In this document: positions 1 to 64,000 of the stretch, piece after piece | How positions within the stretch are numbered: the first letter of the stretch is position 1 | Layout: each line of letters begins with the position of its first letter | Virus record (IMG/VR): IMGVR_UViG_3300027833_000001 | Span: 62,001 to 126,000 of that record | Direction: 5' to 3' (one strand) | Length of the DNA stretch: 64,000 bases | Source: a virus | Position numbers and translations under genes: made by a program | Notes under the pieces: model-generated | Database searches by the model: none | Seen by the model: only the letters and a program-made list of their open reading frames with translations | What the model was told of the DNA's origin: nothing

Positions 1-11
1 TTAATATCCAT

Positions 12-410
12 ATGACAATCAGCGCACTGACTATTCCTACTCTAGGAGATTTCATAGACAAGATTTACAGTCTACGTAAAGAATACAAAGCAGGATTATG
101 GATTAGTTCTAACACTATTGTTAAACCTGAATGTTTAGATCCATATATTTTTGGTGATAAAATTGCATTTTACTTAGAAGATGTTCTTACTAAGCTAACT
201 GATCCAAATGACAAAGATCAGAAAGAATGTTTAGAAGGCATTCTTGTAGGAATGAAGTCTAGTAAAGTAAATATAAAAGAAGTAAATGATTTTAAAAATT
301 ATTTGGATGAGATTGATAGGAGACGAAATACGAATTGGCGAATTCTTTATCCTGTTATCAGTGATATAACGGAGACAATTACGGAGAATATAATTGGCAC
401 GTCAAGATGA
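12..410 (+). CDS. hypothetical protein, first gene of sugar operon
   Basis: I do not recognise this 132-residue soluble protein. It has no membrane segment and no obvious catalytic motif; the middle (about residues 50-105) is rich in charged helical sequence and contains an NDKDQKE stretch. No stop codon is visible in frame in the 11 bases before the ATG, so the real gene may begin upstream of the window. Its end overlaps the TTG start of the next gene by 17 bases, so the two are probably translationally coupled and it belongs to the same operon as the glycosyltransferase-like genes that follow. Confidence 0.6.
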   Translation: MTISALTIPTLGDFIDKIYSLRKEYKAGLWISSNTIVKPECLDPYIFGDKIAFYLEDVLTKLTDPNDKDQKECLEGILVGMKSSKVNIKEVNDFKNYLDEIDRRRNTNWRILYPVISDITETITENIIGTSR

Positions 411-1980
411 GCCTTTAACTGCCAATCAGGGCGATAGGATAATATTACTTTTAGAACGTATTGCAGAAGCACTTGAACATCCAAAACTTAGCCACAATAC
501 GACCACGATATCTAATACTATTCCTAGACCGAATCTTGGTAGATATGAACAGGCAGAGTATCCAGAAATTACTTTCAATGTATTCTTTGATAGATTCAAT
601 GAGTCTGTTACTAACCCCAATGGTAATGGACAAGCACAATACCCTCCAAATGGAAGTTTAAAAGATCATATTTGGGATACTATTTTCCAAAGAATGAAAA
701 CACATACGTTTGCAATAAGAGCATACGATGTAAAAGACTATGAAAGCGCATCAAAGTCATTTGATGAGAATGATGTCAATATTTTCCCAGTAGATTTGTG
801 GGTAGATATGGAATTTGGCAAATCAATATCATCAATATCAGATAACGCAAAGAAGCTAATTGCAGACAAAAAACTATCACTGTTCTTATGTCTAATGGGT
901 GAAGCGTTTGGATGTGATTATGAAGACTGGATAGCTAAACTCTCACAAGCAATTATAGGACATGGTCTTGCACAAGGTAAGATTGCAATATCATGTGCTG
1001 ACTTACGATTCCCAGAAAACTACGAAGAGTGGTCTAAAGACAATACTAAAATAACTTCCATGTTTAAATTTGAGAATATATTTCCATATGAATATTTTCA
1101 GTTGTTATATGCAGAACAATTTCAAGCAAGAACTGGTAGATGGTTACCTGAAGGCAAGCCAGCTAAATTCGGTAATATAGATGCACTAAGACCTATAAGC
1201 GAGGCTGAAGTCATGTTGAGTGTTCCTGATGGAACTACTAAGACTAAAGACTTCTTATGTATGAATGCCAGATCGAGACCACATAGAATTGCTATGGTAT
1301 CAGAACTGCATAGATTAGGATTAGATAATAACTTTATTAGTTTATTGTTTAGAGGTGATGATGTTGATAGTATTGTTAACCAAGATGGAATAATTAATTT
1401 TATCCGCAATGAATATATGGACACTGAAGCGAAACTAAATCACTTCAACACAATGTTTGTTAAGAATAGAAGTAAGAGAAAAATAATACTAGATGCAGAT
1501 GAAGCAGTCCATGCAGATGATAGAATACTTAATACCAAATATTTTGATGAGTCTTATTTTAGTCTTGTTACAGAAACAAATTTTGGAGTAACACTTGGTG
1601 AAGGTCAATTTCATCAAGAGTCATACAACACAACGATGTTTATTACAGAGAAGACATTTAAACCTATAGCGTATTTTCATCCTATTATTGTTTTAGGATC
1701 TCCTTATACATTAGCATTTTTAAAAGACGAGGGTTACGATACTTTCGAAGAGATGTTTGATGAGTCATATGATTTAATACTTGATCCACAAGAACGCTTT
1801 AACGCTGTTGTTACCCAAGTGAACAACTGGTGTAGAAAACCAGAAAAAGAAAAACGAGAGATATACGATTCAGTTAAGAAGAAGTTACATCACAATCATT
1901 GCCACTTTATCGGTAGATTTGATACACTGAGAAGAAGGGAGAAAAACTACTACAGGTATTTAGGGGCAAAATTAAGATGA
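394..1980 (+). CDS. glycosyltransferase-like protein (phage paralogue family, copy 1)
   Basis: This 528-residue protein is the first of four related proteins in the window. Shared landmarks are a SRPHR block (about residues 290-298), an ITEKTFKPIAYFHP block (about 415-430) and a GYDTFEEMFDESYD block (about 446-460). The ITEK...G-P-x-I-x-x-G layout resembles the donor-binding C-terminal half of GT-B enzymes such as GT10 fucosyltransferases; that is inference, not an assignment. The start is a TTG at 394 preceded by GGAG with a 7-base gap; the next in-frame Met is about 110 residues further in, and the N-terminus (LTANQGDRIILLLERIAEAL) looks like a genuine helix. The stop overlaps the ATG of the next, closely similar gene. 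Confidence 0.7.
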   Translation: MARQDEPLTANQGDRIILLLERIAEALEHPKLSHNTTTISNTIPRPNLGRYEQAEYPEITFNVFFDRFNESVTNPNGNGQAQYPPNGSLKDHIWDTIFQRMKTHTFAIRAYDVKDYESASKSFDENDVNIFPVDLWVDMEFGKSISSISDNAKKLIADKKLSLFLCLMGEAFGCDYEDWIAKLSQAIIGHGLAQGKIAISCADLRFPENYEEWSKDNTKITSMFKFENIFPYEYFQLLYAEQFQARTGRWLPEGKPAKFGNIDALRPISEAEVMLSVPDGTTKTKDFLCMNARSRPHRIAMVSELHRLGLDNNFISLLFRGDDVDSIVNQDGIINFIRNEYMDTEAKLNHFNTMFVKNRSKRKIILDADEAVHADDRILNTKYFDESYFSLVTETNFGVTLGEGQFHQESYNTTMFITEKTFKPIAYFHPIIVLGSPYTLAFLKDEGYDTFEEMFDESYDLILDPQERFNAVVTQVNNWCRKPEKEKREIYDSVKKKLHHNHCHFIGRFDTLRRREKNYYRYLGAKLR

Positions 1981-3386
1981 AAATAAATTTATTCTATGAT
2001 AGATTCGGTGAAAGTGAAGAAGGTAAGTATCTTGTTAATGGTAGCACATTTGATATGCAATTTGAACACCACCCACAGGCATTGACTAGTTGTAGTGTTT
2101 ATCCTAGTATGGTCCACGCCGGAGTTGATGTCACTGCCCAAAATACGATGGATCGTAAGGCGGTCAACATCTATCCAGTAGACTTATGGGTACATATGAA
2201 CTTTGATACAGTCATTGATAAGATATCAGAAGAAGCAAAGACACTGATAAGAAAAGGAGACTTAATACTGTATCTAACTCTTTCTGGTGAGGCTTTTGGA
2301 TGTGATGAGCAAAATTGGATAGCAGATTTAACAGATGGCATTGTAAGGAACAACCTGACTGATGCTAAGATTGCAATACAATGTGCCGATATGAATTTTG
2401 AAGCTAACTATGATGCTTGGTTAAAAAACAACCAAGTAAGTTATACATTCCGTAATGTGTTCTCAATAGACTTTTTTCAGTGGACGTACTCAAAGCAATT
2501 TCAGATGCGAACTGGTAAATGGAGTTGGGAGAACAATGCTCCCAAAAGATATAATGGTATACAAGTCATGTTTCCAAATGAAGTATTACATGGCACTACT
2601 CCTGGCACTGAGAAAACTGGTGACTTACTATGCTTAAATGGAATGTCTAGACCACATAGAATCGCAACTGTCGCTGAGTTACATAGACTTGGTTGTTCGA
2701 ATGACTTTGTAAGTTTATTGTGGCGGTACCAAGATATAAATAATCTAACAGGACTAGATAATGTAAAGAGTCATATCATGGATAACCTATTAGCGTCGGC
2801 TGAACAGAAAGAATATTTTAATGAATATTTCGATATAAGTCCCAACAATATTCAACCACATCCAGGAATTATTGATATTGACCTACAAGAAAATATTTTC
2901 TTGAATGATGATAGAAGAATTGAATTATCACACTACACAAAAACTTTTTTCAGTCTAGTTACCGAAACTGTTTTTGATTCAGGTAAGTCTGCGGTCAACA
3001 AAAATGGGTTTACGAGTATTGATCAGTTTGATAACGGTATATGTTTTATTACAGAAAAGACATATAAACCTATAGCGTATTTTCATCCATTCATTCTTAT
3101 GGGTTCTTTTAAGTCACTTGAATACTTACGAAAATCAGGATACGAAACTTTTCCAGAAATGTTTGATGAGAGTTATGACACTATGGAAGATTCTAAAGAC
3201 AGATTTAATGCTGTTATAGAACAAGTACGATTATGGAAAGAAAAAACACAAGAAGAAAAAATCACAATTTATGATTCTATTGTACCAAAGTTGGTACACA
3301 ATCATAATACTTTAATAAAGAAGTCTGCCCTACTTGATGCGGTAGCGTTTGAAGACTATAGTAAAATAGGGAGTGCATTGTTATGA
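1977..3386 (+). CDS. glycosyltransferase-like protein (copy 2)
   Basis: A 469-residue tandem paralogue of the preceding gene, sharing NLFYDRFGES-like N-terminal sequence, IYPVDLWV, SRPHR (about residues 222-228), ITEKTYKPIAYFHP (about 357-371) and GYETFPEMFDESYD (about 388-401). It lacks the first 60 or so residues of copy 1. The pair is similar even at DNA level: a 23-base identical run lies at 1660-1682 and 3066-3088, which points to a fairly recent tandem duplication or gene conversion. It starts with an ATGA overlap with copy 1 and ends with an ATGA overlap with the dehydrogenase gene. A role in transferring sugars is inferred from motif shape and from neighbours in sugar metabolism. Confidence 0.7.
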   Translation: MKINLFYDRFGESEEGKYLVNGSTFDMQFEHHPQALTSCSVYPSMVHAGVDVTAQNTMDRKAVNIYPVDLWVHMNFDTVIDKISEEAKTLIRKGDLILYLTLSGEAFGCDEQNWIADLTDGIVRNNLTDAKIAIQCADMNFEANYDAWLKNNQVSYTFRNVFSIDFFQWTYSKQFQMRTGKWSWENNAPKRYNGIQVMFPNEVLHGTTPGTEKTGDLLCLNGMSRPHRIATVAELHRLGCSNDFVSLLWRYQDINNLTGLDNVKSHIMDNLLASAEQKEYFNEYFDISPNNIQPHPGIIDIDLQENIFLNDDRRIELSHYTKTFFSLVTETVFDSGKSAVNKNGFTSIDQFDNGICFITEKTYKPIAYFHPFILMGSFKSLEYLRKSGYETFPEMFDESYDTMEDSKDRFNAVIEQVRLWKEKTQEEKITIYDSIVPKLVHNHNTLIKKSALLDAVAFEDYSKIGSALL

Positions 3387-4537
3387 AAATAGGCTTTATT
3401 GGATTCGGTAAATTGGGTCAACCATGTGGAGAAGTAATTAAACTTAAAGGGCATGATGTAAAGGCATATGATGTAGCTAAAATTGATACATTCGTGCCAA
3501 TGTGTGACACTATAGAAGAAACTGTCAAAGATAGGCATATTGTGTTTGTTGCAGTTCCCACACCACATGATCCAGCGTATGAAGGAAGTTCGCCAACACA
3601 TCACTTACCTCCAAAAGACTTTTCTTATGATATCGTGAAAGATGTTATTATAGAAGCTAATAAACACATGAATCCAGACCAAATGTTGGTGGTTATAAGC
3701 ACTGTGTTACCGGGCACTGTACGTAGAGAGTTCGTACCATTAGTTACTAACACTAGATTTGTATATAACCCATACTTGATTGCTATGGGTACAGTCGCTT
3801 GGGATATGGTAAACCCAGAGATGGTAATGATTGGCACAGAAGATGGTGACACATCTAAAGAAGCTGGAGAACTAATTTACTTTTATGCAAGTATCATGGA
3901 GAATGATCCTCGTTATGTTGTAGGCACATGGGATGAATGTGAGTGTATCAAAGTTTTCTACAATACATTTATTAGTGCCAAGATAGGTCTTGTGAACATG
4001 ATACAAGATGTTGCAGAAAAACAGGGTAATATCAATGTTGATGTTGTTGCAGATGCATTGAGAGATAGCACTCAAAGAATTATGGGTCCTTCTTATATGA
4101 AACCTGGCATGGGTGACGGCGGTGCTTGTCACCCCAGAGACAATATTGCTTTACGTTATATGGCTGAAGAATTAAATCTTGGTTATGATATGTTTGCTGA
4201 AATTATGAAAGCTAGAGACATACAAGCAGAGAATATGGCAAAAGCCATACTGGATAAAGGAGAAGTTGTATACTTCACTTCAGACAGCTACAAACCAAAA
4301 GTCAAATATACAAATGGTAGTTATAGTTTACTTGTACAAGATTACGTAAAATCTTTGGGAGGGGAAGTGGCAACTGATCCATCTTGTGCAGAAGTTATTG
4401 TTATTGTACACCAAGGAGATACAGTGGGAGATGACGTACAAGTACCTAAAGAGGTTATCTACTTTGATCCTTGGAGAACATACAAGAGCGATACTAATTA
4501 TGTTATCCATTACGGCAATACAAGGAGAATTAAATGA
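3383..4537 (+). CDS. UDP-glucose/GDP-mannose-type 6-dehydrogenase
   Basis: A 384-residue NAD-dependent nucleotide-sugar dehydrogenase. The family oxidises C6 of a UDP- or GDP-sugar twice to give a uronic acid. Visible signs are the N-terminal Rossmann motif GFIGFGKLG (residues 4-12), a central helix with FYNTFISAKIGLVNM, and GGACHPRDN, where Cys249 sits where the family's catalytic cysteine in GGSCFPKD-type motifs lies. The C-terminal third is the UDP-binding Rossmann half and ends in YFDPWR. It is slightly short for the family (usually 400-450). It is coupled to both neighbours by ATGA overlaps. It probably supplies an acidic sugar donor for the glycosyltransferases around it; the actual substrate cannot be read from sequence. 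Confidence 0.85.
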   Translation: MKIGFIGFGKLGQPCGEVIKLKGHDVKAYDVAKIDTFVPMCDTIEETVKDRHIVFVAVPTPHDPAYEGSSPTHHLPPKDFSYDIVKDVIIEANKHMNPDQMLVVISTVLPGTVRREFVPLVTNTRFVYNPYLIAMGTVAWDMVNPEMVMIGTEDGDTSKEAGELIYFYASIMENDPRYVVGTWDECECIKVFYNTFISAKIGLVNMIQDVAEKQGNINVDVVADALRDSTQRIMGPSYMKPGMGDGGACHPRDNIALRYMAEELNLGYDMFAEIMKARDIQAENMAKAILDKGEVVYFTSDSYKPKVKYTNGSYSLLVQDYVKSLGGEVATDPSCAEVIVIVHQGDTVGDDVQVPKEVIYFDPWRTYKSDTNYVIHYGNTRRIK

Positions 4538-4647
4538 AACAACTATGGGACAAAATACGCGCACCATATCTCAGATGGAAACTAAAACGAGAGTATAGGA
4601 AACGCATCAAAGAATTACAAGATAGAGATCCTTTTATATATGATTGA
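4534..4647 (+). CDS. 37-residue basic peptide
   Basis: A very small gene that starts in an ATGA overlap with the dehydrogenase stop, has a good Shine-Dalgarno (AAGGAG, 5 bases before the ATG) and ends inside the start region of the carbamoyltransferase. The product is strongly basic in the middle (RWKLKREYRKRIKEL) and ends in DRDPFIYD. The continuous coupling to both neighbours argues that it is translated. Function unknown; it may mainly carry ribosomes into the downstream gene, or be a small RNA-binding or protein-binding peptide. Confidence 0.55.
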   Translation: MKQLWDKIRAPYLRWKLKREYRKRIKELQDRDPFIYD

Positions 4648-6079
4648 ATGGGGAGTTAGTGCTGGCACACATGATGCCTCTTTGACTGTGATGTACGACA
4701 ATGGTTGGTCTACACCAGAAATTATTTTTGCATCGCATTCTGAAAGATATAGCAGATTTAAAAATGACAAGCACTTAAATGAAAGTTTAATACGTGAGGC
4801 TCTCAAGTATGGGCGACCCGATGTGGTTTACTGGTATGAGAATCCTCTACTTAAAGCAACTCGTAAGTTATATGCTAGACAGAGTAAACCTTGGCTTAGT
4901 CCTAAGAAGTATCTTAGAGAATGGGGTATCGATGCACCAGTAAAATGGGGTAATCACCATGAGAGTCATATGGCAGCCGGGTACTATACACGACCAAAAA
5001 ATTGGAGTACTGATTGTGCTACTCTTGTTATTGATGCTATAGGAGAATGGACAACTACTAGCATTTGGTACAATGATGAGCAATTGTGGACTCAGAATTA
5101 TCCTAAATCATTCGGATTGTTTTATTCTGCATTTACAGATAGAATTGGATTGAAAGCAAATGAAGATGAATATATTCTTATGGGTATGGCAGCCTACGGT
5201 GACCCTTCTAGATTTCATAGAGAGGTATTGGATCTTTGGCATTCCGGTGTTAATCTCCATAGAGGTATTTCTTGGTGGATGCCTGAACTTACTGAAGACG
5301 ATTATTTCGATGTAGCCGCGGCTGTTCAAACAGTATATGAGTATCAGTTTAGAATGTTACTTCAGAAAGCCCATACAATAACAAATACAAATAATCTAGT
5401 TTTTATGGGTGGGTGTGCATTGAATTGTCTTGCAAATCGATTGATACCAGATTACTTCAAGAATCATTGGATAATGCCTAATCCAGGAGATGCTGGTTCT
5501 TCATTGGGCGCTATATTAGCACACAAGAAATGTCATATTGATTTTAATGTTTATTTGGGTGAATCCATATATGGTAAATATCCAGTTAAGGCTTTGTTAG
5601 AGGAATTGAAAACTACTGGTATTGTAGGTGTTGCAAACGGTCAAGCAGAGTTTGGACCTAGAGCATTGGGTAATAGAAGTTTATTAGCTGATCCTAGAGG
5701 TAAGAAGATGCAAGACAAAGTAAACGCAATCAAACAACGACAAGAGTTTAGACCATTCGCTCCAGTTATTCTACAGAGAAACGCATATAAGTATTTTGAT
5801 GTGAATAAAAACTTTTCATCTCCGTATATGCAACAAGTAGTCAGATGTTTAGAGCCTAAAAAGTATCCTGCAATAGTACATAAAGATGGTACTAGCAGAG
5901 TTCAGACAGTAACTAGTCAAGATCATAAAGGGTTATACAAGCTACTGACACGATGGGAAGCAGAAACAGGATGTCCTATGTTGTTAAACACTAGTCTTAA
6001 TATCAAAGGTGAGCCAATAGTAAACTCCAGACAAGATGCTGAAGACTTTGAAATGGAATATGGTGTAAAGGTCTTTTAA
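4640..6079 (+). CDS. carbamoyltransferase (NodU/CmcH/TobZ family)
   Basis: A 479-residue O-carbamoyltransferase, a family that moves a carbamoyl group from carbamoyl phosphate, via carbamoyl-adenylate, to a hydroxyl on a sugar or other small molecule. The N-terminal ASKHA-fold part shows GVSAGTHDAS near the start, the metal-binding NHHESHMAAGYY motif (about 105-116) and an FMGGCALNC block. The C-terminal part shows FGPRALGNRS (about 337-347), RQEFRPFAPV and LLNTSLNIKGEP (about 447-458), all typical. At 479 residues it is shorter than usual for the family (about 550-600). It lies between a sugar dehydrogenase and an SGNH-like protein, so carbamoylation of a phage-directed glycan is the simplest reading. 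Confidence 0.9.
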   Translation: MIEWGVSAGTHDASLTVMYDNGWSTPEIIFASHSERYSRFKNDKHLNESLIREALKYGRPDVVYWYENPLLKATRKLYARQSKPWLSPKKYLREWGIDAPVKWGNHHESHMAAGYYTRPKNWSTDCATLVIDAIGEWTTTSIWYNDEQLWTQNYPKSFGLFYSAFTDRIGLKANEDEYILMGMAAYGDPSRFHREVLDLWHSGVNLHRGISWWMPELTEDDYFDVAAAVQTVYEYQFRMLLQKAHTITNTNNLVFMGGCALNCLANRLIPDYFKNHWIMPNPGDAGSSLGAILAHKKCHIDFNVYLGESIYGKYPVKALLEELKTTGIVGVANGQAEFGPRALGNRSLLADPRGKKMQDKVNAIKQRQEFRPFAPVILQRNAYKYFDVNKNFSSPYMQQVVRCLEPKKYPAIVHKDGTSRVQTVTSQDHKGLYKLLTRWEAETGCPMLLNTSLNIKGEPIVNSRQDAEDFEMEYGVKVF

Positions 6080-6777
6080 TGCGTATCGTAGTTGGTGGTG
6101 ATAGTTGGACTAAAGGATGGGGCTTGGATTTTGCGATGGGTCAAGCACCATGGCCATGTTACTTAGACGGTAATAATGAAGTTAATAATGTCTCGCAAAG
6201 TGGTGATAGCAACTCAATAATCTGCCAAGAAATAAAATCAGCATATCATAAAAATAAACCCGATCTAATCATTGTCGGATGGACAAGTATGCTGAGATGT
6301 CACACAACAAGAGGCACTAAAGGTTGCCCCGCTGAGTCGTCCTATGTAGAGTGGTTAGCGAACAAATATGAAGCATCAACTATTGATGACTTTAGAAGTC
6401 AATGGTTTGATTATGTAAATCAGATTGAATCATTACCCTGCAATGTAATACACTTTACTGTATTTGGAGATGAATTACCACCTGTTAAGAACAAGATAGA
6501 TAAATCATATCTGGAGTATCTTGCCAACGACTCGGGCTATAACTTTCTATATCGTATCCCAACATTTGAGTTTGGACTATTACAGAAAGAAAGCGCCAAA
6601 AGCATGAAAATGTTATTTCAAAATTCTGGTGTTGAAGACTATGAATTGGCGTGTTTTGAAAGAGATAAAGTCCAGCTAGATTTTCAAAGCTCCAATTTTC
6701 AGATATGTGGTCATCCTACACATATAGGACACATGAAATGGGGAGAGGAAGTAAACCGTGCCATTCGATCATTATAA
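6079..6777 (+). CDS. SGNH/GDSL-hydrolase-like protein
   Basis: A 232-residue cytoplasmic protein with the layout of SGNH hydrolases. Block I is GGDSWTKGWG (residues 7-16) with the nucleophile serine in GDS. An Asn-containing block II-like region is QSGDSNS. The C-terminal block V is HPTHIGHMKWGEE (about residues 212-224), with a late histidine as expected for the catalytic His. The family removes or transfers acyl groups on sugars and lipids. The ATG overlaps the stop of the carbamoyltransferase (TAATG), so it is coupled. Together they suggest acyl or carbamoyl editing of a glycan. The exact substrate is unknown. Confidence 0.65.
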   Translation: MRIVVGGDSWTKGWGLDFAMGQAPWPCYLDGNNEVNNVSQSGDSNSIICQEIKSAYHKNKPDLIIVGWTSMLRCHTTRGTKGCPAESSYVEWLANKYEASTIDDFRSQWFDYVNQIESLPCNVIHFTVFGDELPPVKNKIDKSYLEYLANDSGYNFLYRIPTFEFGLLQKESAKSMKMLFQNSGVEDYELACFERDKVQLDFQSSNFQICGHPTHIGHMKWGEEVNRAIRSL

Positions 6778-7957
6778 TTTTATATCATGTGTGACTGACA
6801 ATGTAGAAACAGTATTTTTTAAGAACGAAGAAGTAGAAGCTGAACACTACATAGACAAAAGACCCAGAGAAGAAGTATATCACTACTTGGTAGATAGTGC
6901 CTTTAATTTTGAAAAGGACACTATGGTAATATATGTCAAGGGCTACAAGTATAGCAATGGACATTCAAGTATTGTTAATCATATAAAGAAAGTCTCTCCC
7001 AAAAAAATAATCATATTCAATGATGACGCACACACTCCTTGGCAAGAACTTGATCTCATTATAGATACGCTTAGAGGTAAGACGCATGAAGGTCTTCTTA
7101 TCTCATATCTTGTTGCAGAGTCTGGCATAGAAGACTACGAGATATATGACTGTGAGTATGGTGCTTTACACTACTACCACAGCAACATACAAGCCGATAG
7201 GTACCATTACTACAATATATGGACTCATACGTATGTTCCACATTCTAGATTGTTATTAGAAGAATATAAACCCAATGATGATATTCAATACAAAGTTTGT
7301 TGTTGCAGTAAGAAGCCAGACATACATAGAGCATTAGCCGCCATCTGTTTAATTGGCAGAGAAGATGTTAAGTTGACGTATTACGAAAAGCATAGATTAC
7401 AAGAGATACATCGAATGATTTCTTATACGAATACTGACAAAGTTATCAATCCACCAGAACCTACATTTATGACATTGCCAGAAAAGTACAAGAAGTTGAT
7501 TAATGATAATCACAAAAAGTTTTTAGAAACTGACTTGACTTGGGACGTAAGTGCGATAAACCAGATTGCTGGACATGAGCAAGTCAAGACAATAGCACTA
7601 TCTAGAGATTCATTCCTAACAGTTGTACCAGAAACTCTGTGGGATACACAAACCAGATTCTGGTCAGAGAAGACATTAAAACCTATGTTGATGCACAGAC
7701 CTTTTGTGTTATTAGCCCCACCAAAAACATTAGACAAAATACGAAGATTAGGATTTCAGACGTTTAGTAATTTTTGGGATGAGTCTTATGATGAAGAATT
7801 GGATCATGGAAAAAGATTTGCTATGGTAATGGATATCGTGGATGATATTCTAAATAAAAGTAAGGAAGATTTAATATTTCTTTTAAAAGAAATGGGACCC
7901 ATACTAGCACACAATTTAAATCATGTGAGTGAGTTGACAAAGAGGAAAATAATGTAG
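6758..7957 (+). CDS. glycosyltransferase-like protein (copy 3, divergent)
   Basis: A 399-residue divergent member of the paralogue family of the first two large genes. The C-terminal signature is kept: WSEKTLKPMLMHRPFVLLAPP (about residues 300-320) followed by a GFQTFSNFWDESYDE block (about 331-345). The N-terminal half differs, so this copy may use another acceptor. It starts at a GTG inside the previous gene, with AGAGGAAG about 7 bases upstream; the next Met is too far in to be the start. It ends directly against the ATG of the next gene. Confidence 0.6.
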   Translation: MPFDHYNFISCVTDNVETVFFKNEEVEAEHYIDKRPREEVYHYLVDSAFNFEKDTMVIYVKGYKYSNGHSSIVNHIKKVSPKKIIIFNDDAHTPWQELDLIIDTLRGKTHEGLLISYLVAESGIEDYEIYDCEYGALHYYHSNIQADRYHYYNIWTHTYVPHSRLLLEEYKPNDDIQYKVCCCSKKPDIHRALAAICLIGREDVKLTYYEKHRLQEIHRMISYTNTDKVINPPEPTFMTLPEKYKKLINDNHKKFLETDLTWDVSAINQIAGHEQVKTIALSRDSFLTVVPETLWDTQTRFWSEKTLKPMLMHRPFVLLAPPKTLDKIRRLGFQTFSNFWDESYDEELDHGKRFAMVMDIVDDILNKSKEDLIFLLKEMGPILAHNLNHVSELTKRKIM

Positions 7958-8797
7958 ATGGCTGAAATACTCCACATGAAAACCAGAAAGGTTGATATAG
8001 AACAGATTCATGTATATGGATGTTCGATGCCAGCTGGTGATGAATTGACTGTTCCAAGAGATAAAGACTATGTTCCTTTGGCAGGAAAAGAACTATTGGC
8101 GTGCGAAAAATCTGACAAACGGCAAGCATTCCCAAAGACTGTTGGTGATCATTTTGATATACCAGTTATCAATAATGCATTTTGGGGTGCATCAAATGAG
8201 CAGAGTGCATACATCTTACTTGAAGATATAATGAAACAAAGAATAGAGCGCAACCATGCAGTGTTCTTTTGTGTTACAATGATAACCCGTATTATGCACT
8301 TTGATAAAGATGATGGACACCCAATGTCTTTACAATTGGGTAAACCAGATGTGCTGAATAAAATTGCAGATGATGAGACTATAGTTAATCATTATAACGA
8401 CTTTAAGATGTTGTACCAATACTACACAACGATGCATCAAGTTATGTTGTTATGTAAATCTATAGGTGCTCCATTGTTCTTCATACCGATGTATGAACAT
8501 CCTACATGGAACTTAATGAGAGACTATATTCCATATGATCGTAAACTTAAAAAGAAACCGGATATAGTCAGGAATGAATGGAAATTTAGAAAAATTATTG
8601 ATAATATAGCAAGAGAAATGAATGGAGTATCTCTTTGTATAAATCCTATACGTATTGCAACATTCAACTGGTATACCAACAGTTTAGAGGAAAAGGGTAA
8701 AAAATATTATAGTGCAGGAGGTCATCCTAATAAATATGCACATGACCAGTATGCACAGAGATTAATTGAATTGCTAACACCCGAAAAAGCTAAATAG
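7958..8797 (+). CDS. SGNH-hydrolase-like protein
   Basis: A 279-residue protein resembling the SGNH-like protein encoded at 6079. A block I-like YGCSMPAGDE lies at about residues 20-29 (GCS in place of GDS), NNAFWGASNEQSAY (about 72-85) fits the block II/III region, and GGHPNKYAHDQYAQRL near the C-terminus carries the expected late His in a HPN context. The ATG abuts the TAG of the preceding gene; a second ATG at 7976 is possible. The replaced Asp in block I is common in divergent phage members. Activity is therefore inferred rather than seen. This is the last gene of the sugar operon, and its stop lies in the next late-promoter-like motif. Confidence 0.5.
   Translation: MAEILHMKTRKVDIEQIHVYGCSMPAGDELTVPRDKDYVPLAGKELLACEKSDKRQAFPKTVGDHFDIPVINNAFWGASNEQSAYILLEDIMKQRIERNHAVFFCVTMITRIMHFDKDDGHPMSLQLGKPDVLNKIADDETIVNHYNDFKMLYQYYTTMHQVMLLCKSIGAPLFFIPMYEHPTWNLMRDYIPYDRKLKKKPDIVRNEWKFRKIIDNIAREMNGVSLCINPIRIATFNWYTNSLEEKGKKYYSAGGHPNKYAHDQYAQRLIELLTPEKAK
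8789..8796 (+). promoter_or_regulatory. T4-type late promoter (GCTAAATA)
   Basis: The octamer GCTAAATA matches the NTAAATA late-promoter core of T4-like cyanophages. It contains part of the stop codon of the preceding gene and is followed by GAATT and then the ATG at 8802. The same spacing is seen before the gp25 gene. Transcription from such a site normally begins 6-7 bases downstream, at or next to this ATG. Confidence 0.5.
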
Positions 8798-8801
8798 AAT
8801 T

Positions 8802-9110
8802 ATGAGCAATGTCATTCAGTTTCCATTGAATGCGAGATCACCAGAATATGAACCATCTGGTTATCGTATAAACCTTTACACGGAAGATCAAATAGAAGTG
8901 GTCTTACTCTGTGTCAACCTCTGTGAAGAGCAAGATTCCACAAAAAAATACGCGCGGAAGGATCTAAAATTAATGGATCCAGTATTCGTTATGGTCCGTA
9001 TGAACGTCTGTTTAGACAATAAATTTCTTTCACAACCAGCAAAGGAGGCGATCTTAAAAATTGTTAATTCAATCGAAGTAATTCCTATATCATCACTACA
9101 GCAAAAGTAA
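8802..9110 (+). CDS. hypothetical small protein
   Basis: I cannot assign this 102-residue protein. It begins MSNVIQFPLNAR, an N-terminus often seen on small phage proteins, and continues with alternating charged and hydrophobic helices (EDQIEVVLLCVNLCEEQ, then VFVMVRMNVCLDNKF). There is no membrane span. Three cysteines are spread through it without a metal-binding pattern. It sits alone between the sugar operon and phoH, behind a late-promoter-like octamer only 5 bases from its ATG and without a clear Shine-Dalgarno. Confidence 0.6.
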   Translation: MSNVIQFPLNARSPEYEPSGYRINLYTEDQIEVVLLCVNLCEEQDSTKKYARKDLKLMDPVFVMVRMNVCLDNKFLSQPAKEAILKIVNSIEVIPISSLQQK

Positions 9111-9141
9111 GTTTTCACTAACCAACTAGGATTACACAAAT

Positions 9142-9903
9142 ATGCCAAGACGGAAATCCAATCTTCAGGTAATTTCTCAATACGAAGATGAAATTCGCCA
9201 ACCACAAAAAAATAATCAATGTAAAATTAAAATTGATGACCTAAAGACAATAGGAGCCCTTACAGAAACTCAAGGTCAATTCTTCTCTCAATATCCCACA
9301 GCAAACGCTATGTTACTACATGGTTCAGCTGGTACAGGGAAAACATTCATAGCCCTCTATAAAGCACTAGAGGAAGTTCTAGATCCATCCTCCAGATACG
9401 AAAAAGTAGTCATTATTCGCTCGGCTGTCCCTTCAAGAGATATCGGACATTTGCCTGGCGATCAAGATGAGAAAACTGCTGTCTATATGCAACCCTATAT
9501 TGATATGTGCGAAAAACTTATTCCACAAAAACGGGGTTCATTCAAGCGGCTCATCGAAAATAAGTATGTGGAGTGGATGATTACCTCGTTTGTTAGAGGC
9601 ATAACTCTGGATAACGCAGTCATAATTGTTGATGAGTGCCAGAATATGAACGATATGGAGCTAAATTCAGTCTTGACAAGAGTGGGAGATAATAGTAAGA
9701 TAGTGATGTGTGGAGATTTTAGGCAGTCTGACCTATATAAGAATAGAGCAGATAATTCTGGCTTACAGAAATTTATGGTAATTGCGGAAGATATGAAGTC
9801 TTTCAAAATAATGGAGTTCACACCAGACGATATTGTTAGGAGCAAGTTCGTCAAAGAGTATATTGTAGCAAGAATGCGCTATGAGGATGTGCATGGTAGC
9901 TAA
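9142..9903 (+). CDS. phoH: PhoH-like P-loop ATPase
   Basis: A 253-residue PhoH-family ATPase, very common in marine T4-like phages. Walker A is GSAGTGKT at residues 61-68 and Walker B ends in VDE with Asp164 and Glu165, followed by CQNM. The PhoH-specific IIRSAVPSRDIGHLPGD stretch is present. The family binds and hydrolyses ATP and has been linked to RNA metabolism and phosphate starvation, but its role in phages is not settled. The N-terminal 35 residues are basic and polar. AGGA lies about 8 bases ahead of the ATG. Confidence 0.92.
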   Translation: MPRRKSNLQVISQYEDEIRQPQKNNQCKIKIDDLKTIGALTETQGQFFSQYPTANAMLLHGSAGTGKTFIALYKALEEVLDPSSRYEKVVIIRSAVPSRDIGHLPGDQDEKTAVYMQPYIDMCEKLIPQKRGSFKRLIENKYVEWMITSFVRGITLDNAVIIVDECQNMNDMELNSVLTRVGDNSKIVMCGDFRQSDLYKNRADNSGLQKFMVIAEDMKSFKIMEFTPDDIVRSKFVKEYIVARMRYEDVHGS

Positions 9904-9952
9904 GTCATTGATTTTGTTGACTTTAAATATTACGTAAAAAGCGTAAAAAAGG

Positions 9953-9981
9953 TTGACATTTGGCTATTGTTTTGCTATAAT
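9953..9981 (+). promoter_or_regulatory. consensus sigma70 promoter
   Basis: A perfect -35 hexamer TTGACA (9953-9958) and a perfect -10 hexamer TATAAT (9976-9981) are separated by exactly 17 bases. The ATG of the nuclease gene is at 9988, seven bases after the -10, so the predicted transcription start is at the initiation codon and the mRNA would be leaderless. The preceding 50 bases carry two CGTAAAAA direct repeats. Confidence 0.85.
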
Positions 9982-9987
9982 AGTCTT

Positions 9988-10650
9988 ATGAAAATATTTA
10001 ATCACTTAGATTTACCAGAACTTCCTAGTCTTTCCAGAAAGAATATTGATGGAAAGCGTATGTATTGTACCGATAGTGGTGATAGATATCCGTCTATCAC
10101 TACTGTCCTCTCCTGTCGTGGCAAGAAAGGTTTGTACGAATGGAGACAGCGTGTTGGATCAGTAGAAGCTGATAAAGTCAGTAAGAAAGCATCTACACGT
10201 GGTACCAAAATTCACAAGATATGTGAAGACTATATCAACAATGAACCTCTACCAGAACTGACCCTAGTCGAACAAGAGACTTGGAACACGTTTAGACCTG
10301 TTGTAGAGCGTATCGATAACATCCATCATGTAGAACCATTCATGTTCAGTAACCATCTTGGTATTGCTGGTCAGTGTGATTGTATTGCAGAGTTTGATGG
10401 TAAACTGTCTATTATAGATTTCAAGACCTCACGTAGACTCAAATCTCACAAAATGATATCAAGTTACTTTGCACAGTGTGCCGCGTATGCAATCATGTAC
10501 GAAGAGTTGACTGGCATTGCAATCAATAGAACTGTTATATTAATGGCAGTTGATGATGAGCAACCACAGATATTCATTGAGAAGCGTGATAATTATGTCG
10601 ATTATTTACTAGAAAGTAAACGTATGTTTGAAGCTGGTGAAATTGATTAA
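9988..10650 (+). CDS. PD-(D/E)XK nuclease (RecB/Cas4-like exonuclease)
   Basis: A 220-residue nuclease of the PD-(D/E)XK fold. Visible active-site elements are HKICEDY in the first half, GIAGQCDCIAEFDGK, then IIDFKTS (the D-x-K strand) and the later QCAAYAIMYEE helix, which is the QxxxY motif of the RecB/Cas4 group. Such enzymes degrade or trim DNA ends in recombination and host DNA breakdown. I chose ATG 9988; a TTG at 9967 in frame would lie inside the promoter spacer and is unlikely. It is the only gene in the window with a textbook host-type sigma70 promoter, so it may be expressed earlier than its neighbours. Confidence 0.8.
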   Translation: MKIFNHLDLPELPSLSRKNIDGKRMYCTDSGDRYPSITTVLSCRGKKGLYEWRQRVGSVEADKVSKKASTRGTKIHKICEDYINNEPLPELTLVEQETWNTFRPVVERIDNIHHVEPFMFSNHLGIAGQCDCIAEFDGKLSIIDFKTSRRLKSHKMISSYFAQCAAYAIMYEELTGIAINRTVILMAVDDEQPQIFIEKRDNYVDYLLESKRMFEAGEID

Positions 10651-10659
10651 TATGAGACT

Positions 10660-10667
10660 ACTAAATA
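10660..10667 (+). promoter_or_regulatory. late-promoter-like motif ahead of tmRNA
   Basis: ACTAAATA followed by GAACTA repeats the core and downstream bases of the gp25 late promoter (TATAAATAGAACTA). If used, transcription would begin near 10673, just before the acceptor piece of the tmRNA. The alternative is that the tmRNA is read from the upstream nuclease promoter. Confidence 0.45.
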
Positions 10668-10674
10668 GAACTAC

Positions 10675-10930
10675 TAGATTTGATGAAGCGTATATTAGGA
10701 AGTTTGGACGCGGGTGCAACTCCCGCCGCCTCCACCATAAGCACATTTTGACGAGTGTTCTTATGTTGGGGGCGAGTTAGGTTCGACAGGCAACTGAAGG
10801 TACGTGGAGAATCGGTGCGGAAGCTACCGTAAACGCAACAAAACCTATAAATGCCAACGATGAGGTATTTGCACTAGCCGCATAAGCTAGTCGGGGTATG
10901 GGATCCACCTTGTAATCCAACGGTCCCACT
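10675..10930 (+). ncRNA. ssrA: permuted two-piece tmRNA
   Basis: A transfer-messenger RNA gene in circularly permuted order. The acceptor piece comes first: T-stem GCGGG/CCCGC at 10710-10726 around a seven-base loop, then CGCCTCC, A and CCA (10735-10737). A short intervening segment (10738-10767) forms a hairpin. The coding piece then begins GGGGGCG (10768-10774), which pairs along its whole length with CGCCTCC (10727-10733) with one G-U, and continues with the conserved GGTTCGACAGG. The tag frame starts at the resume codon GCA 10835 and ends at TAA 10885, giving ATKPINANDEVFALAA; the ALAA end is the usual protease signal. The outer ends (about 10675 and 10930) are estimates. tmRNA rescues stalled ribosomes and tags the nascent chain for degradation. 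Confidence 0.92.
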
Positions 10931-10955
10931 TTTAAAGGCAAGAAGGATAAACTAT

Positions 10956-11534
10956 ATGCTTAAATCGACATTTATAACGATTAGCCCAATAATACTATTA
11001 TTATGTTTTCTTAATGGAGACAAAGAAGAAGTAAAACAGGAAGTCCAACTAAATGAGATTGAGATTGTAGAAGTAGTAGAACCATTACCACAAATTGATA
11101 AAAAAGAAATCCAATGTATGGCAATGAATATTTACCATGAAGCGAGGAACGAGTCTGAACTAGGACAAGTTGCTGTAGCCAATGTGACAATAAACAGAGC
11201 CAATTCTAAAAGATTTCCTGACACTATCTGTAGTGTTGTTTATCAAGCTAAAATGAGTAACTGGTGGAAACAAAATAAGAACAGAGATGTTCCTATAAGA
11301 AATGCTTGCCAGTTTAGCTGGTATTGTGATGGAAAATCTGATGTTGTACGTGAAGTTAAAGCGTATAAGGAAATAGAAAAGTTAGCAGAAGAAGTTCTGC
11401 AGGGATTACATAATGACAATACATATGGCAGTACACATTACCATGCACATTACGTTAATCCATACTGGGCAAGCAGTCTAGTGATGGTGTCACAAGTAGA
11501 CAGTCATATATTTTATATAAGTGGTAATAGATGA
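10956..11534 (+). CDS. SleB/CwlJ-type cell wall hydrolase
   Basis: A 192-residue peptidoglycan hydrolase of the Hydrolase_2 (SleB) family, a likely endolysin. A hydrophobic N-terminal segment (residues 5-19) acts as signal anchor or uncleaved signal, followed by an acidic linker (to about 48). The catalytic domain starts at about 52 with NIYHEARNES, where Glu62 matches the family's catalytic glutamate, then GQVAVANVTINR, CQFSWYCDG and the C-terminal SHYH-like THYHAHYV. The signal segment suggests export by the host Sec system. AAGAAGGAT precedes the ATG. The gp5 protein of this phage has no lysozyme domain, so this is the only lytic enzyme seen in the window. The stop overlaps the epimerase start. 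Confidence 0.85.
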   Translation: MLKSTFITISPIILLLCFLNGDKEEVKQEVQLNEIEIVEVVEPLPQIDKKEIQCMAMNIYHEARNESELGQVAVANVTINRANSKRFPDTICSVVYQAKMSNWWKQNKNRDVPIRNACQFSWYCDGKSDVVREVKAYKEIEKLAEEVLQGLHNDNTYGSTHYHAHYVNPYWASSLVMVSQVDSHIFYISGNR

Positions 11535-12421
11535 GTTGTTATATTGTTACCGGTGGTTGTGGATTTATAGGTTCGCACTTGGTGGAAGCATTACTAGCCA
11601 CTGGTAATAAAGTTGTTGTGATTGATGATATGCGATCTGGTTCCCATGTGGTCAAGGATGAGAATGTCCAGTATGTCACGGAAGAAGTTTGTAGCGTAGA
11701 CATTGAAGGAAGATATGATGGTATATTTCATTTTGCTAACACACCCCGAATTAGACTAGCATACGAAAAACCATTGTTGGCTCTACGAAATGGAATTGAT
11801 CCAACAATTCATATTGCGGAATTAGCAAGAAAGTTCAAATGCCCCTTGTATTTTGCCTCAAGTTCTAGTACAATATACTCTGATAGAACATCTAATCCTT
11901 ACACTCTTTCTAAAGCGGTAAGTCAAGATATTCTTGATATGTATTGGGAGTTGTATAATGTACCATCACACATACTATATTTTTACAATGTGTATGGACC
12001 AAGAGAAGCAGATTATGGAATTCATAGCACTGTTATCAGATCATTTAAGAATGCTATTCAAATAGAATCTCCATTGCACATATATGGTACAGGGAAGAAA
12101 ACTAGAGACTTTACACACGTTGATGATGTTGTTGATGGGTTACTAAACCTAATACTGATGAAGAAGAAGCCAAGACACGCCCACTTTGGAACAGGCAATC
12201 CTTATTCAATAAAAGAGATTGCAGATGCATTTGAGCATCCTGTAGTATATGAGTTTGACAAGAAAGGAGAAGCACAAGATACTATATGTGAAACCCCTTT
12301 CATAGTAGCAAACTATGATGTTATTGACTACATCAAATTTTGGAAACGAGAGTTTGATGAAGCAAAGAAGTATTTTGAAGTTAAAGAAAAATTACAGGAG
12401 ATAGATAGCCGAAATGCCTAA
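11531..12421 (+). CDS. NAD-dependent nucleotide-sugar epimerase/dehydratase
   Basis: A 296-residue extended short-chain dehydrogenase. Residues 8-14 are the NAD-binding GGCGFIG; the catalytic triad is suggested by the SSSS run (about 117-120), Tyr124 and Lys128 in YTLSK; GTGKKTRDFTHVDDVVDG is the typical C-terminal substrate-domain block. The group includes UDP-glucose 4-epimerase, GDP-mannose dehydratase and related enzymes, and the exact reaction cannot be read here. It is slightly short for the family. ATGA overlap couples it to the wall hydrolase. It probably feeds the same sugar pathway as the 1-8800 operon, although it is embedded among replication and late-transcription genes. Confidence 0.82.
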   Translation: MSCYIVTGGCGFIGSHLVEALLATGNKVVVIDDMRSGSHVVKDENVQYVTEEVCSVDIEGRYDGIFHFANTPRIRLAYEKPLLALRNGIDPTIHIAELARKFKCPLYFASSSSTIYSDRTSNPYTLSKAVSQDILDMYWELYNVPSHILYFYNVYGPREADYGIHSTVIRSFKNAIQIESPLHIYGTGKKTRDFTHVDDVVDGLLNLILMKKKPRHAHFGTGNPYSIKEIADAFEHPVVYEFDKKGEAQDTICETPFIVANYDVIDYIKFWKREFDEAKKYFEVKEKLQEIDSRNA

Positions 12422-12701
12422 AGTAGTAGATGTAACAGCGGATAAGAATTCAATGAATGACCCCTTTCTCATAACAAAGGAATTCAAATCATCAATCGCG
12501 TTCTCACAACATATAGAGAGACTGGCTATTAAGACTGGTAGTTTCATTGATGCGATTGTTGATTATTGTGGTGCGAAAGATATCGATGTAGAGAGTGTTA
12601 AGAAGTTACTATCACCTTCATTGAAAGAAAAAATCAAAGCAGAAGCAGAGAACCTAAACTTATTGAAAGGTGGTAATAAGACGCACAAGTTACCAATTTA
12701 A
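12414..12701 (+). CDS. 33: gp33-like late promoter transcription accessory protein
   Basis: A 95-residue protein resembling cyanophage gp33, the co-activator that bridges RNA polymerase and the sliding clamp at T4-type late promoters. The recognisable part is FSQHIERLAIKTGSFIDAI (about residues 32-50), followed by the YCGAKDIDVESVKKLLSPSL helix and LKEKIKAEAENLNLLK. In T4, genes 33, 59 and 32 are neighbours, and the same order is found here, which strengthens the call. T4 gp33 is about 112 residues. The gene overlaps the epimerase end by 8 bases. Its presence agrees with the TATAAATA motifs found through the window. Confidence 0.75.
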   Translation: MPKVVDVTADKNSMNDPFLITKEFKSSIAFSQHIERLAIKTGSFIDAIVDYCGAKDIDVESVKKLLSPSLKEKIKAEAENLNLLKGGNKTHKLPI

Positions 12702-12702
12702 A

Positions 12703-13284
12703 ATGACCGAACCATTTGAAGTCTATAAACTTTACCTTGCACTGAAGTTACATTTCACAAAGAAAGACTATGACATTACCAAAACTAAAGGTGCTGTTAA
12801 GGTAAAGCAAGAAACATTCCTGAAACGTAAAGACCTTACTGCTATACGAAAGTTAGCTAGAGATTACAAACGGAGTGATATAATAGACTTCTTAGTAGCC
12901 AACTTTGTTAGTGGTGAAAAATGGGGTGGGTTATTTGATGTTGAAGCGAATAGAATATACAAGCAATGGTTAATCAGAAAAGGCAAGAGGGATTATACAT
13001 TCCAACAAGATGTGGAAGTAATCTTATTAGAAATGGAGAAGAGTGAAATTAAATCACCTTTTTATGAAAAAAGTTCTAAACACCCCTTGACTTTTAGATT
13101 ATACTATGCTAAAATGATCACAATTGAAACTCTTGTTATATTAGATAAGATTTTTAATTATGTAGATAGCGAAACGGATGATGTTTTTATTAGTGATTTA
13201 TCATTGATAATAAAGAAATATCGACCGTTCGTTAGAGTCACAGACAAAATGAAGTCTGCTGGCAAGTCCTTGGAAGTAGTATAA
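12703..13284 (+). CDS. 59: gp59-like loader of replicative helicase
   Basis: A 193-residue basic protein resembling T4 gp59, which loads the gp41 helicase onto gp32-coated forks. The N-terminal FEVYKLYLALKLHFTKKDYD (residues 4-23) and FLKRKDLTAIRKLARDY, DIIDFLVANFVSG blocks fit the family, and many Lys/Arg residues fit its DNA binding. T4 gp59 is about 217 residues. I chose ATG 12703, one base after the gp33 stop; a GTG at 12670 in frame would overlap gp33 and adds an unconserved tail. The stop codon is part of the next late-promoter motif. Confidence 0.78.
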   Translation: MTEPFEVYKLYLALKLHFTKKDYDITKTKGAVKVKQETFLKRKDLTAIRKLARDYKRSDIIDFLVANFVSGEKWGGLFDVEANRIYKQWLIRKGKRDYTFQQDVEVILLEMEKSEIKSPFYEKSSKHPLTFRLYYAKMITIETLVILDKIFNYVDSETDDVFISDLSLIIKKYRPFVRVTDKMKSAGKSLEVV

Positions 13285-13287
13285 ATA
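13280..13287 (+). promoter_or_regulatory. T4-type late promoter (TATAAATA)
   Basis: A perfect TATAAATA that contains the TAA stop of the gp59 gene. It lies 15 bases before the ATG of the next small gene, and GGAG (13288-13291) directly follows. It would start a late transcript for the small protein and gp32. Confidence 0.55.
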
Positions 13288-13302
13288 GGAGTATACTGAA
13301 AG

Positions 13303-13494
13303 ATGGGCAAGAAACGTAATCGCACATTTCAGTGTGGTGACGAAGAGAAGCGTGTTCGTAGAGTACCAAGTGCGGGTAAAACCAAACTTGACAAATACAA
13401 GCACTTATTATATGATGGAATATATGATGATGAGGAACTATATGACGAGTTTTGTTATCATACAGAAAAAATACATCGCAAATTAAGTACATAA
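13303..13494 (+). CDS. small basic/acidic hypothetical protein
   Basis: A 63-residue protein that I cannot assign. The first half is strongly basic (GKKRNRTFQCGDEEKRVRRV) and the second half is acidic and tyrosine-rich (YDGIYDDEELYDEFCYH). Such a split charge is common in small phage proteins that bind nucleic acid or host proteins. It lies between gp59 and gp32, behind a late promoter motif. The GGAG at 13288 is 11 bases from the ATG, slightly far for a Shine-Dalgarno. Confidence 0.6.
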   Translation: MGKKRNRTFQCGDEEKRVRRVPSAGKTKLDKYKHLLYDGIYDDEELYDEFCYHTEKIHRKLST

Positions 13495-13514
13495 CGTAAA
13501 CAATGGAGAAAAAT

Positions 13515-14432
13515 ATGTCTTTTAATTCACTTTCTGACCTCCGCAATTCCCGCGGCAACTTTAATTCTTTAATGAAAGAAGTTGAGAAAATGTCCACTAC
13601 AACCACAACACAATCCCGTGATGATGGTCGTGAGTGGAAACCCACAGTCGATCAAGCTGGTAATGGCTATGCTGTTATTCGATTCCTACCTGCACCAAAG
13701 GGAGAAGATTTCCCATGGGCAAGAATCTGGAATCATGGCTTTCAAGGCTCCACTGGCAAGTGGTATATCGAAAACTCTCTGACTACTCTTGGTCAACAAG
13801 ATCCAGTCTCTGAGTTAAACACCGAACTATGGAATAGTGGTGTTGATTCCGATAAAGAAATTGCACGTAAGCAGAAGCGTAGGCTTGCATACTATGCAAA
13901 CATTGTGGTTGTTAAAGATGCATCTAACCCTGCAAATGAAGGACAAGTATTCCTTTATAAGTTTGGTAAGAAAATCTTTGATAAGATTTCCGAAGCAATG
14001 AAGCCAGAGTTTGAGGACGAAACTCCTCTAAACCCATTCGACTTCTGGGAAGGTGTCAACTTTAAACTGAAGATTCGTCAAGTAGAGGGTTACCGAAACT
14101 ATGACAAGTCTGAGTTCGAAGCGACTACAACACCAGTAGCAGATAGTGATGACGCTATCGAAGCTATCTGGACAAAGCAGTATTCACTCGCTGAAATTAC
14201 TGATCCTAAGAACTTCAAATCATATGAAGCATTGCAAACTAAATTGCAACAAGTGCTTGGTGGAAGGGCTGTCCCTGCACCAGCGGCAAGTGTATCTTCA
14301 CAGACAGGTGATGTCGAAGATGATCTATTTGTAAAGAGTAACGGAGCAACTGATCCTGCCACAACTGTGGAATCAGCATCTACGGATGATGATGCATTAT
14401 CTTACTTTTCGAAGTTAGCCGATGAGGACTAA
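13515..14432 (+). CDS. 32: gp32-like single-stranded DNA-binding protein
   Basis: A 305-residue homologue of T4 gp32, which coats single-stranded DNA in replication and recombination. The N-terminal SLSDLRNSRGNFNSLMKEVEK is the cooperative-binding arm. The core has WYIENSLTTLG, a basic RKQKRRLAYYAN, FLYKFGKKIFDKI and NPFDFWEGVNFKLKI. The C-terminal 40 residues are acidic (DDDALSYFSKLADED), as expected for the protein-interaction tail. There is not a single cysteine, so the zinc site of T4 gp32 is absent. ATG 13515 has GGAGAAAA just upstream; the ATG at 13503 overlaps that site. A terminator follows the stop. Confidence 0.92.
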   Translation: MSFNSLSDLRNSRGNFNSLMKEVEKMSTTTTTQSRDDGREWKPTVDQAGNGYAVIRFLPAPKGEDFPWARIWNHGFQGSTGKWYIENSLTTLGQQDPVSELNTELWNSGVDSDKEIARKQKRRLAYYANIVVVKDASNPANEGQVFLYKFGKKIFDKISEAMKPEFEDETPLNPFDFWEGVNFKLKIRQVEGYRNYDKSEFEATTTPVADSDDAIEAIWTKQYSLAEITDPKNFKSYEALQTKLQQVLGGRAVPAPAASVSSQTGDVEDDLFVKSNGATDPATTVESASTDDDALSYFSKLADED

Positions 14433-14457
14433 ATAGTTCTGTCAGTTTGTTCTACTA

Positions 14458-14484
14458 GGGGAGCATCGCGCTCCCCTTTTTTTT
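14458..14484 (+). terminator. rho-independent terminator after gp32
   Basis: A seven-base-pair stem GGGGAGC/GCTCCCC around the loop ATCGC is followed by eight T residues. It lies 25 bases after the gp32 stop and 13 bases before the radical SAM gene, and ends the gp33-gp59-gp32 transcription unit. Confidence 0.95.
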
Positions 14485-14497
14485 ACTTAGGGTTATT

Positions 14498-15997
14498 ATG
14501 CACGGAATAATATTTGGTGGCTTGTTAGAAGATTTGGGAATGGACTCCAGTATGGTAGCTATTCGTAGATCATCTGGTGCACATAAGATTGCTACCTTTT
14601 TACGAAATCATAATTATGATATTGAGGTTGTTGATTATATTCATCGATGGTCTTTAGATCAATTAAAAGAATTTACAATAAAGAAAGTTGATACAGAAAC
14701 TCTTTTCTTTGGCTTTAGTTCTACGTTTATGATTAGCACACCAGAGTTGATTGAGTTTGTTCATTGGCTCAAACATAGATACCCCAATATCAAACAAGTT
14801 ATCGGTAGTCAAAATCAAACAATGAAAGAACTACCATGTGACTGGTATATTTACGGGTATGGTGAGTACGCTATACTAGCACTCTTAGACCACTTTAAGG
14901 GAGGACCAGAGCCGATACACGAAGGAAATCTTATAAATGCATATACTAACTACAAGGCATTTCCTAAAGAAGACCTTTCTGTTCAATATACAGAGAGAGA
15001 TTTTATCCACGACAGGGAAATACTACTGTTAGAGATGGCAAGAGGATGTAAGTTCAAATGCTCTTTCTGTAGTTTTCCTATTCTTGGTGTGAAAGATGAT
15101 CATACAACCTCAGAACAATATTTCTACGATGAGATGTCGAGAAACTATGACAAATGGGGTACGACTCATTACATGGTTCTAGATGAAACATTCAATGATT
15201 CTAGTGAAAAGATTGCGAAGTATGCGGCTGCCTGTAGAAAACTTCCATTCCAACCTAAGATGACTGCTTATATTAGAGCAGACTTAATGGTATCTAGAAT
15301 ACAAGATTGGGACAACTTGATAGATATGGGAATCACTTCTCACTTTTATGGTGTTGAGTCTATGCATTTACCTTCAGCTAAATCAATTGGCAAAGGAATG
15401 AACAGTGGGCGAATACAAGATGGCTTGCTTCATGTAGATGAGTACTTCAGAAAGAATGCTGGCTTTTATAAAGGACATATATCTTTGATTGCTGGTTTAC
15501 CACATGAGACATTAGAAACTCTCAGAGAAACAAAAGACTGGTTAGAAAAGTATTGGATAGAAAATAGTTATCATATGAATCTATTGATGATTAAAGATTT
15601 AGATAAAAATGGCGCGTCACTGAATCATAACTCTGCTATGGATAAAGATTGGAAAAAATTTGGATACGAGAAAACTACTTTTCCAGAAGAGTGTGATATT
15701 GATTGGAGTAAAAGTTATAATCCATATTTCAAAAATCTCTATGAGTACGTGGATAAGTATGAATACTATTTGAAATGGAAAAATGAAAATTTAAGTCTTT
15801 ACGAGGTTACTAAATTTGCAGTTGAAGAATGGAGTCAAGCTAAACTTAAAAATGGTATTGATCCGTTTATGTATGATAAGTTCTTTATTGATCCCACAGT
15901 TAAGTGGAGTGACTTTGCTGAATTAAATCATTTAGAAAGAAGAACAGACCACATCAATGCTCATATAGATGACTATATAAGTAAGAAATTATCCTAG
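14498..15997 (+). CDS. radical SAM protein with B12-binding-like N-terminal domain
   Basis: A 499-residue iron-sulfur enzyme. The N-terminal 150 residues have the shape of a cobalamin-binding-type domain (GAHKIATFLRNHNYDIEVVDY, then VIGSQNQTMKELPCDWYIYGYGEYA) but lack the DxHxxG cobalt ligand motif, as in many such radical SAM proteins. The radical SAM cluster motif CKFKCSFC gives Cys184, Cys188 and Cys191. GVESMHLPSAKSIGKGMN and HISLIAGLPHETLETL follow, as in the Elp3/MiaB-like SAM-binding barrel. The reaction is unknown. It lies between a terminator and a converging minus-strand operon, whose last gene overlaps it by 4 bases, so it needs its own promoter, which I could not identify. Confidence 0.82.
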   Translation: MHGIIFGGLLEDLGMDSSMVAIRRSSGAHKIATFLRNHNYDIEVVDYIHRWSLDQLKEFTIKKVDTETLFFGFSSTFMISTPELIEFVHWLKHRYPNIKQVIGSQNQTMKELPCDWYIYGYGEYAILALLDHFKGGPEPIHEGNLINAYTNYKAFPKEDLSVQYTERDFIHDREILLLEMARGCKFKCSFCSFPILGVKDDHTTSEQYFYDEMSRNYDKWGTTHYMVLDETFNDSSEKIAKYAAACRKLPFQPKMTAYIRADLMVSRIQDWDNLIDMGITSHFYGVESMHLPSAKSIGKGMNSGRIQDGLLHVDEYFRKNAGFYKGHISLIAGLPHETLETLRETKDWLEKYWIENSYHMNLLMIKDLDKNGASLNHNSAMDKDWKKFGYEKTTFPEECDIDWSKSYNPYFKNLYEYVDKYEYYLKWKNENLSLYEVTKFAVEEWSQAKLKNGIDPFMYDKFFIDPTVKWSDFAELNHLERRTDHINAHIDDYISKKLS

Positions 15998-17709
15998 ACA
16001 GTACTAACAAATCTAGCAGAACCAGGCGCACCAGGTAATGATTGATCTCCACTAATTACCGAAACAGACACATCGCTTGCTTGAACATTAACGGGTGCTG
16101 GATCAGCAGGAGGTACAATAATAGTTGCAGGTTCGTTTCGTGCTTCATTGGCTGCCTCTGTCTCGCGTGATACTTCTTGAGAATCAATGTTTGGTGTACC
16201 AGTAGATGGTGTTAGTTTAGCACGTTTTTCAAGTTCTGTATTGATAAGATTTTGATTTTCCTCACTGATATCATCATCTTTAATAATAGCATTAAGTTGA
16301 CCTGTGGTAGCAGTAGCTATTTTAGAAGCATCGACTTCACTCTTACCAATTAAGTCCTCATCATATAGTCCACTATCTTTGGCTGAAGATAGGTTATCCG
16401 ATTGTGTTTTTCTTGCTGTAATTTCTTTTTCTATAAAGGCTTCTACTTGATCAGATGCTTCAGTAATTAGAGCCGGGAATCTTTCTTTGACTTTAGGATC
16501 TTCTTCTGGATATACTTCATGCAGATTGAAATATGCTTCTCTTGCAATTTCGTAACCAGCAACACCTAAAGTACCCACAGTACCTACACCAGGAACAAGT
16601 GCAGTTGCGGCTAGTCCTGCTCCTACCATGTCACCTTTAACTAGCTTATGAATCCCTATACCTGCCGCTACCGCTGATCCAACAAAGGGTATTGTTCTTC
16701 CTAATAGTCCTGGACCTTTTGAAGCAATTGCTTTAGTAACAGCCGCGGCTATTTTTCCACTCTTGGTCACACCAGTGACGTTTGCTAAATCAGCAGATAA
16801 AGCCGCGCCCTTAGCCGCTATAATTTTGAGGTTTCCTAATTTTGAAGGGTCGGTAACTCCTTCTTTTAAAAGTTTTCCTCCAAACCCTGCCGTTTTCTGA
16901 GCCTTAGTTAACCTTTCAGCATTACGACCCAACTCTACCACCTTCCCTGATTTCTCAACGACAGTATTTGCTACACCACCAACGGCTCTTAGTACACTAG
17001 GAGCGGCAGCCGCAGTTGCTCTGACAGCAGTTGGACTTATCGCTTTTGCTAACTTTGTAGAGTCTAGTGCTGAACCTGCATCAAGTGGACCAGTTCTATT
17101 AGGGTCTGACTGTAAATCAAGAATCGGCTTTGTTGGTGGAACACCTGGTACAACTTCCCCGTTGTTCTCTTTACCTTTAGCCATCTGGTTCATTAACAGC
17201 GAGAATCCTGCCAGTCCAAGTCCCGCTTTACCCAGGGTACCACCTAATCCTTTAACATTAGGCATTGAGAAACCAGATTTAATCTGTTCCTCTGATTTTT
17301 CGTTTGTCTCAAATACTTCTTTTTCTTCTGTATTTTTATTTATTTCTTTAAGTTCGCTTTTGATATCGATTAAAACATTTTCAATTTCTTGAAGATTTTC
17401 TGTAGCAGAACCTAAGGCGTTTGCATTTACCGTAGTACTTCTACCATTGTTATTAGCAGTTGGTGCAGACACTTGTGCATTTAGTCCACCTATATTTTTT
17501 CCTGGATTAGTACTAGCTAGATTAGCCCTAGCCATAGAATTAAAAGGAATTACATTGTCACTATTACCACGTCCTCCAGAAAGCATTCGGGCACCCATGC
17601 CAACTCCTGCACCCACTCCCACAGTTTTTGCTGTTCCTTTAAGAATTGGCAATGCTCTTGAAGCCATGGGTGAAACGATTCTACCGGCTCCTGCTAAAAA
17701 TGGTAACAT
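15994..17709 (-). CDS. tail tape-measure-like protein (gp29-like)
   Basis: A 571-residue protein close in length to T4 gp29 (about 590), which sets tail length at about 100 nm. The N-terminus is hydrophobic and glycine-rich (AGAGRIVSPMASRALPILKG). A coiled coil follows (about 104-133, ENLQEIENVLIDIKSELKEI). Three hydrophobic segments lie at about 165-185 and 345-392 (AAGIGIHKLV, VGAGLAATALVPGVGTVG), as seen in tape measures that may insert into the host membrane. The C-terminus is rich in Pro, Ala and Val. The start abuts the stop of the small frame upstream, in the order gp26-like, small overlapping frame, tape measure, which is the usual order for tail chaperones and tape measure. The assignment rests on size, composition and position. 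Confidence 0.55.
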   Translation of the reverse strand: MLPFLAGAGRIVSPMASRALPILKGTAKTVGVGAGVGMGARMLSGGRGNSDNVIPFNSMARANLASTNPGKNIGGLNAQVSAPTANNNGRSTTVNANALGSATENLQEIENVLIDIKSELKEINKNTEEKEVFETNEKSEEQIKSGFSMPNVKGLGGTLGKAGLGLAGFSLLMNQMAKGKENNGEVVPGVPPTKPILDLQSDPNRTGPLDAGSALDSTKLAKAISPTAVRATAAAAPSVLRAVGGVANTVVEKSGKVVELGRNAERLTKAQKTAGFGGKLLKEGVTDPSKLGNLKIIAAKGAALSADLANVTGVTKSGKIAAAVTKAIASKGPGLLGRTIPFVGSAVAAGIGIHKLVKGDMVGAGLAATALVPGVGTVGTLGVAGYEIAREAYFNLHEVYPEEDPKVKERFPALITEASDQVEAFIEKEITARKTQSDNLSSAKDSGLYDEDLIGKSEVDASKIATATTGQLNAIIKDDDISEENQNLINTELEKRAKLTPSTGTPNIDSQEVSRETEAANEARNEPATIIVPPADPAPVNVQASDVSVSVISGDQSLPGAPGSARFVSTV

Positions 17710-17916
17710 TTATTTGTTCCTTTGTTTATCTGCTTTCTTTTTCAGATGATCGACTAGCATACTTACGTATACTTCCCTTTCCCATGGTACCCAACTTTCG
17801 ATCTCTGTTAAACTGTATTTATGCTCTTGCATTAATAGAAAGTTAGTTTTGAAGAAATTCTCCATAGTTTCATGTGAAAGGGCTAGACGAAAAAATCCAG
17901 ATAGCCATTCATCCAA
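17710..17916 (-). CDS. gp51-like small tail-assembly frame (likely frameshift extension)
   Basis: A 68-codon frame beginning at a TTG, with no Shine-Dalgarno seen. It overlaps the end of the gp26-like gene by 34 bases. The sequence includes WLSGFFRLALSHETMENFF and PWEREVYVSMLVDHLKKK. Its position matches small cyanophage proteins annotated as gp51 (baseplate hub assembly catalyst), though T4 gp51 is much larger. The first internal ATG is codon 18. The overlap contains a perfect slippery heptamer that would carry ribosomes from the gp26 frame into this one by a -1 shift, so the natural product may be a C-terminal extension of the gp26-like protein rather than a free protein. Confidence 0.6.
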   Translation of the reverse strand: MDEWLSGFFRLALSHETMENFFKTNFLLMQEHKYSLTEIESWVPWEREVYVSMLVDHLKKKADKQRNK

Positions 17917-18590
17917 AAAGTACTGGTTTTACCACAGTCAGTGTTCTTACACGTAAATGTGATTTCTTTTTCAAGTACTGGCATTGTTCCAAAAAAATCT
18001 TTGAATGCGCCAAACTCACCCAACGATAGTCCTTCAATGAACTCTATCTTTTCTTCTTTTGTTAAATCAGAACCTAATACAACGTCATCTTTAGTATGAA
18101 TCTCTTCAATACAATTAGCCGCGGCATCATAGATATCTAATTCTTCTTTTGCGGCACCTATATCCATTAAATCTTCCGCTGTTGGATATCCCATTAGTAT
18201 TGCGGTATCATCATTCACTTTGATAGGATTAATATGATTTTCATTCTCTGTTATGTCGAAGTCATTCATGTCTATCTCTTCAGGTATAGATTCGTCACAA
18301 TGTCCACATACAAAGTTTACTGCAAATTTGGGCGAGATTGATGCCGATCTAAGTTGCATAAAAATCTTTTGAAGATCAAAGATTGGTATATCATCACCTT
18401 GTACTTCTCCAAAAGAACAATTTGTAATAACTTGTTGTATCGCTTTCACGAGGTCAAGTTGATCATCTGATTGTGTTGCTAGTACTAGTATTTTTTCTTC
18501 CTTTACTAGAAAGGGTCTAAATTTGAACTTCTTTCTCCTTGACAGTATGTGTATGTCAAAGAGTCGCTGGTCACTTTGGGGTATGCTCAT
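17883..18590 (-). CDS. 26: gp26-like baseplate hub/tail assembly protein
   Basis: A 235-residue protein of the T4 gp26 family (T4_baseplate). The N-terminal part reads QSDQRLFDIHILSRRKKFKFRPF and KEEKILVLATQSDD, typical of the family; two cysteine pairs, CGHC in the middle and CKNTDC near the C-terminus, could bind a metal. T4 gp26 is about 208 residues and works in baseplate hub assembly. An AGGAG lies five bases before the ATG. The last codons (GAT TTT TTC GTC TAG) contain a -1 slippery site. A shift there gives a 293-residue fusion of 234 residues of this protein and 59 from the next frame. Confidence 0.72.
   Translation of the reverse strand: MSIPQSDQRLFDIHILSRRKKFKFRPFLVKEEKILVLATQSDDQLDLVKAIQQVITNCSFGEVQGDDIPIFDLQKIFMQLRSASISPKFAVNFVCGHCDESIPEEIDMNDFDITENENHINPIKVNDDTAILMGYPTAEDLMDIGAAKEELDIYDAAANCIEEIHTKDDVVLGSDLTKEEKIEFIEGLSLGEFGAFKDFFGTMPVLEKEITFTCKNTDCGKTSTFWMNGYLDFFV
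17889..17895 (-). other. candidate -1 ribosomal frameshift site T_TTT_TTC
   Basis: On the minus strand the gp26-like frame reads GAT TTT TTC GTC TAG. The bases at 17895-17889 form T TTT TTC, a canonical X_XXY_YYZ heptamer in the correct frame and two codons before the stop. After a -1 slip the next codon is CGT, which is in the downstream 68-codon frame. I see no strong stem-loop just downstream. The arrangement matches the conserved frameshift of tail-assembly chaperones before tape-measure genes. Confidence 0.6.
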
Positions 18591-18608
18591 TATAACTCCT
18601 AATAATTA

Positions 18609-19319
18609 TTAAATATCGATAATGTCATCAAATGCATTTGATAAGCTATTCTTAATTTGATTCTCAAGACTGCCAAATCGTAAGTTAAGTATCTGTCCGA
18701 GAATACTTCTTCTATCTCCTTTTTCGTATGGAACCCATCTCTTGTACGAGAATGTTACTGTACAACGAGCCGCACCTTCACCACCACTATGAGATATTGG
18801 CGTTAGTGAGATGACTCTTGGAAAGGCTTCTTTCAAGCACCACTCTCCAACAATTCCATTAATTCTATCAAGTGCATAGACAGTTACTTCACCTATCATA
18901 TCACTGTAGAATGCGACTTCTTTAGAATAAGGGTTTACACTATTCATCATCCACTTCTCAAAATACTCTCTGACTTCCCAATCAGTATCACAGAAGAAAG
19001 TAAACGATGCTGTATCACCATAAAACTCTATGTTAGAAACTCTATTCTCTGTCCAAGATCCAATCTTTACTGGATTGTAGACTAGTTGTAGTCCTGGAAT
19101 AGCGGCTTCTTCACATAAAAGGGAAACATCTCTACTTCCATCAAGTCCTGTTGGTGCTTGAATGTATACAGCAAACCTATTTGCCCTGGCTAGATCATTG
19201 CGTCTAACCTTTGTGACCATATCACGTAGGTCAAATACGGGTTTATCTTTCCGCTTCTTAGTACTTGCTGTGTCTACATCGCTAGTATCTGTGGTTTTTT
19301 CTGGAGTTGTGTCTGTCAT
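18609..19319 (-). CDS. 54: gp54-like baseplate-tail tube initiator
   Basis: A 236-residue protein with a tail-tube fold signature. After a polar N-terminal 30 residues it reads NDLARANRFAVYIQAPTG, CEEAAIPGLQL and a series of beta strands ending in AARCTVTFSYKRWVPYEK, the pattern seen in gp19, gp48 and gp54 tube-like proteins. In T4, gp54 (about 320 residues) starts polymerisation of the gp19 tube on gp48. As gp19 and gp48 are found elsewhere in the window, gp54 is the best remaining role. It heads the minus-strand block and is preceded by a Shine-Dalgarno-like AAGGA and a late promoter motif. Confidence 0.6.
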   Translation of the reverse strand: MTDTTPEKTTDTSDVDTASTKKRKDKPVFDLRDMVTKVRRNDLARANRFAVYIQAPTGLDGSRDVSLLCEEAAIPGLQLVYNPVKIGSWTENRVSNIEFYGDTASFTFFCDTDWEVREYFEKWMMNSVNPYSKEVAFYSDMIGEVTVYALDRINGIVGEWCLKEAFPRVISLTPISHSGGEGAARCTVTFSYKRWVPYEKGDRRSILGQILNLRFGSLENQIKNSLSNAFDDIIDI

Positions 19320-19358
19320 GTGTGATAAATATCCTTAAAGATCAGTGTTTACGAGAAC

Positions 19359-19366
19359 TATTTATA
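19359..19366 (-). promoter_or_regulatory. T4-type late promoter for the minus-strand tail operon
   Basis: The plus strand reads TATTTATA, so the minus strand has a perfect TATAAATA, 39 bases before the ATG of the gp54-like gene. It is the only such motif found ahead of a minus-strand gene. It overlaps the first base of the gp4 gene on the other strand, so the two operons share a very compact divergent start region. Confidence 0.6.
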
Positions 19367-19806
19367 TGACTTATAATAAACAATTGCACCAAGGTAAATT
19401 TATTCCAAAATTCCCCAATAAATATAAGGGAGATGTTGGTAATGTTATTTATCGCTCTGGATATGAAGTAAAATTTATGAACTGGTGTGATATGAATGAT
19501 GATGTTAGAGAATGGTCATCTGAAGAAGTTGTTATACCATATGTCTCTCCATTAGACAGTAGAGTACATAGGTATTACATTGACTTCTTGGTAAGAATAC
19601 GAGAGCAAACATACTTGATAGAAGTTAAGCCAGAAAGATTTACTAGAGAACCCTCTATACCAAAAAGAAAAACAAAAAGGTTTCTTAATGAAGTAGCACA
19701 GTATGCTGTAAATCAAGCGAAATGGAAATCTGCTAGAGAGTTTTGTGCAGATAGAAAATGGGAATTTAAGATTATAACTGAAAAAGAACTAGGAATAAAA
19801 TATTGA
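19366..19806 (+). CDS. 4: gp4-like head completion protein
   Basis: A 146-residue protein resembling T4 gp4 (also called gp50/gp65-region head completion protein), about 150 residues in T4. The diagnostic parts are YRSGYEVKFMNWCDMN (about residues 29-44), EWSSEEVVIPYVSPLDSRVHRYYIDFL and IEVKP, ending in WEFKIITEKELGIKY. The order of D and ExK residues resembles a nuclease fold, which is known for this family. It finishes DNA-filled heads. I chose the ATG at 19366; a GTG at 19345 is possible. The stop overlaps the TTG start of the next gene. Confidence 0.9.
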   Translation: MTYNKQLHQGKFIPKFPNKYKGDVGNVIYRSGYEVKFMNWCDMNDDVREWSSEEVVIPYVSPLDSRVHRYYIDFLVRIREQTYLIEVKPERFTREPSIPKRKTKRFLNEVAQYAVNQAKWKSAREFCADRKWEFKIITEKELGIKY

Positions 19807-20870
19807 CTTATTCTGAAAAAATGTATAATACTGATATCTGGCATGATAAGTTCAAAGATATTCCAAATACGTGCGTACTAGGTTGTGAGAAAATTTTCGA
19901 ACGGGATTTGAGTGATCATGTTAGAAAAGCTATTGAGGTGTTACCCTTAACAGAAAACATAATCGTCACTTTTTTATACGAAGCATTACATTCTATACAT
20001 TGGAATGTTGTGTTTAATCTTTTGCTTGATGTGGGATACAAACGTATTTTGCTTATAGATGGAGGAGAATTGCCTCCTATTTTACTGGGAAAGCCAAGAC
20101 ACGAAAATATTCATCATTTTCCAGATAGAACATTACAAACTAGTCCTTATAGAAACAAGTTGGAACTATCTAATAGATACGGGAATAAACAATTAGTACC
20201 TGAACGAGAAAGAACAAAAGTTTTTATTAGTTTAGCAAGAATGGTTAGGGAAGAAAGAATATACTTCACAAATAAGATATTAAACGATACAGAATTATAC
20301 AATAAGGGTATAGTATCATGTGGGTGGGGAGACACAGAGCCCATGAAACTCCAGTGTATATCATTATCAGATGAAGAGATGAGTAGATTTCCTGTAACGC
20401 TTGGACATCAAAATGCCGATCAGCACGGTTACTTTGAGGAGTTCTCTACTGCTATGTTCAATGTAGTACTGGAATCTTCTATCGGTATGAATACATCACG
20501 ATACTATGATGGAGTATTTACAGATACAGATAGACTCTTTATAACAGAGAAAACAACTAAGGCATTCTATATGCACCAAATACCCATTATATTAGGAGCT
20601 CCAGGAATAGTACAACACCTAAGAAGCATGGGATATGATATGTTTGATGAGATTGTTAACCATGATTACGATAACGAAGATAATATTTTCAAACGATGTG
20701 ATATGATATTTGCCGAATTGAAACGACTATCTTCAATACCACTAAACCAATTAAACAATATGTTGACGATACAATCAACTTTACCCGATAGATTTCATCA
20801 CAATCGATCTTTATTGCACCAGTATGCTGAAGATAAAGTAATTTTAGATTGGATCGATAATAACTTTTAA
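19803..20870 (+). CDS. glycosyltransferase-like protein (copy 4)
   Basis: A 355-residue member of the paralogue family found in the first 8 kb. The family signature is FITEKTTKAFYMHQIPIILG (about residues 246-265) and GYDMFDEIVNHDYD (about 277-290). The central part carries a VVLESSIGMNTSRYYDG block that matches SLVTET in copies 1 and 2. The predicted TTG start overlaps the gp4 stop and has AGGA 8 bases upstream; ATG 19821 is an alternative. It is inserted between head-completion and baseplate genes, so it is probably expressed with them and may modify a virion component. Confidence 0.6.
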   Translation: MTYSEKMYNTDIWHDKFKDIPNTCVLGCEKIFERDLSDHVRKAIEVLPLTENIIVTFLYEALHSIHWNVVFNLLLDVGYKRILLIDGGELPPILLGKPRHENIHHFPDRTLQTSPYRNKLELSNRYGNKQLVPERERTKVFISLARMVREERIYFTNKILNDTELYNKGIVSCGWGDTEPMKLQCISLSDEEMSRFPVTLGHQNADQHGYFEEFSTAMFNVVLESSIGMNTSRYYDGVFTDTDRLFITEKTTKAFYMHQIPIILGAPGIVQHLRSMGYDMFDEIVNHDYDNEDNIFKRCDMIFAELKRLSSIPLNQLNNMLTIQSTLPDRFHHNRSLLHQYAEDKVILDWIDNNF

Positions 20871-20874
20871 TGAG

Positions 20875-20882
20875 TATAAATA
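20875..20882 (+). promoter_or_regulatory. T4-type late promoter (TATAAATA)
   Basis: A perfect TATAAATA followed by CTATAT and then the ATG at 20889. The predicted start of transcription is at the initiation codon, and no Shine-Dalgarno is seen in between, so this late mRNA would be leaderless. Confidence 0.6.
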
Positions 20883-20888
20883 CTATAT

Positions 20889-21461
20889 ATGCCTAATCCA
20901 TTTGAAAAGATACGAGCAAATTCCAACGACCAGCAAAAAAGTTTTGACTGGTACATGAGACAGGTACGCGAAGTAGCCAAAAGAATTAGTTCGCCTAGTA
21001 AAGTATTGAACTCTGAAATAGGAGAACTCACACAGAAGCTAGATATGGGAAGTATGTATTTGTTTAAGTATGATGCTAAACATAAAGATACATTACCATA
21101 CTACGATGGTTTCCCATTGTGTCTTCCTATAGAACCAGCACCGGGTGGATTTTACGGAATGAATTTACATTATTTGCCCCATGGTCTTAGAGCGCAATTG
21201 TTAGGAAAGTTATTGGAAACGGCTGATAACTCTGCCCTATCATCGGACACTAAAATGGCATACAATTGGGATATGTTAAAGAATGCATCTAGATTCGCTG
21301 AAGTTAAACCTTGTGTCAAACGATATTTAACGGTACAAATGCAATCTAGATTTTTGAAGATTAATCCACAAGACTGGAAAGCCGCAATATTCTTACCAGT
21401 AGAAAACTTCAAGGGTGCATCGAAAGCACAAGTGTACACAGATTCTAGGGAAATGATTTAA
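20889..21461 (+). CDS. conserved T4-like structural/assembly protein
   Basis: A 190-residue protein with a pattern that I associate with T4-like marine phages: LYLFKYDAKHKDTLPYYDGF-like sequence in the first half, FYGMNLHYLPHGLRAQLLGKL in the middle, and KPCVKRYLTVQMQSRFLKI then WKAAIFLPVENFKGASK at the end. Its position between gp4 and the tube/baseplate genes resembles that of T4 gp2 (DNA end protector) and some annotations use that name, but I cannot confirm it. No membrane segment or enzyme motif is visible. It ends in an overlap with the gp48 gene. Confidence 0.65.
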   Translation: MPNPFEKIRANSNDQQKSFDWYMRQVREVAKRISSPSKVLNSEIGELTQKLDMGSMYLFKYDAKHKDTLPYYDGFPLCLPIEPAPGGFYGMNLHYLPHGLRAQLLGKLLETADNSALSSDTKMAYNWDMLKNASRFAEVKPCVKRYLTVQMQSRFLKINPQDWKAAIFLPVENFKGASKAQVYTDSREMI

Positions 21462-22705
21462 TGACAACTGTATCAGATAAAATGGCTTCAAAAGGAACTG
21501 GGAAGTTAGTACTTTCATATCCGCATGAAGTAGATAATCCACAAAACACAGAAGACCCAATGTATGTACATTCGGTTATATTCCAAATTCTTGTTAGAGA
21601 GAAATCTCCTAGCCGGTCTGGTAGTACAGCGGGTGGACAGGCAATAGAAGTTTCAAACGGATCAGACAATCTTCCAATAGAATCAAATATGATTCAAAAC
21701 CAAGCCATTGTAGTCGCAGGGGCAGCGGCTATTGCGGCAGCAGGATCTAATCCCGGAACAACCGTGGCTGTTGGCGCAGGTGCCGCAATAGCCGGCATGG
21801 TTGACAAATTATTTGGTAGTGGTGATGGAGTTCAAGCCGTTATCGACACTACGGAAAGTAAAGTTCAAGAGTTATCAAAAAAAGTTAGTGATTATGCAGG
21901 CTCGATTAATCCAATAATAAGAACTGAAAAAATAATCAAGTTATATACTCCACAATCACCACAAGAAGAATATGGTGCTGGTTGGACAGATGTTGAGTTT
22001 GGATTAGCAGGTGCTTTAGCGAAACAAGGAAATGTATTAGACACGCTTAAAGGTATGGCAAACGGTAGTAACCCAGAAGCTAGAGAACGTGGAATCAGAT
22101 TACTTACTGGTATGAGTAATATCACACAAGCCGCAGGATTTGATTTTAAATTACAAGATGCAATAGAACTGCAAACAGGCAAGATACCAAATCCATATAA
22201 ACAGCAATTGTTTAAAGGAATGAACTTTAGATCATTTGCATACACATTCAAATTTATACCTAAAAATCAAGCAGAACTTGCATCGACATATGAAATAATC
22301 AAGACATTTAGAGATCATATGCATCCAGAAAGAACTGATGATTTCTTTATTATGTATCCTTCTACTTTTGAAATTGAGTATCAGTATAGAGGCATCAGAA
22401 ATAAGTGGCTAACTAAGATAGCTGATTGTGCATTAGTAAATATGAAAGTTGATTACGGAGCGGGTGGTGCTTTAACTACTTTCCAAAACACTGGTGGTGC
22501 ACCAACAGAGATAAACATAGAAATGCAATTCAGAGAACTTGCACTTATTACAAGAGAACATTTTAATGATTGGGATCCATTGCCCGATAATATATCTCCT
22601 ACTCCAACAGAGCCAGTTGATCAGGGTGATAACCAAACAGCAGAAGATGCTAAAGAAGATCAACAAAAACAAGATGAAGGGAATATTAAGGGAGTCACAA
22701 CATAA
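21461..22705 (+). CDS. 48: gp48-like baseplate tail-tube cap
   Basis: A 414-residue protein whose C-terminal half matches T4 gp48 (about 364 residues): FRSFAYTFKFIPKNQAEL (about 256-273), the helix FRDHMHPERTDDFFIMYPSTFEIEY and INIEMQFRELALITREHF. gp48 sits on the hub, contacts the tape measure and starts the tube with gp54. An unusual feature is an alanine- and glycine-rich hydrophobic region at about residues 79-115 (VVAGAAAIAAAG, VAVGAGAAIAGMV), absent from what I know of T4 gp48. The C-terminal 35 residues are acidic and polar. The gene is coupled on both sides by start-stop overlaps. Confidence 0.82.
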   Translation: MTTVSDKMASKGTGKLVLSYPHEVDNPQNTEDPMYVHSVIFQILVREKSPSRSGSTAGGQAIEVSNGSDNLPIESNMIQNQAIVVAGAAAIAAAGSNPGTTVAVGAGAAIAGMVDKLFGSGDGVQAVIDTTESKVQELSKKVSDYAGSINPIIRTEKIIKLYTPQSPQEEYGAGWTDVEFGLAGALAKQGNVLDTLKGMANGSNPEARERGIRLLTGMSNITQAAGFDFKLQDAIELQTGKIPNPYKQQLFKGMNFRSFAYTFKFIPKNQAELASTYEIIKTFRDHMHPERTDDFFIMYPSTFEIEYQYRGIRNKWLTKIADCALVNMKVDYGAGGALTTFQNTGGAPTEINIEMQFRELALITREHFNDWDPLPDNISPTPTEPVDQGDNQTAEDAKEDQQKQDEGNIKGVTT

Positions 22706-23211
22706 TGTTCTTTAGACAATTTCCAATAGTAGCTATGCAGATTGATGGGCAGTTGATTAATTACCCAGACATATTTCGCAGAGTAGCTAAAAACAAATTC
22801 TTTGAAAACCAAGCATATATTGATACTTACACAGTCAATGATGGCGAGAGACCAGAACATATTGCTAATAAATTATATAATAATCCACACTATCATTGGA
22901 TAGTACTGCTTGCTAATAACATAATAAGTCTCAACACTGACTGGCCCAAAAGCAGTCAAGACTTAGAATCTATGTGCAAAGATAAGTATGGTGCTGAACA
23001 ATTGTATGGTATTCATCACTATGTTTTTGCGGCTGACAAGAATGTACAAACTGACTATGATCAAACAGCATTCAATAATGGTACTATAACATCTGTAAGT
23101 AATTATGATTACGAGGTAAAATTGAACGAAGACAAAGCAGAAATACAATTATTGAAACCAGAATATGTACAACAGTTTGTTGGTCAATTCAAACAACTTA
23201 TAAAGAAGTAA
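22705..23211 (+). CDS. 53: gp53-like baseplate wedge protein
   Basis: A 168-residue protein with the gp53 pattern: MFFRQFPIV at the start, then VNDGERPEHIANKLYNNPHYHWIVLL (about residues 49-74), a LysM-like segment described for gp53. gp53 joins wedges to the hub in T4 (about 196 residues). The start overlaps the stop of gp48 and the next gene follows after four bases, so the hub genes form one coupled cluster. Confidence 0.85.
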   Translation: MFFRQFPIVAMQIDGQLINYPDIFRRVAKNKFFENQAYIDTYTVNDGERPEHIANKLYNNPHYHWIVLLANNIISLNTDWPKSSQDLESMCKDKYGAEQLYGIHHYVFAADKNVQTDYDQTAFNNGTITSVSNYDYEVKLNEDKAEIQLLKPEYVQQFVGQFKQLIKK

Positions 23212-23215
23212 TTAA

Positions 23216-24625
23216 ATGGCTGATAGTATTCCAGATAGTGCGTTTGCTACTGAAATTGAAGATTTATATCTTAACTTGGCTGGTAAGGTTATTGTTGACT
23301 TACGTGAATATGTCCAAGAGATAAAAATCTATGAGAACATCAATCAAAATTGTTTGTTTGTTGAGATGATGGTATCGGATGGTGCTAATATTTTAGGAAG
23401 ACTTGACATATCTGGTAGCACTACAGCTACAATGAAGCTCAAATCACCATTCTTACAAGACAGAGAATCTTACCAAAAAACATTTTCAATTTTTTCTGTG
23501 TCAGATAGAATTGTTAAAGATGATAGAAAGCAATACTATATACTCAATCTCATTTCAATAGAAGGAATGAAAGATTTATCAACCAAGATATCACAAAGAT
23601 TTAAGGGTTCTACTGAAGAATTGGCAGCCCAAATTTATGGTGATACTATTCAAGAGCCTAGAGTCAGAGCCAAAGATGGTACATTTTCAGGTCAGACTCC
23701 ATTAACTATATTAGGAACTCCACATAAGTCTAATAATTTTTCGTTTACTGCAACTAATTGGAGTGCATTTCAATGTATGCAATTCATTGCAAAAAATACA
23801 GATCCAGCTGATCTTGATGGCAAACTTGTTATGCCAAATAGTATGTTTTTTGAGACTAGAACTGGATTTAAAGTAGGTTCTTTAACCGAACTTATTGTAG
23901 CACAGAAGAAGAAAAAAATTCTATATGATGAGTACAACTTGTTACCAGCAGGATACGAGCAACATCTAGATGGCGAAGAAAGAAAGTCATTGGGTGATTA
24001 CAGCTACTCAAGTCCTTTCGTATCATCTCAATATTGCACAGTACTTGACTGTGACATGAAGTCTTATTTCAATGAGTTGAGTAATCAGCAATCTGGATAC
24101 TATGGTAGTACCACTGTAGGTATCGATATGATAACTAGACAAAACTATCATATGGTATTCGACTACACTTCTAACTCAGAAGCTAGAAACAAAATTCCTA
24201 AAGCATATGATGATTTTATCCATCTTGCAGATGAAAGTCCTATAGATGCAAATCCTATTTTTAGTCCAGCGGCTGTGACTAATGTTAAAATTGGAGCAAC
24301 AAATTTATATGATGATTCTACTTTTGGATACAATCCAACACATTTCGAAAACTTGACATATAGAAATACTGCTAGAGCAGAGATGAATAGAATTAGTATG
24401 CGTATTACAGTGCCAGGCAAAACTGATATGGAAGTCGGTAGTTTAATTCGATTTAATTTTCCAAGCATAGGTGAGAAGAGTAAAGGTATGAGTAGAGATG
24501 AAATATTTGATCCTAAAATATCTGGCATTTGGGCAGTAACTTCGGTTACACACAGCATTACACCTTCAGAACATAAAATGACTTTAAATATTGTCAGAGA
24601 TTCATATGGGGATTCAAATGAATAA
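23216..24625 (+). CDS. 27: gp27-like baseplate hub protein
   Basis: A 469-residue protein in the position and with the layout of T4 gp27 (about 391 residues), the trimeric hub cup related to the N-terminal part of VgrG. Visible signs are an N-terminal tube-like beta domain (LREYVQEIKIYENINQNCLF, about 32-51), a long insertion domain, and a C-terminal beta barrel ending in GSLIRFNFPSIGEKSKG and GIWAVTSVTHSITPSEHKM, the typical closing strands of hub proteins. It directly precedes the gp5 gene and overlaps its start by 8 bases. Confidence 0.82.
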   Translation: MADSIPDSAFATEIEDLYLNLAGKVIVDLREYVQEIKIYENINQNCLFVEMMVSDGANILGRLDISGSTTATMKLKSPFLQDRESYQKTFSIFSVSDRIVKDDRKQYYILNLISIEGMKDLSTKISQRFKGSTEELAAQIYGDTIQEPRVRAKDGTFSGQTPLTILGTPHKSNNFSFTATNWSAFQCMQFIAKNTDPADLDGKLVMPNSMFFETRTGFKVGSLTELIVAQKKKKILYDEYNLLPAGYEQHLDGEERKSLGDYSYSSPFVSSQYCTVLDCDMKSYFNELSNQQSGYYGSTTVGIDMITRQNYHMVFDYTSNSEARNKIPKAYDDFIHLADESPIDANPIFSPAAVTNVKIGATNLYDDSTFGYNPTHFENLTYRNTARAEMNRISMRITVPGKTDMEVGSLIRFNFPSIGEKSKGMSRDEIFDPKISGIWAVTSVTHSITPSEHKMTLNIVRDSYGDSNE

Positions 24626-26369
24626 TCAATTATATCCTCAGTTTACATGGTGGCAAGGAATCGTTGAAGATAGATACGATCCCGATAAACTTGGAAGATA
24701 CAAAGTTCGAATTTTTGGCTATCATACAAATGATAAAACTAATATGCCAACTGAAGATTTGCCGTGGGCTATTCCTATGCAACCAGTTACATCTGCGGCT
24801 ATATCTGGAGTAGGAACAAGTGCTAATGGTCTAGTAGAAGGAAGCGCAGTAATAGGATTCTTTGCTGATGGACCAGATGGACAGATTCCAATTCTTATGG
24901 GCAGTTGGGGATGTATGTCTTTCTTACCAGAAGACTCGGAAGGTGAAGTTGTAGGCTTTGATAGAAGTAAGTCTGGATTTTATGATCCTTCTGGCACTTA
25001 TCCTAGACAAAAAGAGATTGATACTGAGATAGGAAGTGAGACCTTTGGTCAAAAGATCGATGTTGGTAAAAACATATTAAAAGAACCAGACTCTTCTAGA
25101 CTTGCTAGAGGAGCAGAATCATCTGAACAACATTTCTCACTTCAGGTAAAGAGAGATACTAGAATTACGGGAATTGGTAAAGCATTTGCGCCAGATATGA
25201 CAATATATGATCTACACGAAACATCTATTACACATCCTGATACTGATGCAACTCCAGCACCAAAATATGGTCCTGCCGAGACTTGGGATGAGCCACACCC
25301 ACAAGGAGCATTAAAATCAGTTTCAAAATATCCACATAACAAAGTTACTGAGACAGAAAGTGGACACATATTTGAAGTTGATGATACTCCTGGTGCAGGA
25401 AGAATTCACCAGATGCACAACTCTGGTACATATGAAGAGATACAACCAGATGGCACAAGAGCCGTAAAGATTATATCTGAAGATTATGAAATCATTGTTA
25501 GTAATAAGCATCTACTTGTTAAGGGAGACTTTAATATTACAGTAGAGGGTGATTATAATCTAAATGTATTAGGAAACAAATACGAAGATATACAAGGGCA
25601 TTCTTTTGAATCTGTACGTGGTAATAAAGTTACTAAAGTTCAAGGCAATAGAGTTGAAGAGAATTTGTCTGATTACTCTGTTCTTACTGTAAAAAATAAA
25701 TGGGAAACTGTACAATGTGATAAAGGACAAGGACAATACTCTACGCGGGTTGGTGGAAAATTCATCGAAGCAATTGGCAAAGAAACTACTATAACATATG
25801 GACAAGGTATTAATACCGTAGTTAGCGGAGACTATAAACTAACGACAGTACCATCATTTGGTGTCGAAGTTACTGAAGAGGGAATAAAACCCGTAATCAC
25901 TTATGGAGACTTCATAGTATTTACTACAGGTGATGTAACTCTTGGAACACAACTAACACCAAACTTGAACGGTACATTCCCAACAGTATCACTACAGTCT
26001 GCCTATATTAATACAATGGGAACTATGGGTCACTTAGAAGCGATTGGTATAGTGCCTGTTGTTCCACCAGCACCAGGACAGATAGTAGGTAAACGTATTA
26101 TGAATTCTGTCATTGCCGCTGATGGAACGTCATACGATGAGAAAATTATGCTTGGTAATGTGAAGAGGACTGTGGCAGTTGGTAATGTAGTTGATACAGT
26201 CGCAGTTGGATCATATACGATTAATGCTACATTGTCATTACTTGTGAACTCTCCAAACTTTACCACCTCAATACTTGGCACCTCAATAGTTGGCACTACA
26301 GCCGGTATTTCCATCGCCGCTGGTACCGGGGCACTGGTTCTTACCGCGGCAACAATTAGTCTTAACTAG
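24618..26369 (+). CDS. 5: gp5-like baseplate spike without lysozyme domain
   Basis: A 583-residue homologue of T4 gp5. The N-terminal OB-fold domain is clear (WWQGIVEDRYDPDKLGRYKVR, LPWAIPMQPVTSAAISGVG, GSAVIGFF). The C-terminal part begins with TESGHIFEVDDTPG (about 245-258), followed by HNSGTYEEIQPDGT and the repeated VKG/VEG/VLG strands of the triple beta helix. Between them, where T4 gp5 has its lysozyme of about 165 residues, there are only about 80 residues without a lysozyme motif. The C-terminal 150 residues are hydrophobic, small-residue beta sequence. GGGGA lies 5 bases before the chosen ATG; upstream TTG 24591 and ATG 24606 are less likely. Confidence 0.88.
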   Translation: MNNQLYPQFTWWQGIVEDRYDPDKLGRYKVRIFGYHTNDKTNMPTEDLPWAIPMQPVTSAAISGVGTSANGLVEGSAVIGFFADGPDGQIPILMGSWGCMSFLPEDSEGEVVGFDRSKSGFYDPSGTYPRQKEIDTEIGSETFGQKIDVGKNILKEPDSSRLARGAESSEQHFSLQVKRDTRITGIGKAFAPDMTIYDLHETSITHPDTDATPAPKYGPAETWDEPHPQGALKSVSKYPHNKVTETESGHIFEVDDTPGAGRIHQMHNSGTYEEIQPDGTRAVKIISEDYEIIVSNKHLLVKGDFNITVEGDYNLNVLGNKYEDIQGHSFESVRGNKVTKVQGNRVEENLSDYSVLTVKNKWETVQCDKGQGQYSTRVGGKFIEAIGKETTITYGQGINTVVSGDYKLTTVPSFGVEVTEEGIKPVITYGDFIVFTTGDVTLGTQLTPNLNGTFPTVSLQSAYINTMGTMGHLEAIGIVPVVPPAPGQIVGKRIMNSVIAADGTSYDEKIMLGNVKRTVAVGNVVDTVAVGSYTINATLSLLVNSPNFTTSILGTSIVGTTAGISIAAGTGALVLTAATISLN

Positions 26370-26380
26370 GGAATAAAGAA

Positions 26381-27025
26381 ATGGCAGATTGTCAAATAGG
26401 AGCATTAGGAGAATTAGCTGACAAGCTAGACGAAGGCTTCTCCGTTATTCAGGACAAACTTCAAGCTGTTCAGAATAAGATTAATGCTTTTCCTGGAATG
26501 ATTAATGCCGAGTTGGCTGCAACTTATGCAGAAGTGCAGTTGGCTTTGCATACGCAGTTCCCACAAATCACAAGTTTAGCAGATATAAAGAACGCATTAC
26601 CAGAAGAAATAAAAAATATTGTTGGTCTTGCTCAGGATGCACTTGCATTTGCAACTGAAGTAGAAAGACTTAAAGAAAAATATGAAGATGCTGATCTGGA
26701 CTTATTAAAAGATCCACAAAATATAACCAATCTCTTGAGAGACATACAGGGAGATTTAAACAGACTATGTGATCTAGTGCCTACATATGTAGAAGTTACC
26801 GATCCAGAAACTGGTGAGACTAAAAGTGAATTACGTGGTAGAGGCAATTCAGAGATAGAACTTAGGTCTAGACCAAACATTGAAGCGAAGTCATTGTTTA
26901 CAAAAGAAGGCAGAAAACTAGCAGTTAAGCAAGTCACGGAGAGTTTGAAAGGTATCCGAGCAACATATGTTGACGAAGGTACAGGAAATATCTCTAATGA
27001 GGGTGAAAACCGCTATGGATGGTAA
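26381..27025 (+). CDS. hypothetical helical protein of the baseplate cluster
   Basis: A 214-residue protein that I cannot name. Two helical coiled-coil-like regions are visible, about residues 8-55 (LADKLDEGFSVIQDKLQAVQ) and 85-130 (AFATEVERLKEKYEDADLDLL). The C-terminal third is polar, with an arginine-rich LRGRGNSEIELRSRPN. It lies between the spike gp5 and wedge gp25 genes, so it is probably a virion or baseplate-assembly protein. Confidence 0.6.
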   Translation: MADCQIGALGELADKLDEGFSVIQDKLQAVQNKINAFPGMINAELAATYAEVQLALHTQFPQITSLADIKNALPEEIKNIVGLAQDALAFATEVERLKEKYEDADLDLLKDPQNITNLLRDIQGDLNRLCDLVPTYVEVTDPETGETKSELRGRGNSEIELRSRPNIEAKSLFTKEGRKLAVKQVTESLKGIRATYVDEGTGNISNEGENRYGW

Positions 27026-27033
27026 CAAGGAGT

Positions 27034-27041
27034 TATAAATA
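27034..27041 (+). promoter_or_regulatory. T4-type late promoter for gp25
   Basis: A perfect TATAAATA, then GAACT, then the gp25 ATG at 27047. The predicted transcription start coincides with the start codon. A GGAG at 27029-27032 lies upstream of the promoter and could serve only read-through transcripts. Confidence 0.6.
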
Positions 27042-27046
27042 GAACT

Positions 27047-27442
27047 ATGAGAAAAGAACCTGTAAGGCTATATAAAGACATAGATATGAAGTTCACAAAG
27101 AACTTTATTTCCAACGACATTGGCAAAAAATATGATGCCCATGCCGTCAGACAGGCAATGAAGAATATCATCTATACAAACCTCAATGAAAGACCATTTG
27201 ATCCTGCATGGGGATCTCAGATACGCCAGTTGATGTTTGAGCCAATAGATGATACTACTGGCAACGCATTAGAAAAATTAGTCAAACAGGCTATTGTAAA
27301 CCACGAACCCAGAGTCAATGTTGACCGAGTTCATGTAATAGCAAAGTTTGATTCGAATGAATATGAAGTCTATGTGTACTATTATATTTTAGGTATTACA
27401 GACTTACAAGAAATGAATTTAGTTCTATCGAGGTTACGATAA
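27047..27442 (+). CDS. 25: gp25-like baseplate wedge protein
   Basis: A 131-residue protein, the same length as T4 gp25 (132). The signature is NLNERPFDPAWGSQIRQLMF (about residues 46-65), followed by an EPRVNVDRVHV strand and a YYYILGITDLQE end, as in gp25 and type VI TssE proteins. It joins the inner wedge to the sheath and starts sheath assembly. The stop overlaps the next ATG. Confidence 0.93.
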   Translation: MRKEPVRLYKDIDMKFTKNFISNDIGKKYDAHAVRQAMKNIIYTNLNERPFDPAWGSQIRQLMFEPIDDTTGNALEKLVKQAIVNHEPRVNVDRVHVIAKFDSNEYEVYVYYYILGITDLQEMNLVLSRLR

Positions 27443-27753
27443 TGCCTAGTGTACTAGTTGGACCTGCAACCGCTGGCGCAGACACTGCCCATGCGACTCC
27501 ATTTGGAGTTGGCAATGTCACACTAGCCAACGTGACTGTCAAAGCTGGAGCAACTTATATAGTATGTGTTGGGGATGTCGTGGCACCACACAGCGGAACT
27601 TCCTCAACTCCGCACGTGGCACCACTTACAGTAAGTACAGGATCTAGTACGGTAAAAATAAATGGGAGAGCCGTGGCTATGGTAGGTTCAGTGGCTTCAT
27701 GTGGGGGAATTGTCACTACAACTCCTTACCCTACTGTCATAATTGGCGCATAA
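27442..27753 (+). CDS. PAAR-motif spike tip protein
   Basis: A 103-residue PAAR-repeat protein, which folds as a small cone that sharpens the gp5 spike and binds a metal ion. Family signs are the alternating small residues with GDVVAPHSG and TPHVAPL in the middle, then VKINGRAVAMVGSVASCGG, and the closing PYPTVIIGA. The His and Cys residues are candidates for metal binding. T4 uses gp5.4 for the same job. It is coupled to gp25, and its stop is part of the next late-promoter motif. Confidence 0.88.
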   Translation: MPSVLVGPATAGADTAHATPFGVGNVTLANVTVKAGATYIVCVGDVVAPHSGTSSTPHVAPLTVSTGSSTVKINGRAVAMVGSVASCGGIVTTTPYPTVIIGA

Positions 27754-27756
27754 ATA
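27749..27756 (+). promoter_or_regulatory. late promoter motif CATAAATA for gp6
   Basis: CATAAATA contains the TAA stop of the PAAR gene and lies 25 bases before the ATG of gp6. A purine-rich GAGAGAAGAG precedes that ATG and can act as Shine-Dalgarno. It differs from the T4 octamer only at the first base. Confidence 0.5.
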
Positions 27757-27781
27757 AAGATAACGAGAGAAGAGAAAAAAC

Positions 27782-29695
27782 ATGGCAATCAAAAACGTCA
27801 CAAATTTAGACTTTGAAGAAGTTAAAGCAAATCTAAAGTCACACTTACAGGCTCAGGATGAATTTTCTGATTATAATTTCGATGCATCTGGCTTGTCCGT
27901 GTTAGTTGATCTTCTTGCATACAATACACATTACAATGCGGTAATGGCACATTTGGTTGCTAATGAATCATTCATTGATTCCGCTGTTAAAAGAAATTCC
28001 GTTGTTTCAATTGCAAAGACTATGGGATACACTCCTAGATCAGCAAGGTCTGCAAGAGCAACCATCGATCTTACTATTACTCCCGATTCATCTTATTCTT
28101 CATCTACTCTATTCATTTCAAGATTAGCGACATTTACCGCTTCTGTAAATGGCAAATCTTATTCTTTCTTGCCTGCATCTGATACTACAATTACTAAAAC
28201 TTTTAATGCCGCTGGTGTAGGGCAGTTTATTGCAACAGGGCTTGAAATAGTTGAAGGTAGACTAACATCAACATCTGAAGTGATATCTACCAACAACAGA
28301 CAAGGTCCTGTGTTGTTACCAAACGATAACGTAGATACTACCACTATTAAAGTTACAGTCAAAGAGAATACAAATAGCAGTGTTACAACTGCATACTCTT
28401 TTTCTGATAACATTCTAGACGTAACGAGTACATCAAAAGTATTCTATATCGAAGAATCTACTTCTGGAAAATACGAGATTTATTTCGGTGATGGAGTTTT
28501 AGGTAAGAAGTTAGACGTAGGAAATATTGTTCAAGTAGAGTATGTTGTTTGTGCTGGTACCGCTCCAAATGGTGCTAGAGCGTTTAAAAATTCAGTAAAC
28601 TTTACGGGCGCGGCTGAGACTGTAACTGGTACGGTTTCATCTAATGCTGGTGGTGGTGCTGTTAGAGAAGATGTTGAGAGCATTCGATTTACTGCTCCAA
28701 GATTTAATGCTGTTAAAAACAGAATCGTAACAAAGACAGATTACGAAACAGTTATTAAAGCGGCTAATCCAAATATTAAATCCGTTACTGCTTGGGGTGG
28801 TGAAGATAACGATCCTCCAATCTACGGAAGAGTATTCGTATCTTTACAACCTGAAAGTGGATTTACTATAACACAATCAGAAAAAGCGACATTATTAAAT
28901 GACGTTATTTCTCTAAAACAACCTATTACAATGTCAACTCAGTTTGTTGATCCAGAATTTACTCATGTTGGATTAAACATTTCGGCAACGTATGATCCAA
29001 AATTAACAACACAAACTCCATCTGCATTACAAGCACTGATTACAGCGGAAGTAGAAACTTACTTTAACGGTACATTGAATGCATTGAAGAAAAACTTTTA
29101 CTATTCTTTTATTACAAATAGAATTAATAATGTTTCTAAAGCTATTATAGGAAACAATATTGAGTTGCGCCTTCAAAAACGATTAGTTCCTGCATTGAAT
29201 GTTGCAACTAGATATGAACCTAAGTTCAACAATAAGATTCTTCCAAACTCAATTAGAACAAACTATTTTAATGTTGTTATTAATGGCATAACATATTCAA
29301 AAGTTAGTATAACTGATACTCCAGACGCAGATGTGATAGCACCAGTGTACTCTGGTAAAGGTATACTTAAACTTACTGATGTACAATCATCAACTGTTTT
29401 ATTAGAATCACTAGGAACAATCGACTATGATACTGGTGCTCTTGATATACCAGCAATGTCAGTCGCTTCAGTTTCTGGTACAGTAACAGATATCAGAGTA
29501 AGCGCAACTCCTCACGAAGGGTCAAAAAACATATCTACTGACGTTTTGATTAGAACATCTGAAGAACAAAAGTTTGCGATTACTCCTTTACCTGCTAGAA
29601 ATGTAATTTTAACACTGGATTCAAGTGCATCCGATACGATAAATAATATCAGAGCCGGAGTCAGTGTGACTATGGTACCAAGAGTAGCTGATTAA
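27782..29695 (+). CDS. 6: gp6-like baseplate wedge protein
   Basis: A 637-residue homologue of T4 gp6 (about 660), a ring-forming wedge protein related to P2 gpJ. N-terminal signs are NLDFEEVKANLKSHLQAQDEF (residues 8-28), DASGLSVLVDLLAYNTHYNA and NESFIDSAVKRNSVVSIAKTMGY. The central domain has YEIYFGDGVLGKKLDVGN and the conserved NRIVTKTDYETVIKAANP block. The C-terminus ends in RAGVSVTMVPRVAD. It is coupled to the following gp7-like gene by TAATG. Confidence 0.92.
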   Translation: MAIKNVTNLDFEEVKANLKSHLQAQDEFSDYNFDASGLSVLVDLLAYNTHYNAVMAHLVANESFIDSAVKRNSVVSIAKTMGYTPRSARSARATIDLTITPDSSYSSSTLFISRLATFTASVNGKSYSFLPASDTTITKTFNAAGVGQFIATGLEIVEGRLTSTSEVISTNNRQGPVLLPNDNVDTTTIKVTVKENTNSSVTTAYSFSDNILDVTSTSKVFYIEESTSGKYEIYFGDGVLGKKLDVGNIVQVEYVVCAGTAPNGARAFKNSVNFTGAAETVTGTVSSNAGGGAVREDVESIRFTAPRFNAVKNRIVTKTDYETVIKAANPNIKSVTAWGGEDNDPPIYGRVFVSLQPESGFTITQSEKATLLNDVISLKQPITMSTQFVDPEFTHVGLNISATYDPKLTTQTPSALQALITAEVETYFNGTLNALKKNFYYSFITNRINNVSKAIIGNNIELRLQKRLVPALNVATRYEPKFNNKILPNSIRTNYFNVVINGITYSKVSITDTPDADVIAPVYSGKGILKLTDVQSSTVLLESLGTIDYDTGALDIPAMSVASVSGTVTDIRVSATPHEGSKNISTDVLIRTSEEQKFAITPLPARNVILTLDSSASDTINNIRAGVSVTMVPRVAD

Positions 29696-32600
29696 TGAGT
29701 ACGTCTCCAAGATTTAAAAAATATATAAAAGCTATTACCGTTACTAGTGGCGGTACTGGTTATCAGGCGGGCAATAAAAATGTCCTCACTTCTGGTGACC
29801 AACAATATGCTATCGACTATTTTGGAGACAACTATGTTCTTTATTATGGTCAATCTACAACCACACTTACCGCAGACTTAAAAGTATTAATTAGTGCGCC
29901 GACAAGTACTATACCTGGCGATACTCCTGTACAAGCAACTGGTACTATAACATTAAGTTCTTCTGGTGTTATCACAGCAATCACCATGACAAATATTGGT
30001 GATGGATATATTACTGAACCTACAGTAGATATTTTAGGTACGCCAAATTTAGTTACAGATATTTCTACTACCGATACACTGAGAGATGACGGAACGTATA
30101 CTAATATTCCTACTACATCGGTTGACGGAATTGGTACTGGTGTTAAAGTTGATATAATAATAGAATCTGGTAAGATTGTCAAGATTCTTCCAACTGGTGG
30201 TGAAGATTACAAAATAGGCGAAGAGCTTACTATAGATGCAATTGCTATTGGTGGTACTGGTGATGAGGATCCCATTAACTTCACTGTAACCAAAATTAAC
30301 GGTGGTAGCGGTGCAACATTCACAGTAGAATTAGATCAAGTAGGAAAGCCAGATGATTACTATGTGGAAAAACTTTCACCTGTAATCGAAAATCAAATAC
30401 CAGAATTTGTAAGAGATGAGTATCCATTATTCGCATCTTTCATTAAGAAATATTATGAGTACATGGATGATAATGATGCCACTTATGGCATGAATCCAAA
30501 TAATGTTCTTAATACTATACAAGATAGATTAGATGTTGACTTCAATGATGCAAATGAAGAAACCAGTACAGACTTCTTAGAGCAGTTCTTTGAAGACTAT
30601 GGAAAAGATTTCCCCATCTCAATGGCAGGAGATAAAAGACTTCTAGTTAAAAATATACGAGATTTCTATACATCAAAAGGCACAGCGAAAGCCGTAGAAA
30701 ATCTATTTAAGATTATGTACAACGAGAACATCGAAGTTTTCGTTCCCAACACTCATGTTCTAAGACCATCTGATAACACTTGGACAAGAGAGTATGTTGT
30801 TAAAGTCTATGAGAACATCTTCTTACCTTTTTTAGATCCTGGCGCGACTATATTCGATCCAGCAGAATTTGAAGGCAAAGAAATTGTTATCAGTCATTTT
30901 GAATCTATTGGGTCAGTAACAAATAGAAAAGAAAGAAAAGCAAATGTTAGTCAGGTAAAGAAAATTTCTTTCACTGTACCACAAGCGTATGAATTAACAT
31001 TAGATTTACCAGTAGATTATGTAATTCCTGGTGTAGGTTCAGGAGCAACATTTACCGCTGTTATTGGTGGTAAGATAGCATCAACTGGAACTGTAAGCGC
31101 CGCAGATTCAAACAGAACTTCTGGTACATATACTATTGGCGCATCTGATTACACAACATCTGGAAATGGAACGGGTGCAACATTTAGTATTGTAGTAGAT
31201 GGAAGTGGTAGCGCAGAAATAACTACTACGGGAGTTGGGCTAGACTATGCTCCTGATGAAACTATTACTGTTCCCAATGTACGACTTGGTAATGGCTCTG
31301 GGGCTGCCGCATTAACTTTTAAAGTTGCAACGATAACAGAAGGTAAGATACACTCTGTCACTATTGATAGTGCAGGAAATCAGTACTCTTCAAACATACC
31401 ATTAAAAGTAACACCTAATACCGCAGATACAATTACGACTGAAGCTACCCCTTTGATGCGAGTTACTAATGGATCAGTAACTTCTATCATATTCACTGAT
31501 GGTGTACAAGGAGTTGGATACAATCATGTTCCTACTTTAAGAGAATCAAACTATTTTCAGCAATCTTATATAAGTTTATCAACTGATGATAGAACACTTA
31601 ATGTAAATAAGAAAGCAATACCTGGTAGAATTCTATCAGGTGCTGTAGTCAAATCAACTAGCGGAGAAGCAATTGGTGGATTTGCGGTAGGACAATCTTA
31701 TAAGATTGACGAAAACGCTTCCTTGTCTCCATATGCAATTGATTACTTTGCGGGAGATTATACCCTAACTGGTATTGCAAACAACTCATTCGTTAAAGTA
31801 TCACAGATATCTTCTACTGGATTCCCAACTGCATTAGATGTAATCGCAATTGGTGCTGGATTCACAGGAGCGCATTTCGATGTAAACATAGTATCGCCAT
31901 TAGGTTATACTGCAACTCTCACTTGTACTACTGGCTATAACGCAGTCTATCCAGGAATGTTTGCTGGTACATCTGGTTTCTTATCAGACGCAAACAAAGC
32001 ACAAGATAATAGATTATACCAAGCATTCTCATATCAAGTTAGATCAGAAAGACCTAAATCTGAATGGGGCGAGTACGTAAAACGTGCGGCTCACCCAGCT
32101 GGTATGGTAGCATTCTCTGATTTACAGATTACAAATACAATAGATTTCTCAGGCACAACAACGGTAGATACTGACCTATTCTTCTACGTAGTTATGCCAG
32201 ATATAGATGTTATCTCTGTACAAGATGTACTAACTAAAGATATGCACTTGCCACTTGTTACTGATGTACCAACAACTTCAGAACCATATTACTCAATGGA
32301 ACCAGGACTTCATAAAGTCGATACAACTGATTTTATTGAAACACTGGCTAAAGATGTAGAGACTATCAGAACAGACGTATTTAATCCTTTCCATGGTTCT
32401 TTAATATTCGATGTAGAGGCAGTACTTCCTACAGAAAACTCTGTGATGTCTGATAGTATTTCGACATTTGAAATTGGCAGAGGATTAACTGATACATTTG
32501 CAGGTGCAGATGTTATTCAATTTGGAACTGAAACTGCATTCACTGAGCAAATTAAATGGGAAGACGTTGACTCAGAATACGCAACAGATTATTTCCTAAA

Positions 32601-33219
32601 TGATGGCGGTGCTTATACAGAGGGTGTTCCTCTTGTAGTACTTCATTTTGATAAGCATTTTGATCAACTCAGTTTTGGTGCATACGCAACAGATTACTTT
32701 GCTGAAGTCTATACAGATGAAACTTCGGAAACAAATTCTAATAATGCTGGTGATCGTCCAATTTGGTCAGACGCACCATCATTGCACGTAGTACCAGAAA
32801 CAATAATAGATACGTTTAGCGTACAAGATACACCAATAATGGTTCTTATTATAAACAGAACAGTGGCAGACTCGCTAAACACAGCAGATACTTTAAACTT
32901 GATGAATATCGAGTTGAGTAAAACAGAGGTTCCTGTAACCTCAGACTCGGTAAATGTGATTGAATTCACTACAGCCTTTACAGAACTTGCGAATACTCAA
33001 GAAGCTACAGTAGTTAAAGATATATTTAATGGATACTCAGAGTCCATAGCAACATTGGAAGGAACTGCTTCATATAACGTCTTAATATTCCCAAGCATAA
33101 ATAAAGCAGATACTTCAAACACAGCGGAATCTGGATCTGTAACGCAATCTGATTACGGAACTAGTACGGATTATTTCTTGGAAGATTATGTTGCAACTGA
33201 AGTAAGAAGCATTGCATAA
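29695..33219 (+). CDS. 7: gp7-like baseplate wedge protein with repeat insertions
   Basis: A 1174-residue protein in the position of T4 gp7 (about 1032). The core resembling other marine gp7 proteins is about residues 225-400 (VIENQIPEFVRDEYPLFASF, FIKKYYEYMDDN, DFYTSKGTAKAVENLFKIMY). Glycine-rich beta repeats (TVTSGGTGY-type, GSGATFT) flank it at about 10-220 and 445-620. A short A-[I/T]-D-Y-F motif recurs five times, near 29806, 31731, 32574, 32685 and 33163. The C-terminal 330 residues are threonine- and aspartate-rich and lack a recognisable fold. It may combine wedge and fibre-like functions. Confidence 0.72.
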   Translation: MSTSPRFKKYIKAITVTSGGTGYQAGNKNVLTSGDQQYAIDYFGDNYVLYYGQSTTTLTADLKVLISAPTSTIPGDTPVQATGTITLSSSGVITAITMTNIGDGYITEPTVDILGTPNLVTDISTTDTLRDDGTYTNIPTTSVDGIGTGVKVDIIIESGKIVKILPTGGEDYKIGEELTIDAIAIGGTGDEDPINFTVTKINGGSGATFTVELDQVGKPDDYYVEKLSPVIENQIPEFVRDEYPLFASFIKKYYEYMDDNDATYGMNPNNVLNTIQDRLDVDFNDANEETSTDFLEQFFEDYGKDFPISMAGDKRLLVKNIRDFYTSKGTAKAVENLFKIMYNENIEVFVPNTHVLRPSDNTWTREYVVKVYENIFLPFLDPGATIFDPAEFEGKEIVISHFESIGSVTNRKERKANVSQVKKISFTVPQAYELTLDLPVDYVIPGVGSGATFTAVIGGKIASTGTVSAADSNRTSGTYTIGASDYTTSGNGTGATFSIVVDGSGSAEITTTGVGLDYAPDETITVPNVRLGNGSGAAALTFKVATITEGKIHSVTIDSAGNQYSSNIPLKVTPNTADTITTEATPLMRVTNGSVTSIIFTDGVQGVGYNHVPTLRESNYFQQSYISLSTDDRTLNVNKKAIPGRILSGAVVKSTSGEAIGGFAVGQSYKIDENASLSPYAIDYFAGDYTLTGIANNSFVKVSQISSTGFPTALDVIAIGAGFTGAHFDVNIVSPLGYTATLTCTTGYNAVYPGMFAGTSGFLSDANKAQDNRLYQAFSYQVRSERPKSEWGEYVKRAAHPAGMVAFSDLQITNTIDFSGTTTVDTDLFFYVVMPDIDVISVQDVLTKDMHLPLVTDVPTTSEPYYSMEPGLHKVDTTDFIETLAKDVETIRTDVFNPFHGSLIFDVEAVLPTENSVMSDSISTFEIGRGLTDTFAGADVIQFGTETAFTEQIKWEDVDSEYATDYFLNDGGAYTEGVPLVVLHFDKHFDQLSFGAYATDYFAEVYTDETSETNSNNAGDRPIWSDAPSLHVVPETIIDTFSVQDTPIMVLIINRTVADSLNTADTLNLMNIELSKTEVPVTSDSVNVIEFTTAFTELANTQEATVVKDIFNGYSESIATLEGTASYNVLIFPSINKADTSNTAESGSVTQSDYGTSTDYFLEDYVATEVRSIA

Positions 33220-33223
33220 GTGT

Positions 33224-33231
33224 TATAAATA
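33224..33231 (+). promoter_or_regulatory. T4-type late promoter (TATAAATA)
   Basis: A perfect TATAAATA followed by GAATTAC, 34 bases before the ATG at 33266. Here a normal leader with a good Shine-Dalgarno (TAGGAG) is present, unlike the leaderless cases. Confidence 0.6.
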
Positions 33232-33265
33232 GAATTACAATATACAAACCCCTTAGGAGAAAACG

Positions 33266-33718
33266 ATGATTACTAATAACAAAATGAACGCTACAGGCAA
33301 GTTGCACGTAGCACTTTTCGGAGCAGATGGTTCTTTGAAAGAAGAACGAACTGTCACAAACGTAGTAGTAGATGATGGTCTTGACCACATTGCAAGTAGA
33401 CTGGGCGCAAGTTCTGCACCTACAGCAATGTCACATATGGCTATTGGCTCTTCAACTACAGCAGCCGCTGCCGCTGACTCAGCACTTGGAACAGAACTTG
33501 GTAGAGTTGCATTAACTTCTACAACTGTTACCAACTCATCTGTACAGTACATTGGGGATTTCCCTGCTGGAACTGGAACAGGTGCAGTAGTTGAAGCTGG
33601 TGTATTAAACGCATCAAGTGGCGGAGTTTTATTGTGCCGCACAGTATTCGCAGTAGTAAACAAAGGTGCCGCGGATACTTTAAAGATTACTTGGACCGTA
33701 ACTGTAGCTGATTCTTAA
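33266..33718 (+). CDS. small virion structural protein
   Basis: A 150-residue beta-rich protein with low complexity and a pattern common to small phage fibre or decoration proteins: KLHVALFGADGSLKEERTVTN at the start, a VVDDGLDHIASRLG helix, then MSHMAIGSSTTAAAAADSAL and alternating beta strands (ALTSTTVTNSSVQYIGDF) to the end. It resembles proteins annotated as tail fibre or collar components, but the exact site is unknown. It has its own late promoter and a strong Shine-Dalgarno, which suggests high expression. Confidence 0.65.
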   Translation: MITNNKMNATGKLHVALFGADGSLKEERTVTNVVVDDGLDHIASRLGASSAPTAMSHMAIGSSTTAAAAADSALGTELGRVALTSTTVTNSSVQYIGDFPAGTGTGAVVEAGVLNASSGGVLLCRTVFAVVNKGAADTLKITWTVTVADS

Positions 33719-33738
33719 TCTAGCATAGGGATTCATTA

Positions 33739-35364
33739 GTGACTTTACTACTTACAAATCAGTCAAGAGTTCAACTGGCGAGGTCGTTCTACAGGGACAT
33801 CTTCAATAGCAATGACTATTTCTACTTCTACGCAAGTAGACCATTGCCTTGGACAGACGACCTTGTTCCTGCAACACCTGAAGATGCTCAATCGCAACTT
33901 TCGGATGTCAGGCGTGATACTCTTTTCGTCAAACGGGTGCAAGGTTCAGATGCCTGTATGCTTGCTACCCGAAGAAACTGGGTAAGTGGTACGATCTATG
34001 ATCAATACGATGATGCTTATACCGCAACGAATACCGCGACCAGTGGAGCGACTTCTTTAGACGCTTCATTGTTCTATGTTATTACTTCCGATTTTAATGT
34101 ATATAAATGTATTGAAAACGGAAAGGGTGTTGCAAGTGTTCGAAAGCCGACAAGCACAGGTGCAGAAATCTTTGAACTGAATGATGGCTATAAATGGCAA
34201 TTTATGTTTCAAGTTAGTGTATCAGATAGAGGTAAATTTTTAACGGATGATTATATTCCTGTTAGAAAGGCTTCTGGTTCTGGTCAACCAGCATTTGATG
34301 TAAACGGTGAGATTGATGCTATAACGAAAACTGCTGGTGGCTCTGGATATTCCAGTGCGCCCACTGTTACTATAACAGGAGATGGCACAGGAGCATCGGC
34401 TACCGCTACTGTATCCGGGGGTGCGGTAACTGCGCTCACGTTGAACACAGCAGGATTCGGATATTCGTTCGCATTTGTGCAATTTACTGGTGGTGGAGGC
34501 TCTGGTGCTACCGCTACAGCGACATTAGGCTCAACAGAGACAGATACACTACAGTCAAATGTTGAATCACAAGCAATTTCTGGCACGATTGATCGAATCG
34601 AAGTATCTGCAATAGGTGTTGACTACACTGCTGGAGACTCTATAATATCTATTATTGGTGATGGTACGGGTGCAACAGCAACTCCTACAATCAACACACG
34701 AGGAGAGATCACATCGGTTACTATAGTCTCTCCAGGAACTGGATATACTTTTGCGGATGTTACCGTAACTCAGACAGTGGGTACTGGTGCAAATGCAGTA
34801 TTTAGAGCAGTCTGTTCTCCAATAAATGGACATGGATCACACTCACAGAAAGAACTGTTTGCAAAGAATCTAGGAGTCAATGTATCGTTCTCTAATGACA
34901 ACGATGATATTGTAGTAGGTGATCCATTAGCATCACCTGCGGCTGGACAAGACTTCAGACAGATTGGGATTATGAAGAATCTTACTCAATATGGTTCTTC
35001 TACATTGTTTACTAATACTACCGCAACACCATGTTTCATCATTACAGTCGCTAACACAGGCGAATACAACTTAGACGATGTTATCACATCATCCGATGGT
35101 GGCAAATTTACGGTAATACAAAAAGTAGACACTGACAATAACGCCGCATATGACAAAGTATATTTACAACGTATCTATGGCAATATAACTGCTTCATCAA
35201 CACTCACAAACGCAACAACATCGACTGGAAATTTGACTATAAATAGTATTACAAATCCAGAGATAGATGTGTTTTCAGGAGATATCCTGTACATAGACAA
35301 CAGACGACCTGTTGTCAGAGATGTTGATCAGACGGAAACTATTAAAGTCGTATTTAAATTCTAG
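33739..35364 (+). CDS. 8: gp8-like baseplate wedge protein with beta-repeat insertion
   Basis: A 541-residue homologue of T4 gp8 (about 334). The N-terminal part ([23 protein letters not shown], then [19 protein letters not shown]) and the C-terminal [20 protein letters not shown] closely follow gp8 in layout. The extra length is a glycine- and threonine-rich insertion at about residues 188-355 with four [18 protein letters not shown]-type repeats. The start is a GTG at 33739 with AGGG about 8 bases upstream. gp8 forms dimers in the outer wedge. The insertion is probably exposed on the virion surface. Confidence 0.8.
34300..34800 (+). repeat. glycine-rich beta-repeat block in gp8
   Basis: Inside the gp8 frame, repeated units of the form [20 protein letters not shown] followed by [15 protein letters not shown] encode an insertion absent from T4 gp8. 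Similar units occur in the gp7, DUF4815, gp15 and gp18 genes of this window (near 29730 and 31060, 40300 and 41360, 57290, 60180). Confidence 0.75.
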
Positions 35365-35373
35365 GACAGAGAA

Positions 35374-38300
35374 ATGGCATTAGACCTTAACGTATCACCA
35401 TATTATAACGATTTTGATGCAACCAAACAGTTTGAAAAAGTTCTTTTCAAGCCAGGTGTTGCAGTGCAGGCGAGAGAATTAACTCAGCTACAGTCATATC
35501 TTTCCAACGCGATTAAGAATCATGCCGAGTTTAGTCTCACTGAGGGTACACGGGTATCTGGTGGTGAGGGTACGGTATTATTTAAACCATATATTAAAAT
35601 CAACGATCTCGATTCCGCATCTGCAACCGTAGTCGATTCTACTTTAATAAACTATGTCGGTGATACTATTACAGGCAGTAGTACGGGCATCACAGCAACA
35701 ATTCTTTCAACTCAAACTGGCGCCGATTCTGATAACGTAAATAAGAAAACTCTTTACTTAGGCTATACTGGCGGTAATCCAACTGGTGCTGGAAGTCAAG
35801 GTAATGCAGTTCACTTTGACAGCGGAGAAACTCTTACTGTAACATCAACTGATTCTGGTAGAAATGGTGATACTTTTGTAGTTGATAGTACAAGAAGCAC
35901 AACTGATGTTGCATTAAACTATTATGGAATAGGATTGTTTTTTGTAGTCGCAGATGGTGTATTCTTTCTCAAGAATCAATTTGTAACACACTTACGACAA
36001 GAAATTCTACTGGAAAAATATAATCCAGTTGCTAGTTACTTTGTTGGTCTTCAAGTAAAAGAGACCATAATAACATCCGATACAGATACAAGTCTTCTTG
36101 ATCCATCTTCAGGATCATTTAACTTCAATGCACCCGGAGCAGACAGATATAAAGTTTCCACTGTACTTACTAAGAAGACATTAACAGAAGATTCCGACGC
36201 AGACTTTGTTGCAATCGATAAAGTCATTGATGGTAAATATTACCAGAAAGTAACAGAAGATGTTGGACAACTAAATGAAATTGGTAAGATTCTAGCAGGT
36301 AGAACATATGAAGAATCTGGAAACTATGTAACCGCACCATTCTCAATTGTGGTTGATGAGCATTTAAAAACTTCCAATAATAGAGGTAAGTTCCTATCGT
36401 CTAATACTGCTAGACCAGGAAACTCACAGAAACTGGCATTATCAATTGGTAGTGGTACAGCATATGTTAATGGATTTAGACACAACTTTCAGACACCACA
36501 AATTGTAGACATTGATAAAGCAACCACTACTCAGATAACTGAAGGACAAACCATATCAACTGGATACGGTAACTACTTCTATGTAAATGAGTTTGCTGGT
36601 ACTTGGAACATAAAAGACGGAACACTTGTAACAATTTATAATACAGCAAAAACTGCGGTAACTTCTGGCACATACGGCAGTACTTCAGCACCCGGTTCTT
36701 CTAATATTATAGGTCAAGCAAGAATTAAACAGATTGAATATTCTTCTGGCACATTGGGTGCAGCCGCAACAGTATACAGAATGTATCTTTATGATATTTC
36801 TATTACTAAGGGCAAACTCTCAGATGCTAAAGGATTATACTATTCAAATAGCACAGATAGTGGCTTTGCAGATTGTGTTTTAGAATCATCAAAAGCAGTT
36901 ATCAAAGAATCCACACAGAATAAATTAGTCTTCAGAACTCCTTATAGTAGCGCAAAAACTCTTGCGGCAGCCTCAGGCGGTTCATACGATACGCAGTATT
37001 ATTATCAAGAAGAATTTGATGTTACTTTCGCTGCCGATGGTACAGCAACAATATCAGTAACAGGAAGTTCACAGTTCCCATACACTGGAAGTATAACACA
37101 GACTATAATTGATAGAAACTTTATATTAGTTGCAACCAGTGGATCAACTATTAATGGCACAGCAATAACTGCCGGTAGAGTTATACCATTAACACCTGCA
37201 ATGATTACATCTGCATCAACTGGATCTCTGGTATTTGATCTGGGTACTGTTAGTGGTACTTCTACTGCTAAGATGTTTGTTAAAGTAGTCAATGTCGATT
37301 CAGCTCCTGTTCCTAAAAATCTCATATCAAATGTATATGTTAAAATTAACACCGCAACTAATGAGGGTGGAGCAACTGGACCATGGAACTTAGGTATATC
37401 TGACATATTCAGAATTACTGATGTTTACCTAGATGGTGATGGGTATGTTGAAACTGGAGAGAATCAACGAGCGAAATTCCTTCTCGATAACGGACAGAAA
37501 GATAACGTATATGGACATGGTAAGTTAAAGAAGAATACCAATTCTCCAATCAACACTACAAGCAAGTACATTGTTGTAAAATTGAAATGCTTCACACCAA
37601 ACTATGCCTCTACAGGCGGAACATATTTTGCAGTAAATTCATATCCTACAGATGATACTGGTTCAGCTGGTATCTACACATATGAAATTCCAAGATATGA
37701 TTCTAAACAATCTGGCTCATATAATCTTAGAGATTGTATTGACTTCAGACCAATGATTACAAATACAGCCGTAACAGCAACAGCTAACTTAGCCGCGGCA
37801 ACGATTAATCCATCTAAGAGTAATACGATAAATGCTCCAACTGATGGAGTACAACACCCTGCACCTACTCAGAATTTCACAACAGACGTTGAGTTCTATT
37901 TAAAAAGAATCGACAAAGTTGTGATTACAGATCAGAGTGAGTTCAAAGTCTTTAAGGGAATTCCGTCTGTTAGTCCCCGCAGTCCAATTGTACCTGAAAA
38001 TCAGGGAATGGCTTTGGTTGAACTGAATATTCCTGCATATCCTTCTGTATCTCCATTTGTAGGAGATGCTTTTGGAGTACCTGGTTATACAGTAGGTAAG
38101 AGACTATTACAGAATCGTAGATATACGATGTCCGATATTAGTCGTATAGAAAAAAGAATTAACAGATTAGAATATTATACTGCCTTGTCTCTTATGGAAC
38201 AAGAATCTCAGAATATGAACATTGTTGATGCTGATGGTAATACTAGATTTAAAAATGGTATTTTTATCAATGTGTTTACAACTCACGCATTAAGTGATGT

Positions 38301-41300
38301 TGCAGATCCCGCATTCAAGTGTGCTATTGATCCAACTACAAAACGTGTTGGACCAGCATACAAAGAAACTCGCGCAGATTTAGTTTTTAACTCCACAACA
38401 TCTTCTGGTGTAACTAGATCAGGCGATCTACTTACTCTTCCATTTACGAAGACAGTATTCTCAGAAAATAGATTCTCTTCTAAAGCTAGAAATTGTGTTG
38501 GTGAATTACTGTTCGCATGGGAAGGAGACTTGAATGTTTATCCTCGAGGTGCAAACTATGTAGATACTACTACGTTGGATGATTATCATGTTGAAGATAA
38601 TTCTTTAAGTGAGTTTGGTAACCAACTTGCAAATGATATCAGTAAAGCACAGATAATTTCTTCCTACGATGTTTCTTTTAGCTCCGTACCAAATGAACCA
38701 ACCTCACAAAGTTGGGGAGCTGAAACTTCAGCCTCTGACGAATTCACAACCACAACTGCATTTAGTGCAGGTGCCGAAGCGTCATCATCTGGATCAGATG
38801 CTATAGGCGGTCGAGGAGTTAGAGGCATTGCAGGCGTAAACGTAGATACAAATGCAACCGTTGACATAACAGGAACTGTCACTACTACTGGTAGAGTAGA
38901 TTCTTCATCTAGTATTTCAGGTTCAATAATAACAAACTCATCTACAACTACTGCAACAGCAACAAAACAGATGTTGACAGCAACAGCGGCACCCTATACA
39001 ACACAACAAGTTGCTATGGGTGAAAAACTTGTTTCCGCTGAACTTAATCTGTATATGAAAGCAATGCCATTGATGTATATTGGTACAAGATTTAAACCAA
39101 ATACAAAACTGTATGGATTCTTTGACGGTGAAGCACAGACTGCGGTAAAGTTTCAACCAGTACTCGCTTCAAATGTTAATAATTTAATCGCGCTGAAAAA
39201 TCAGCACTCAAGACCAGGGGATTTATTGGCGGCAGCGAGTGCCGCGGGGTATTTACTGCCTAGAGGTACTTCAATTACTTCAGACGCAAACGGAATTATT
39301 TGTGGATTCTACTATATGCCGGGCGGTACATTCATGGTCGGTGAGAGACAATTACGTTTTACCGATGATGTAAAAGATAGAGCATCATTTGTTACTACTT
39401 CAGCGCAAGCACCATTTAGTTCATCTGGCATATCTACAGTAGCACAACAAACTGTAGTATCAACAGCAATACCTAAAATTAATTTTGGACAAACTGCACC
39501 AGTATCAACGAACGTAGGTTCTTGGACACAAGTTACAAGCGTTGAAATGGGTGCTGTAAATATGTCTTCTTCTGTAACGGCTACTGCAAAATCTACCGTT
39601 GATCTGAATGTTGATTTAGAAACAGAAACACACGTTCAAGTTACAGGTGGTTTCGATCCAATAGCACAGACATTCTTTGTAGAAGATCCTGAAGGAGTAA
39701 TGGCAACAGAAGTCAAAGTATTCTTTAGAAAGAAATCTAGTACTGCTAGTATTACATTACAACTCAGAGAAGTTGTTAATGGTTATCCTTCACGATCAGT
39801 ACTGCCATACGGTGAAGTTAATCTAGCACCAAGTCAAGTTACAGTAACTACGGAAGATGCTGATGGAACTATCAGATTCTCTCCTGAAGGTCAGCCAGCG
39901 AATCCTTATACAACAACATTTGCATTCGAAGCACCAGTACAACTTAAAGGAAATACTGAATATTGTTTCGTTCTTCTCCCTGCTGGTAATAGTCCAGACT
40001 ATGAAGTTTGGTGTTCAGAACTAGGACAGAACAAAGTTGGAGTTGGTGTTCAGAATCAACGCATCTTTGCTGAAGATACAAACATAGGCGGAATACTATT
40101 CACATCTTCTAATAACAGAACTTGGAACGCTCACCAATCTGAAGATATGACCTATCAAATAACTAAAGCGGTATATGCTTCAAGTAACGGTACAGTACAT
40201 TTAGAAAATGGAAACACAGATTACATTATAGGCGAAAGCTATTCTGGTGGAAGACCTGCTGTTGGTACAGTCGTACACGGATGGAAAGCAACACTAACAT
40301 CTGGTGGTTCAGGTCATGCAGTGAATGATATTGTTACCCTAGCAAATGCAACTGACTCAGGTGGAAATACTCTTACTGGAGTTAAAGCTAAAGTAACAAC
40401 AGTATCGGGTGGAGCAATCACAGCATTTGCAATTAGCGATCCCGGCACACTTGCAGATAACTGGACAGGTAATCCGGGTGGGTTAAACCAGCTATCAACT
40501 AGTGGCACAGGAACAGGTGCATCAATATCACTTGTTCTTGCTAGAGGTCGAGTTACTAATTCTAATCCAATTACAGAACAAATAGATGTTGATGTAGATA
40601 CTGGACATTTCAGAAATCAAACTGATGGTGCTCTGATTACTCCAATAGGAAATGGCACAACATTCTTTACTAATACTGCAATTGAAGATAGAAAGTTTAA
40701 TCAAGTTAGAACTACGATGAATCTAGTTGAGAATGATGGTATAATGACATATGAATATGCACCAACAAAGTCTTCTAATGTATCTTCAGTCAGTACAACT
40801 TATGAAGTCCTTGGACTGAATGTAAGAAAGAATACTGCGGATGAGAAGTCAATTAGATCATATTCTAACGAAGACTATTATCTTTCTGGTGCCGACACGA
40901 AGTCGCTACACTTTAAGATAACATTACCAGCAGGTACTAATACTAACCTATCACCAGTGCTAGACTTATCAGCACTTGGATTGTTGACTGTTCAAAACTT
41001 GTTGAATAACGACAGCACAAACGAAACTACTAATGATGGTAATGCATTATCTAGATACATCAATAAGCCAGTTGTTCTCGCAGATGGTATGGAAGCACAA
41101 GATGTTGTTCTTCAAGTTGCGTTATTACAACCACCTGGTGCATCTATTGAAGTTTATGGTAAGTTCCAAGCAGAAGCAGATGATGCTAACTTCAATGAAG
41201 ATTTGCCTTGGATAAAATTAGCAAGAGATGATGACTGGTCGCCTATTGGGAGTTCTGTTACACAATCAGCATTTGTTGATTTTGGATTTAAAATACCTGA

Positions 41301-41823
41301 TGCAAACAAAACTGCAGGAGTATTTACATACTCAACTGACAGGGTCACAGAAATATCAATTGACACTGCTGGTTCTGGATATACATCTGCTCCCGAATTA
41401 TTCTTTAGTGCAGGAGAAGCAACAGCATTTGCTCTACTAAGTGGTAATACTGTAGGAAGTTTGACATTGACAGCACCGGGAAGAGATTATAGTAGCACTC
41501 CTACTATTGTAGTAGGTACGCAACACGCTGTATCAACACAATTTGCCACAAATCAGCAAGTAGCTAATGGAGCGAATCTATATACAGTGACAACTGGAGG
41601 TACTACAGCCGCATCTGGTAGCGCACCTACTCATACTAGTGGTAGTGCAACTGATGGAACTGTAGTGTTTGCATATGCAGGAGCTGCCGCACTTGTTTCA
41701 TGTACAGTGAATACAGTAACATTTGAAGAGTTCAAGAAGTTTTCTACTAAGTTTGTCTTCTTGTCTTCTAATACATCAAAAGTTCCATATGCAAAAGACT
41801 TACGCATTATAGCGACAACATAG
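35374..41823 (+). CDS. giant DUF4815 virion structural protein
   Basis: A 2149-residue protein, the largest in the window. It starts with the DUF4815 signature (LNVSPYYNDFDATKQFEKVLF, residues 4-24, then KPGVAVQARELTQLQSYL), known in baseplate or fibre proteins of T4-like marine phages. The middle has SRIEKRINRLEYYTALSLME, a coiled region (about 925-945), followed by a low-complexity Ser/Thr stretch (about 1100-1210) and beta-rich domains with AQTFFVEDPEGVMATEVKVFF (about 1430-1450). Two glycine-rich repeat blocks lie near 40300-40550 and 41340-41520. It probably replaces the gp9-gp12 fibre set of T4, none of which I see here. Confidence 0.8.
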   Translation: MALDLNVSPYYNDFDATKQFEKVLFKPGVAVQARELTQLQSYLSNAIKNHAEFSLTEGTRVSGGEGTVLFKPYIKINDLDSASATVVDSTLINYVGDTITGSSTGITATILSTQTGADSDNVNKKTLYLGYTGGNPTGAGSQGNAVHFDSGETLTVTSTDSGRNGDTFVVDSTRSTTDVALNYYGIGLFFVVADGVFFLKNQFVTHLRQEILLEKYNPVASYFVGLQVKETIITSDTDTSLLDPSSGSFNFNAPGADRYKVSTVLTKKTLTEDSDADFVAIDKVIDGKYYQKVTEDVGQLNEIGKILAGRTYEESGNYVTAPFSIVVDEHLKTSNNRGKFLSSNTARPGNSQKLALSIGSGTAYVNGFRHNFQTPQIVDIDKATTTQITEGQTISTGYGNYFYVNEFAGTWNIKDGTLVTIYNTAKTAVTSGTYGSTSAPGSSNIIGQARIKQIEYSSGTLGAAATVYRMYLYDISITKGKLSDAKGLYYSNSTDSGFADCVLESSKAVIKESTQNKLVFRTPYSSAKTLAAASGGSYDTQYYYQEEFDVTFAADGTATISVTGSSQFPYTGSITQTIIDRNFILVATSGSTINGTAITAGRVIPLTPAMITSASTGSLVFDLGTVSGTSTAKMFVKVVNVDSAPVPKNLISNVYVKINTATNEGGATGPWNLGISDIFRITDVYLDGDGYVETGENQRAKFLLDNGQKDNVYGHGKLKKNTNSPINTTSKYIVVKLKCFTPNYASTGGTYFAVNSYPTDDTGSAGIYTYEIPRYDSKQSGSYNLRDCIDFRPMITNTAVTATANLAAATINPSKSNTINAPTDGVQHPAPTQNFTTDVEFYLKRIDKVVITDQSEFKVFKGIPSVSPRSPIVPENQGMALVELNIPAYPSVSPFVGDAFGVPGYTVGKRLLQNRRYTMSDISRIEKRINRLEYYTALSLMEQESQNMNIVDADGNTRFKNGIFINVFTTHALSDVADPAFKCAIDPTTKRVGPAYKETRADLVFNSTTSSGVTRSGDLLTLPFTKTVFSENRFSSKARNCVGELLFAWEGDLNVYPRGANYVDTTTLDDYHVEDNSLSEFGNQLANDISKAQIISSYDVSFSSVPNEPTSQSWGAETSASDEFTTTTAFSAGAEASSSGSDAIGGRGVRGIAGVNVDTNATVDITGTVTTTGRVDSSSSISGSIITNSSTTTATATKQMLTATAAPYTTQQVAMGEKLVSAELNLYMKAMPLMYIGTRFKPNTKLYGFFDGEAQTAVKFQPVLASNVNNLIALKNQHSRPGDLLAAASAAGYLLPRGTSITSDANGIICGFYYMPGGTFMVGERQLRFTDDVKDRASFVTTSAQAPFSSSGISTVAQQTVVSTAIPKINFGQTAPVSTNVGSWTQVTSVEMGAVNMSSSVTATAKSTVDLNVDLETETHVQVTGGFDPIAQTFFVEDPEGVMATEVKVFFRKKSSTASITLQLREVVNGYPSRSVLPYGEVNLAPSQVTVTTEDADGTIRFSPEGQPANPYTTTFAFEAPVQLKGNTEYCFVLLPAGNSPDYEVWCSELGQNKVGVGVQNQRIFAEDTNIGGILFTSSNNRTWNAHQSEDMTYQITKAVYASSNGTVHLENGNTDYIIGESYSGGRPAVGTVVHGWKATLTSGGSGHAVNDIVTLANATDSGGNTLTGVKAKVTTVSGGAITAFAISDPGTLADNWTGNPGGLNQLSTSGTGTGASISLVLARGRVTNSNPITEQIDVDVDTGHFRNQTDGALITPIGNGTTFFTNTAIEDRKFNQVRTTMNLVENDGIMTYEYAPTKSSNVSSVSTTYEVLGLNVRKNTADEKSIRSYSNEDYYLSGADTKSLHFKITLPAGTNTNLSPVLDLSALGLLTVQNLLNNDSTNETTNDGNALSRYINKPVVLADGMEAQDVVLQVALLQPPGASIEVYGKFQAEADDANFNEDLPWIKLARDDDWSPIGSSVTQSAFVDFGFKIPDANKTAGVFTYSTDRVTEISIDTAGSGYTSAPELFFSAGEATAFALLSGNTVGSLTLTAPGRDYSSTPTIVVGTQHAVSTQFATNQQVANGANLYTVTTGGTTAASGSAPTHTSGSATDGTVVFAYAGAAALVSCTVNTVTFEEFKKFSTKFVFLSSNTSKVPYAKDLRIIATT

Positions 41824-41832
41824 GATAGGAAG

Positions 41833-41840
41833 TATAAATA
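41833..41840 (+). promoter_or_regulatory. late promoter motif directly at a start codon
   Basis: TATAAATA is followed with no gap by the ATG at 41841. Transcription starting 6-7 bases downstream would miss this ATG, so the small gene may instead be read from upstream transcripts and the promoter may serve the genes from 42061 onward. Confidence 0.5.
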
Positions 41841-42047
41841 ATGTTGCAAGCAGAAAAAATAATAAGAGATCCTTCTACTGGAGCAATATTATCTACCGAT
41901 GTTGCAGGCTTGAGGGCTTTTAAGAAAAAAAGAGAGATTCAGCGAATGCAAGCTACAACTATTGTCGAAATGTCTGATGATATAAATAGTCTAAAAGATG
42001 AACTCTCAGAGATCAAATTACTTTTAAAGTCAATAATTCAACGCTGA
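41841..42047 (+). CDS. small coiled-coil protein
   Basis: A 68-residue protein of unknown role with counterparts, to my knowledge, in T4-like marine phages. The N-terminus is KIIRDPSTGAILSTDVAGL, the middle is basic (RAFKKKREIQRMQ), and the C-terminal 30 residues form a heptad-like coiled coil (MSDDINSLKDELSEIKLLLK). The ATG touches a late promoter motif, and AGGAAG at 41827-41832 is the likely Shine-Dalgarno on upstream transcripts. It lies in the fibre region, so oligomerisation or chaperone roles are plausible. Confidence 0.65.
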   Translation: MLQAEKIIRDPSTGAILSTDVAGLRAFKKKREIQRMQATTIVEMSDDINSLKDELSEIKLLLKSIIQR

Positions 42048-42060
42048 ACAGGAAGAGCAA

Positions 42061-42897
42061 ATGGCCACAATTACATTAAGATCAGCTAAGGGTAGTCCCC
42101 TTACAAATACTGAGGTAGATAATAACTTTACTAACCTCAATAACGACAAATACGAAAGTGGTGACAATATAGTAGCAGCCGCATTAACAGCTACTGGAAA
42201 TGTTACACTTGGAATCGCAACTGTAACTGCCGCAGGTAGTACACAGAGTGCGGCACAAGCACTTTCAAAAACTTATAACATTATATCTACAGCATCCGCT
42301 AACCAAGGTGTTAAACTACCTGACGCGGTAGCTGGATTAGTAATCAATGTCTACAACACATCTGGTGCAACGATTAAGGTTTATCCTTTCTCTGGCGATA
42401 CTATCAATGGCGGTAGTGCAGATGCTCCTGTAGACCTTGTAACTGATAACGGTGCAGAATATGTAGGAACATCAACCGGTGCATGGAGATCAGTTGGATC
42501 TGGCGGAAACAACGTACAAGATTTTACTGTTAACGGTACAGCCGAACTTTTAGGAGCAGTTAAGTATGGTATTCAGAGCGCAACTGCGGCTGGTACTGAC
42601 CAAGCTGGTGCTACTGCAATTACTGAAACTGTAGTTGTTGTTGCATCTGGTTCTGCTAATAACGGAGTAGTACTTCCTACAGCGGTAGCCGGACTAACAG
42701 TGGTCGTACAAAATTCAACAACCGCAGATTTAAAATTATACCCTAATACTTCAGATGCTATTGATGGAGCGACTGCTAACGCGGCAAAGTCTTTACCAGC
42801 AAAAACAACCATTACAGTAACTTGTAATGATGCTACAAACTGGTTATCACATAGATCGCTTGCAATATATGACGCATCTGGAACATTGATTAACTAA
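42061..42897 (+). CDS. fibre-like structural protein with internal duplication
   Basis: A 278-residue beta-rich protein. The N-terminus (TLRSAKGSPLTNTEVDNNFTNL) is a type often found at the head of phage fibre-like proteins. Two copies of a domain of about 70 residues follow: one encoded near 42217-42414 and one near 42574-42777, each running from TAAG...Q through ...GVxLPxAVAGLxxxVxN to a KxYPxxxDxIxG end. GGAAGAG precedes the ATG. It is likely to be a fibre or decoration protein exposed on the virion. Confidence 0.65.
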   Translation: MATITLRSAKGSPLTNTEVDNNFTNLNNDKYESGDNIVAAALTATGNVTLGIATVTAAGSTQSAAQALSKTYNIISTASANQGVKLPDAVAGLVINVYNTSGATIKVYPFSGDTINGGSADAPVDLVTDNGAEYVGTSTGAWRSVGSGGNNVQDFTVNGTAELLGAVKYGIQSATAAGTDQAGATAITETVVVVASGSANNGVVLPTAVAGLTVVVQNSTTADLKLYPNTSDAIDGATANAAKSLPAKTTITVTCNDATNWLSHRSLAIYDASGTLIN

Positions 42898-42908
42898 GAG
42901 GATTCACA

Positions 42909-43886
42909 ATGGCTGGCCCAATTACACTAAAAGCAAGTTCGTACCCTGCAACCGCGGCAACAATCCAAGGCGTACGGGAACTTTCTTCTGCTGAAATGAG
43001 AGATCATATCGCATTTGTTATTACTAATAAGTTTGCTGGTGATCACGATGGGACTGGCACTGCTGAATTAGATACTATTACTGGCTCATTGACTTCTGGA
43101 TATACTGAAGTAGGTACTTTCACAAACAGAGAGCGTGATGAAGCAGTCGGAACTCATCCTGCAAGTGGTAACATGACCACAACAACGTATAGAATTCAAC
43201 AGAAAAATACTGTAGTTTCTGAAAGTGGCGTTGTAAGACCACTCAGATATACTGGTGGAACCATTGAAGAGATGTCTGATGGAGAAATTGACACTGAATT
43301 GCTAGATGAAGTTATTGCGGCAATGGTATTTGAAGATGCAAACACAGTCGGACAATATCATATCAAAACTACCGCACCAACTGGCGGCACATGGGCAGTA
43401 CGTGATACTATTACTGAAACTCAAGTTGATGGTACAGACGTAGCATACAATCTTTATCAAAAGACTGCTCCTACAACTGCCGCGGCTACTAATATTAACC
43501 GCTTGTTGAAGAGTGATGGTACTGGCGGTAGTGCTGAGATGACTGACGCAGAAATGGAAACTCTTGTATCTTCATTCAGAAATAGAATTATTGCTTCTGG
43601 AATAGGAACGTATCTATTGAACAGTGGATCACCTAGTGCCTCTGGAACGTGGGCTCAAATGGGTTCAACGATGACTGACCAATTAAAAACTATTTCAGCA
43701 CAAAACTATTCTGGTGGTTATACAGGATCATACACTGGTTACTATAATAGATTCTTTTCTGGATTCTTAAATGGCGCATATGCCGGTTCGTACTCTGGTA
43801 CATACACAGGAACATATGCAGGTAACACAGTACAATCATCATCATCAACACAAGAAACTAAGGCACTATTCGTAAGAACTGCCTAA
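42909..43886 (+). CDS. structural protein with Tyr-Gly repeat tail
   Basis: A 325-residue protein with an N-terminus (MAGPITLKASSYPATAATIQ) typical of cyanophage virion proteins. Two helical stretches, MSDGEIDTELLDEVIAAMV (about 117-135) and MTDAEMETLVSSFRNRI (about 214-230), alternate with beta sequence. Near the C-terminus about 40 residues are made of G-x-Y-x-G-x-Y units (GGYTGSYTGYY, GAYAGSYSGTYTGTYAG), encoded at 43706-43827. Such a motif can form stacked tyrosine ladders or sugar-binding surfaces. GAGG precedes the ATG. Confidence 0.65.
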   Translation: MAGPITLKASSYPATAATIQGVRELSSAEMRDHIAFVITNKFAGDHDGTGTAELDTITGSLTSGYTEVGTFTNRERDEAVGTHPASGNMTTTTYRIQQKNTVVSESGVVRPLRYTGGTIEEMSDGEIDTELLDEVIAAMVFEDANTVGQYHIKTTAPTGGTWAVRDTITETQVDGTDVAYNLYQKTAPTTAAATNINRLLKSDGTGGSAEMTDAEMETLVSSFRNRIIASGIGTYLLNSGSPSASGTWAQMGSTMTDQLKTISAQNYSGGYTGSYTGYYNRFFSGFLNGAYAGSYSGTYTGTYAGNTVQSSSSTQETKALFVRTA

Positions 43887-43905
43887 AACTCTTCTATAGA
43901 AGTGA

Positions 43906-43913
43906 TATAAATA
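43906..43913 (+). promoter_or_regulatory. T4-type late promoter (TATAAATA)
   Basis: A perfect TATAAATA 20 bases after the stop of the Tyr-Gly repeat protein gene and 52 bases before the next ATG (43966). A hairpin begins three bases after it, so the predicted transcript would carry this hairpin at its very 5' end. Confidence 0.6.
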
Positions 43914-43915
43914 TA

Positions 43916-43939
43916 TGGCACAGAACTCAAACTGTGCCA
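43916..43939 (+). other. hairpin at the 5' end of a late transcript
   Basis: TGGCACAG and CTGTGCCA form a perfect 8-base-pair stem around AACTCAAA. It is followed by GTATTTTAT, so it might terminate the upstream operon, but the T run is short. Its position directly at the predicted late start suggests instead a protective 5' stem-loop. Confidence 0.6.
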
Positions 43940-43965
43940 GTATTTTATAATTATGAGGATTTATT

Positions 43966-44412
43966 ATGTCAGAAGAACAACCTAAGTACAAAAACCCCAT
44001 TTGGCTAAACAAAGAGAATCGCTCAATTGAGTGTGACATTCTCTATGGCAAAGAATATCAACGAAGCATAATCAATGCAGGTCCAGCTTCAGAAGGATAT
44101 GTCAATAGAGATTATGATCAGATTATGATAGACATCGGTGAAACGGAAATTGATCGTCTTACAGTCATAGATGATGAAAGTAAAGCCGAAGCGGTTGTGA
44201 AAGCAAAAGAACAAGAAGAAGTTCACAAGAATAGAATCAAACAAGAAACTCTATTTGAAATTAAACTTGAGGCTTTTGAAATTCCCATCATCAAAAATTC
44301 TAAAAATTCAGAAATGAAGAAGAAAATTCGTAGGGCAAAGAACCCACTAGAGGTTACTGCATATGCGACAATACTCATACAAGAAGAATTAGGTGCTGTA
44401 ATAGATGACTAA
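43966..44412 (+). CDS. hypothetical protein, possible fibre-assembly factor
   Basis: A 148-residue soluble, charged protein that I cannot assign. It begins with NPIWLNKENRSIECDILYG, a pattern similar in kind to small proteins encoded after phage fibre genes, and its second half is helical (KAEAVVKAKEQEEVHKNRIKQ) ending in EEELGAVIDD-like acidic sequence. There is no membrane segment. GAGG lies about 8 bases before the ATG. It follows three fibre-like genes and overlaps the glycosyltransferase gene by 8 bases, so a role in assembling or modifying fibres is possible. Confidence 0.55.
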   Translation: MSEEQPKYKNPIWLNKENRSIECDILYGKEYQRSIINAGPASEGYVNRDYDQIMIDIGETEIDRLTVIDDESKAEAVVKAKEQEEVHKNRIKQETLFEIKLEAFEIPIIKNSKNSEMKKKIRRAKNPLEVTAYATILIQEELGAVIDD

Positions 44413-45142
44413 GGGCTACGTTTATGTGGCTTCTCTGAAAAAAGACTATTACTATGCCGCCAAGCTGTCGGCACTATCTTTATTAGATTTTTATCCAGAT
44501 GCCAAAATTACACTATTCACTCATGCCGCGTGGGTTGAATTAGATGACTTCAAAATATTTGATCAGATACGAACAACGGATCTTATGGGTGTCGATATGC
44601 CCGTCAATAATCGTGCCAAGCTGTGGGCATTATCACAGACTCCATATGACTTGACAATGTACCTTGATTGTGACACCATGATAGAAGATGGAGATATACG
44701 ATTTGCGTTTGATTTTATTAGAGAACATGACATAATATTCACTAGAAATAGACCGTACAACGCCAAGATCACTAAGCTAAATGATGAAGATGAGATGATC
44801 TACCATTGCGGTGTATTCGTATATAGAAACACTGACGCAGTAAAGAAATTAATGGATGACTGGTATTACTACTACAGAATCCAATGTGCGCCCGCGCATG
44901 ATGTGAGTCCTTATCCCGAAGCAGTTAAACCATGGGATACATTTACAATGTGGTACTTACTAAATAAAACGAAGCACAAAGAAACTATTAATGTAGGAGA
45001 GTTTCCATCACCTGATGCTAGATGGAATTTTGTCATGGGTCAACGACCTGAAGAATTGGAAGGTAATGATGTAGTTGTGAGACATTACCTATTAGATAGG
45101 CACTTTAATTCAAATGAAACTATTAACGAACCTCAATCCTGA
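44405..45142 (+). CDS. GT-A glycosyltransferase (GT8-like)
   Basis: A 245-residue glycosyltransferase of GT-A type. The pattern is YVYVASLKKDYYYAAKLSALS at the start, then the metal-binding DxD in YLDCDTM (Asp88-x-Asp90), followed by YHCGVFVYRN and PWDTFTMWYLLNK, which fits the acceptor and donor regions of glycogenin-like GT8 enzymes. It uses a nucleotide sugar and a divalent metal in the cytoplasm. This is the only plus-strand member of the local GT-A group. The 3' end overlaps the next gene by 29 bases. Confidence 0.72.
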   Translation: MTKGYVYVASLKKDYYYAAKLSALSLLDFYPDAKITLFTHAAWVELDDFKIFDQIRTTDLMGVDMPVNNRAKLWALSQTPYDLTMYLDCDTMIEDGDIRFAFDFIREHDIIFTRNRPYNAKITKLNDEDEMIYHCGVFVYRNTDAVKKLMDDWYYYYRIQCAPAHDVSPYPEAVKPWDTFTMWYLLNKTKHKETINVGEFPSPDARWNFVMGQRPEELEGNDVVVRHYLLDRHFNSNETINEPQS

Positions 45143-45764
45143 ACTGTTAGAACGCCTTGACCGCTATCGAAATTGGTTTGATGAGCAAGACGATATCAAT
45201 ACAATTATTCCTGATAAAGATAGAGAAGGTACACATACACTAGAAAGTGCAACATCTCCAGAGTATCTAAAAGAAGTACAAAAAGATACACACGCAGGCA
45301 CACCAGAATGTGCTATAGTTACTGACTTTCATATAAGTGATGGCTCACCTACAAAGTATCGAAATGCTTCCCTAGAGTTATGTACAGACGTATGTGCATT
45401 TTTAGGAGCAAAATTTACTGCCGTTCATGCATATTATCCAGCAGATGGATTTATGGGATGGCATTGTAATTGGGATACTCCTGGATATAATATTCTTTTG
45501 AGTTACAGCGAAAATGATCAAGGCTTCTTTAGGTATACAGATAAAGAAGGTAACATTGTAACGATGTATGATACACCAGGATGGTCAGCTAAGGTTGGTT
45601 ATTTTGGAGGCAAAGATGAAGACGCATCTAATATTGTTTGGCATTGTGCGGGAAGTAAATTGCCTAGACAGACATTAGGATTCGTCATTCCAGATAGAGA
45701 TATGTGGCAAATGATGATAGATGATATAGATGATAAACCTTTTAATAGAAGTCTATTCCCATGA
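45114..45764 (+). CDS. possible 2OG-Fe(II) oxygenase-like protein
   Basis: A 216-residue protein with a double-stranded beta-helix pattern. The possible iron site is His117 in MGWHCNWDTPG and His177 in VWHCAGSKLPRQTLGF, with Arg185 as the co-substrate arginine; the spacing fits 2-oxoglutarate oxygenases. The usual acidic ligand two residues after the first His is Asn119 here (HxN in place of HxD/E), although Asp121 is near. It could be a hydroxylase or a binding protein that has lost catalysis. It is coupled to the GT by a long overlap and to the next gene by ATGA. Confidence 0.45.
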   Translation: MKLLTNLNPELLERLDRYRNWFDEQDDINTIIPDKDREGTHTLESATSPEYLKEVQKDTHAGTPECAIVTDFHISDGSPTKYRNASLELCTDVCAFLGAKFTAVHAYYPADGFMGWHCNWDTPGYNILLSYSENDQGFFRYTDKEGNIVTMYDTPGWSAKVGYFGGKDEDASNIVWHCAGSKLPRQTLGFVIPDRDMWQMMIDDIDDKPFNRSLFP

Positions 45765-45931
45765 AGAGTCGATGGGAAGTCTGGAAACACGCTCTAGGTT
45801 CTTTTGATGAAGAAGATGGGTACGATGCACTTAATGAAGATCGCATAGCATTAATAAGAACTTTCATAGTGGGTTCTAATTTACTATGCGCTTACGTCAT
45901 TATAATTAATATCATTGTTGGTTGGTTCTAA
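45761..45931 (+). CDS. 56-residue membrane protein
   Basis: A small gene starting in an ATGA overlap with the preceding stop. The first half is polar and acidic (SRWEVWKHALGSFDEEDGYD) and residues 34-55 form a strongly hydrophobic span (FIVGSNLLCAYVIIINIIVG), so a single-pass inner-membrane protein is predicted. Small proteins starting with a WEVWKHALGSF-like sequence are, as far as I recall, present in T4-like cyanophages without a known role. The 3' end overlaps that of the converging methyltransferase-like gene by 4 bases. Confidence 0.65.
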   Translation: MKSRWEVWKHALGSFDEEDGYDALNEDRIALIRTFIVGSNLLCAYVIIINIIVGWF

Positions 45932-46626
45932 AAGAAACCTTCTCGTTGACCTATAATCATAAATCGGTCATATACTTTCTTGCCTTCCCATGAGTAATAA
46001 GTTTGCTGTCTAGTACCTTCATATCCAACTTCATCGATTCCAACTTGATCTTTTAAATCAGCGATACTACTTACACAGTTAATACCGTACATCTCTTCAA
46101 TAACATTACTATTTTGTACTGCAAGAACAGCATTTGGATTCTTTGTAGTCAATTCTTTAAGTGGATACATTTGTTCTGTACACATACAGATAACTAGGTC
46201 AACATCAATCTTATTTAAATTTTCAAATTCAAATGGAACATCTAGATTCCAATGACGAATGTTTACAAATTTTTCTTGGGCGTAATACTTGTGAAGAATT
46301 TTAGATAACTCAATCGACTCTTCATCAATATCTACCATGTGTATTTGTGATACATCAATGTTCTCACATAGCAACGGTACTATAGGCATACCTAGCCAAG
46401 AGTTTAATATCAGTACTCTCATAGAACCAGTTTTAGTGTAGTACTCTTCCATGTACTCTTTAACTTCTTCTATTAGCCAAGTGCTGGCTTCCATGTTGTT
46501 GCCTTCTAGTGACTGTCTAAAGTCAACCAGCTTATGTGGCATTCGTTTTTCAATAACCGAGAGTGCTTCACCCCAGTTTTTAAAGTTGTTTAGAAAATTA
46601 TAATTTAATTCTTTAGAACTTGACAT
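45928..46626 (-). CDS. SAM-dependent methyltransferase-like protein
   Basis: A 232-residue protein with a Rossmann methyltransferase layout: MRVLILNSWLGMPIVPLL (motif I region, without a clear GxGxG), then IHMVDIDEESIELSKIL with the acidic residue at the end of strand 2, and DVDLVICMCTEQM (motif IV region). The acceptor is unknown. I chose ATG 46626, which overlaps the stop of the upstream GT gene; starts further upstream add a hydrophobic tail encoded inside that gene. It is the last gene of the minus-strand glycosyltransferase operon. Confidence 0.6.
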   Translation of the reverse strand: MSSSKELNYNFLNNFKNWGEALSVIEKRMPHKLVDFRQSLEGNNMEASTWLIEEVKEYMEEYYTKTGSMRVLILNSWLGMPIVPLLCENIDVSQIHMVDIDEESIELSKILHKYYAQEKFVNIRHWNLDVPFEFENLNKIDVDLVICMCTEQMYPLKELTTKNPNAVLAVQNSNVIEEMYGINCVSSIADLKDQVGIDEVGYEGTRQQTYYSWEGKKVYDRFMIIGQREGFF

Positions 46627-47287
46627 CTTCACTTTTCCCCATTGAGTCAAAAATACATACGTATGGTAGATCACGATACACATGAGATTCAGTATCATGT
46701 GGATGGATAAAACCTTGATTGAAACTATACACCCAACCTATTGGGAATAGTTTAGTTTTTACAATTCGTCTATTATAGAAAAAGTTATCCAGACCACGAT
46801 AATACCATAATATTTGAGACTTGTATTGATTGAAATATTCAGTGATTTCATTACTATTTAGACTATCATTCCAACGAAGAACTGACGAATTTAAATCAGT
46901 GTACTTATGTGGAATGTGGCGTGTATCTTTGTATTGAGTCTCTAAGTCGTGCCACCATGTTTTAACGAAACATAAACAATCTTCAGGATCAAAGTTTGCT
47001 ATATCATCGATGTTCTTTTGTAGTATAGTATCTAAATCAAAGAACATCTTTTCACCTCTTTGAGTAACAATAGTCTCATCGAAGAGGTACATTTTATTCC
47101 ACCACTTCTCCAATTTGTTACCACCAGGCAATGAAAGTATTTTAATATCAGAATTTATATCTTTACTATCTTCAGTTAGACAATGAAACGTAAAATCTAT
47201 TGTCAGGTTCTCAAGACAACTTTCATATAGTTGATTGACATGAGATGCATTATATTTTGTACCCCATTTTACAGTATAGATATTCAT
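46613..47287 (-). CDS. GT-A glycosyltransferase (paralogue 1)
   Basis: A 224-residue glycosyltransferase related to the other minus-strand members. The shared pattern is YTVKWGTKYNASHVNQLYES at the start, a DLD metal site (Asp84-x-Asp86) in KMFFDLDTILQKNID, an SSVLRW block, and GWVYSFNQG close to the C-terminus. The ATG at 47287 lies in an ATGA overlap with the upstream gene and has GGAG 7 bases before it. It is shorter than the other copies. Confidence 0.7.
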   Translation of the reverse strand: MNIYTVKWGTKYNASHVNQLYESCLENLTIDFTFHCLTEDSKDINSDIKILSLPGGNKLEKWWNKMYLFDETIVTQRGEKMFFDLDTILQKNIDDIANFDPEDCLCFVKTWWHDLETQYKDTRHIPHKYTDLNSSVLRWNDSLNSNEITEYFNQYKSQILWYYRGLDNFFYNRRIVKTKLFPIGWVYSFNQGFIHPHDTESHVYRDLPYVCIFDSMGKSEDVKF

Positions 47288-48102
47288 TCGCCTCTCCAAT
47301 GTCTAAGAAGTTCTGGATGGGAGAGATCATCTTGTTTAGTACTTCCTCTACTTGCATCTTCAAATGGTAGTAAGTCAATATTAAATACACAGACAATACA
47401 GTGTTCTCTATACTTGGCTACATTCAAATCATCTTCATCCCATGATCTACCTCTATTCCAAGAGTATGCCATCCAAGATGGAAAATGATCCCATAAGTCT
47501 TCACCATATCTACCCCATTTCCATGAGTGGTAGTTATCAGTTCCATCTGTATATGTAAACCATATCTTCTTTTGGTTTGCCATCACATCATCCCAAATAC
47601 ACTCACATTGATCATCTGACCATACTTTACATGAGCCATTTGTATACGCTCCATGTGATAGTTTAAATCTTCTTGTTTGCATTGGTTTAGGATCTTGCCA
47701 CCACGATTTCATTTTTGTGGGTCTTTCCATATTGTATGTAATTATAGGAGTTAAGTCACCTTGAATAATTACATCTAAGTCAAAGAACACAAAGCGACCA
47801 CTAGGTTTATCAGGAGCAAAGTTGTGCGTGTTGAATACAAAAGTCTTTGCTCTGTCCCAACACCTTGCCATTCCATACTTAAAATCTTCAGCACCAAACC
47901 AATACTTAGGATGTATGTCTGGAATATCTGGGAAGTCAATTATCTGAACATCATCATCGATACCCTTAGCATCATCTGTATAGCAATAGAAATGAAACTC
48001 AAACTGATCGGGAGTATTTCTCTTTGCCATCTCTTTCAATCTGTTTACAAAATGTGGTCCATATTTCGTACCCCATTTAGCACATACATAATTTACTCTC
48101 AT
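47284..48102 (-). CDS. GT-A glycosyltransferase (paralogue 2)
   Basis: A 272-residue paralogue with the start YVCAKWGTKYGPHFVNRLKE, CYTDDAKGIDDDVQI, a DLD metal site (Asp108-x-Asp110) in FVFFDLDVIIQGDL, GTDNYHSWKWG and WMAYSWNRGRSWDEDD. The HPKYWFGAEDF block is shared with the N-terminal part of the 833-residue fusion next to it. ATGA overlaps couple it to both neighbours. Donor and acceptor are unknown. Confidence 0.72.
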   Translation of the reverse strand: MRVNYVCAKWGTKYGPHFVNRLKEMAKRNTPDQFEFHFYCYTDDAKGIDDDVQIIDFPDIPDIHPKYWFGAEDFKYGMARCWDRAKTFVFNTHNFAPDKPSGRFVFFDLDVIIQGDLTPIITYNMERPTKMKSWWQDPKPMQTRRFKLSHGAYTNGSCKVWSDDQCECIWDDVMANQKKIWFTYTDGTDNYHSWKWGRYGEDLWDHFPSWMAYSWNRGRSWDEDDLNVAKYREHCIVCVFNIDLLPFEDASRGSTKQDDLSHPELLRHWRGE

Positions 48103-50600
48103 TTACATTTACCACATTTCATTGTACATATATTCAAAGGCTTTCTCTTTAGATGTTCGCTGATATTAGCAAAATCTGTATTGTGTATTACTTCACCTGT
48201 AGTAAAACCTGCTAAGTTATTATACTTCATATTGTATGGATAGTCAATAGGGTGATATGGTAAAAGTTTATTTTCTACTACATCTCTTGCAATGAACGCA
48301 CAAGGAAAAGCATTACTAGACGAACCAATATAAAAGTATCCACTTTTTCTAGCATCACACCATACTGGATCTTTTTCTTTCATTTTTGGTTTAGTTGTTC
48401 TTATTTCATTTTTCTTTGCAAACTGCTTTAGGGTGTGAAAGTCTATTGGTTTATCTTTTGCAATAGTATTTTCAATTTGATTCTCTTGTTCTGACTTTAA
48501 CTCAGGCAGTACTTTTTGTATATGATCAACATATACAAGAGACTCAATATCACTAAATGTTTGTAGGGTTATAGTAATATTTTTGTCTTTTAAGTACTTA
48601 CAGATTTCTTCTAACTCTACACAGTTTACTGGGTCTGTTATTTCACACATAAAAGTTACCCAAGAAACTTTGTAACTATCGAATATATTTTTTATACTCT
48701 TTAGAGTGTGTTCATTACCGTCTACAAAAATGTCATTGAACTCTATGTTCGTATCATTCTGGCGAGTACTCAATTGTATCAGTGCGCCATCTGGTTCTTC
48801 ATCTTCATATAGACCACGATATAAGTCACTGTATTGTTCTCCATGCATTTGGAAATATTTTATGAGTGTATTTGTATCATCATTTTTCTGATTCATTATA
48901 GAAAGCAATTCTTCTTTAGGCATGATGTTGTATAATCGCTCAAAGACTTTCTCATAATTTTCTTTGTAAAACAATTCTTTTAGATATTCGATATAATATT
49001 TTTTATATAGCGATTGAACCTCATCCGAATCTGTATCCCAGAAGATACACTGAATACCATTGTCTACTACATTCTTCATAAAGTCTACTTTAATTGTTGG
49101 TAAAGTATTTTTATGCCACATTCTTCTATACAATGCGATTGCTTGTAGTCTAGTTATTTTCCAAAAGTATCTTACTGGTCCGTGTACTTTTACTTCTTCT
49201 GCTACAACTTTGTGCATCTTAGAAATATATCTTTCTTTGTAGAAATCATATACTTCCATTACAGTTTTGTTCCAGTACAATGATTCGTCACCATTTACAA
49301 GCATTGAGTCATCTGGATAATCAGCAATAAACTTCTTGTGCATAGAAATCATATCGCCAGTTTCATAAAGTTCTTTTATGGTCTGTAAATGTATTGAATC
49401 TATTTGTCTAATAAATGTAGTATCTGATATTTCTCTTTCCAATTCTGGAAGAGATTTCTTTATATCGTCTACATTACCAGTTAAGTGTGCATCTATCTCT
49501 GGAAAATCATTTACGAATTTATTTACAAGAGACTGTAAATCATTGCTCTTTATCAGTGATTCAATATCTTCAACAACCTCTTTATTCATAAAACGATTCT
49601 CTAACATTTCATCTGTCAGAGATTTCATTCCTAACCATTCTTTTAGAGTGTTGAAATTTTTTGAGTACTGATCCCAATCAGACCGTAGGCTAGGCAAATC
49701 TTTTGCAAATTTCTTTTCTAGTGTATCGTAGTCTTTATTTGTAAGAAGATTATCAATCTTAACCGTGTGCTTGTTTCTAGTAAAGAAGTTTTTAGGAAAT
49801 TTAGGTAACCATAACTTTTCAAATTCATCTTTGCCGTGCCAATGTATTAATAGATTGTAATTCTTTAGTTCGTGTGGTTTAACACCAGACGTATTCTTAC
49901 CAAGCATATCGACATTGAACAGAGCAAACTTTGCATTATCTCTATACAAGTTTTGTGAAAGATCATCTGGATATTGTTTGCCTCTATTGTAAGAGTACAC
50001 CCAGTCTACTGGTAAGAAGTTCCAGTAATTATCACCCACTGTTTGATGTTCTCTATATGGATAATAATTGTCGGTGCCTTTATAGAATGTTTTGAACACA
50101 ACATCACTATGTGCCATAACATCATCATAAATCTTTTCACCCTGATCAGTACACCACAACATCACACTAGAGTTATATAGTGATCCTTTTATATCTAAGA
50201 ATCGTCTATCTTTAATTACAGAGGGATCTTCCCAATGAGAATAGATCATATGAGGAGACTTTGCGAGTTGTTCTATTTCGTCAATGTTGTTTTGTATTAT
50301 GATATCTAAATCAAGATAGCAGAAAGGACCTTTTGTTTTTAGCCATCGATGTGAATTGAGCATAAGAAACTTGGCTCTATCCCAACAGTAATTCTCTTCA
50401 CCAAACCAGTATCTAGGATGTAATGGCTTAACATTAGGAATTGGGCGAGTAGTAATACCCTTATTGATACCTTCTGGCTCATCTGTATAGCAGATGAATT
50501 TAAAACGCTTTGTATAATTGCGTTTGACCATTCCGTGAAGGTTGTTTACATATTCTGCGGTATACTTGTTACCCCATTTTATGCATAGAAAGTGCATCAT
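48099..50600 (-). CDS. glycosyltransferase fused to degenerate radical SAM/SPASM-like region
   Basis: An 833-residue fusion. Residues 1-275 are a GT-A domain like its neighbours (FLCIKWGNKYTAEYVNNLHG, HPRYWFGEENYCWDRAK, DLD at Asp97-x-Asp99, GTDNYYPYREH). Residues 280-620 are charged and helical. Residues 620-833 resemble a radical SAM protein: ALIQLSTRQNDTNIEF occupies the place of the TRCNxxCxxC cluster loop with Gln, Asn and Phe in place of the three cysteines, and the C-terminal part has Cys748, Cys767 and a CTMKCGKC triad (Cys825, 829, 832), as in SPASM-type auxiliary cluster domains. Catalytic SAM cleavage is therefore unlikely. It may bind a peptide substrate and position it for the GT. 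Confidence 0.65.
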   Translation of the reverse strand: MMHFLCIKWGNKYTAEYVNNLHGMVKRNYTKRFKFICYTDEPEGINKGITTRPIPNVKPLHPRYWFGEENYCWDRAKFLMLNSHRWLKTKGPFCYLDLDIIIQNNIDEIEQLAKSPHMIYSHWEDPSVIKDRRFLDIKGSLYNSSVMLWCTDQGEKIYDDVMAHSDVVFKTFYKGTDNYYPYREHQTVGDNYWNFLPVDWVYSYNRGKQYPDDLSQNLYRDNAKFALFNVDMLGKNTSGVKPHELKNYNLLIHWHGKDEFEKLWLPKFPKNFFTRNKHTVKIDNLLTNKDYDTLEKKFAKDLPSLRSDWDQYSKNFNTLKEWLGMKSLTDEMLENRFMNKEVVEDIESLIKSNDLQSLVNKFVNDFPEIDAHLTGNVDDIKKSLPELEREISDTTFIRQIDSIHLQTIKELYETGDMISMHKKFIADYPDDSMLVNGDESLYWNKTVMEVYDFYKERYISKMHKVVAEEVKVHGPVRYFWKITRLQAIALYRRMWHKNTLPTIKVDFMKNVVDNGIQCIFWDTDSDEVQSLYKKYYIEYLKELFYKENYEKVFERLYNIMPKEELLSIMNQKNDDTNTLIKYFQMHGEQYSDLYRGLYEDEEPDGALIQLSTRQNDTNIEFNDIFVDGNEHTLKSIKNIFDSYKVSWVTFMCEITDPVNCVELEEICKYLKDKNITITLQTFSDIESLVYVDHIQKVLPELKSEQENQIENTIAKDKPIDFHTLKQFAKKNEIRTTKPKMKEKDPVWCDARKSGYFYIGSSSNAFPCAFIARDVVENKLLPYHPIDYPYNMKYNNLAGFTTGEVIHNTDFANISEHLKRKPLNICTMKCGKCK

Positions 50601-51228
50601 AATATTTCTGTCTCAAATTAACGGTAGTTTCACTTTGTCCGTTCAGTAGTACTATAGGATATTCTGGTAATATCTGATACGCTCTAGGTGAAGTATCAGT
50701 CTCAGTATCTACACCACATAAAAATGAATAAATCATATTTTTAGGAAATGTTCTTTGAATCAATTTTTCATGGAATAAATACCAATCATCATTGTCTTTA
50801 TATTTAGTCATGTAGTAATCAATGTTTTCTAGCCAATCATCATATATCAAAGATGGGTGTTTTTCATCTGAATTCCATGTCATCACCGAAGAGTTGTATT
50901 TACTTCCAAAATCTTTCCAGTAGGTTTGACATATAGTTGGCTTATCACAGTAAGAAAAGAATTCATATATGTCACATTGTAACACAATATCTAGGTCTAA
51001 GTAAAGAACTTCACCAATATTTTTTAGACTAAATAGTTGTATCTTTCTCCAATTACTTTCAATATCTTCATTAATGAATTTAACATCTATTTCAGGTCGA
51101 AGTAAATGTGCATGGTCTGAAGTAGTTAAACAAACATAATTATATTCGCCACGAGTACTATCATATATTCTATGTACGTCATCAACGCTATACTTATCTC
51201 CATACAGAAGGGTTAGGATTGTCTTCAA
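50569..51228 (-). CDS. GT-A glycosyltransferase (paralogue 3)
   Basis: A 219-residue glycosyltransferase with the pattern LTLLYGDKYSVDDVHRIYD, a DLD metal site (Asp78-x-Asp80) in VLYLDLDIVLQCDI, and KYNSSVMTWNSDEK. It is more distant from the other paralogues. It starts at TTG 51228, with GGAG 7 bases upstream on the minus strand; an ATG 15 bases upstream is out of frame. It is the first gene of the minus-strand GT operon; I see no late promoter on this strand just upstream. Confidence 0.7.
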   Translation of the reverse strand: MKTILTLLYGDKYSVDDVHRIYDSTRGEYNYVCLTTSDHAHLLRPEIDVKFINEDIESNWRKIQLFSLKNIGEVLYLDLDIVLQCDIYEFFSYCDKPTICQTYWKDFGSKYNSSVMTWNSDEKHPSLIYDDWLENIDYYMTKYKDNDDWYLFHEKLIQRTFPKNMIYSFLCGVDTETDTSPRAYQILPEYPIVLLNGQSETTVNLRQKYYDALSMHKMG

Positions 51229-51245
51229 GTCTAAACTCCATGTTA

Positions 51246-51253
51246 TATAAATA
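51246..51253 (+). promoter_or_regulatory. T4-type late promoter for the fibre cluster
   Basis: A perfect TATAAATA on the plus strand between the diverging GT operon and fibre cluster, 27 bases before the ATG at 51281. GAGGA (51266-51270) lies between them. Confidence 0.6.
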
Positions 51254-51280
51254 GATTACAGAACAGAGGAACTGCAATAT

Positions 51281-51607
51281 ATGGCAACGGTAAATAATAT
51301 CGTGATTGATCAGGGCACTACCTTTTCATTTACGGTCAATCTTACGAATGACGATGGTACCAAGAAAGATTTGACGAATTATGCCGTCACTTCTCAGATG
51401 CGTAAAAGTTATTACACTACTACTTATACGTCATTCACTACAGCGAAAATAGATTTAGAAGGTCAGATTACTATATCTTTGACCGCCGCTCAATCATCTG
51501 CTGTAAAGGCTGGAAGATACGTTTACGATATTGAGATTGCTAGTTCAACTGAAACATTGAGGATTATGGAAGGAATTGTGACTGTAACTCCGGAGGTTAC
51601 AAAGTAA
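51281..51607 (+). CDS. small beta-sandwich structural protein
   Basis: A 108-residue protein with a pattern common at the N-terminus of phage baseplate and fibre adaptors: NNIVIDQGTTFSFTVNLTND, a DLTNYAVTSQMRKSY strand pair, then VKAGRYVYDIEI and an EGIVTVTPEV end. The fold is probably an Ig-like or BppU-type beta sandwich. It is the first gene of the fibre cluster; its stop overlaps the next ATG. Confidence 0.65.
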   Translation: MATVNNIVIDQGTTFSFTVNLTNDDGTKKDLTNYAVTSQMRKSYYTTTYTSFTTAKIDLEGQITISLTAAQSSAVKAGRYVYDIEIASSTETLRIMEGIVTVTPEVTK

Positions 51608-51885
51608 TGGCAATAAAAGTAAATATACCATCGAATGCAAGTACTACGAAAGTAAGCATACCGACAACAGGTACTATTGCTTCAGTTGTTACTACACAAT
51701 CTCAGGCAATTACAAACGCAAAGTTACAAAATTTAGCCAATATTGATATTTCAACTAATGGTTTATTGGACGGTCATACTTTGGTTTATGATGAAGAAAC
51801 AGGCAATTTTGTTGCCCAAGCATTAACCGCTTCTGTTGATATTGATTCATTGAATCTAACATCACTAGATGGTGGAACGTATTAG
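51607..51885 (+). CDS. small fibre-like protein
   Basis: A 92-residue low-complexity beta protein. A KVNIPSNASTTKVSIPT start is followed by LANIDISTNGLLDGHTLVYD, a segment usual in phage fibres. The end LTSLDGGTY matches the end of the 420-residue fibre two genes later (AATIDGGTY), so the two may share an adaptor peptide. It is coupled to the preceding gene by TAATG. Confidence 0.6.
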   Translation: MAIKVNIPSNASTTKVSIPTTGTIASVVTTQSQAITNAKLQNLANIDISTNGLLDGHTLVYDEETGNFVAQALTASVDIDSLNLTSLDGGTY

Positions 51886-51946
51886 TGATCAACATTCGTT
51901 ATGAACAAAAGATTTCAGTAAACATAGAAAAATGAGGAAACATTAA

Positions 51947-53209
51947 ATGGCAACCACTATTCAGATTAAGCGATCAACCGCTTCTGCCGCACCAGCAACT
52001 ACTGATTTAGTAGAAGCGGAACTGGCATATAGCCAAGACAAAAGCAATGATGGCACCGGTGCCATCCTTTATATTGAATCCGTAAACAACGATAACAGTG
52101 CAGTAATCCACAAACTTGGTGGTAAATTCTATACAGATATCGTTGACGGTGCAACCAATGCGAACACCGGAAACAAACTTGTAAAAAGAGATGCGAGTGG
52201 TAACATTGCCGCTGGTACTATTACGTTTGGCAGTCTTGCTGACGGTACAATCACAGCAACAGGTTTTGTTGATGAAGATAACATGGCATCAAATAGTGCC
52301 ACACTTATCCCAACTCAGCAATCAGTTAAAGCATACGTAGATTCTAAAGATTTCTATGTAGACCTTGGTATAGCTGGCGACTCTGGTACTGGAGCAATTA
52401 CAGATGCAGAAACACTTACTCTTACTGGTGGAACAGGTATCACAACAGCGGTATCTGGCAATGAAGTTACTCACACACTAGATAACACCGCAGTAAGTGC
52501 GGGTAGTTATGGTAGTACTACTGCTATTCCTACTTTTACAGTAGACGCACAAGGTAGATTGACAGCCGCAGGCACTGCTTCAATTTCAACTTCATTTAAT
52601 ATTGCTGGTGACAGTGGTACTACAAATGCTATTGATGGTGCAGAAACGCTTACTTTTAACGGCACAACAAATGAAATAGAAACCGCAGTATCAGCAAATG
52701 CAGTTACTATTGGTCTTCCTACTAACCCAACTATCGGTGGTAATCTTACTGTCTCTGGTAACTTGATTGTTTCTGGTACTAGAACAGAAGTAAACACACA
52801 GACTTTGGAAGTAGTTGATCCACTATTTGCACTTGCAACGAACAACAGTAGTTCCGATGCAGTTGATATTGGTTTCTACGGACTCTATGATACGTCTGGA
52901 TCTCAAGACCTATACAGTGGTCTTTTCAGAGATGCAAACGATGGTAAATGGAAACTGTTTAAAGATACACAAGCAGTACCAACAACAGTGGTTGATACTA
53001 CTGGTACTGGTTATGCAGTCGCATCGCTAGTAGCAAACTTGGAAGGTAACGTAACTGGTAACGTAACTGGTACAACTTCAAGTATTGCAAACCACGATAC
53101 GGATGCCCTTAGTGAAGGGTCAAGTAATCTTTACTACACAGCCGCACGTTTCAATAGTGCATTTGACACTAGACTTGACGCCGCAACTATAGACGGTGGT
53201 ACTTACTAA
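51947..53209 (+). CDS. tail fibre-like protein
   Basis: A 420-residue fibre-like protein. The N-terminal TIQIKRSTASAAPATTDLVEAELAYS module is shared with the next two fibre genes. A FVDEDNMASNSATLIPTQQS module (about residues 107-126) precedes repeated AGDSGT...DAETLTLTGGTGI units. NPTIGGNLTVSGNLIVSGT and LFALATNNSSSDAVDIGFYG resemble receptor-side parts of pelagiphage and cyanophage fibres, and SEGSSNLYYTAARFNSAF is close to the C-terminus. Receptor binding or fibre shaft function is inferred. GAGGAAA precedes the ATG. Confidence 0.75.
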   Translation: MATTIQIKRSTASAAPATTDLVEAELAYSQDKSNDGTGAILYIESVNNDNSAVIHKLGGKFYTDIVDGATNANTGNKLVKRDASGNIAAGTITFGSLADGTITATGFVDEDNMASNSATLIPTQQSVKAYVDSKDFYVDLGIAGDSGTGAITDAETLTLTGGTGITTAVSGNEVTHTLDNTAVSAGSYGSTTAIPTFTVDAQGRLTAAGTASISTSFNIAGDSGTTNAIDGAETLTFNGTTNEIETAVSANAVTIGLPTNPTIGGNLTVSGNLIVSGTRTEVNTQTLEVVDPLFALATNNSSSDAVDIGFYGLYDTSGSQDLYSGLFRDANDGKWKLFKDTQAVPTTVVDTTGTGYAVASLVANLEGNVTGNVTGTTSSIANHDTDALSEGSSNLYYTAARFNSAFDTRLDAATIDGGTY

Positions 53210-53235
53210 CAATTAATTATTTTTGGAGATGATAC

Positions 53236-53385
53236 ATGGATGAGAAATTAGTGAATCAATATATTCAAACTATGGCGGAAGAAATTAACCGCTTGACGCA
53301 AGAAAATATTGTTTTGAAATCGAAGTTAGTGATTGCAACACAATCATTGAATACTCAGAATGAAGAAACAAAAGAAGAGGACTAA
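53236..53385 (+). CDS. 49-residue coiled-coil protein
   Basis: A small gene with GGAG about 8 bases ahead of its ATG; its TAA is directly followed by the ATG of the next fibre gene. The product is a heptad-patterned helix (LVNQYIQTMAEEINRLTQEN, then IVLKSKLVIATQSL) with an acidic end. It probably forms a coiled-coil trimer or dimer and may assist fibre assembly. Confidence 0.65.
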   Translation: MDEKLVNQYIQTMAEEINRLTQENIVLKSKLVIATQSLNTQNEETKEED

Positions 53386-53808
53386 ATGGCTACAGTAATA
53401 CGATTAAAAAGATCCGAAACAGCAAGTGATGCTCCAACTGCATCTGACTTAGCTGTGGGTGAAATTGCCATGAATATGGCAGATCGTCTACTGTACTCTA
53501 AGAAAACTGACGGAAGTATAATTTCCATAGGCGCCGCAAGATTACCAGAATCTTTTACTTGGTCAAATGACTTAGATTTTGGTACCTTAGCTACTGCGAC
53601 TGGAGATGCTTACGATTGGGGTGACCTCACATCTGCTTCAACTGAGTACGATTTAGGCGCGGTAACAACAATAACCAATATACATTCAGATGCGCCTGCC
53701 AGTGCAACTGCAAGTGGAACAAAAGGGGATTTAACTTTCGACTCGGACTATATGTACGTCTGTGTCGCTACTAATACCTGGAAACGTGTTGCGCTTTCAA
53801 GTTGGTAA
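53386..53808 (+). CDS. short tail fibre-like protein
   Basis: A 140-residue protein with the fibre N-terminal module (VIRLKRSETASDAPTASDLA, VGEIAMNMADRLLYSKKTDG) followed by a beta region and the closing DLTFDSDYMYVCVATNTWKR, a small C-terminal domain common at the ends of phage fibre proteins. It may be a truncated or accessory fibre. Confidence 0.68.
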   Translation: MATVIRLKRSETASDAPTASDLAVGEIAMNMADRLLYSKKTDGSIISIGAARLPESFTWSNDLDFGTLATATGDAYDWGDLTSASTEYDLGAVTTITNIHSDAPASATASGTKGDLTFDSDYMYVCVATNTWKRVALSSW

Positions 53809-53844
53809 GCTAATATATATTTATAGAGAGTAAAGAGATAAACT

Positions 53845-54864
53845 ATGCCAACAAAATTACAACTAAGACGAGGTAGTACATCAGACCATTCCAGTTTTAC
53901 TGGCGCCGTCGGTGAAGTTACCATCGATACAGACAAGGATACTCTGGTAGTTCATGACGGATCAACCGCTGGTGGATTTGTAGTACCTAGACTATCTGAT
54001 ATTAGCGTAACCGATTCGGGTGGTGACGGCTCGCTTTCATATAACAATTCAACCGGTGTACTTACTTATACTGGTCCAAGCGCATCTGAAGTTAGAGCGC
54101 ACATTACTGCTGGTGCTGGTATTTCAGTTTCAAGTGGTGTTGTTACATTAGACATACTTGACGAAGATAACTTTTCAACAGATAGTGCCACAAAAGCTCC
54201 TTCACAGCAATCTACAAAAGCATATATTGCTAGCCAGATTGCAACCAAAGACAATACAGATGAGATGACAGAAGGGTCAACCAATCTCTACTTTACGAAT
54301 TCTAGAGCAGACGCAAGAATATCAAATGCTCTTAAAGATGAAGATAACATGGCATCTGATAGTGCTACACATCTTCCTTCTCAACAAAGCGTTAAAGCAT
54401 ACGTTGATGCACAGACAACAGACGAAACTGCGGAAGGTTCATCTAATTTATATTTTACCACTGCCCGAGTTGATTCACAAATAGATTCATATCTCAATGC
54501 AGGAACTGGAATAACACTTGCTGGTAGTGGCGCAGTCGCAGTTAATACCTCTGTCATACCAACAATAACTGCAATGAATTCAGCAATTGCAACAAGCATA
54601 TCTAACCTAGTCGATTCATCACCAGATGCATTGAATACGTTAAATGAGTTAGCCGCAGCCTTAGGCGATGATGCTAACTTCAGTACGACAGTAACAAACA
54701 GTATAGCAACAAAAGCTCCACTTGCTAGTGCGGCTCTTACGGGTACACCAACAGCACCCACAGCAAGTACGGGTACAAACACTACTCAACTAGCTACTAC
54801 TGCTTACGTAAAACAAGAAATAGATGCACTCAAGGCACTCTTGTATGCATATGATCAATCATAA
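53845..54864 (+). CDS. tail fibre-like protein with module repeats
   Basis: A 339-residue fibre-like protein. The start TKLQLRRGSTSDHSSFTGAV and GEVTIDTDKDTLVVHDGSTA is the usual fibre N-terminal module. It has two copies of a DEDN(F/M)xSDSATxxPSQQS(T/V)KAY module (about residues 107-130 and 164-187) and two TEGSTNLYFT/AEGSSNLYFT units. LNTLNELAAALGDDANFSTT and the closing TQLATTAYVKQEIDALKALL are typical of T4-like fibres. One 20-base stretch is identical to the 420-residue fibre gene (54337-54356 and 52271-52290). Confidence 0.72.
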   Translation: MPTKLQLRRGSTSDHSSFTGAVGEVTIDTDKDTLVVHDGSTAGGFVVPRLSDISVTDSGGDGSLSYNNSTGVLTYTGPSASEVRAHITAGAGISVSSGVVTLDILDEDNFSTDSATKAPSQQSTKAYIASQIATKDNTDEMTEGSTNLYFTNSRADARISNALKDEDNMASDSATHLPSQQSVKAYVDAQTTDETAEGSSNLYFTTARVDSQIDSYLNAGTGITLAGSGAVAVNTSVIPTITAMNSAIATSISNLVDSSPDALNTLNELAAALGDDANFSTTVTNSIATKAPLASAALTGTPTAPTASTGTNTTQLATTAYVKQEIDALKALLYAYDQS

Positions 54865-54875
54865 GGCGGAGTTAA

Positions 54876-55841
54876 ATGGCGTTATCAACTAGACAAGGAC
54901 TAATAGACTATTGTTTAAGACGTTTGGGCTTCCCGGTTATTGAGATTAATATCGATGATGATCAGATAGAAGACCGCGTTGACGATGCTTTACAATTATT
55001 CCAAGAATACCACTTTGATGGTGTTGAAAGAACATATGTAAAGCACCAAATAACAGGGTCTACTTTAAACATTCAAACTGGCATTGCCGCAAACTTCAAT
55101 GTGGGTGAAACTGTAACTGGAGCAACTAGTGGTGCTACAGCGGAAGTAGTAACTGGAGTAGCAAGCGCATTAACAGTAGACAATATTAAAGGCACATTCG
55201 TAGCAAGCGAAGTACTTAACGGTTCAGTAAGTGGACTATCTGCTACACTCTCAGCATCGAATTTCTATGCCGCGGGTGATTTGGAAAATGGATACTTTCC
55301 AATCAATTCAAACATTCTAAGTATACAGAGACTATTCCCAATAGGGCAGAGTTCTCAGACAACTGGTACAAACAATATGTTTGACCTTATGTATCAAATG
55401 CGAATGAATGATATGTACAGTTTACTGAGTGCTGACCTCACGTATTACAGCATGGTACAGACGCACCTAAGCACTCTGGATCAAATGTTTGTTAATCAGC
55501 GACAGATACGTTGGAATAGAAAAACGAACAAACTTTATATCGACACTGATTGGGATTTAACTTTCAATGTGGGCGATTATGTTGTAGCAGAAGCATACGC
55601 AATCATAGACCCTTCACTATATCCTGAAGTGTGGGATGATATGTTCCTTAAAAAATATCTTACCGCATTGCTCAAAAGACAATGGGGAGAAAACATGAAG
55701 AAATTTGGAGGAATACAATTACCGGGCGGAGTGACTTTAAACGGTGTAGAATTATTTCAAGAAGCAACCGCCGAGATCGCACAGATTGAAGATGAGATGC
55801 AGATGAAGTATGAACTACCACCGACATTTATGGTGGGATAA
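54876..55841 (+). CDS. 13: gp13-like neck protein with insertion
   Basis: A 321-residue homologue of T4 gp13 (about 309), which completes the neck and lets the tail join. The N-terminus LIDYCLRRLGFPVIEINIDDDQIEDRV and the DALQLFQEYHFDG helix are diagnostic, as is the DLTYYSMVQTHLSTLDQMF and PSLYPEVWDDMFLKKYLTAL part. Residues about 62-125 are an insertion with two GETVTGATSGATAEV-like units. GGCGGAG precedes the ATG. The stop codon is part of the next promoter motif. Confidence 0.88.
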   Translation: MALSTRQGLIDYCLRRLGFPVIEINIDDDQIEDRVDDALQLFQEYHFDGVERTYVKHQITGSTLNIQTGIAANFNVGETVTGATSGATAEVVTGVASALTVDNIKGTFVASEVLNGSVSGLSATLSASNFYAAGDLENGYFPINSNILSIQRLFPIGQSSQTTGTNNMFDLMYQMRMNDMYSLLSADLTYYSMVQTHLSTLDQMFVNQRQIRWNRKTNKLYIDTDWDLTFNVGDYVVAEAYAIIDPSLYPEVWDDMFLKKYLTALLKRQWGENMKKFGGIQLPGGVTLNGVELFQEATAEIAQIEDEMQMKYELPPTFMVG

Positions 55842-55844
55842 ATA
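55837..55844 (+). promoter_or_regulatory. late promoter motif GATAAATA for gp14
   Basis: GATAAATA contains the TAA stop of gp13 and is followed by GAGC and the gp14 ATG at 55849. The predicted transcription start lies at or just past this ATG, and no separate Shine-Dalgarno is seen between the motif and the ATG. Confidence 0.45.
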
Positions 55845-55848
55845 GAGC

Positions 55849-56586
55849 ATGGCTACTAATTTTTACTTCCAAAATGGTGACACCTCAGGCACAACCTCAG
55901 AACAAAGGCTAGTAGAAAGCCTTGTAATAGAGAGTCTGAAGATTTACGGGCATGATGTTTTTTATTTGCCACGTACTCTGGTAAACAGAGATACAATCTT
56001 TGACGAAGATGCACTGTCTAAGTTCACACAATCATATCCTTTAGAAATGTACATGGAGAATGTACAAGGGTTTGAGGGCGACGGAGATATATTTTCTAAG
56101 TTTGGTATAGAAATACGAGACTCAGCCACATTTGTATTGGCAAAGAAACGATGGGAAGATTTAGTAGATACTTCTGGCGGTACTTTTCAGTTAGACGCAA
56201 GACCTGCAGAAGGAGACTTACTGTATTTTGCTAAGACAGGATCACTATTTGAAATTAAATTTGTAGAGTTTCAAAATCCATTCTATCAACTTGGAAAGAT
56301 ATACGTATTTAGATTACAATGTGAATTGTTTCAGTATAGTTCAGAAGTACTTGATACTGGTAATGCTGGTGTTGATGCTATCGAAGATGGTAATTCTCTC
56401 GATTCATTCCTGTTTCAGTTGAAGACTGAAGCTGGTGATCTACTACTTTCAGAGACAAGCGATTCAATTATTAAAGAAGAATTTGCAACAACGAAGACTA
56501 ATGCAAATACTGATAACGATGACTTCTTAAACTTCACTGATATAGTGGACTTCACTGAAGTAAATCCATTTGGTGAGGTAGGTTAA
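55849..56586 (+). CDS. 14: gp14-like neck protein
   Basis: A 245-residue homologue of T4 gp14 (about 256). The signature is TSEQRLVESLVIESLKIYGHD, VFYLPRTLVNRDTIFDEDALS and YPLEMYMENVQGFEGDGD in the first 85 residues, and RWEDLV, LYFAKTGSLFEIKFVEFQNP and FYQLGKIYVFRLQCELFQYS in the second half. It forms the neck with gp13. It is coupled to gp15 by TAATG. Confidence 0.92.
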   Translation: MATNFYFQNGDTSGTTSEQRLVESLVIESLKIYGHDVFYLPRTLVNRDTIFDEDALSKFTQSYPLEMYMENVQGFEGDGDIFSKFGIEIRDSATFVLAKKRWEDLVDTSGGTFQLDARPAEGDLLYFAKTGSLFEIKFVEFQNPFYQLGKIYVFRLQCELFQYSSEVLDTGNAGVDAIEDGNSLDSFLFQLKTEAGDLLLSETSDSIIKEEFATTKTNANTDNDDFLNFTDIVDFTEVNPFGEVG

Positions 56587-57590
56587 TGTTTAAAGATAAA
56601 CAGTTTTATCATTCTACAACGAAGAAAGCAATTATTGCATTCGGCACAATCTTTAGTAACATACAGATTGAAAGAAAAAACTCTGCTGGTGAAATAGCAC
56701 AGTCAATAAGAGTACCACTTGCGTATTCACCAAAGCAAAAGTTTTTAGCTAGGATAGCGGCAATACCAGATACCGAGAGTCGTGGTGAAGTTGCTATTAC
56801 TTTGCCTAGACTTGGCTTTGAGATTACTGGTATTTCATATGATCCAAACAGAAAGATTTCACCAATAAACAAAAACGTAGCATTGCATACAGATAGTACA
56901 CTTACAGCAAGAACCAGTTTTGTATCTACACCATATGACTTAAATCTTACCCTGTACTCTTTCGCAAAGAATCAAGATGATGCCTTGCAGATAGCAGAAC
57001 AGATAATGCCACATTTTAATCCAGACTTTAATATCACAGTTAATGATTTACCTGAAATGGGTATCAAAAGAGATATTAAAATAAACTTGGACAGCATTGC
57101 ATATGAAGATAATTATGAAGGTTCATATGCTGGAGACAGACAGAGTATTATATGGTCTTTTAATTTCACGATGAAGTTAAACTACTACGGCTTTGTGAGT
57201 ACACAAGGTATGATAAGAAAAGCAATTGCGTCTACTTGGCAGAATCCAGAACTACTAGGAGAGTATGTCAAGCAAACATATTCAGTAGAGAACGTAAAAG
57301 CAACAGCAACAGCGACAGTTTCAAGTGGTGCAGTAAATGCTGTTAATTTGGTGTATAGCGGTGATAAGTACACTTATGCACCCAATGTAACATTCTCTAC
57401 AGGCACCGCAAGAGCAACAGCAGTTCTTGGTACTGATGGCAAGATTAAATCTATAACAGTTACTAATGGTGGTACTGGATATAGTACTGCTCCCACAGTA
57501 GATATTGAAGCGCCAGAAGGATATCAAGAGTTCCCTGGTCCAGCAGATGCATATAGATTCGTGGAAGAGTTTGAACAGGAATTTTCATAA
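56586..57590 (+). CDS. 15: gp15-like tail terminator with beta-repeat insertion
   Basis: A 334-residue homologue of T4 gp15 (about 272), the hexameric tail terminator at the sheath top. The N-terminal QFYHSTTKKAIIAFGTIFSN, SIRVPLAYSPKQKFLARI and TLPRLGFEITGISYDPNRK blocks are diagnostic. The extra length is near the C-terminus, encoded about 57290-57530: ATATATVSSGAVNAVNLVYSG and TVTNGGTGYSTAPTVDIEAP, the same kind of glycine-rich repeat as in gp8 and gp18. Confidence 0.9.
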   Translation: MFKDKQFYHSTTKKAIIAFGTIFSNIQIERKNSAGEIAQSIRVPLAYSPKQKFLARIAAIPDTESRGEVAITLPRLGFEITGISYDPNRKISPINKNVALHTDSTLTARTSFVSTPYDLNLTLYSFAKNQDDALQIAEQIMPHFNPDFNITVNDLPEMGIKRDIKINLDSIAYEDNYEGSYAGDRQSIIWSFNFTMKLNYYGFVSTQGMIRKAIASTWQNPELLGEYVKQTYSVENVKATATATVSSGAVNAVNLVYSGDKYTYAPNVTFSTGTARATAVLGTDGKIKSITVTNGGTGYSTAPTVDIEAPEGYQEFPGPADAYRFVEEFEQEFS

Positions 57591-58033
57591 TGACAAACAA
57601 AGTATTCGATGCTCTGGATAAAACTTTTCAAGTTTCCCAGACAAAAACAGAAGAACTAAAGACGCCTGCAATAGTGCAGACTGCTATAGATTCAACAGTT
57701 GCAAGTGATTTTGAGGAAGCAAGACAAGCACTCAAGAGATCAATGTCGTATAACGAAGAGGCTATACAAGGCATATTAAGCATAGCACAGAACAGCGACA
57801 ACCCTAGAGCATTTGAAGTTGCAGGACAGCTAATCAAATCTATGGCTGAAGGTGCAAAAGATATTATGGAAGTACAAAGAACGAAGCAAACAATTGATAA
57901 AGTAAATGGTAACATTGATACTAGTAATGTTACGAATAATAATCTTTTTGTTGGCAGTACCTCTGAACTTCTTAAAATGATTAACAAACAGAAAGAAGAT
58001 CAAGAAAAATTGGTGAGTAATGGCTCTGATTGA
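57590..58033 (+). CDS. 16: gp16-like small terminase subunit
   Basis: A 147-residue helical protein in the position and size range of T4 gp16 (about 164). Recognisable parts are FEEARQALKRSMSYNEEAIQ, ILSIAQNSDNPRAFEVAGQL and IKSMAEGAKDIMEVQRTKQT, which form the central helical oligomerisation region. It regulates packaging of concatemeric DNA by the large subunit. It overlaps the gp17 gene by 14 bases. Confidence 0.88.
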   Translation: MTNKVFDALDKTFQVSQTKTEELKTPAIVQTAIDSTVASDFEEARQALKRSMSYNEEAIQGILSIAQNSDNPRAFEVAGQLIKSMAEGAKDIMEVQRTKQTIDKVNGNIDTSNVTNNNLFVGSTSELLKMINKQKEDQEKLVSNGSD

Positions 58034-59654
58034 AACTTCATATCATGGTAATCCAAACCTAAAACCAGTAGGATATCAACACGATTTTACTCCTGAACAA
58101 ATTGAAGAGTATTTGAAGTGTAAAGATGATGTAATTTACTTTATCGAAAACTACTGCAAAATTGTCACACTAGATTCTGGATTGCAACCCTTCAAACTTT
58201 ACGAATGTCAAAAGCGAAAAGTAGAGTTTATCATGGAAGAGCGTAAAGCTATTCTTATGGAAGGCAGACAGCAAGGTAAAACAATTACAGCCGCAGCCTG
58301 CATACTACATTATAGTATATTTAATGATAGTAAAACAGTTGCTATTATGGCAAACAAGACTTCGGCTGCCCGAGAAGTTCTATCCCGTTATCAAATCATG
58401 TACGAACATCTACCTATATGGATGCAACAAGGTGTTAAGACTTGGAACAAAGGTAACGTAGACTTAGAGAATGGATCAGTAATATTCACAGCCGCAACAA
58501 CAGCCTCTGGTATTCGTGGTAAATCTGTAAACTGGTTGTACATCGATGAGGCTGCCATCATACCAAACAACGTAGCAGATGAATTTTTCACTTCAGTTTA
58601 TCCTACCATTTCTGCTGGTGAGACTACAAAGATTCTACTTACTTCTACACCACTTGGATACAATCACTTCTGGAAATTTTGGAATGAGTCTAAGAAAGGA
58701 TTAAATGGATTCAAGAGTATGTTTGTACCATACTCAGAGATTCCAGGAAGAGATGAGAAATGGGCAGAAGAACAATTTAAACTATTGGGTGAATTAAAGT
58801 TTAACCAAGAAGTTTTATGTGATTTTCTAGGGTCATCTAACACATTGATTAGTGGTAAAGCATTAGGAATGATGTCATCATATGACCCAGAATATACAAA
58901 AGATGGATTAGACATATATGAAGAACCTCAAAAGGATAAATACTATGTTGTAATAGTGGACACTTCTAGAGGCATAGGAGGTGACTATAGTGCATTTACA
59001 ATGATGGATATAACTGAAATGCCATTTAAAGTAGTGGGTAAGTATCGAAACAATCAGATATCACCACTATTATATCCCAATATAATTGGTAAAGTAGCAT
59101 CGGACTTCAATGATGCATACGTCTTAATAGAAACAAATGACATTGGACAACAAGTATCAGATATACTTCACCAAGAATTAGAATATGAAAATATATTTAG
59201 CACAGTTTCAGAGAATAACAAACAATATGTTTCTCCTGGATTCGGAAAGAAAAGCGCATTAGGAGTACGAACAACCAAATCAGTTAAACGACAAGGTTGT
59301 TTTGCACTTAAAGCATTAATAGAAGAACAAAAACTATTGATTTTCGATGCCGACTGTATTAGTGAATTATCTACATTCGTAGAGAAAGGCGGTACCTTTG
59401 TTGCAGATGAAGGATACCATGATGATTTAGCCATGACCTTAGTGTTATTTGCGTGGCTTAGTACGAATACATTCTTTAAAGACTTGACCAACGTTGATAT
59501 GAGACAGAATTTATACAATTCAGAGATGAGAACAATAGAAAGAGACTTAACACCATTCGGTGTTATAGACGATGGTCAACGAGAAGAAGTATTTGTAGCA
59601 AGTGGTGATGTATGGATGTGGGCAGACGAGAAAGAGAAATACGAATTATTATAA
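58020..59654 (+). CDS. 17: gp17-like large terminase (packaging ATPase and nuclease)
   Basis: A 544-residue homologue of T4 gp17 (about 610). Walker A is GRQQGKT at about residues 81-88, Walker B is LYIDEAAI with Asp176 and Glu177, and the coupling motif LLTSTP follows. The C-terminal RNase H-like nuclease shows VIVDTSRGIGGDYSAF (first Asp) and YHDDLAMTLVLFAW (last Asp pair). It cuts and pumps phage DNA into proheads. The TAA stop is inside the next late promoter. Confidence 0.95.
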   Translation: MALIETSYHGNPNLKPVGYQHDFTPEQIEEYLKCKDDVIYFIENYCKIVTLDSGLQPFKLYECQKRKVEFIMEERKAILMEGRQQGKTITAAACILHYSIFNDSKTVAIMANKTSAAREVLSRYQIMYEHLPIWMQQGVKTWNKGNVDLENGSVIFTAATTASGIRGKSVNWLYIDEAAIIPNNVADEFFTSVYPTISAGETTKILLTSTPLGYNHFWKFWNESKKGLNGFKSMFVPYSEIPGRDEKWAEEQFKLLGELKFNQEVLCDFLGSSNTLISGKALGMMSSYDPEYTKDGLDIYEEPQKDKYYVVIVDTSRGIGGDYSAFTMMDITEMPFKVVGKYRNNQISPLLYPNIIGKVASDFNDAYVLIETNDIGQQVSDILHQELEYENIFSTVSENNKQYVSPGFGKKSALGVRTTKSVKRQGCFALKALIEEQKLLIFDADCISELSTFVEKGGTFVADEGYHDDLAMTLVLFAWLSTNTFFKDLTNVDMRQNLYNSEMRTIERDLTPFGVIDDGQREEVFVASGDVWMWADEKEKYELL

Positions 59655-59657
59655 ATA
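59650..59657 (+). promoter_or_regulatory. T4-type late promoter for the tail sheath
   Basis: A perfect TATAAATA containing the gp17 stop codon, 61 bases before the gp18 ATG. The leader has a good Shine-Dalgarno (GAGGAGA). Confidence 0.65.
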
Positions 59658-59718
59658 ATTCATAGGAACAGTAACGTACATTACACGATAACCGTAATTT
59701 AACATCGAGGAGAATAAC

Positions 59719-61638
59719 ATGGCTTTTCAGCTATCACCAGGAGTTCAGGTCAGAGAACAAGACTTGACTAATGTTGTTCCCGCAGTTGCAACCACAATTG
59801 GTGCGATTGTAGGAGACTTTAGTTGGGGTCCTGCCCATCAAATACAAAACGTAGACTCGGAAAACAATTTAGCAGAAATGTTTGGGAAACCAACAACAAG
59901 TAATTTCATAGACTTTATGACTGCTTCATCATTTTTAGCATATGGGTCTAACTGCTTAACAGTCAGAGAAGTTGGTACTGCCGCAAGAAATGCGACTGCC
60001 GATGCATCTGGTTTACTAATAAAAAACAGAGAGATTTTTAACGAATCTTATGGTAATGGAGAAGCTAGTGTAGGAGTTTGGGCAGCCAAATATCCTGGAA
60101 CATTAGGCAACTCTTTAAAAGTCTCAATGGCAGACTTAACTTCTACCACAAACACTTCAGTTGCATCTATTGCAGTGACAGCAGGAGGTTCTGGTTATAC
60201 TTCAGCACCAACAGTCACAGTAGCTAATCCAGATACTGGTACTACAGTTGCAACAGCAACAGCAACAGTATCGGGTGGAGCAATCACTGCTATCAGTGTA
60301 CCGTTTGGTGGAGTTGGATACACTTCAGTACCTACAATCACTATTTCAGGTGGGGGCGGTTCTGGTGGAACAGCAACAGCAACTCTATCTACTGCTTGGA
60401 CTTACGCAAATCAATTTGATAACGTACCAACCACTACTTCTTGGGGTACTAGATCAGGTACTACAGTAGATGAATTGCACGTTATCGTAGTTGACGAAGA
60501 CGGATCAATTACAGGTGTAGCTGGAACAGTCTTAGAAAAGTTTGCAGGATTATCTAAAGCATCCGATGCTAAAGATGATGTCAATCAGTCCAACTACTGG
60601 AAAAAAGTTATCAATGACAGATCCAAATGGATATGGGTCATGGATAATCCAACAGAAGGAACAGATTGGGGTACTTCAGCCGCAGGTAATGTCGGATTCG
60701 ATACACTAACAGCAGGTGTTGCAGATCAAGAAGTTTCACTATCTGGTGGAGTATTAGCCGCACCAGCAACCGCAGACTTACAATCTGGTTACTTAATGTT
60801 TGACAATGACGAATTAATTGACGTATCGTTAATTATGACTTCGGGTCATGCTCTTGCAGTTTCAGACTATGCAATCGATAACATTGCAGAGATCAGAAAA
60901 GACTGTATGGTATTTGTATCTCCAGAAAGAGATTCAGTTGTTAATAATTCTGGATCAGAAGTAACTGCAATCGTTGCTGATAGAAGTGCATTAACACGCA
61001 GTTCATTCGCTGTCATGGACAGTGGGTGGAAGTATATGTATGACAAGTACAACGACCAGTATGTTTACGTACCACTTAATGGTGACGTAGCTGGTGCTTG
61101 TGTTACTTCAGATAACGCAAATGATCCTTGGTTCTCACCTGCAGGTTATGCCCGCGGAGTAATTAAGAACGCTGTTAAACTTGCATTCTCTCCTAAGAAA
61201 GTTGATAGAGATGAGTTATACAGACAAGGTATTAACCCAGTAGTTGGATTCCCTGGAAACGGTATTGTACTCTTCGGAGACAAAACTTTGCTAGACAAAC
61301 CTTCTGCATTTAATAGAATCAATGTACGTAGACTGTTTATTGTATTAGAAAAAGCAGTTGCTACAGCCGCTAAGTTCCAACTCTTTGACTTCAACGATGC
61401 TTTCACAAGAGCGCAGTTCAGATCATTAGTTGAGCCTTTCTTACGTGACGTACAAGGCAGAAGAGGGATCTATGACTTCAGAGTAGTTTGTGACGAAACA
61501 AACAACACTACTGAAACAATAGATGCAAACGAATTCAGAGCAGATATTTTCGTTAAGCCAGCAAAATCAATCAACTTCATTACGTTGACATTTGTTGCTA
61601 CACGAACTGGTATCTCTTTTGAAGAACTTGGTGCCTAA
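59719..61638 (+). CDS. 18: gp18-like tail sheath protein
   Basis: A 639-residue homologue of T4 gp18 (about 659), the contractile sheath. N-terminal signs are FQLSPGVQVREQDLTNVVPAV and GAIVGDFSWGPAHQI; C-terminal signs are the conserved QGINPVVGFPGNGIVLFGDKT, RINVRRLFIVLEKAVATAA and FDFNDAFTRAQFRSLVEPFL. Between about residues 150 and 225 there is a repeat insertion (GGSGYTSAPTVTV, GGVGYTSVPTITI) that is probably exposed on the outer sheath surface. A strong Shine-Dalgarno and its own late promoter fit high expression. Confidence 0.95.
   Translation: MAFQLSPGVQVREQDLTNVVPAVATTIGAIVGDFSWGPAHQIQNVDSENNLAEMFGKPTTSNFIDFMTASSFLAYGSNCLTVREVGTAARNATADASGLLIKNREIFNESYGNGEASVGVWAAKYPGTLGNSLKVSMADLTSTTNTSVASIAVTAGGSGYTSAPTVTVANPDTGTTVATATATVSGGAITAISVPFGGVGYTSVPTITISGGGGSGGTATATLSTAWTYANQFDNVPTTTSWGTRSGTTVDELHVIVVDEDGSITGVAGTVLEKFAGLSKASDAKDDVNQSNYWKKVINDRSKWIWVMDNPTEGTDWGTSAAGNVGFDTLTAGVADQEVSLSGGVLAAPATADLQSGYLMFDNDELIDVSLIMTSGHALAVSDYAIDNIAEIRKDCMVFVSPERDSVVNNSGSEVTAIVADRSALTRSSFAVMDSGWKYMYDKYNDQYVYVPLNGDVAGACVTSDNANDPWFSPAGYARGVIKNAVKLAFSPKKVDRDELYRQGINPVVGFPGNGIVLFGDKTLLDKPSAFNRINVRRLFIVLEKAVATAAKFQLFDFNDAFTRAQFRSLVEPFLRDVQGRRGIYDFRVVCDETNNTTETIDANEFRADIFVKPAKSINFITLTFVATRTGISFEELGA
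60170..60390 (+). repeat. glycine-rich beta-repeat block in the sheath gene
   Basis: Two units, SGYTSAPTVTVANPDTG and VGYTSVPTITISGGGGSGG, each followed by an ATATAT-type strand, sit in the N-terminal half of gp18. They match the repeats in gp8 and gp15 and are not part of the T4 sheath core. Confidence 0.7.
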
Positions 61639-61643
61639 TCCCT

Positions 61644-61651
61644 TATAAATA
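61644..61651 (+). promoter_or_regulatory. T4-type late promoter for the tail tube
   Basis: A perfect TATAAATA six bases after the gp18 stop and 27 bases before the gp19 ATG, with a TAGGAGA Shine-Dalgarno in the leader. Confidence 0.65.
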
Positions 61652-61678
61652 ATAATATTCAACTAGGAGATAAATTAA

Positions 61679-62194
61679 ATGAATATTGAAGAATTTAAAG
61701 CGAGACTAGGTGCTGGCGGTGCTAGACCAAACCAGTTTCGGGTTTCTCTTGCTTTCCCGAGTTATGTGTCTGGTGTTGATCCATCATACAGTCTTCTCGT
61801 TACGGGCGCGGCATTGCCAGCTTCTAACGTAAATCCCGCAATCATTCAGTATCGAGGTCGTGAGATCAAGATGGCTGGAGAAAGAATCTTTGATCCATGG
61901 ACTATTACAGTAGTCAATGATTCAGGTTTCTCTTTGCGTAAACCATTTGAGACATGGATGAACGGTCTTAATGATCGTGAAACCAACGAAGGTGTTCTCA
62001 ATCCAAGAGACTATCAAGCAGACTTAACAGTTGAACATCTTGATAGAAATGATGCAGTTCTAAATGGTGGTACTTATACTCTCAGAAATGCATTCCCAAT
62101 ACAGATGTCAGAAATTGCACTACAGTATGCACAGAACGATATCTTTGAAGAATTTACTGTGACGTTCCAATACTTACACTACGATGTAAAATAG
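61679..62194 (+). CDS. 19: gp19-like tail tube protein
   Basis: A 171-residue protein (T4 gp19 is about 163). The pattern GGARPNQFRVSLAFPSYV near the start, YSLLVTGAALPASNVNPAII, MAGERIFDPWTITVVNDSGF and FETWMNGLNDRETN is the tail-tube fold seen across T4-like phages. It polymerises inside the sheath around the tape measure. Confidence 0.95.
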   Translation: MNIEEFKARLGAGGARPNQFRVSLAFPSYVSGVDPSYSLLVTGAALPASNVNPAIIQYRGREIKMAGERIFDPWTITVVNDSGFSLRKPFETWMNGLNDRETNEGVLNPRDYQADLTVEHLDRNDAVLNGGTYTLRNAFPIQMSEIALQYAQNDIFEEFTVTFQYLHYDVK

Positions 62195-62218
62195 AGTTGG
62201 ACATAGGATTATTATAAT

Positions 62219-63790
62219 ATGGAATTATTTGGGTTTGAAATAAACCGGAAGAAGGCGCTAAAGACAGAGAAATCTTTTGTCGCGCCTGATTCGGACGGTG
62301 CTTTAGAAAGCATCCAAGCAGGTGGCTATTTTGGTACATACTTTGACGTTGAAGGTGTAGCAAATAACGAAGCCGAACTTATTAAGAAGTATCGTGACAT
62401 ATCAATGATGGCAGATGTTGATTCAGCTATTGAAGATATCGTCAACGATTCAATAAGTAATATGGACAATGAGAAACCTTTAGGATTAAATCTAGAGAAT
62501 CTCAAAATGTCTGCAACAATAAAGAAAGCAATACAAGTTGAATTTGATAACATTGTTTCTTTAATGGACTTCAACGATAAAGCACAAGATTACTTTAGAC
62601 GTTGGTATGTTGATGGTAGAATTTACTTTCATAAAGTTATTGATACTGCAAAACCAAAAGAAGGTATCAAAGACATAAGATATATTGATCCTAGAAAGAT
62701 CAAAAAAGTACGGAAAGTAAACAAAGAGAAAGATAAGAATGGTGTTGCTCTTATTACTAATATTGATGAACATTTTATATTTGATGACAAAGGACTAGCT
62801 ACTAAGTCTGGACAATATAAAGCGGGTAATGCTCAAGACAAAGCAATCAAGATAAGCAAAGACGCTATCACATATTGTACCTCAGGCTTGATGGACATGG
62901 ATAAACTGATCCCTGTCTCATATGTGCATAAAGCAATAAGACCTGCGAATCAACTTAGAATGATGGAAAATGCTGTAGTTATCTATCGTATTACTAGAGC
63001 ACCAGAAAGACGAATCTTTTATATAGATGTCGGCAATTTACCTACTGGTAAAGCAGAACAATATCTAAAAGACATTATGGAAAGATATCGTAATAAATTA
63101 GTATATGATGCTGGCACGGGTGAAATCAGAGATGATAAGAAGTTTATGTCAATGCTTGAAGACTTTTGGCTCCCACGGAAAGAGGGTGGTAGAGGCACAG
63201 AGATTCAAACATTACCAGGTGGACAAAATCTAGGACAGATAGAAGACGTTGAATACTTTCAGCGCAAACTTTATCAGGCACTAAATGTGCCACTGTCTAG
63301 ACTAGAGCAACAAGCTGGATTAAATTTTGGTAGAAGTGCAGAGATTACAAGAGATGAACTTAAATTTACTAAGTTTATTTCAAAGCTAAGAAGAAGATTC
63401 TCAGGAGTCTTCCACGATCTACTCAAGACTCAGTTGGTACTCAAGGGTGTCATAGCTGAGTCTGAATGGGATGATATTAAAGATGACTTGATGTACGATT
63501 ATGCAAGTGATGTTTACTACACAGAGTCTAAAGAACAAGAGATTCTACGTAGTCGTATTGAAGTACTCAATGGTGTTGCTCCGTTTATGGGACAATTATA
63601 CAGTAAGAGATATGTGCAGACTAAGATTCTACGCCTTACTGATGAAGAGATTGAGACAATCGATAAAGAGATCGGTGAAGCAGACGAAGGTGAGCATCTA
63701 GTTGGCGATGCCGCTGAAGCAGAAAGAGATAGACAACACCAGATTGCAATGTCGCAAGATGATGAAGAACAACCAAATGGAGAAGAGTGA
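62219..63790 (+). CDS. 20: gp20-like portal vertex protein
   Basis: A 523-residue portal protein, nearly the same length as T4 gp20 (524). Diagnostic parts are ELIKKYRDISMMADVDSAIED (about residues 57-77), the wing region with HKVIDTAKPKEGIKDIRYIDP, the DVGNLPTGKAEQYLKDIM helix, and LSRLEQQAGLNFGRSAEITR with the clip and crown helices. The acidic, polar C-terminus ends in SQDDEEQPNGEE. The portal nucleates the prohead and holds the terminase. It overlaps the next ATG by one base. Confidence 0.95.
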   Translation: MELFGFEINRKKALKTEKSFVAPDSDGALESIQAGGYFGTYFDVEGVANNEAELIKKYRDISMMADVDSAIEDIVNDSISNMDNEKPLGLNLENLKMSATIKKAIQVEFDNIVSLMDFNDKAQDYFRRWYVDGRIYFHKVIDTAKPKEGIKDIRYIDPRKIKKVRKVNKEKDKNGVALITNIDEHFIFDDKGLATKSGQYKAGNAQDKAIKISKDAITYCTSGLMDMDKLIPVSYVHKAIRPANQLRMMENAVVIYRITRAPERRIFYIDVGNLPTGKAEQYLKDIMERYRNKLVYDAGTGEIRDDKKFMSMLEDFWLPRKEGGRGTEIQTLPGGQNLGQIEDVEYFQRKLYQALNVPLSRLEQQAGLNFGRSAEITRDELKFTKFISKLRRRFSGVFHDLLKTQLVLKGVIAESEWDDIKDDLMYDYASDVYYTESKEQEILRSRIEVLNGVAPFMGQLYSKRYVQTKILRLTDEEIETIDKEIGEADEGEHLVGDAAEAERDRQHQIAMSQDDEEQPNGEE

Positions 63791-64000
63791 TGTCAGATAT
63801 TGAAGTAGAAGTGAATGATAAGGTTGAAACAGATAACATAGTCCGTCAGATGATGGACAAAATGGCATCTGGTGACACAACTGGTGCGGCAGACGATTTT
63901 AATGTTGCAATGGGACAAAGAGTAGGCGATGCTTTAGCCACTAGAAAACAAGAAGTGGCAGATACAGTATTCAACACTACCCCAGAAATGGAAAAAATGG
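63790..64000 (+). CDS. prohead core-like protein, cut by window end
   Basis: The first 70 codons of a gene that runs off the window. The N-terminus is acidic and helical (SDIEVEVNDKVETDNIVRQ), followed by DDFNVAMGQRVGDALATRKQ, a pattern I associate with the small prohead-core proteins that follow gp20 in T4-like phages (gp67 region). The ATG overlaps the gp20 stop. Identity as gp67 is inferred from position; a longer scaffold gene is also possible. Confidence 0.5.
   Translation, partial: MSDIEVEVNDKVETDNIVRQMMDKMASGDTTGAADDFNVAMGQRVGDALATRKQEVADTVFNTTPEMEKM

Follow-up and report, generated by a model that had tools for sequence, protein, structure and literature searches.

A phage-borne, circularly permuted tmRNA gene at a conserved locus of T4-like viruses

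Introduction

Two-piece tmRNA genes (ssrA) have already been published for two cultured phages, Melnitz, which infects an OM43 host, and Mosig, which infects a SAR11 host (PMC9004378). Of 133 unique phage tmRNA structures, the same study suggested 53 as two-piece genes, with 50 of the 53 being marine or aquatic; it also gave a count of 17 of 47 for Melnitz-like contigs and proposed roles similar to ribosome recycling in infection. A database with 79 bacteriophage tmRNA sequences is also available, along with a description of the Rfam model RF04321 (PMC11915505). In both Melnitz and Mosig, the gene order runs from a PD-(D/E)XK nuclease through one or two small genes to the annotated SsrA and gp33, after which gp59, a flavin-dependent thymidylate synthase, and an ssDNA-binding protein follow in varying order. 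The two-piece tmRNA described here, borne by a large, marine-type T4-like phage, is thus not a first case, and its kind has already been described. It lies in a 64,000-base stretch of DNA (hereafter the window), corresponding to positions 62001-126000 in a virus record that spans 165,127 bases and whose T4-like nature is indicated by homologues of portal, sheath, gp33, gp59, and gp32.

Results

The locus was identified as a permuted tmRNA by two covariance models from Rfam 15, namely RF04321 (tmRNA_permuted), which matches over its full length at 10677-10885 (121 bits, cut-off 47, E = 4.2e-23), and RF01850 (beta_tmRNA), which matches at 10629-10934 (118 bits, cut-off 84, E = 2.7e-35). The one gene that ARAGORN calls in the window is a permuted “tmRNA*” spanning 10645-10976, with the tag ANDEVFALAA. 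These three results confirm the first-pass annotation of this DNA, which had placed a permuted two-piece tmRNA at 10675-10930, and its outline of the gene holds as well: the acceptor piece lies upstream of the coding piece (T-arm, acceptor strand, and CCA at 10710-10737, coding piece from 10768), the two acceptor halves (10727-10733 and 10768-10774) pair at seven of seven positions, and the 30 bases between them (10738-10767) contain the hairpin it described (Table 1). It had also pointed to alphaproteobacteria and cyanobacteria as the known bearers of permuted tmRNA and called for a search with both models. The alphaproteobacterial model RF01849 scores the locus above its cut-off (85.9 bits) and the cyanobacterial model remains under its own (27.2 bits). 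Betaproteobacteria, which top the ranking beta (118 bits), alpha, cyano, had been left out.

Table 1. Features of the permuted tmRNA gene and neighboring genes (window coordinates)
Feature	Position	Strand	Basis
Acceptor piece (conserved part)	10677..10737	+	RF04321 alignment; conserved in 35 syntenic viral copies
P2 helix, 3' strand	within acceptor piece	+	RF04321 alignment
T-arm	10710-10726	+	5/5 pairs
Acceptor 3' strand CGCCTCC	10727-10733	+	7/7 pairs with GGGGGCG
A73 + CCA (ACCA)	10734-10737 (CCA 10735-10737)	+	encoded in DNA
Intervening segment, 30 bases	10738..10767	+	MFE fold, pairing across relatives
Hairpin inside intervening segment	10738-10744 with 10755-10763	+	MFE fold
Coding piece	10768..10930	+	RF04321 and RF01850 alignments
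Acceptor 5' strand GGGGGCG (carries G3-U70)	10768-10774	+	read from sequence
D-loop-like TTCGAC, P2 5' strand, 3' hairpins	within coding piece	+	RF04321/RF01850 alignments
First hairpin of coding piece	10813-10829	+	RF04321/RF01850 alignments
Tag frame ANDEVFALAA-stop	10853..10885	+	ARAGORN, Rfam alignment, sequence alignment of relatives
Tag-end hairpin CTAGC/GCTAG, stop codon in loop	10874..10890 (10874-10878 with 10886-10890)	+	sequence, MFE
3' hairpin TGGGATC/GGTCCCA, CCTTGTAATCCAA loop	10899..10928 (10899-10905 with 10922-10928)	+	RF01850 alignment, MFE
PhoH-like protein, upstream syntenic marker	9142..9903	+	PHROG 170, E 9.6e-81
PD-(D/E)XK exonuclease, directly upstream of tmRNA	9967..10650	+	Pfam PDDEXK_1; PHROG 298, E 1.9e-67
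Cell-wall hydrolase (endolysin-like), directly downstream of tmRNA	10956..11534	+	Pfam Hydrolase_2, E 3.3e-25; PHROG 938
T4-type gp33 late-transcription regulator, gp59 helicase loader, gp32 ssDNA-binding protein	12414..14432	+	PHROG 254, 269, 224

Within the acceptor stem, the third pair (position 3:70) is the G-U that serves as alanine identity signal. The intervening segment is presumably excised in maturation, and its hairpin would prolong the acceptor stem in the precursor. Conservation in close relatives fades near 10930, and the 3' end of the coding piece was hence set at about this position. The tag-end hairpin is kept in relatives as CTAGC/GTTAG, and the 3' hairpin takes the form TGGCCC/GGGCCA in relative L330. 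A candidate pseudoknot between the CCTTG loop and a downstream CAAG was discarded, as it showed no conservation in L318-L330.

Given that the fold energy of the full gene is not exceptional compared to shuffles (z = -1.17), pairing was tested across relatives, and the structural evidence comes from family scores and covariation instead of fold energy. To this end, we took 35 copies that follow the same nuclease gene, aligned them on sequence alone, and counted the Rfam pairs and the hairpin of the first-pass annotation. All 245 cells of the acceptor stem are paired, and three of its seven pairs show compensatory change; the T-arm is likewise 100% paired, with compensatory change in four of five, although the copies were picked with ARAGORN, which seeks acceptor and T-arm pairs and thus introduces some selection bias for these two helices. 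This selection affects to a lesser degree the 3:70 G-U, which never varies among the 35 syntenic copies, and the P2 segments, two of which are largely paired and include compensatory changes (10702-10706/10787-10791, 94.9% of cells; 10678-10681/10809-10812, 97.0%). The middle P2 segment of the Rfam alignment (10690-10693/10800-10803) is unsupported across the 35 copies, with 36.7% of cells paired, and the P2 helix linking both pieces, by which membership in RF04321 is judged, is supported in the two outer segments. For the structure as a whole, the covariation score was 0.488, compared to a shuffled mean of 0.164 and to values of at most 0.110 when the pairing was slid.

The hairpin of the intervening segment is paired in 85.9% of cells, with changes on both sides in six of seven pairs and a covariation score higher than in all 500 shuffles; when slid by +2 it is still 78.7% paired, which makes its support weaker than that of the acceptor stem. 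Since the consensus of the beta model includes similar CAUU...GUGUU ends around this segment, such a hairpin is probably a general trait of these precursors. In the permuted tmRNA genes of two other loci (L233 and L270), the intervening segment is apparently 11 bases long, compared to about 30-150 bases in most others.

The tag is encoded at 10853-10885 (GCC AAC GAT GAG GTA TTT GCA CTA GCC GCA TAA), from the resume codon GCC at 10853 to the TAA stop at 10883-10885. The earlier reading, in which the phage encodes a permuted tmRNA together with a tag of its own, is supported, although the peptide it proposed was six residues too long: its ATKPIN portion is in-frame sequence 5' of the resume codon, and was rejected as tag start because a start at GCC is given alike by ARAGORN, by the Rfam alignment, and by the conserved TAAATGCNAACGA block. 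The pattern NDEVFALAA was found in 102 viral contigs, 80 of which include an ARAGORN-called permuted tmRNA (77 with ANDEVFALAA), vs a single cellular contig among 84,980 cellular genomes; these collections are unequal in size and redundancy and the counts come without control tags, and ANDEVFALAA as a virus-only tag is a lead, not proof. The sole cellular match, on a 6.7-kb contig with what we read as Hsp20- and MazG-like frames, is probably itself a phage contig. It belongs to a Flavobacteriales assembly with three permuted tmRNAs, two of them adjoining homologues of genes of the present phage. In this assembly (G001, a metagenome of the species genome collection, which includes L084, DQKQ01000288.1), all three tmRNA genes score above cut-off and the adjoining phage homologues are those of the nuclease and endolysin; G001 probably holds several phage contigs.

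Reading frames of the syntenic copies all end in “..AA” tags. Within one supported group of the nuclease tree, ANDEVFALAA gives way to ANDDAFLLAA, ANDNFAYDDYALAA, ANDNQAYALAA, and others, a change compatible both with drift and with tmRNA replacement at a fixed site. Among close relatives at the same locus (L321-L332), alpha-type ANDNFAYDDYALAA, short ANDNQAYALAA, and beta-type ANDEVFALAA or ANDDVYLLAA tags were all observed, i.e., the tag class shifts within one viral lineage. Valine at tag position 5 was considered as a viral norm and rejected, as Q, R, K, L, A, V, T, S, M, and I all occur there in viral permuted tags. One group of viral permuted tmRNAs (L085-L185) has a longer tag, ANAANDEVFALAA or ANASNDEVFALAA.

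The genes around the tmRNA are arranged in the order PhoH, PD-(D/E)XK exonuclease, tmRNA, cell-wall hydrolase, epimerase-like, gp33, gp59, and gp32. A radical SAM protein next to gp32 (14498-15997) was recognized by Pfam (E = 1.6e-8) and had no PHROG match. We evaluated the conservation of this locus through a search of viral contigs anchored on the nuclease protein and blind to tmRNA, from which the best 80 loci were taken. Of these, 58 have a permuted tmRNA following the nuclease, often within about 40 bases, while part of the other 22 loci run into contig ends. Pairwise distances between tmRNAs and between nucleases were correlated (Mantel r = 0.47, Spearman; maximum over 999 permutations, 0.16), in keeping with inheritance that is mainly vertical, and from these comparisons the locus looks to have been inherited largely vertically while the tag changes. 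The tmRNA represents an accessory gene, as some relatives show none near the nuclease, and cyanophage S-SZBM1 encodes PhoH, the nuclease, and gp33, with no tmRNA annotated in between. An attachment-site remnant was also considered and rejected, since the gene is complete and has syntenic counterparts in cultured phages. Outside this locus, Alcaligenes phage vB_Af_QDWS595 (Schitoviridae, N4-like) has an unannotated permuted tmRNA (111 bits, tag called ANDNVYAAAA) in an array of eight tRNA genes.

Neither the record nor any of ten large relatives yielded an SmpB gene. Host factors would hence be needed, consistent with the first-pass annotation, in which the processing enzymes were expected to be host-derived. 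One tRNA-Arg(TCT) is encoded in the rest of the record outside the window, as surveyed up to its last 127 bases, and no glutamine riboswitch was detected at Rfam cut-offs in the window and nearly all of the remaining record. In a search for a standard promoter and terminator, the count of promoter-like sequences was near shuffle expectation, and no terminator was found.

Discussion

Based on its anatomy, family membership, conserved structure, and conserved locus, we consider it very probable that this is a working tmRNA gene, phage-borne and circularly permuted, whose product is a functional tagging RNA, and we infer that this RNA is expressed, processed, charged, and of benefit to the phage. 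Established tmRNA biology underlies the processing, alanine charging, SmpB/EF-Tu delivery, tagging, and LAA degradation steps of the proposed mechanism. The precursor transcript would include, in order, the acceptor piece, the intervening segment, and the coding piece, and the 30-base segment would be excised by host tRNA-maturation enzymes, i.e., RNase P at the 5' end of the coding piece and 3' tRNA-processing nucleases at the CCA. The two resulting RNAs would be held together via the acceptor and P2 helices, charged by the host alanyl-tRNA synthetase through G3-U70, and carried, with the help of the SmpB and EF-Tu of the host, to ribosomes that have stalled on broken mRNAs. The stalled peptide would then gain ANDEVFALAA, with its terminal LAA degron read by ClpXP/ClpAP, and the most likely benefit to the phage would be ribosome recycling in infection while host RNA and DNA are broken down. 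Both the score and the tag are beta-like and point to a betaproteobacterium-like host; the tag alone, however, is a poor host marker, because relatives carry alpha-like tags at the same locus.

Instead of tagging, the RNA could mainly act as a competitor or regulator of the host tmRNA, e.g., through SmpB titration. A CDS-less phage tmRNA (from DS6A) inhibits the endogenous tmRNA in E. coli (PMC11915505), and with no SmpB of its own the phage RNA would share that of the host. Yet the tag frame is intact, and the syntenic copies keep readable, differing tags that a pure decoy would not need, which makes this explanation improbable. We regard as still less probable that the gene is a decaying relic captured from a host and devoid of present function: its accessory nature, including the S-SZBM1 interval, would fit such a decay, but compensatory changes across a deep set of viral copies argue strongly against it, and the conserved resume and stop codons and the conserved position also count against it. 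Misfiling of a bacterial contig or prophage junction as viral deserves almost no credence: tmRNA genes often serve as integration sites, the short T-arm/acceptor region has many phage-database matches that resemble prophage attachment-site fragments, and standard-form NDENYALAA matches in IMG/VR look similar, but here a complete gene sits among phage replication genes of a 165-kb T4-like genome, at the same spot as in Melnitz and Mosig, with no bacterial flank seen beside it in the window.

A functional tagging RNA thus remains the preferred reading, and with this gene an uncultured lineage joins the phages known to have a two-piece tmRNA. Beyond what was already reported (PMC9004378), the present analysis indicates largely vertical inheritance with a changing tag, and links one tag to about 100 viral contigs vs one cellular contig that is probably viral. 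The gene appears to have resided at a single locus of aquatic T4-like viruses for a long time, its tags changing along the lineage. A more far-reaching possibility, which we consider unlikely, is that an aquatic T4-like clade vertically inherits a tmRNA with a virus-tuned tag unlike cellular ones, and that handling of tagged proteins is specified by the virus. If so, another adaptor or protease preference, for instance, might prevail in infected cells. Whether phages routinely supply ribosome rescue, and whether there is a reason for the difference between viral and host tags, can now be tested.

One-piece phage tmRNAs, such as those of mycobacteriophage cluster C1, have the standard gene order. 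They are likewise phage-encoded, as in phage Lethe (PMC13097058). Among bacterial families, betaproteobacterial RF01850 provides the best lineage score, a measure of resemblance only, along with an NDE.FALAA tag type, similar tag-end and 3' hairpins, and a CCUUGU loop in the latter, the CCTTGTAATCCAA loop found here resembling the beta CCUUGUUACC loop; it differs in that the present gene lacks the terminal hairpin of the model and is encoded by a virus. Alphaproteobacterial RF01849 shares gene order and tRNA-like domain with this locus, but scores below beta, and the alpha-type ANDN... tag, absent here, is present in syntenic relatives, e.g., L323 and L325. Compared to Melnitz (MZ577097) and Mosig (MT647606), tags differ, with ANDNYVPVDYALAA in Melnitz and GEDNFALAA in Mosig (ARAGORN call) vs the beta-like ANDEVFALAA here; endolysin-like and epimerase-like genes separate the tmRNA from gp33 in the present record; and both phages were published with a glutamine riboswitch, for which the record has no match above the Rfam cut-off. 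These two phages share with the present record a permuted tmRNA in a T4-like, Kyanoviridae-type myovirus, in a region extending from the PD-(D/E)XK nuclease to gp33/gp59/gp32. The nuclease is 42% identical to that of Mosig, the portal shares about 54% identity with its Melnitz, Mosig, and cyanophage counterparts, and Melnitz also has the same GGGGGCG/CGCCTCC acceptor stem and a tRNA-Arg(TCT).

Follow-up and report, generated by a model that had tools for sequence, protein, structure and literature searches.

In a 64,000-nucleotide stretch of the genome of an uncultured, marine T4-like phage (the window, part of a 165-kb IMG/VR virus record), a gp26-like gene is followed by an overlapping gp51-like frame on the minus strand. 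This arrangement raises the question of whether gp26 and gp51 are the short and long forms of a single tail-assembly chaperone, produced by -1 ribosomal frameshifting in the manner of lambda G and GT, as an earlier note on this DNA had proposed.

Genes and reading frames of the locus

The gp26-like gene (17883..18590, minus strand), encoding a putative tail-assembly chaperone short form of 235 aa, matched the profiles phrog_150 ('baseplate hub', E=4.5e-50) and PF12322 (T4_baseplate, E=5.9e-49), the latter with 167 bits where the curated threshold of the family is 24.5. Its 3' end reads CTG GAT TTT TTC GTC TAG, in which the heptamer T_TTT_TTC (17889..17895, minus strand) occupies the X_XXY_YYZ register of the gp26 frame, one codon ahead of the TAG stop (17883..17885, minus strand). 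The -1 frame is open for 61 codons from the Phe-Phe pair and ends in TAA at 17712-17710; this C-terminal domain (17710..17895, minus strand) matched phrog_634 ('baseplate hub assembly catalyst', the gp51 family) with E=1.4e-25. The sole upstream start in the gp51 frame is a TTG at 17916, without a Shine-Dalgarno sequence. The earlier note had described the gene end, the position and register of the heptamer, and the TTG-only start accurately, and the length that it predicted for the fused product was confirmed (234 + 59 = 293 residues). A phrog_150 search of the whole 165-kb record, which is possibly incomplete, matched this locus only, in both the gp26 frame and the -1 frame, and revealed no second gene for an in-frame fused long form.

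The upstream neighbour is a gp54/gp19-like tail tube or tube-initiator gene (18609..19319, minus strand; 236 aa; phrog_45 tail tube, E=5.4e-33), and the same upstream gene order is present in HTVC008M, Mosig, KVP40 and Cronobacter S13. On the other side, an ORF of 571 aa (15994..17709, minus strand) begins with an ATG at 17709, immediately past the gp51-frame stop. The note's identification of this gene as a tape measure is favoured by its position, size and synteny but not by any profile match of its own, as none was obtained in profile searches. Genes at the same position in Cr30, phiN3 and three further loci (L014, L023 and L039) matched tape-measure families, and that of HTVC008M is annotated 'putative tail tape measure'. 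The 571-aa gene is therefore assigned by synteny as a putative tape measure and, by the same synteny with relatives, the gp26/gp51 pair lies directly upstream of a tape-measure gene, as expected of genes of the G/GT type. Elsewhere among the structural genes, a gene on the plus strand (19803..20870) encodes a 355-aa protein resembling a family-10-type glycosyltransferase FITEKTTKAFYMHQIPIILGAP.

Conservation of the slippery site

Nearly all of the relatives compared retain the slip site. Two scans of viral contigs yielded 160 loci, to which annotated phages were added. The gp51 domain was found in the -1 frame at every two-domain locus (162/162, or 143/143 after removal of duplicates), and T_TTT_TTN was found in register at the gp26/gp51 junction of all 143 distinct loci (TTTTTTC in 108, TTTTTTT in 30, TTTTTTA in 4 and TTTTTTG in 1); thus, both the heptamer and the frame relation, which the earlier note had suggested comparing among homologues, are conserved throughout this set. 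The six T were retained at every locus after clustering by gp26 identity at 90% (137/137), 60% (100/100) and 45% (59/59). By comparison, 136 Phe-Phe pairs were counted at other positions of the gp26 frame, and just 10 of these have the T_TTT_TTN form. The first Phe codon of the heptamer is TTT in 143/143 loci, and the codon preceding the heptamer likewise ends in T in 143/143, although the amino acid that it encodes is variable (D, S, N, H, A, T).

An extra sample of 23 loci came from phage contigs that had been binned with their hosts in collections of bacterial genomes, and all 21 that were readable have the -1 relation, with six T in 20 and G_TTT_TTT in one (L188). The site is present in phages of Vibrio, Aeromonas, Pseudomonas, Caulobacter, Sinorhizobium, Rhizobium, Stenotrophomonas, Cronobacter, Pelagibacter and cyanobacteria. 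A tblastn search with the gp51 domain matched 515 phage records and, among the matches listed, most alignments start at the slippery Phe-Phe or no more than three residues away.

Conservation of the -1 frame also begins at the site. Over the six codons that precede the heptamer, the majority residue has a frequency of 0.15-0.47; from the heptamer on, the values are 1.0, 1.0, 0.63, 0.57, 0.41, 0.85, 0.63 and 0.84. Upstream of the site, the -1 frame contains stop codons (directly before the Phe-Phe in 28 loci), whereas the first 15 codons counted from the site contain none. Ten loci have their gp26 stop ten codons further downstream, and the -1 translation of these (FFRIALSH...) is plainly that of gp51. 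The two domains, their frame relation, the site and its conservation are direct observations.

Signals flanking the heptamer

Most relatives have a Shine-Dalgarno-like motif upstream of the heptamer and an excess of RNA structure downstream. The motif, GAGG, peaks at about -15 to -11 (8-nt windows, 143-locus set). A conserved Glu-Gly accounts for part of this peak, but codon choice is biased besides: GAG outnumbers GAA by 47 to 23 among Glu codons at the peak, compared with 667 to 1928 elsewhere (p=1e-12, or 7e-9 and 1e-4 after clustering at 60% and 45%, the clustered values being fairer as the calculation assumes independent loci, which these are not), and the Gly codon GGG is over-used in the same stretch. 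Folding of the 60 nt that start 5 nt past the heptamer was compared with a synonymous-codon null, and the RNA was more stable than the null (mean z -1.3 +/- 0.15, or -1.2 +/- 0.24 at 45% clustering), with flanking windows at -0.2 to -0.3. A covariation search for one conserved downstream helix found none, the top pairs being scattered over several diagonals; only the excess in folding energy is therefore claimed, and the structure appears to drift.

The window lacks both the Shine-Dalgarno-like motif and the downstream structure, as do the relatives closest to it (L011, L013, L016 and L012); in the window's own clade, downstream folding of L001 has z of about +0.7 to +0.95. The rate of slippage in this clade may therefore be low. 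We tentatively suggest, as a possibility that is open to considerable doubt, that T4-like marine phages have a three-part signal (GAGG about 10 nt upstream, T_TTT_TTC, and a drifting RNA structure downstream), of which the lineage of this phage has the heptamer alone; if this is true, heptamer-only slippage implies a different ratio of short to long product in this lineage.

Proposed expression and alternative explanations

The locus very probably encodes one tail-assembly chaperone in two lengths, by means of a -1 ribosomal slip of the G/GT kind. Slippage itself, its rate and the chaperone role are what we infer. The majority of ribosomes would terminate at the gp26 TAG to give the 235-residue protein, and a minority would shift back by one base on T_TTT_TTC, where the tRNA-Phe in the P and A sites would re-pair to TTT TTT; the slipped ribosomes would then read on in the -1 frame, and their 293-residue product would carry the gp51-like helical domain in addition. 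If the two products act as lambda gpG and gpGT do, their common gp26 part would coat the tape-measure protein, the product of the next gene, and tail-tube protein would be recruited by the gp51 part.

A separate gp51, translated from its own start or by termination and reinitiation at the gp26 stop, with the T-run being incidental, is very unlikely. Databases do annotate gp51 as a gene of its own, and in some non-cyanophage relatives (KVP40, Cr30, EniLVp02, RHph_I34 and Ps15) an ATG of the -1 frame overlaps the gp26 stop as TAATG or TGATG, so that these phages may also make gp51 as a protein of its own. However, a nearby ATG in the -1 frame was found at only 44 of 143 loci, with a Shine-Dalgarno sequence at 2, and 70 have no ATG, GTG or TTG from the opening of the -1 frame to codon 15; the combination of a conserved gp51 ATG and Shine-Dalgarno sequence, which the earlier note had named as evidence against its proposal, is therefore absent. 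Moreover, the onset of -1-frame conservation at the Phe-Phe lies upstream of the candidate ATGs, and the universal T_TTT_TTN would be left unexplained. It is extremely unlikely that the fusion arises instead by slippage of RNA polymerase on the T-run: such a run is found at every locus and reaches 8-9 T in 18 of the 143, but it is exactly 6 T in 113, which is shorter than expected for efficient slippage by the polymerase, and the X_XXY_YYZ register that is fixed in all loci is not needed for transcript slippage, while the enrichment of Shine-Dalgarno-like motifs and RNA structure is a ribosomal feature.

It is also unlikely, if somewhat less so, that the annotations (baseplate-hub subunit and hub-assembly catalyst) are correct as they stand, with a fused form being made but having no role related to the tape measure. 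This accords with the classical T4 naming and with a review that counts gp26 and gp51 among the hub-assembly chaperones, gp26 having earlier been placed in the hub; in the same review, gp51 is an essential protein whose function is unknown and which is missing from the particle, a point that does not favour a hub component (Leiman et al. 2010, PMC3004832). Two further points against it are that, in many phages, the pair immediately precedes a tape-measure-like gene, and that its short and long products have a G/GT-type architecture. As gp29, the tape measure of T4, also belongs to the hub, the hub and chaperone descriptions may refer to one function.

Vibrio phage K448 (L175:3150-3420) has a gp51-like -1 frame after gp26 but lacks the heptamer (TCA CTT TTC AAG TAATGG), and the ATG overlapping its stop suggests reinitiation in place of slippage. 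The annotated genes nearby in K448 are gp5-like rather than a tape measure.

T4 and other Straboviridae

In T4, gp26 and gp51 both matched PF12322 (8.8e-64 and 3.9e-52) and matched each other by BLASTP (2e-6). T4 gp51 covers all of phrog_150 and its C-terminal end matched phrog_634 (1.2e-23), indicating that gp51 is a long form and gp26 a short form; a profile of the -1 frame was matched by T4 gp51 (1.8e-8) and not by T4 gp26, which ends shortly past the Phe-Phe position and lacks the slippery heptamer (GAG TTC TTT GAG). Judged by these matches, T4 gp26 and gp51 are paralogues, gp51 being the fused long form. This paralogy, the gene order, and the recognisable tape measure downstream in several relatives lend support to the note's view of gp26 and gp51 as the chaperone pair.

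Other Straboviridae retain the site, namely KVP40, Aeromonas P19, EniLVp02, VmeM-32, Cronobacter S13 and Aeh1. Aeh1 has been reported as the sole T4-like phage without gp51, and the gp51 of cyanophages looked truncated, at about 20% of the T4 length (PMC3037559). The Aeh1 genome (L202:2277-2490) contains GAT TTT TTC GAC TGA followed by an unannotated -1 frame (FFRLTLVND...), and its gp51 is apparently missing because it is unannotated in that frame, just as cyanophage gp51 looks truncated because it would be read by frameshift from gp26. An unannotated gp51 domain in the -1 frame was noted also in P19 (L171), Cronobacter S13 (L203) and VmeM-32 (L204). In cyanophages, the annotated gp51 (L006:2064-2198 and similar records) often starts at an internal ATG deep in the conserved domain; such gene starts are an annotation artefact of the frameshift. 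Thus, most T4-like phages, including KVP40 and Aeh1 of T4's own family, retain the gp26/gp51 site, whereas T4 has two paralogous genes, and many genomes contain a mis-annotated, internally started gp51 that should be joined to gp26.

Comparison with known tail chaperones

The belief in the earlier note that no frameshift had been described for gp26/gp51 proved mistaken. Vladimirov, Gautam and Davidson (Virology 2022), as cited in PMC12846349 and PMC10885494, are credited both with a poly-T signal for -1 slippage inside the short gene and with the T4-type arrangement of one short gene and one fused long gene; to the extent conveyed by those citations, the central idea is therefore prior art. 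The window phage is a new uncultured member of the frameshifted gp26/gp51 arrangement, and the stimulatory signals, their absence in this lineage and the re-annotation of Aeh1 may be additions.

An AlphaFold2 model of gp26 (mean pLDDT 91.6, pTM 0.86) resembles gp26/gp51-like viral proteins, and the gp51 domain has four predicted helices. Foldseek against the PDB gave no meaningful match, to a known tail chaperone or to any other solved structure (best E=0.97 for gp26 and 6.6 for the gp51 domain), a PDB profile search found nothing meaningful, and a Pfam scan of 63 gp51 domains found nothing credible. The protein is therefore said to work like its lambda counterpart, and homology is not claimed.

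In some actinobacterial genomes (L201:1375-2121; L200, minus strand), a lone PF12322 protein is encoded next to a tail-tube gene, an arrangement like that of contractile-injection clusters. The C-terminus of this protein resembles an in-frame gp51 domain YGWSEPEIMALSPLRRRYYLEL, a similarity that is not statistically significant (pairwise z of 1.8 and 0.3), and a fused gp26-gp51 in these contractile-injection-like clusters was rejected on that account.

G-T frameshifting is widely conserved, with T4 as the exception (Atkins et al. 2016, PMC5009743). T4 shares its families with the window (PF12322/phrog_150, and phrog_634 at the end of gp51) but has two separate, divergently transcribed genes, for which no frameshift is needed. 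Lambda gpG/gpGT differs from the window in its slippery sequence, and the gp26 fold is unmatched to any solved structure. Phage Adele (Vandenendeviridae/Andersonviridae), like the window, has an open -1 frame after the short gene and before the tape measure, although its signal is GTTTTT where that of the window is T_TTT_TTC (PMC12846349).
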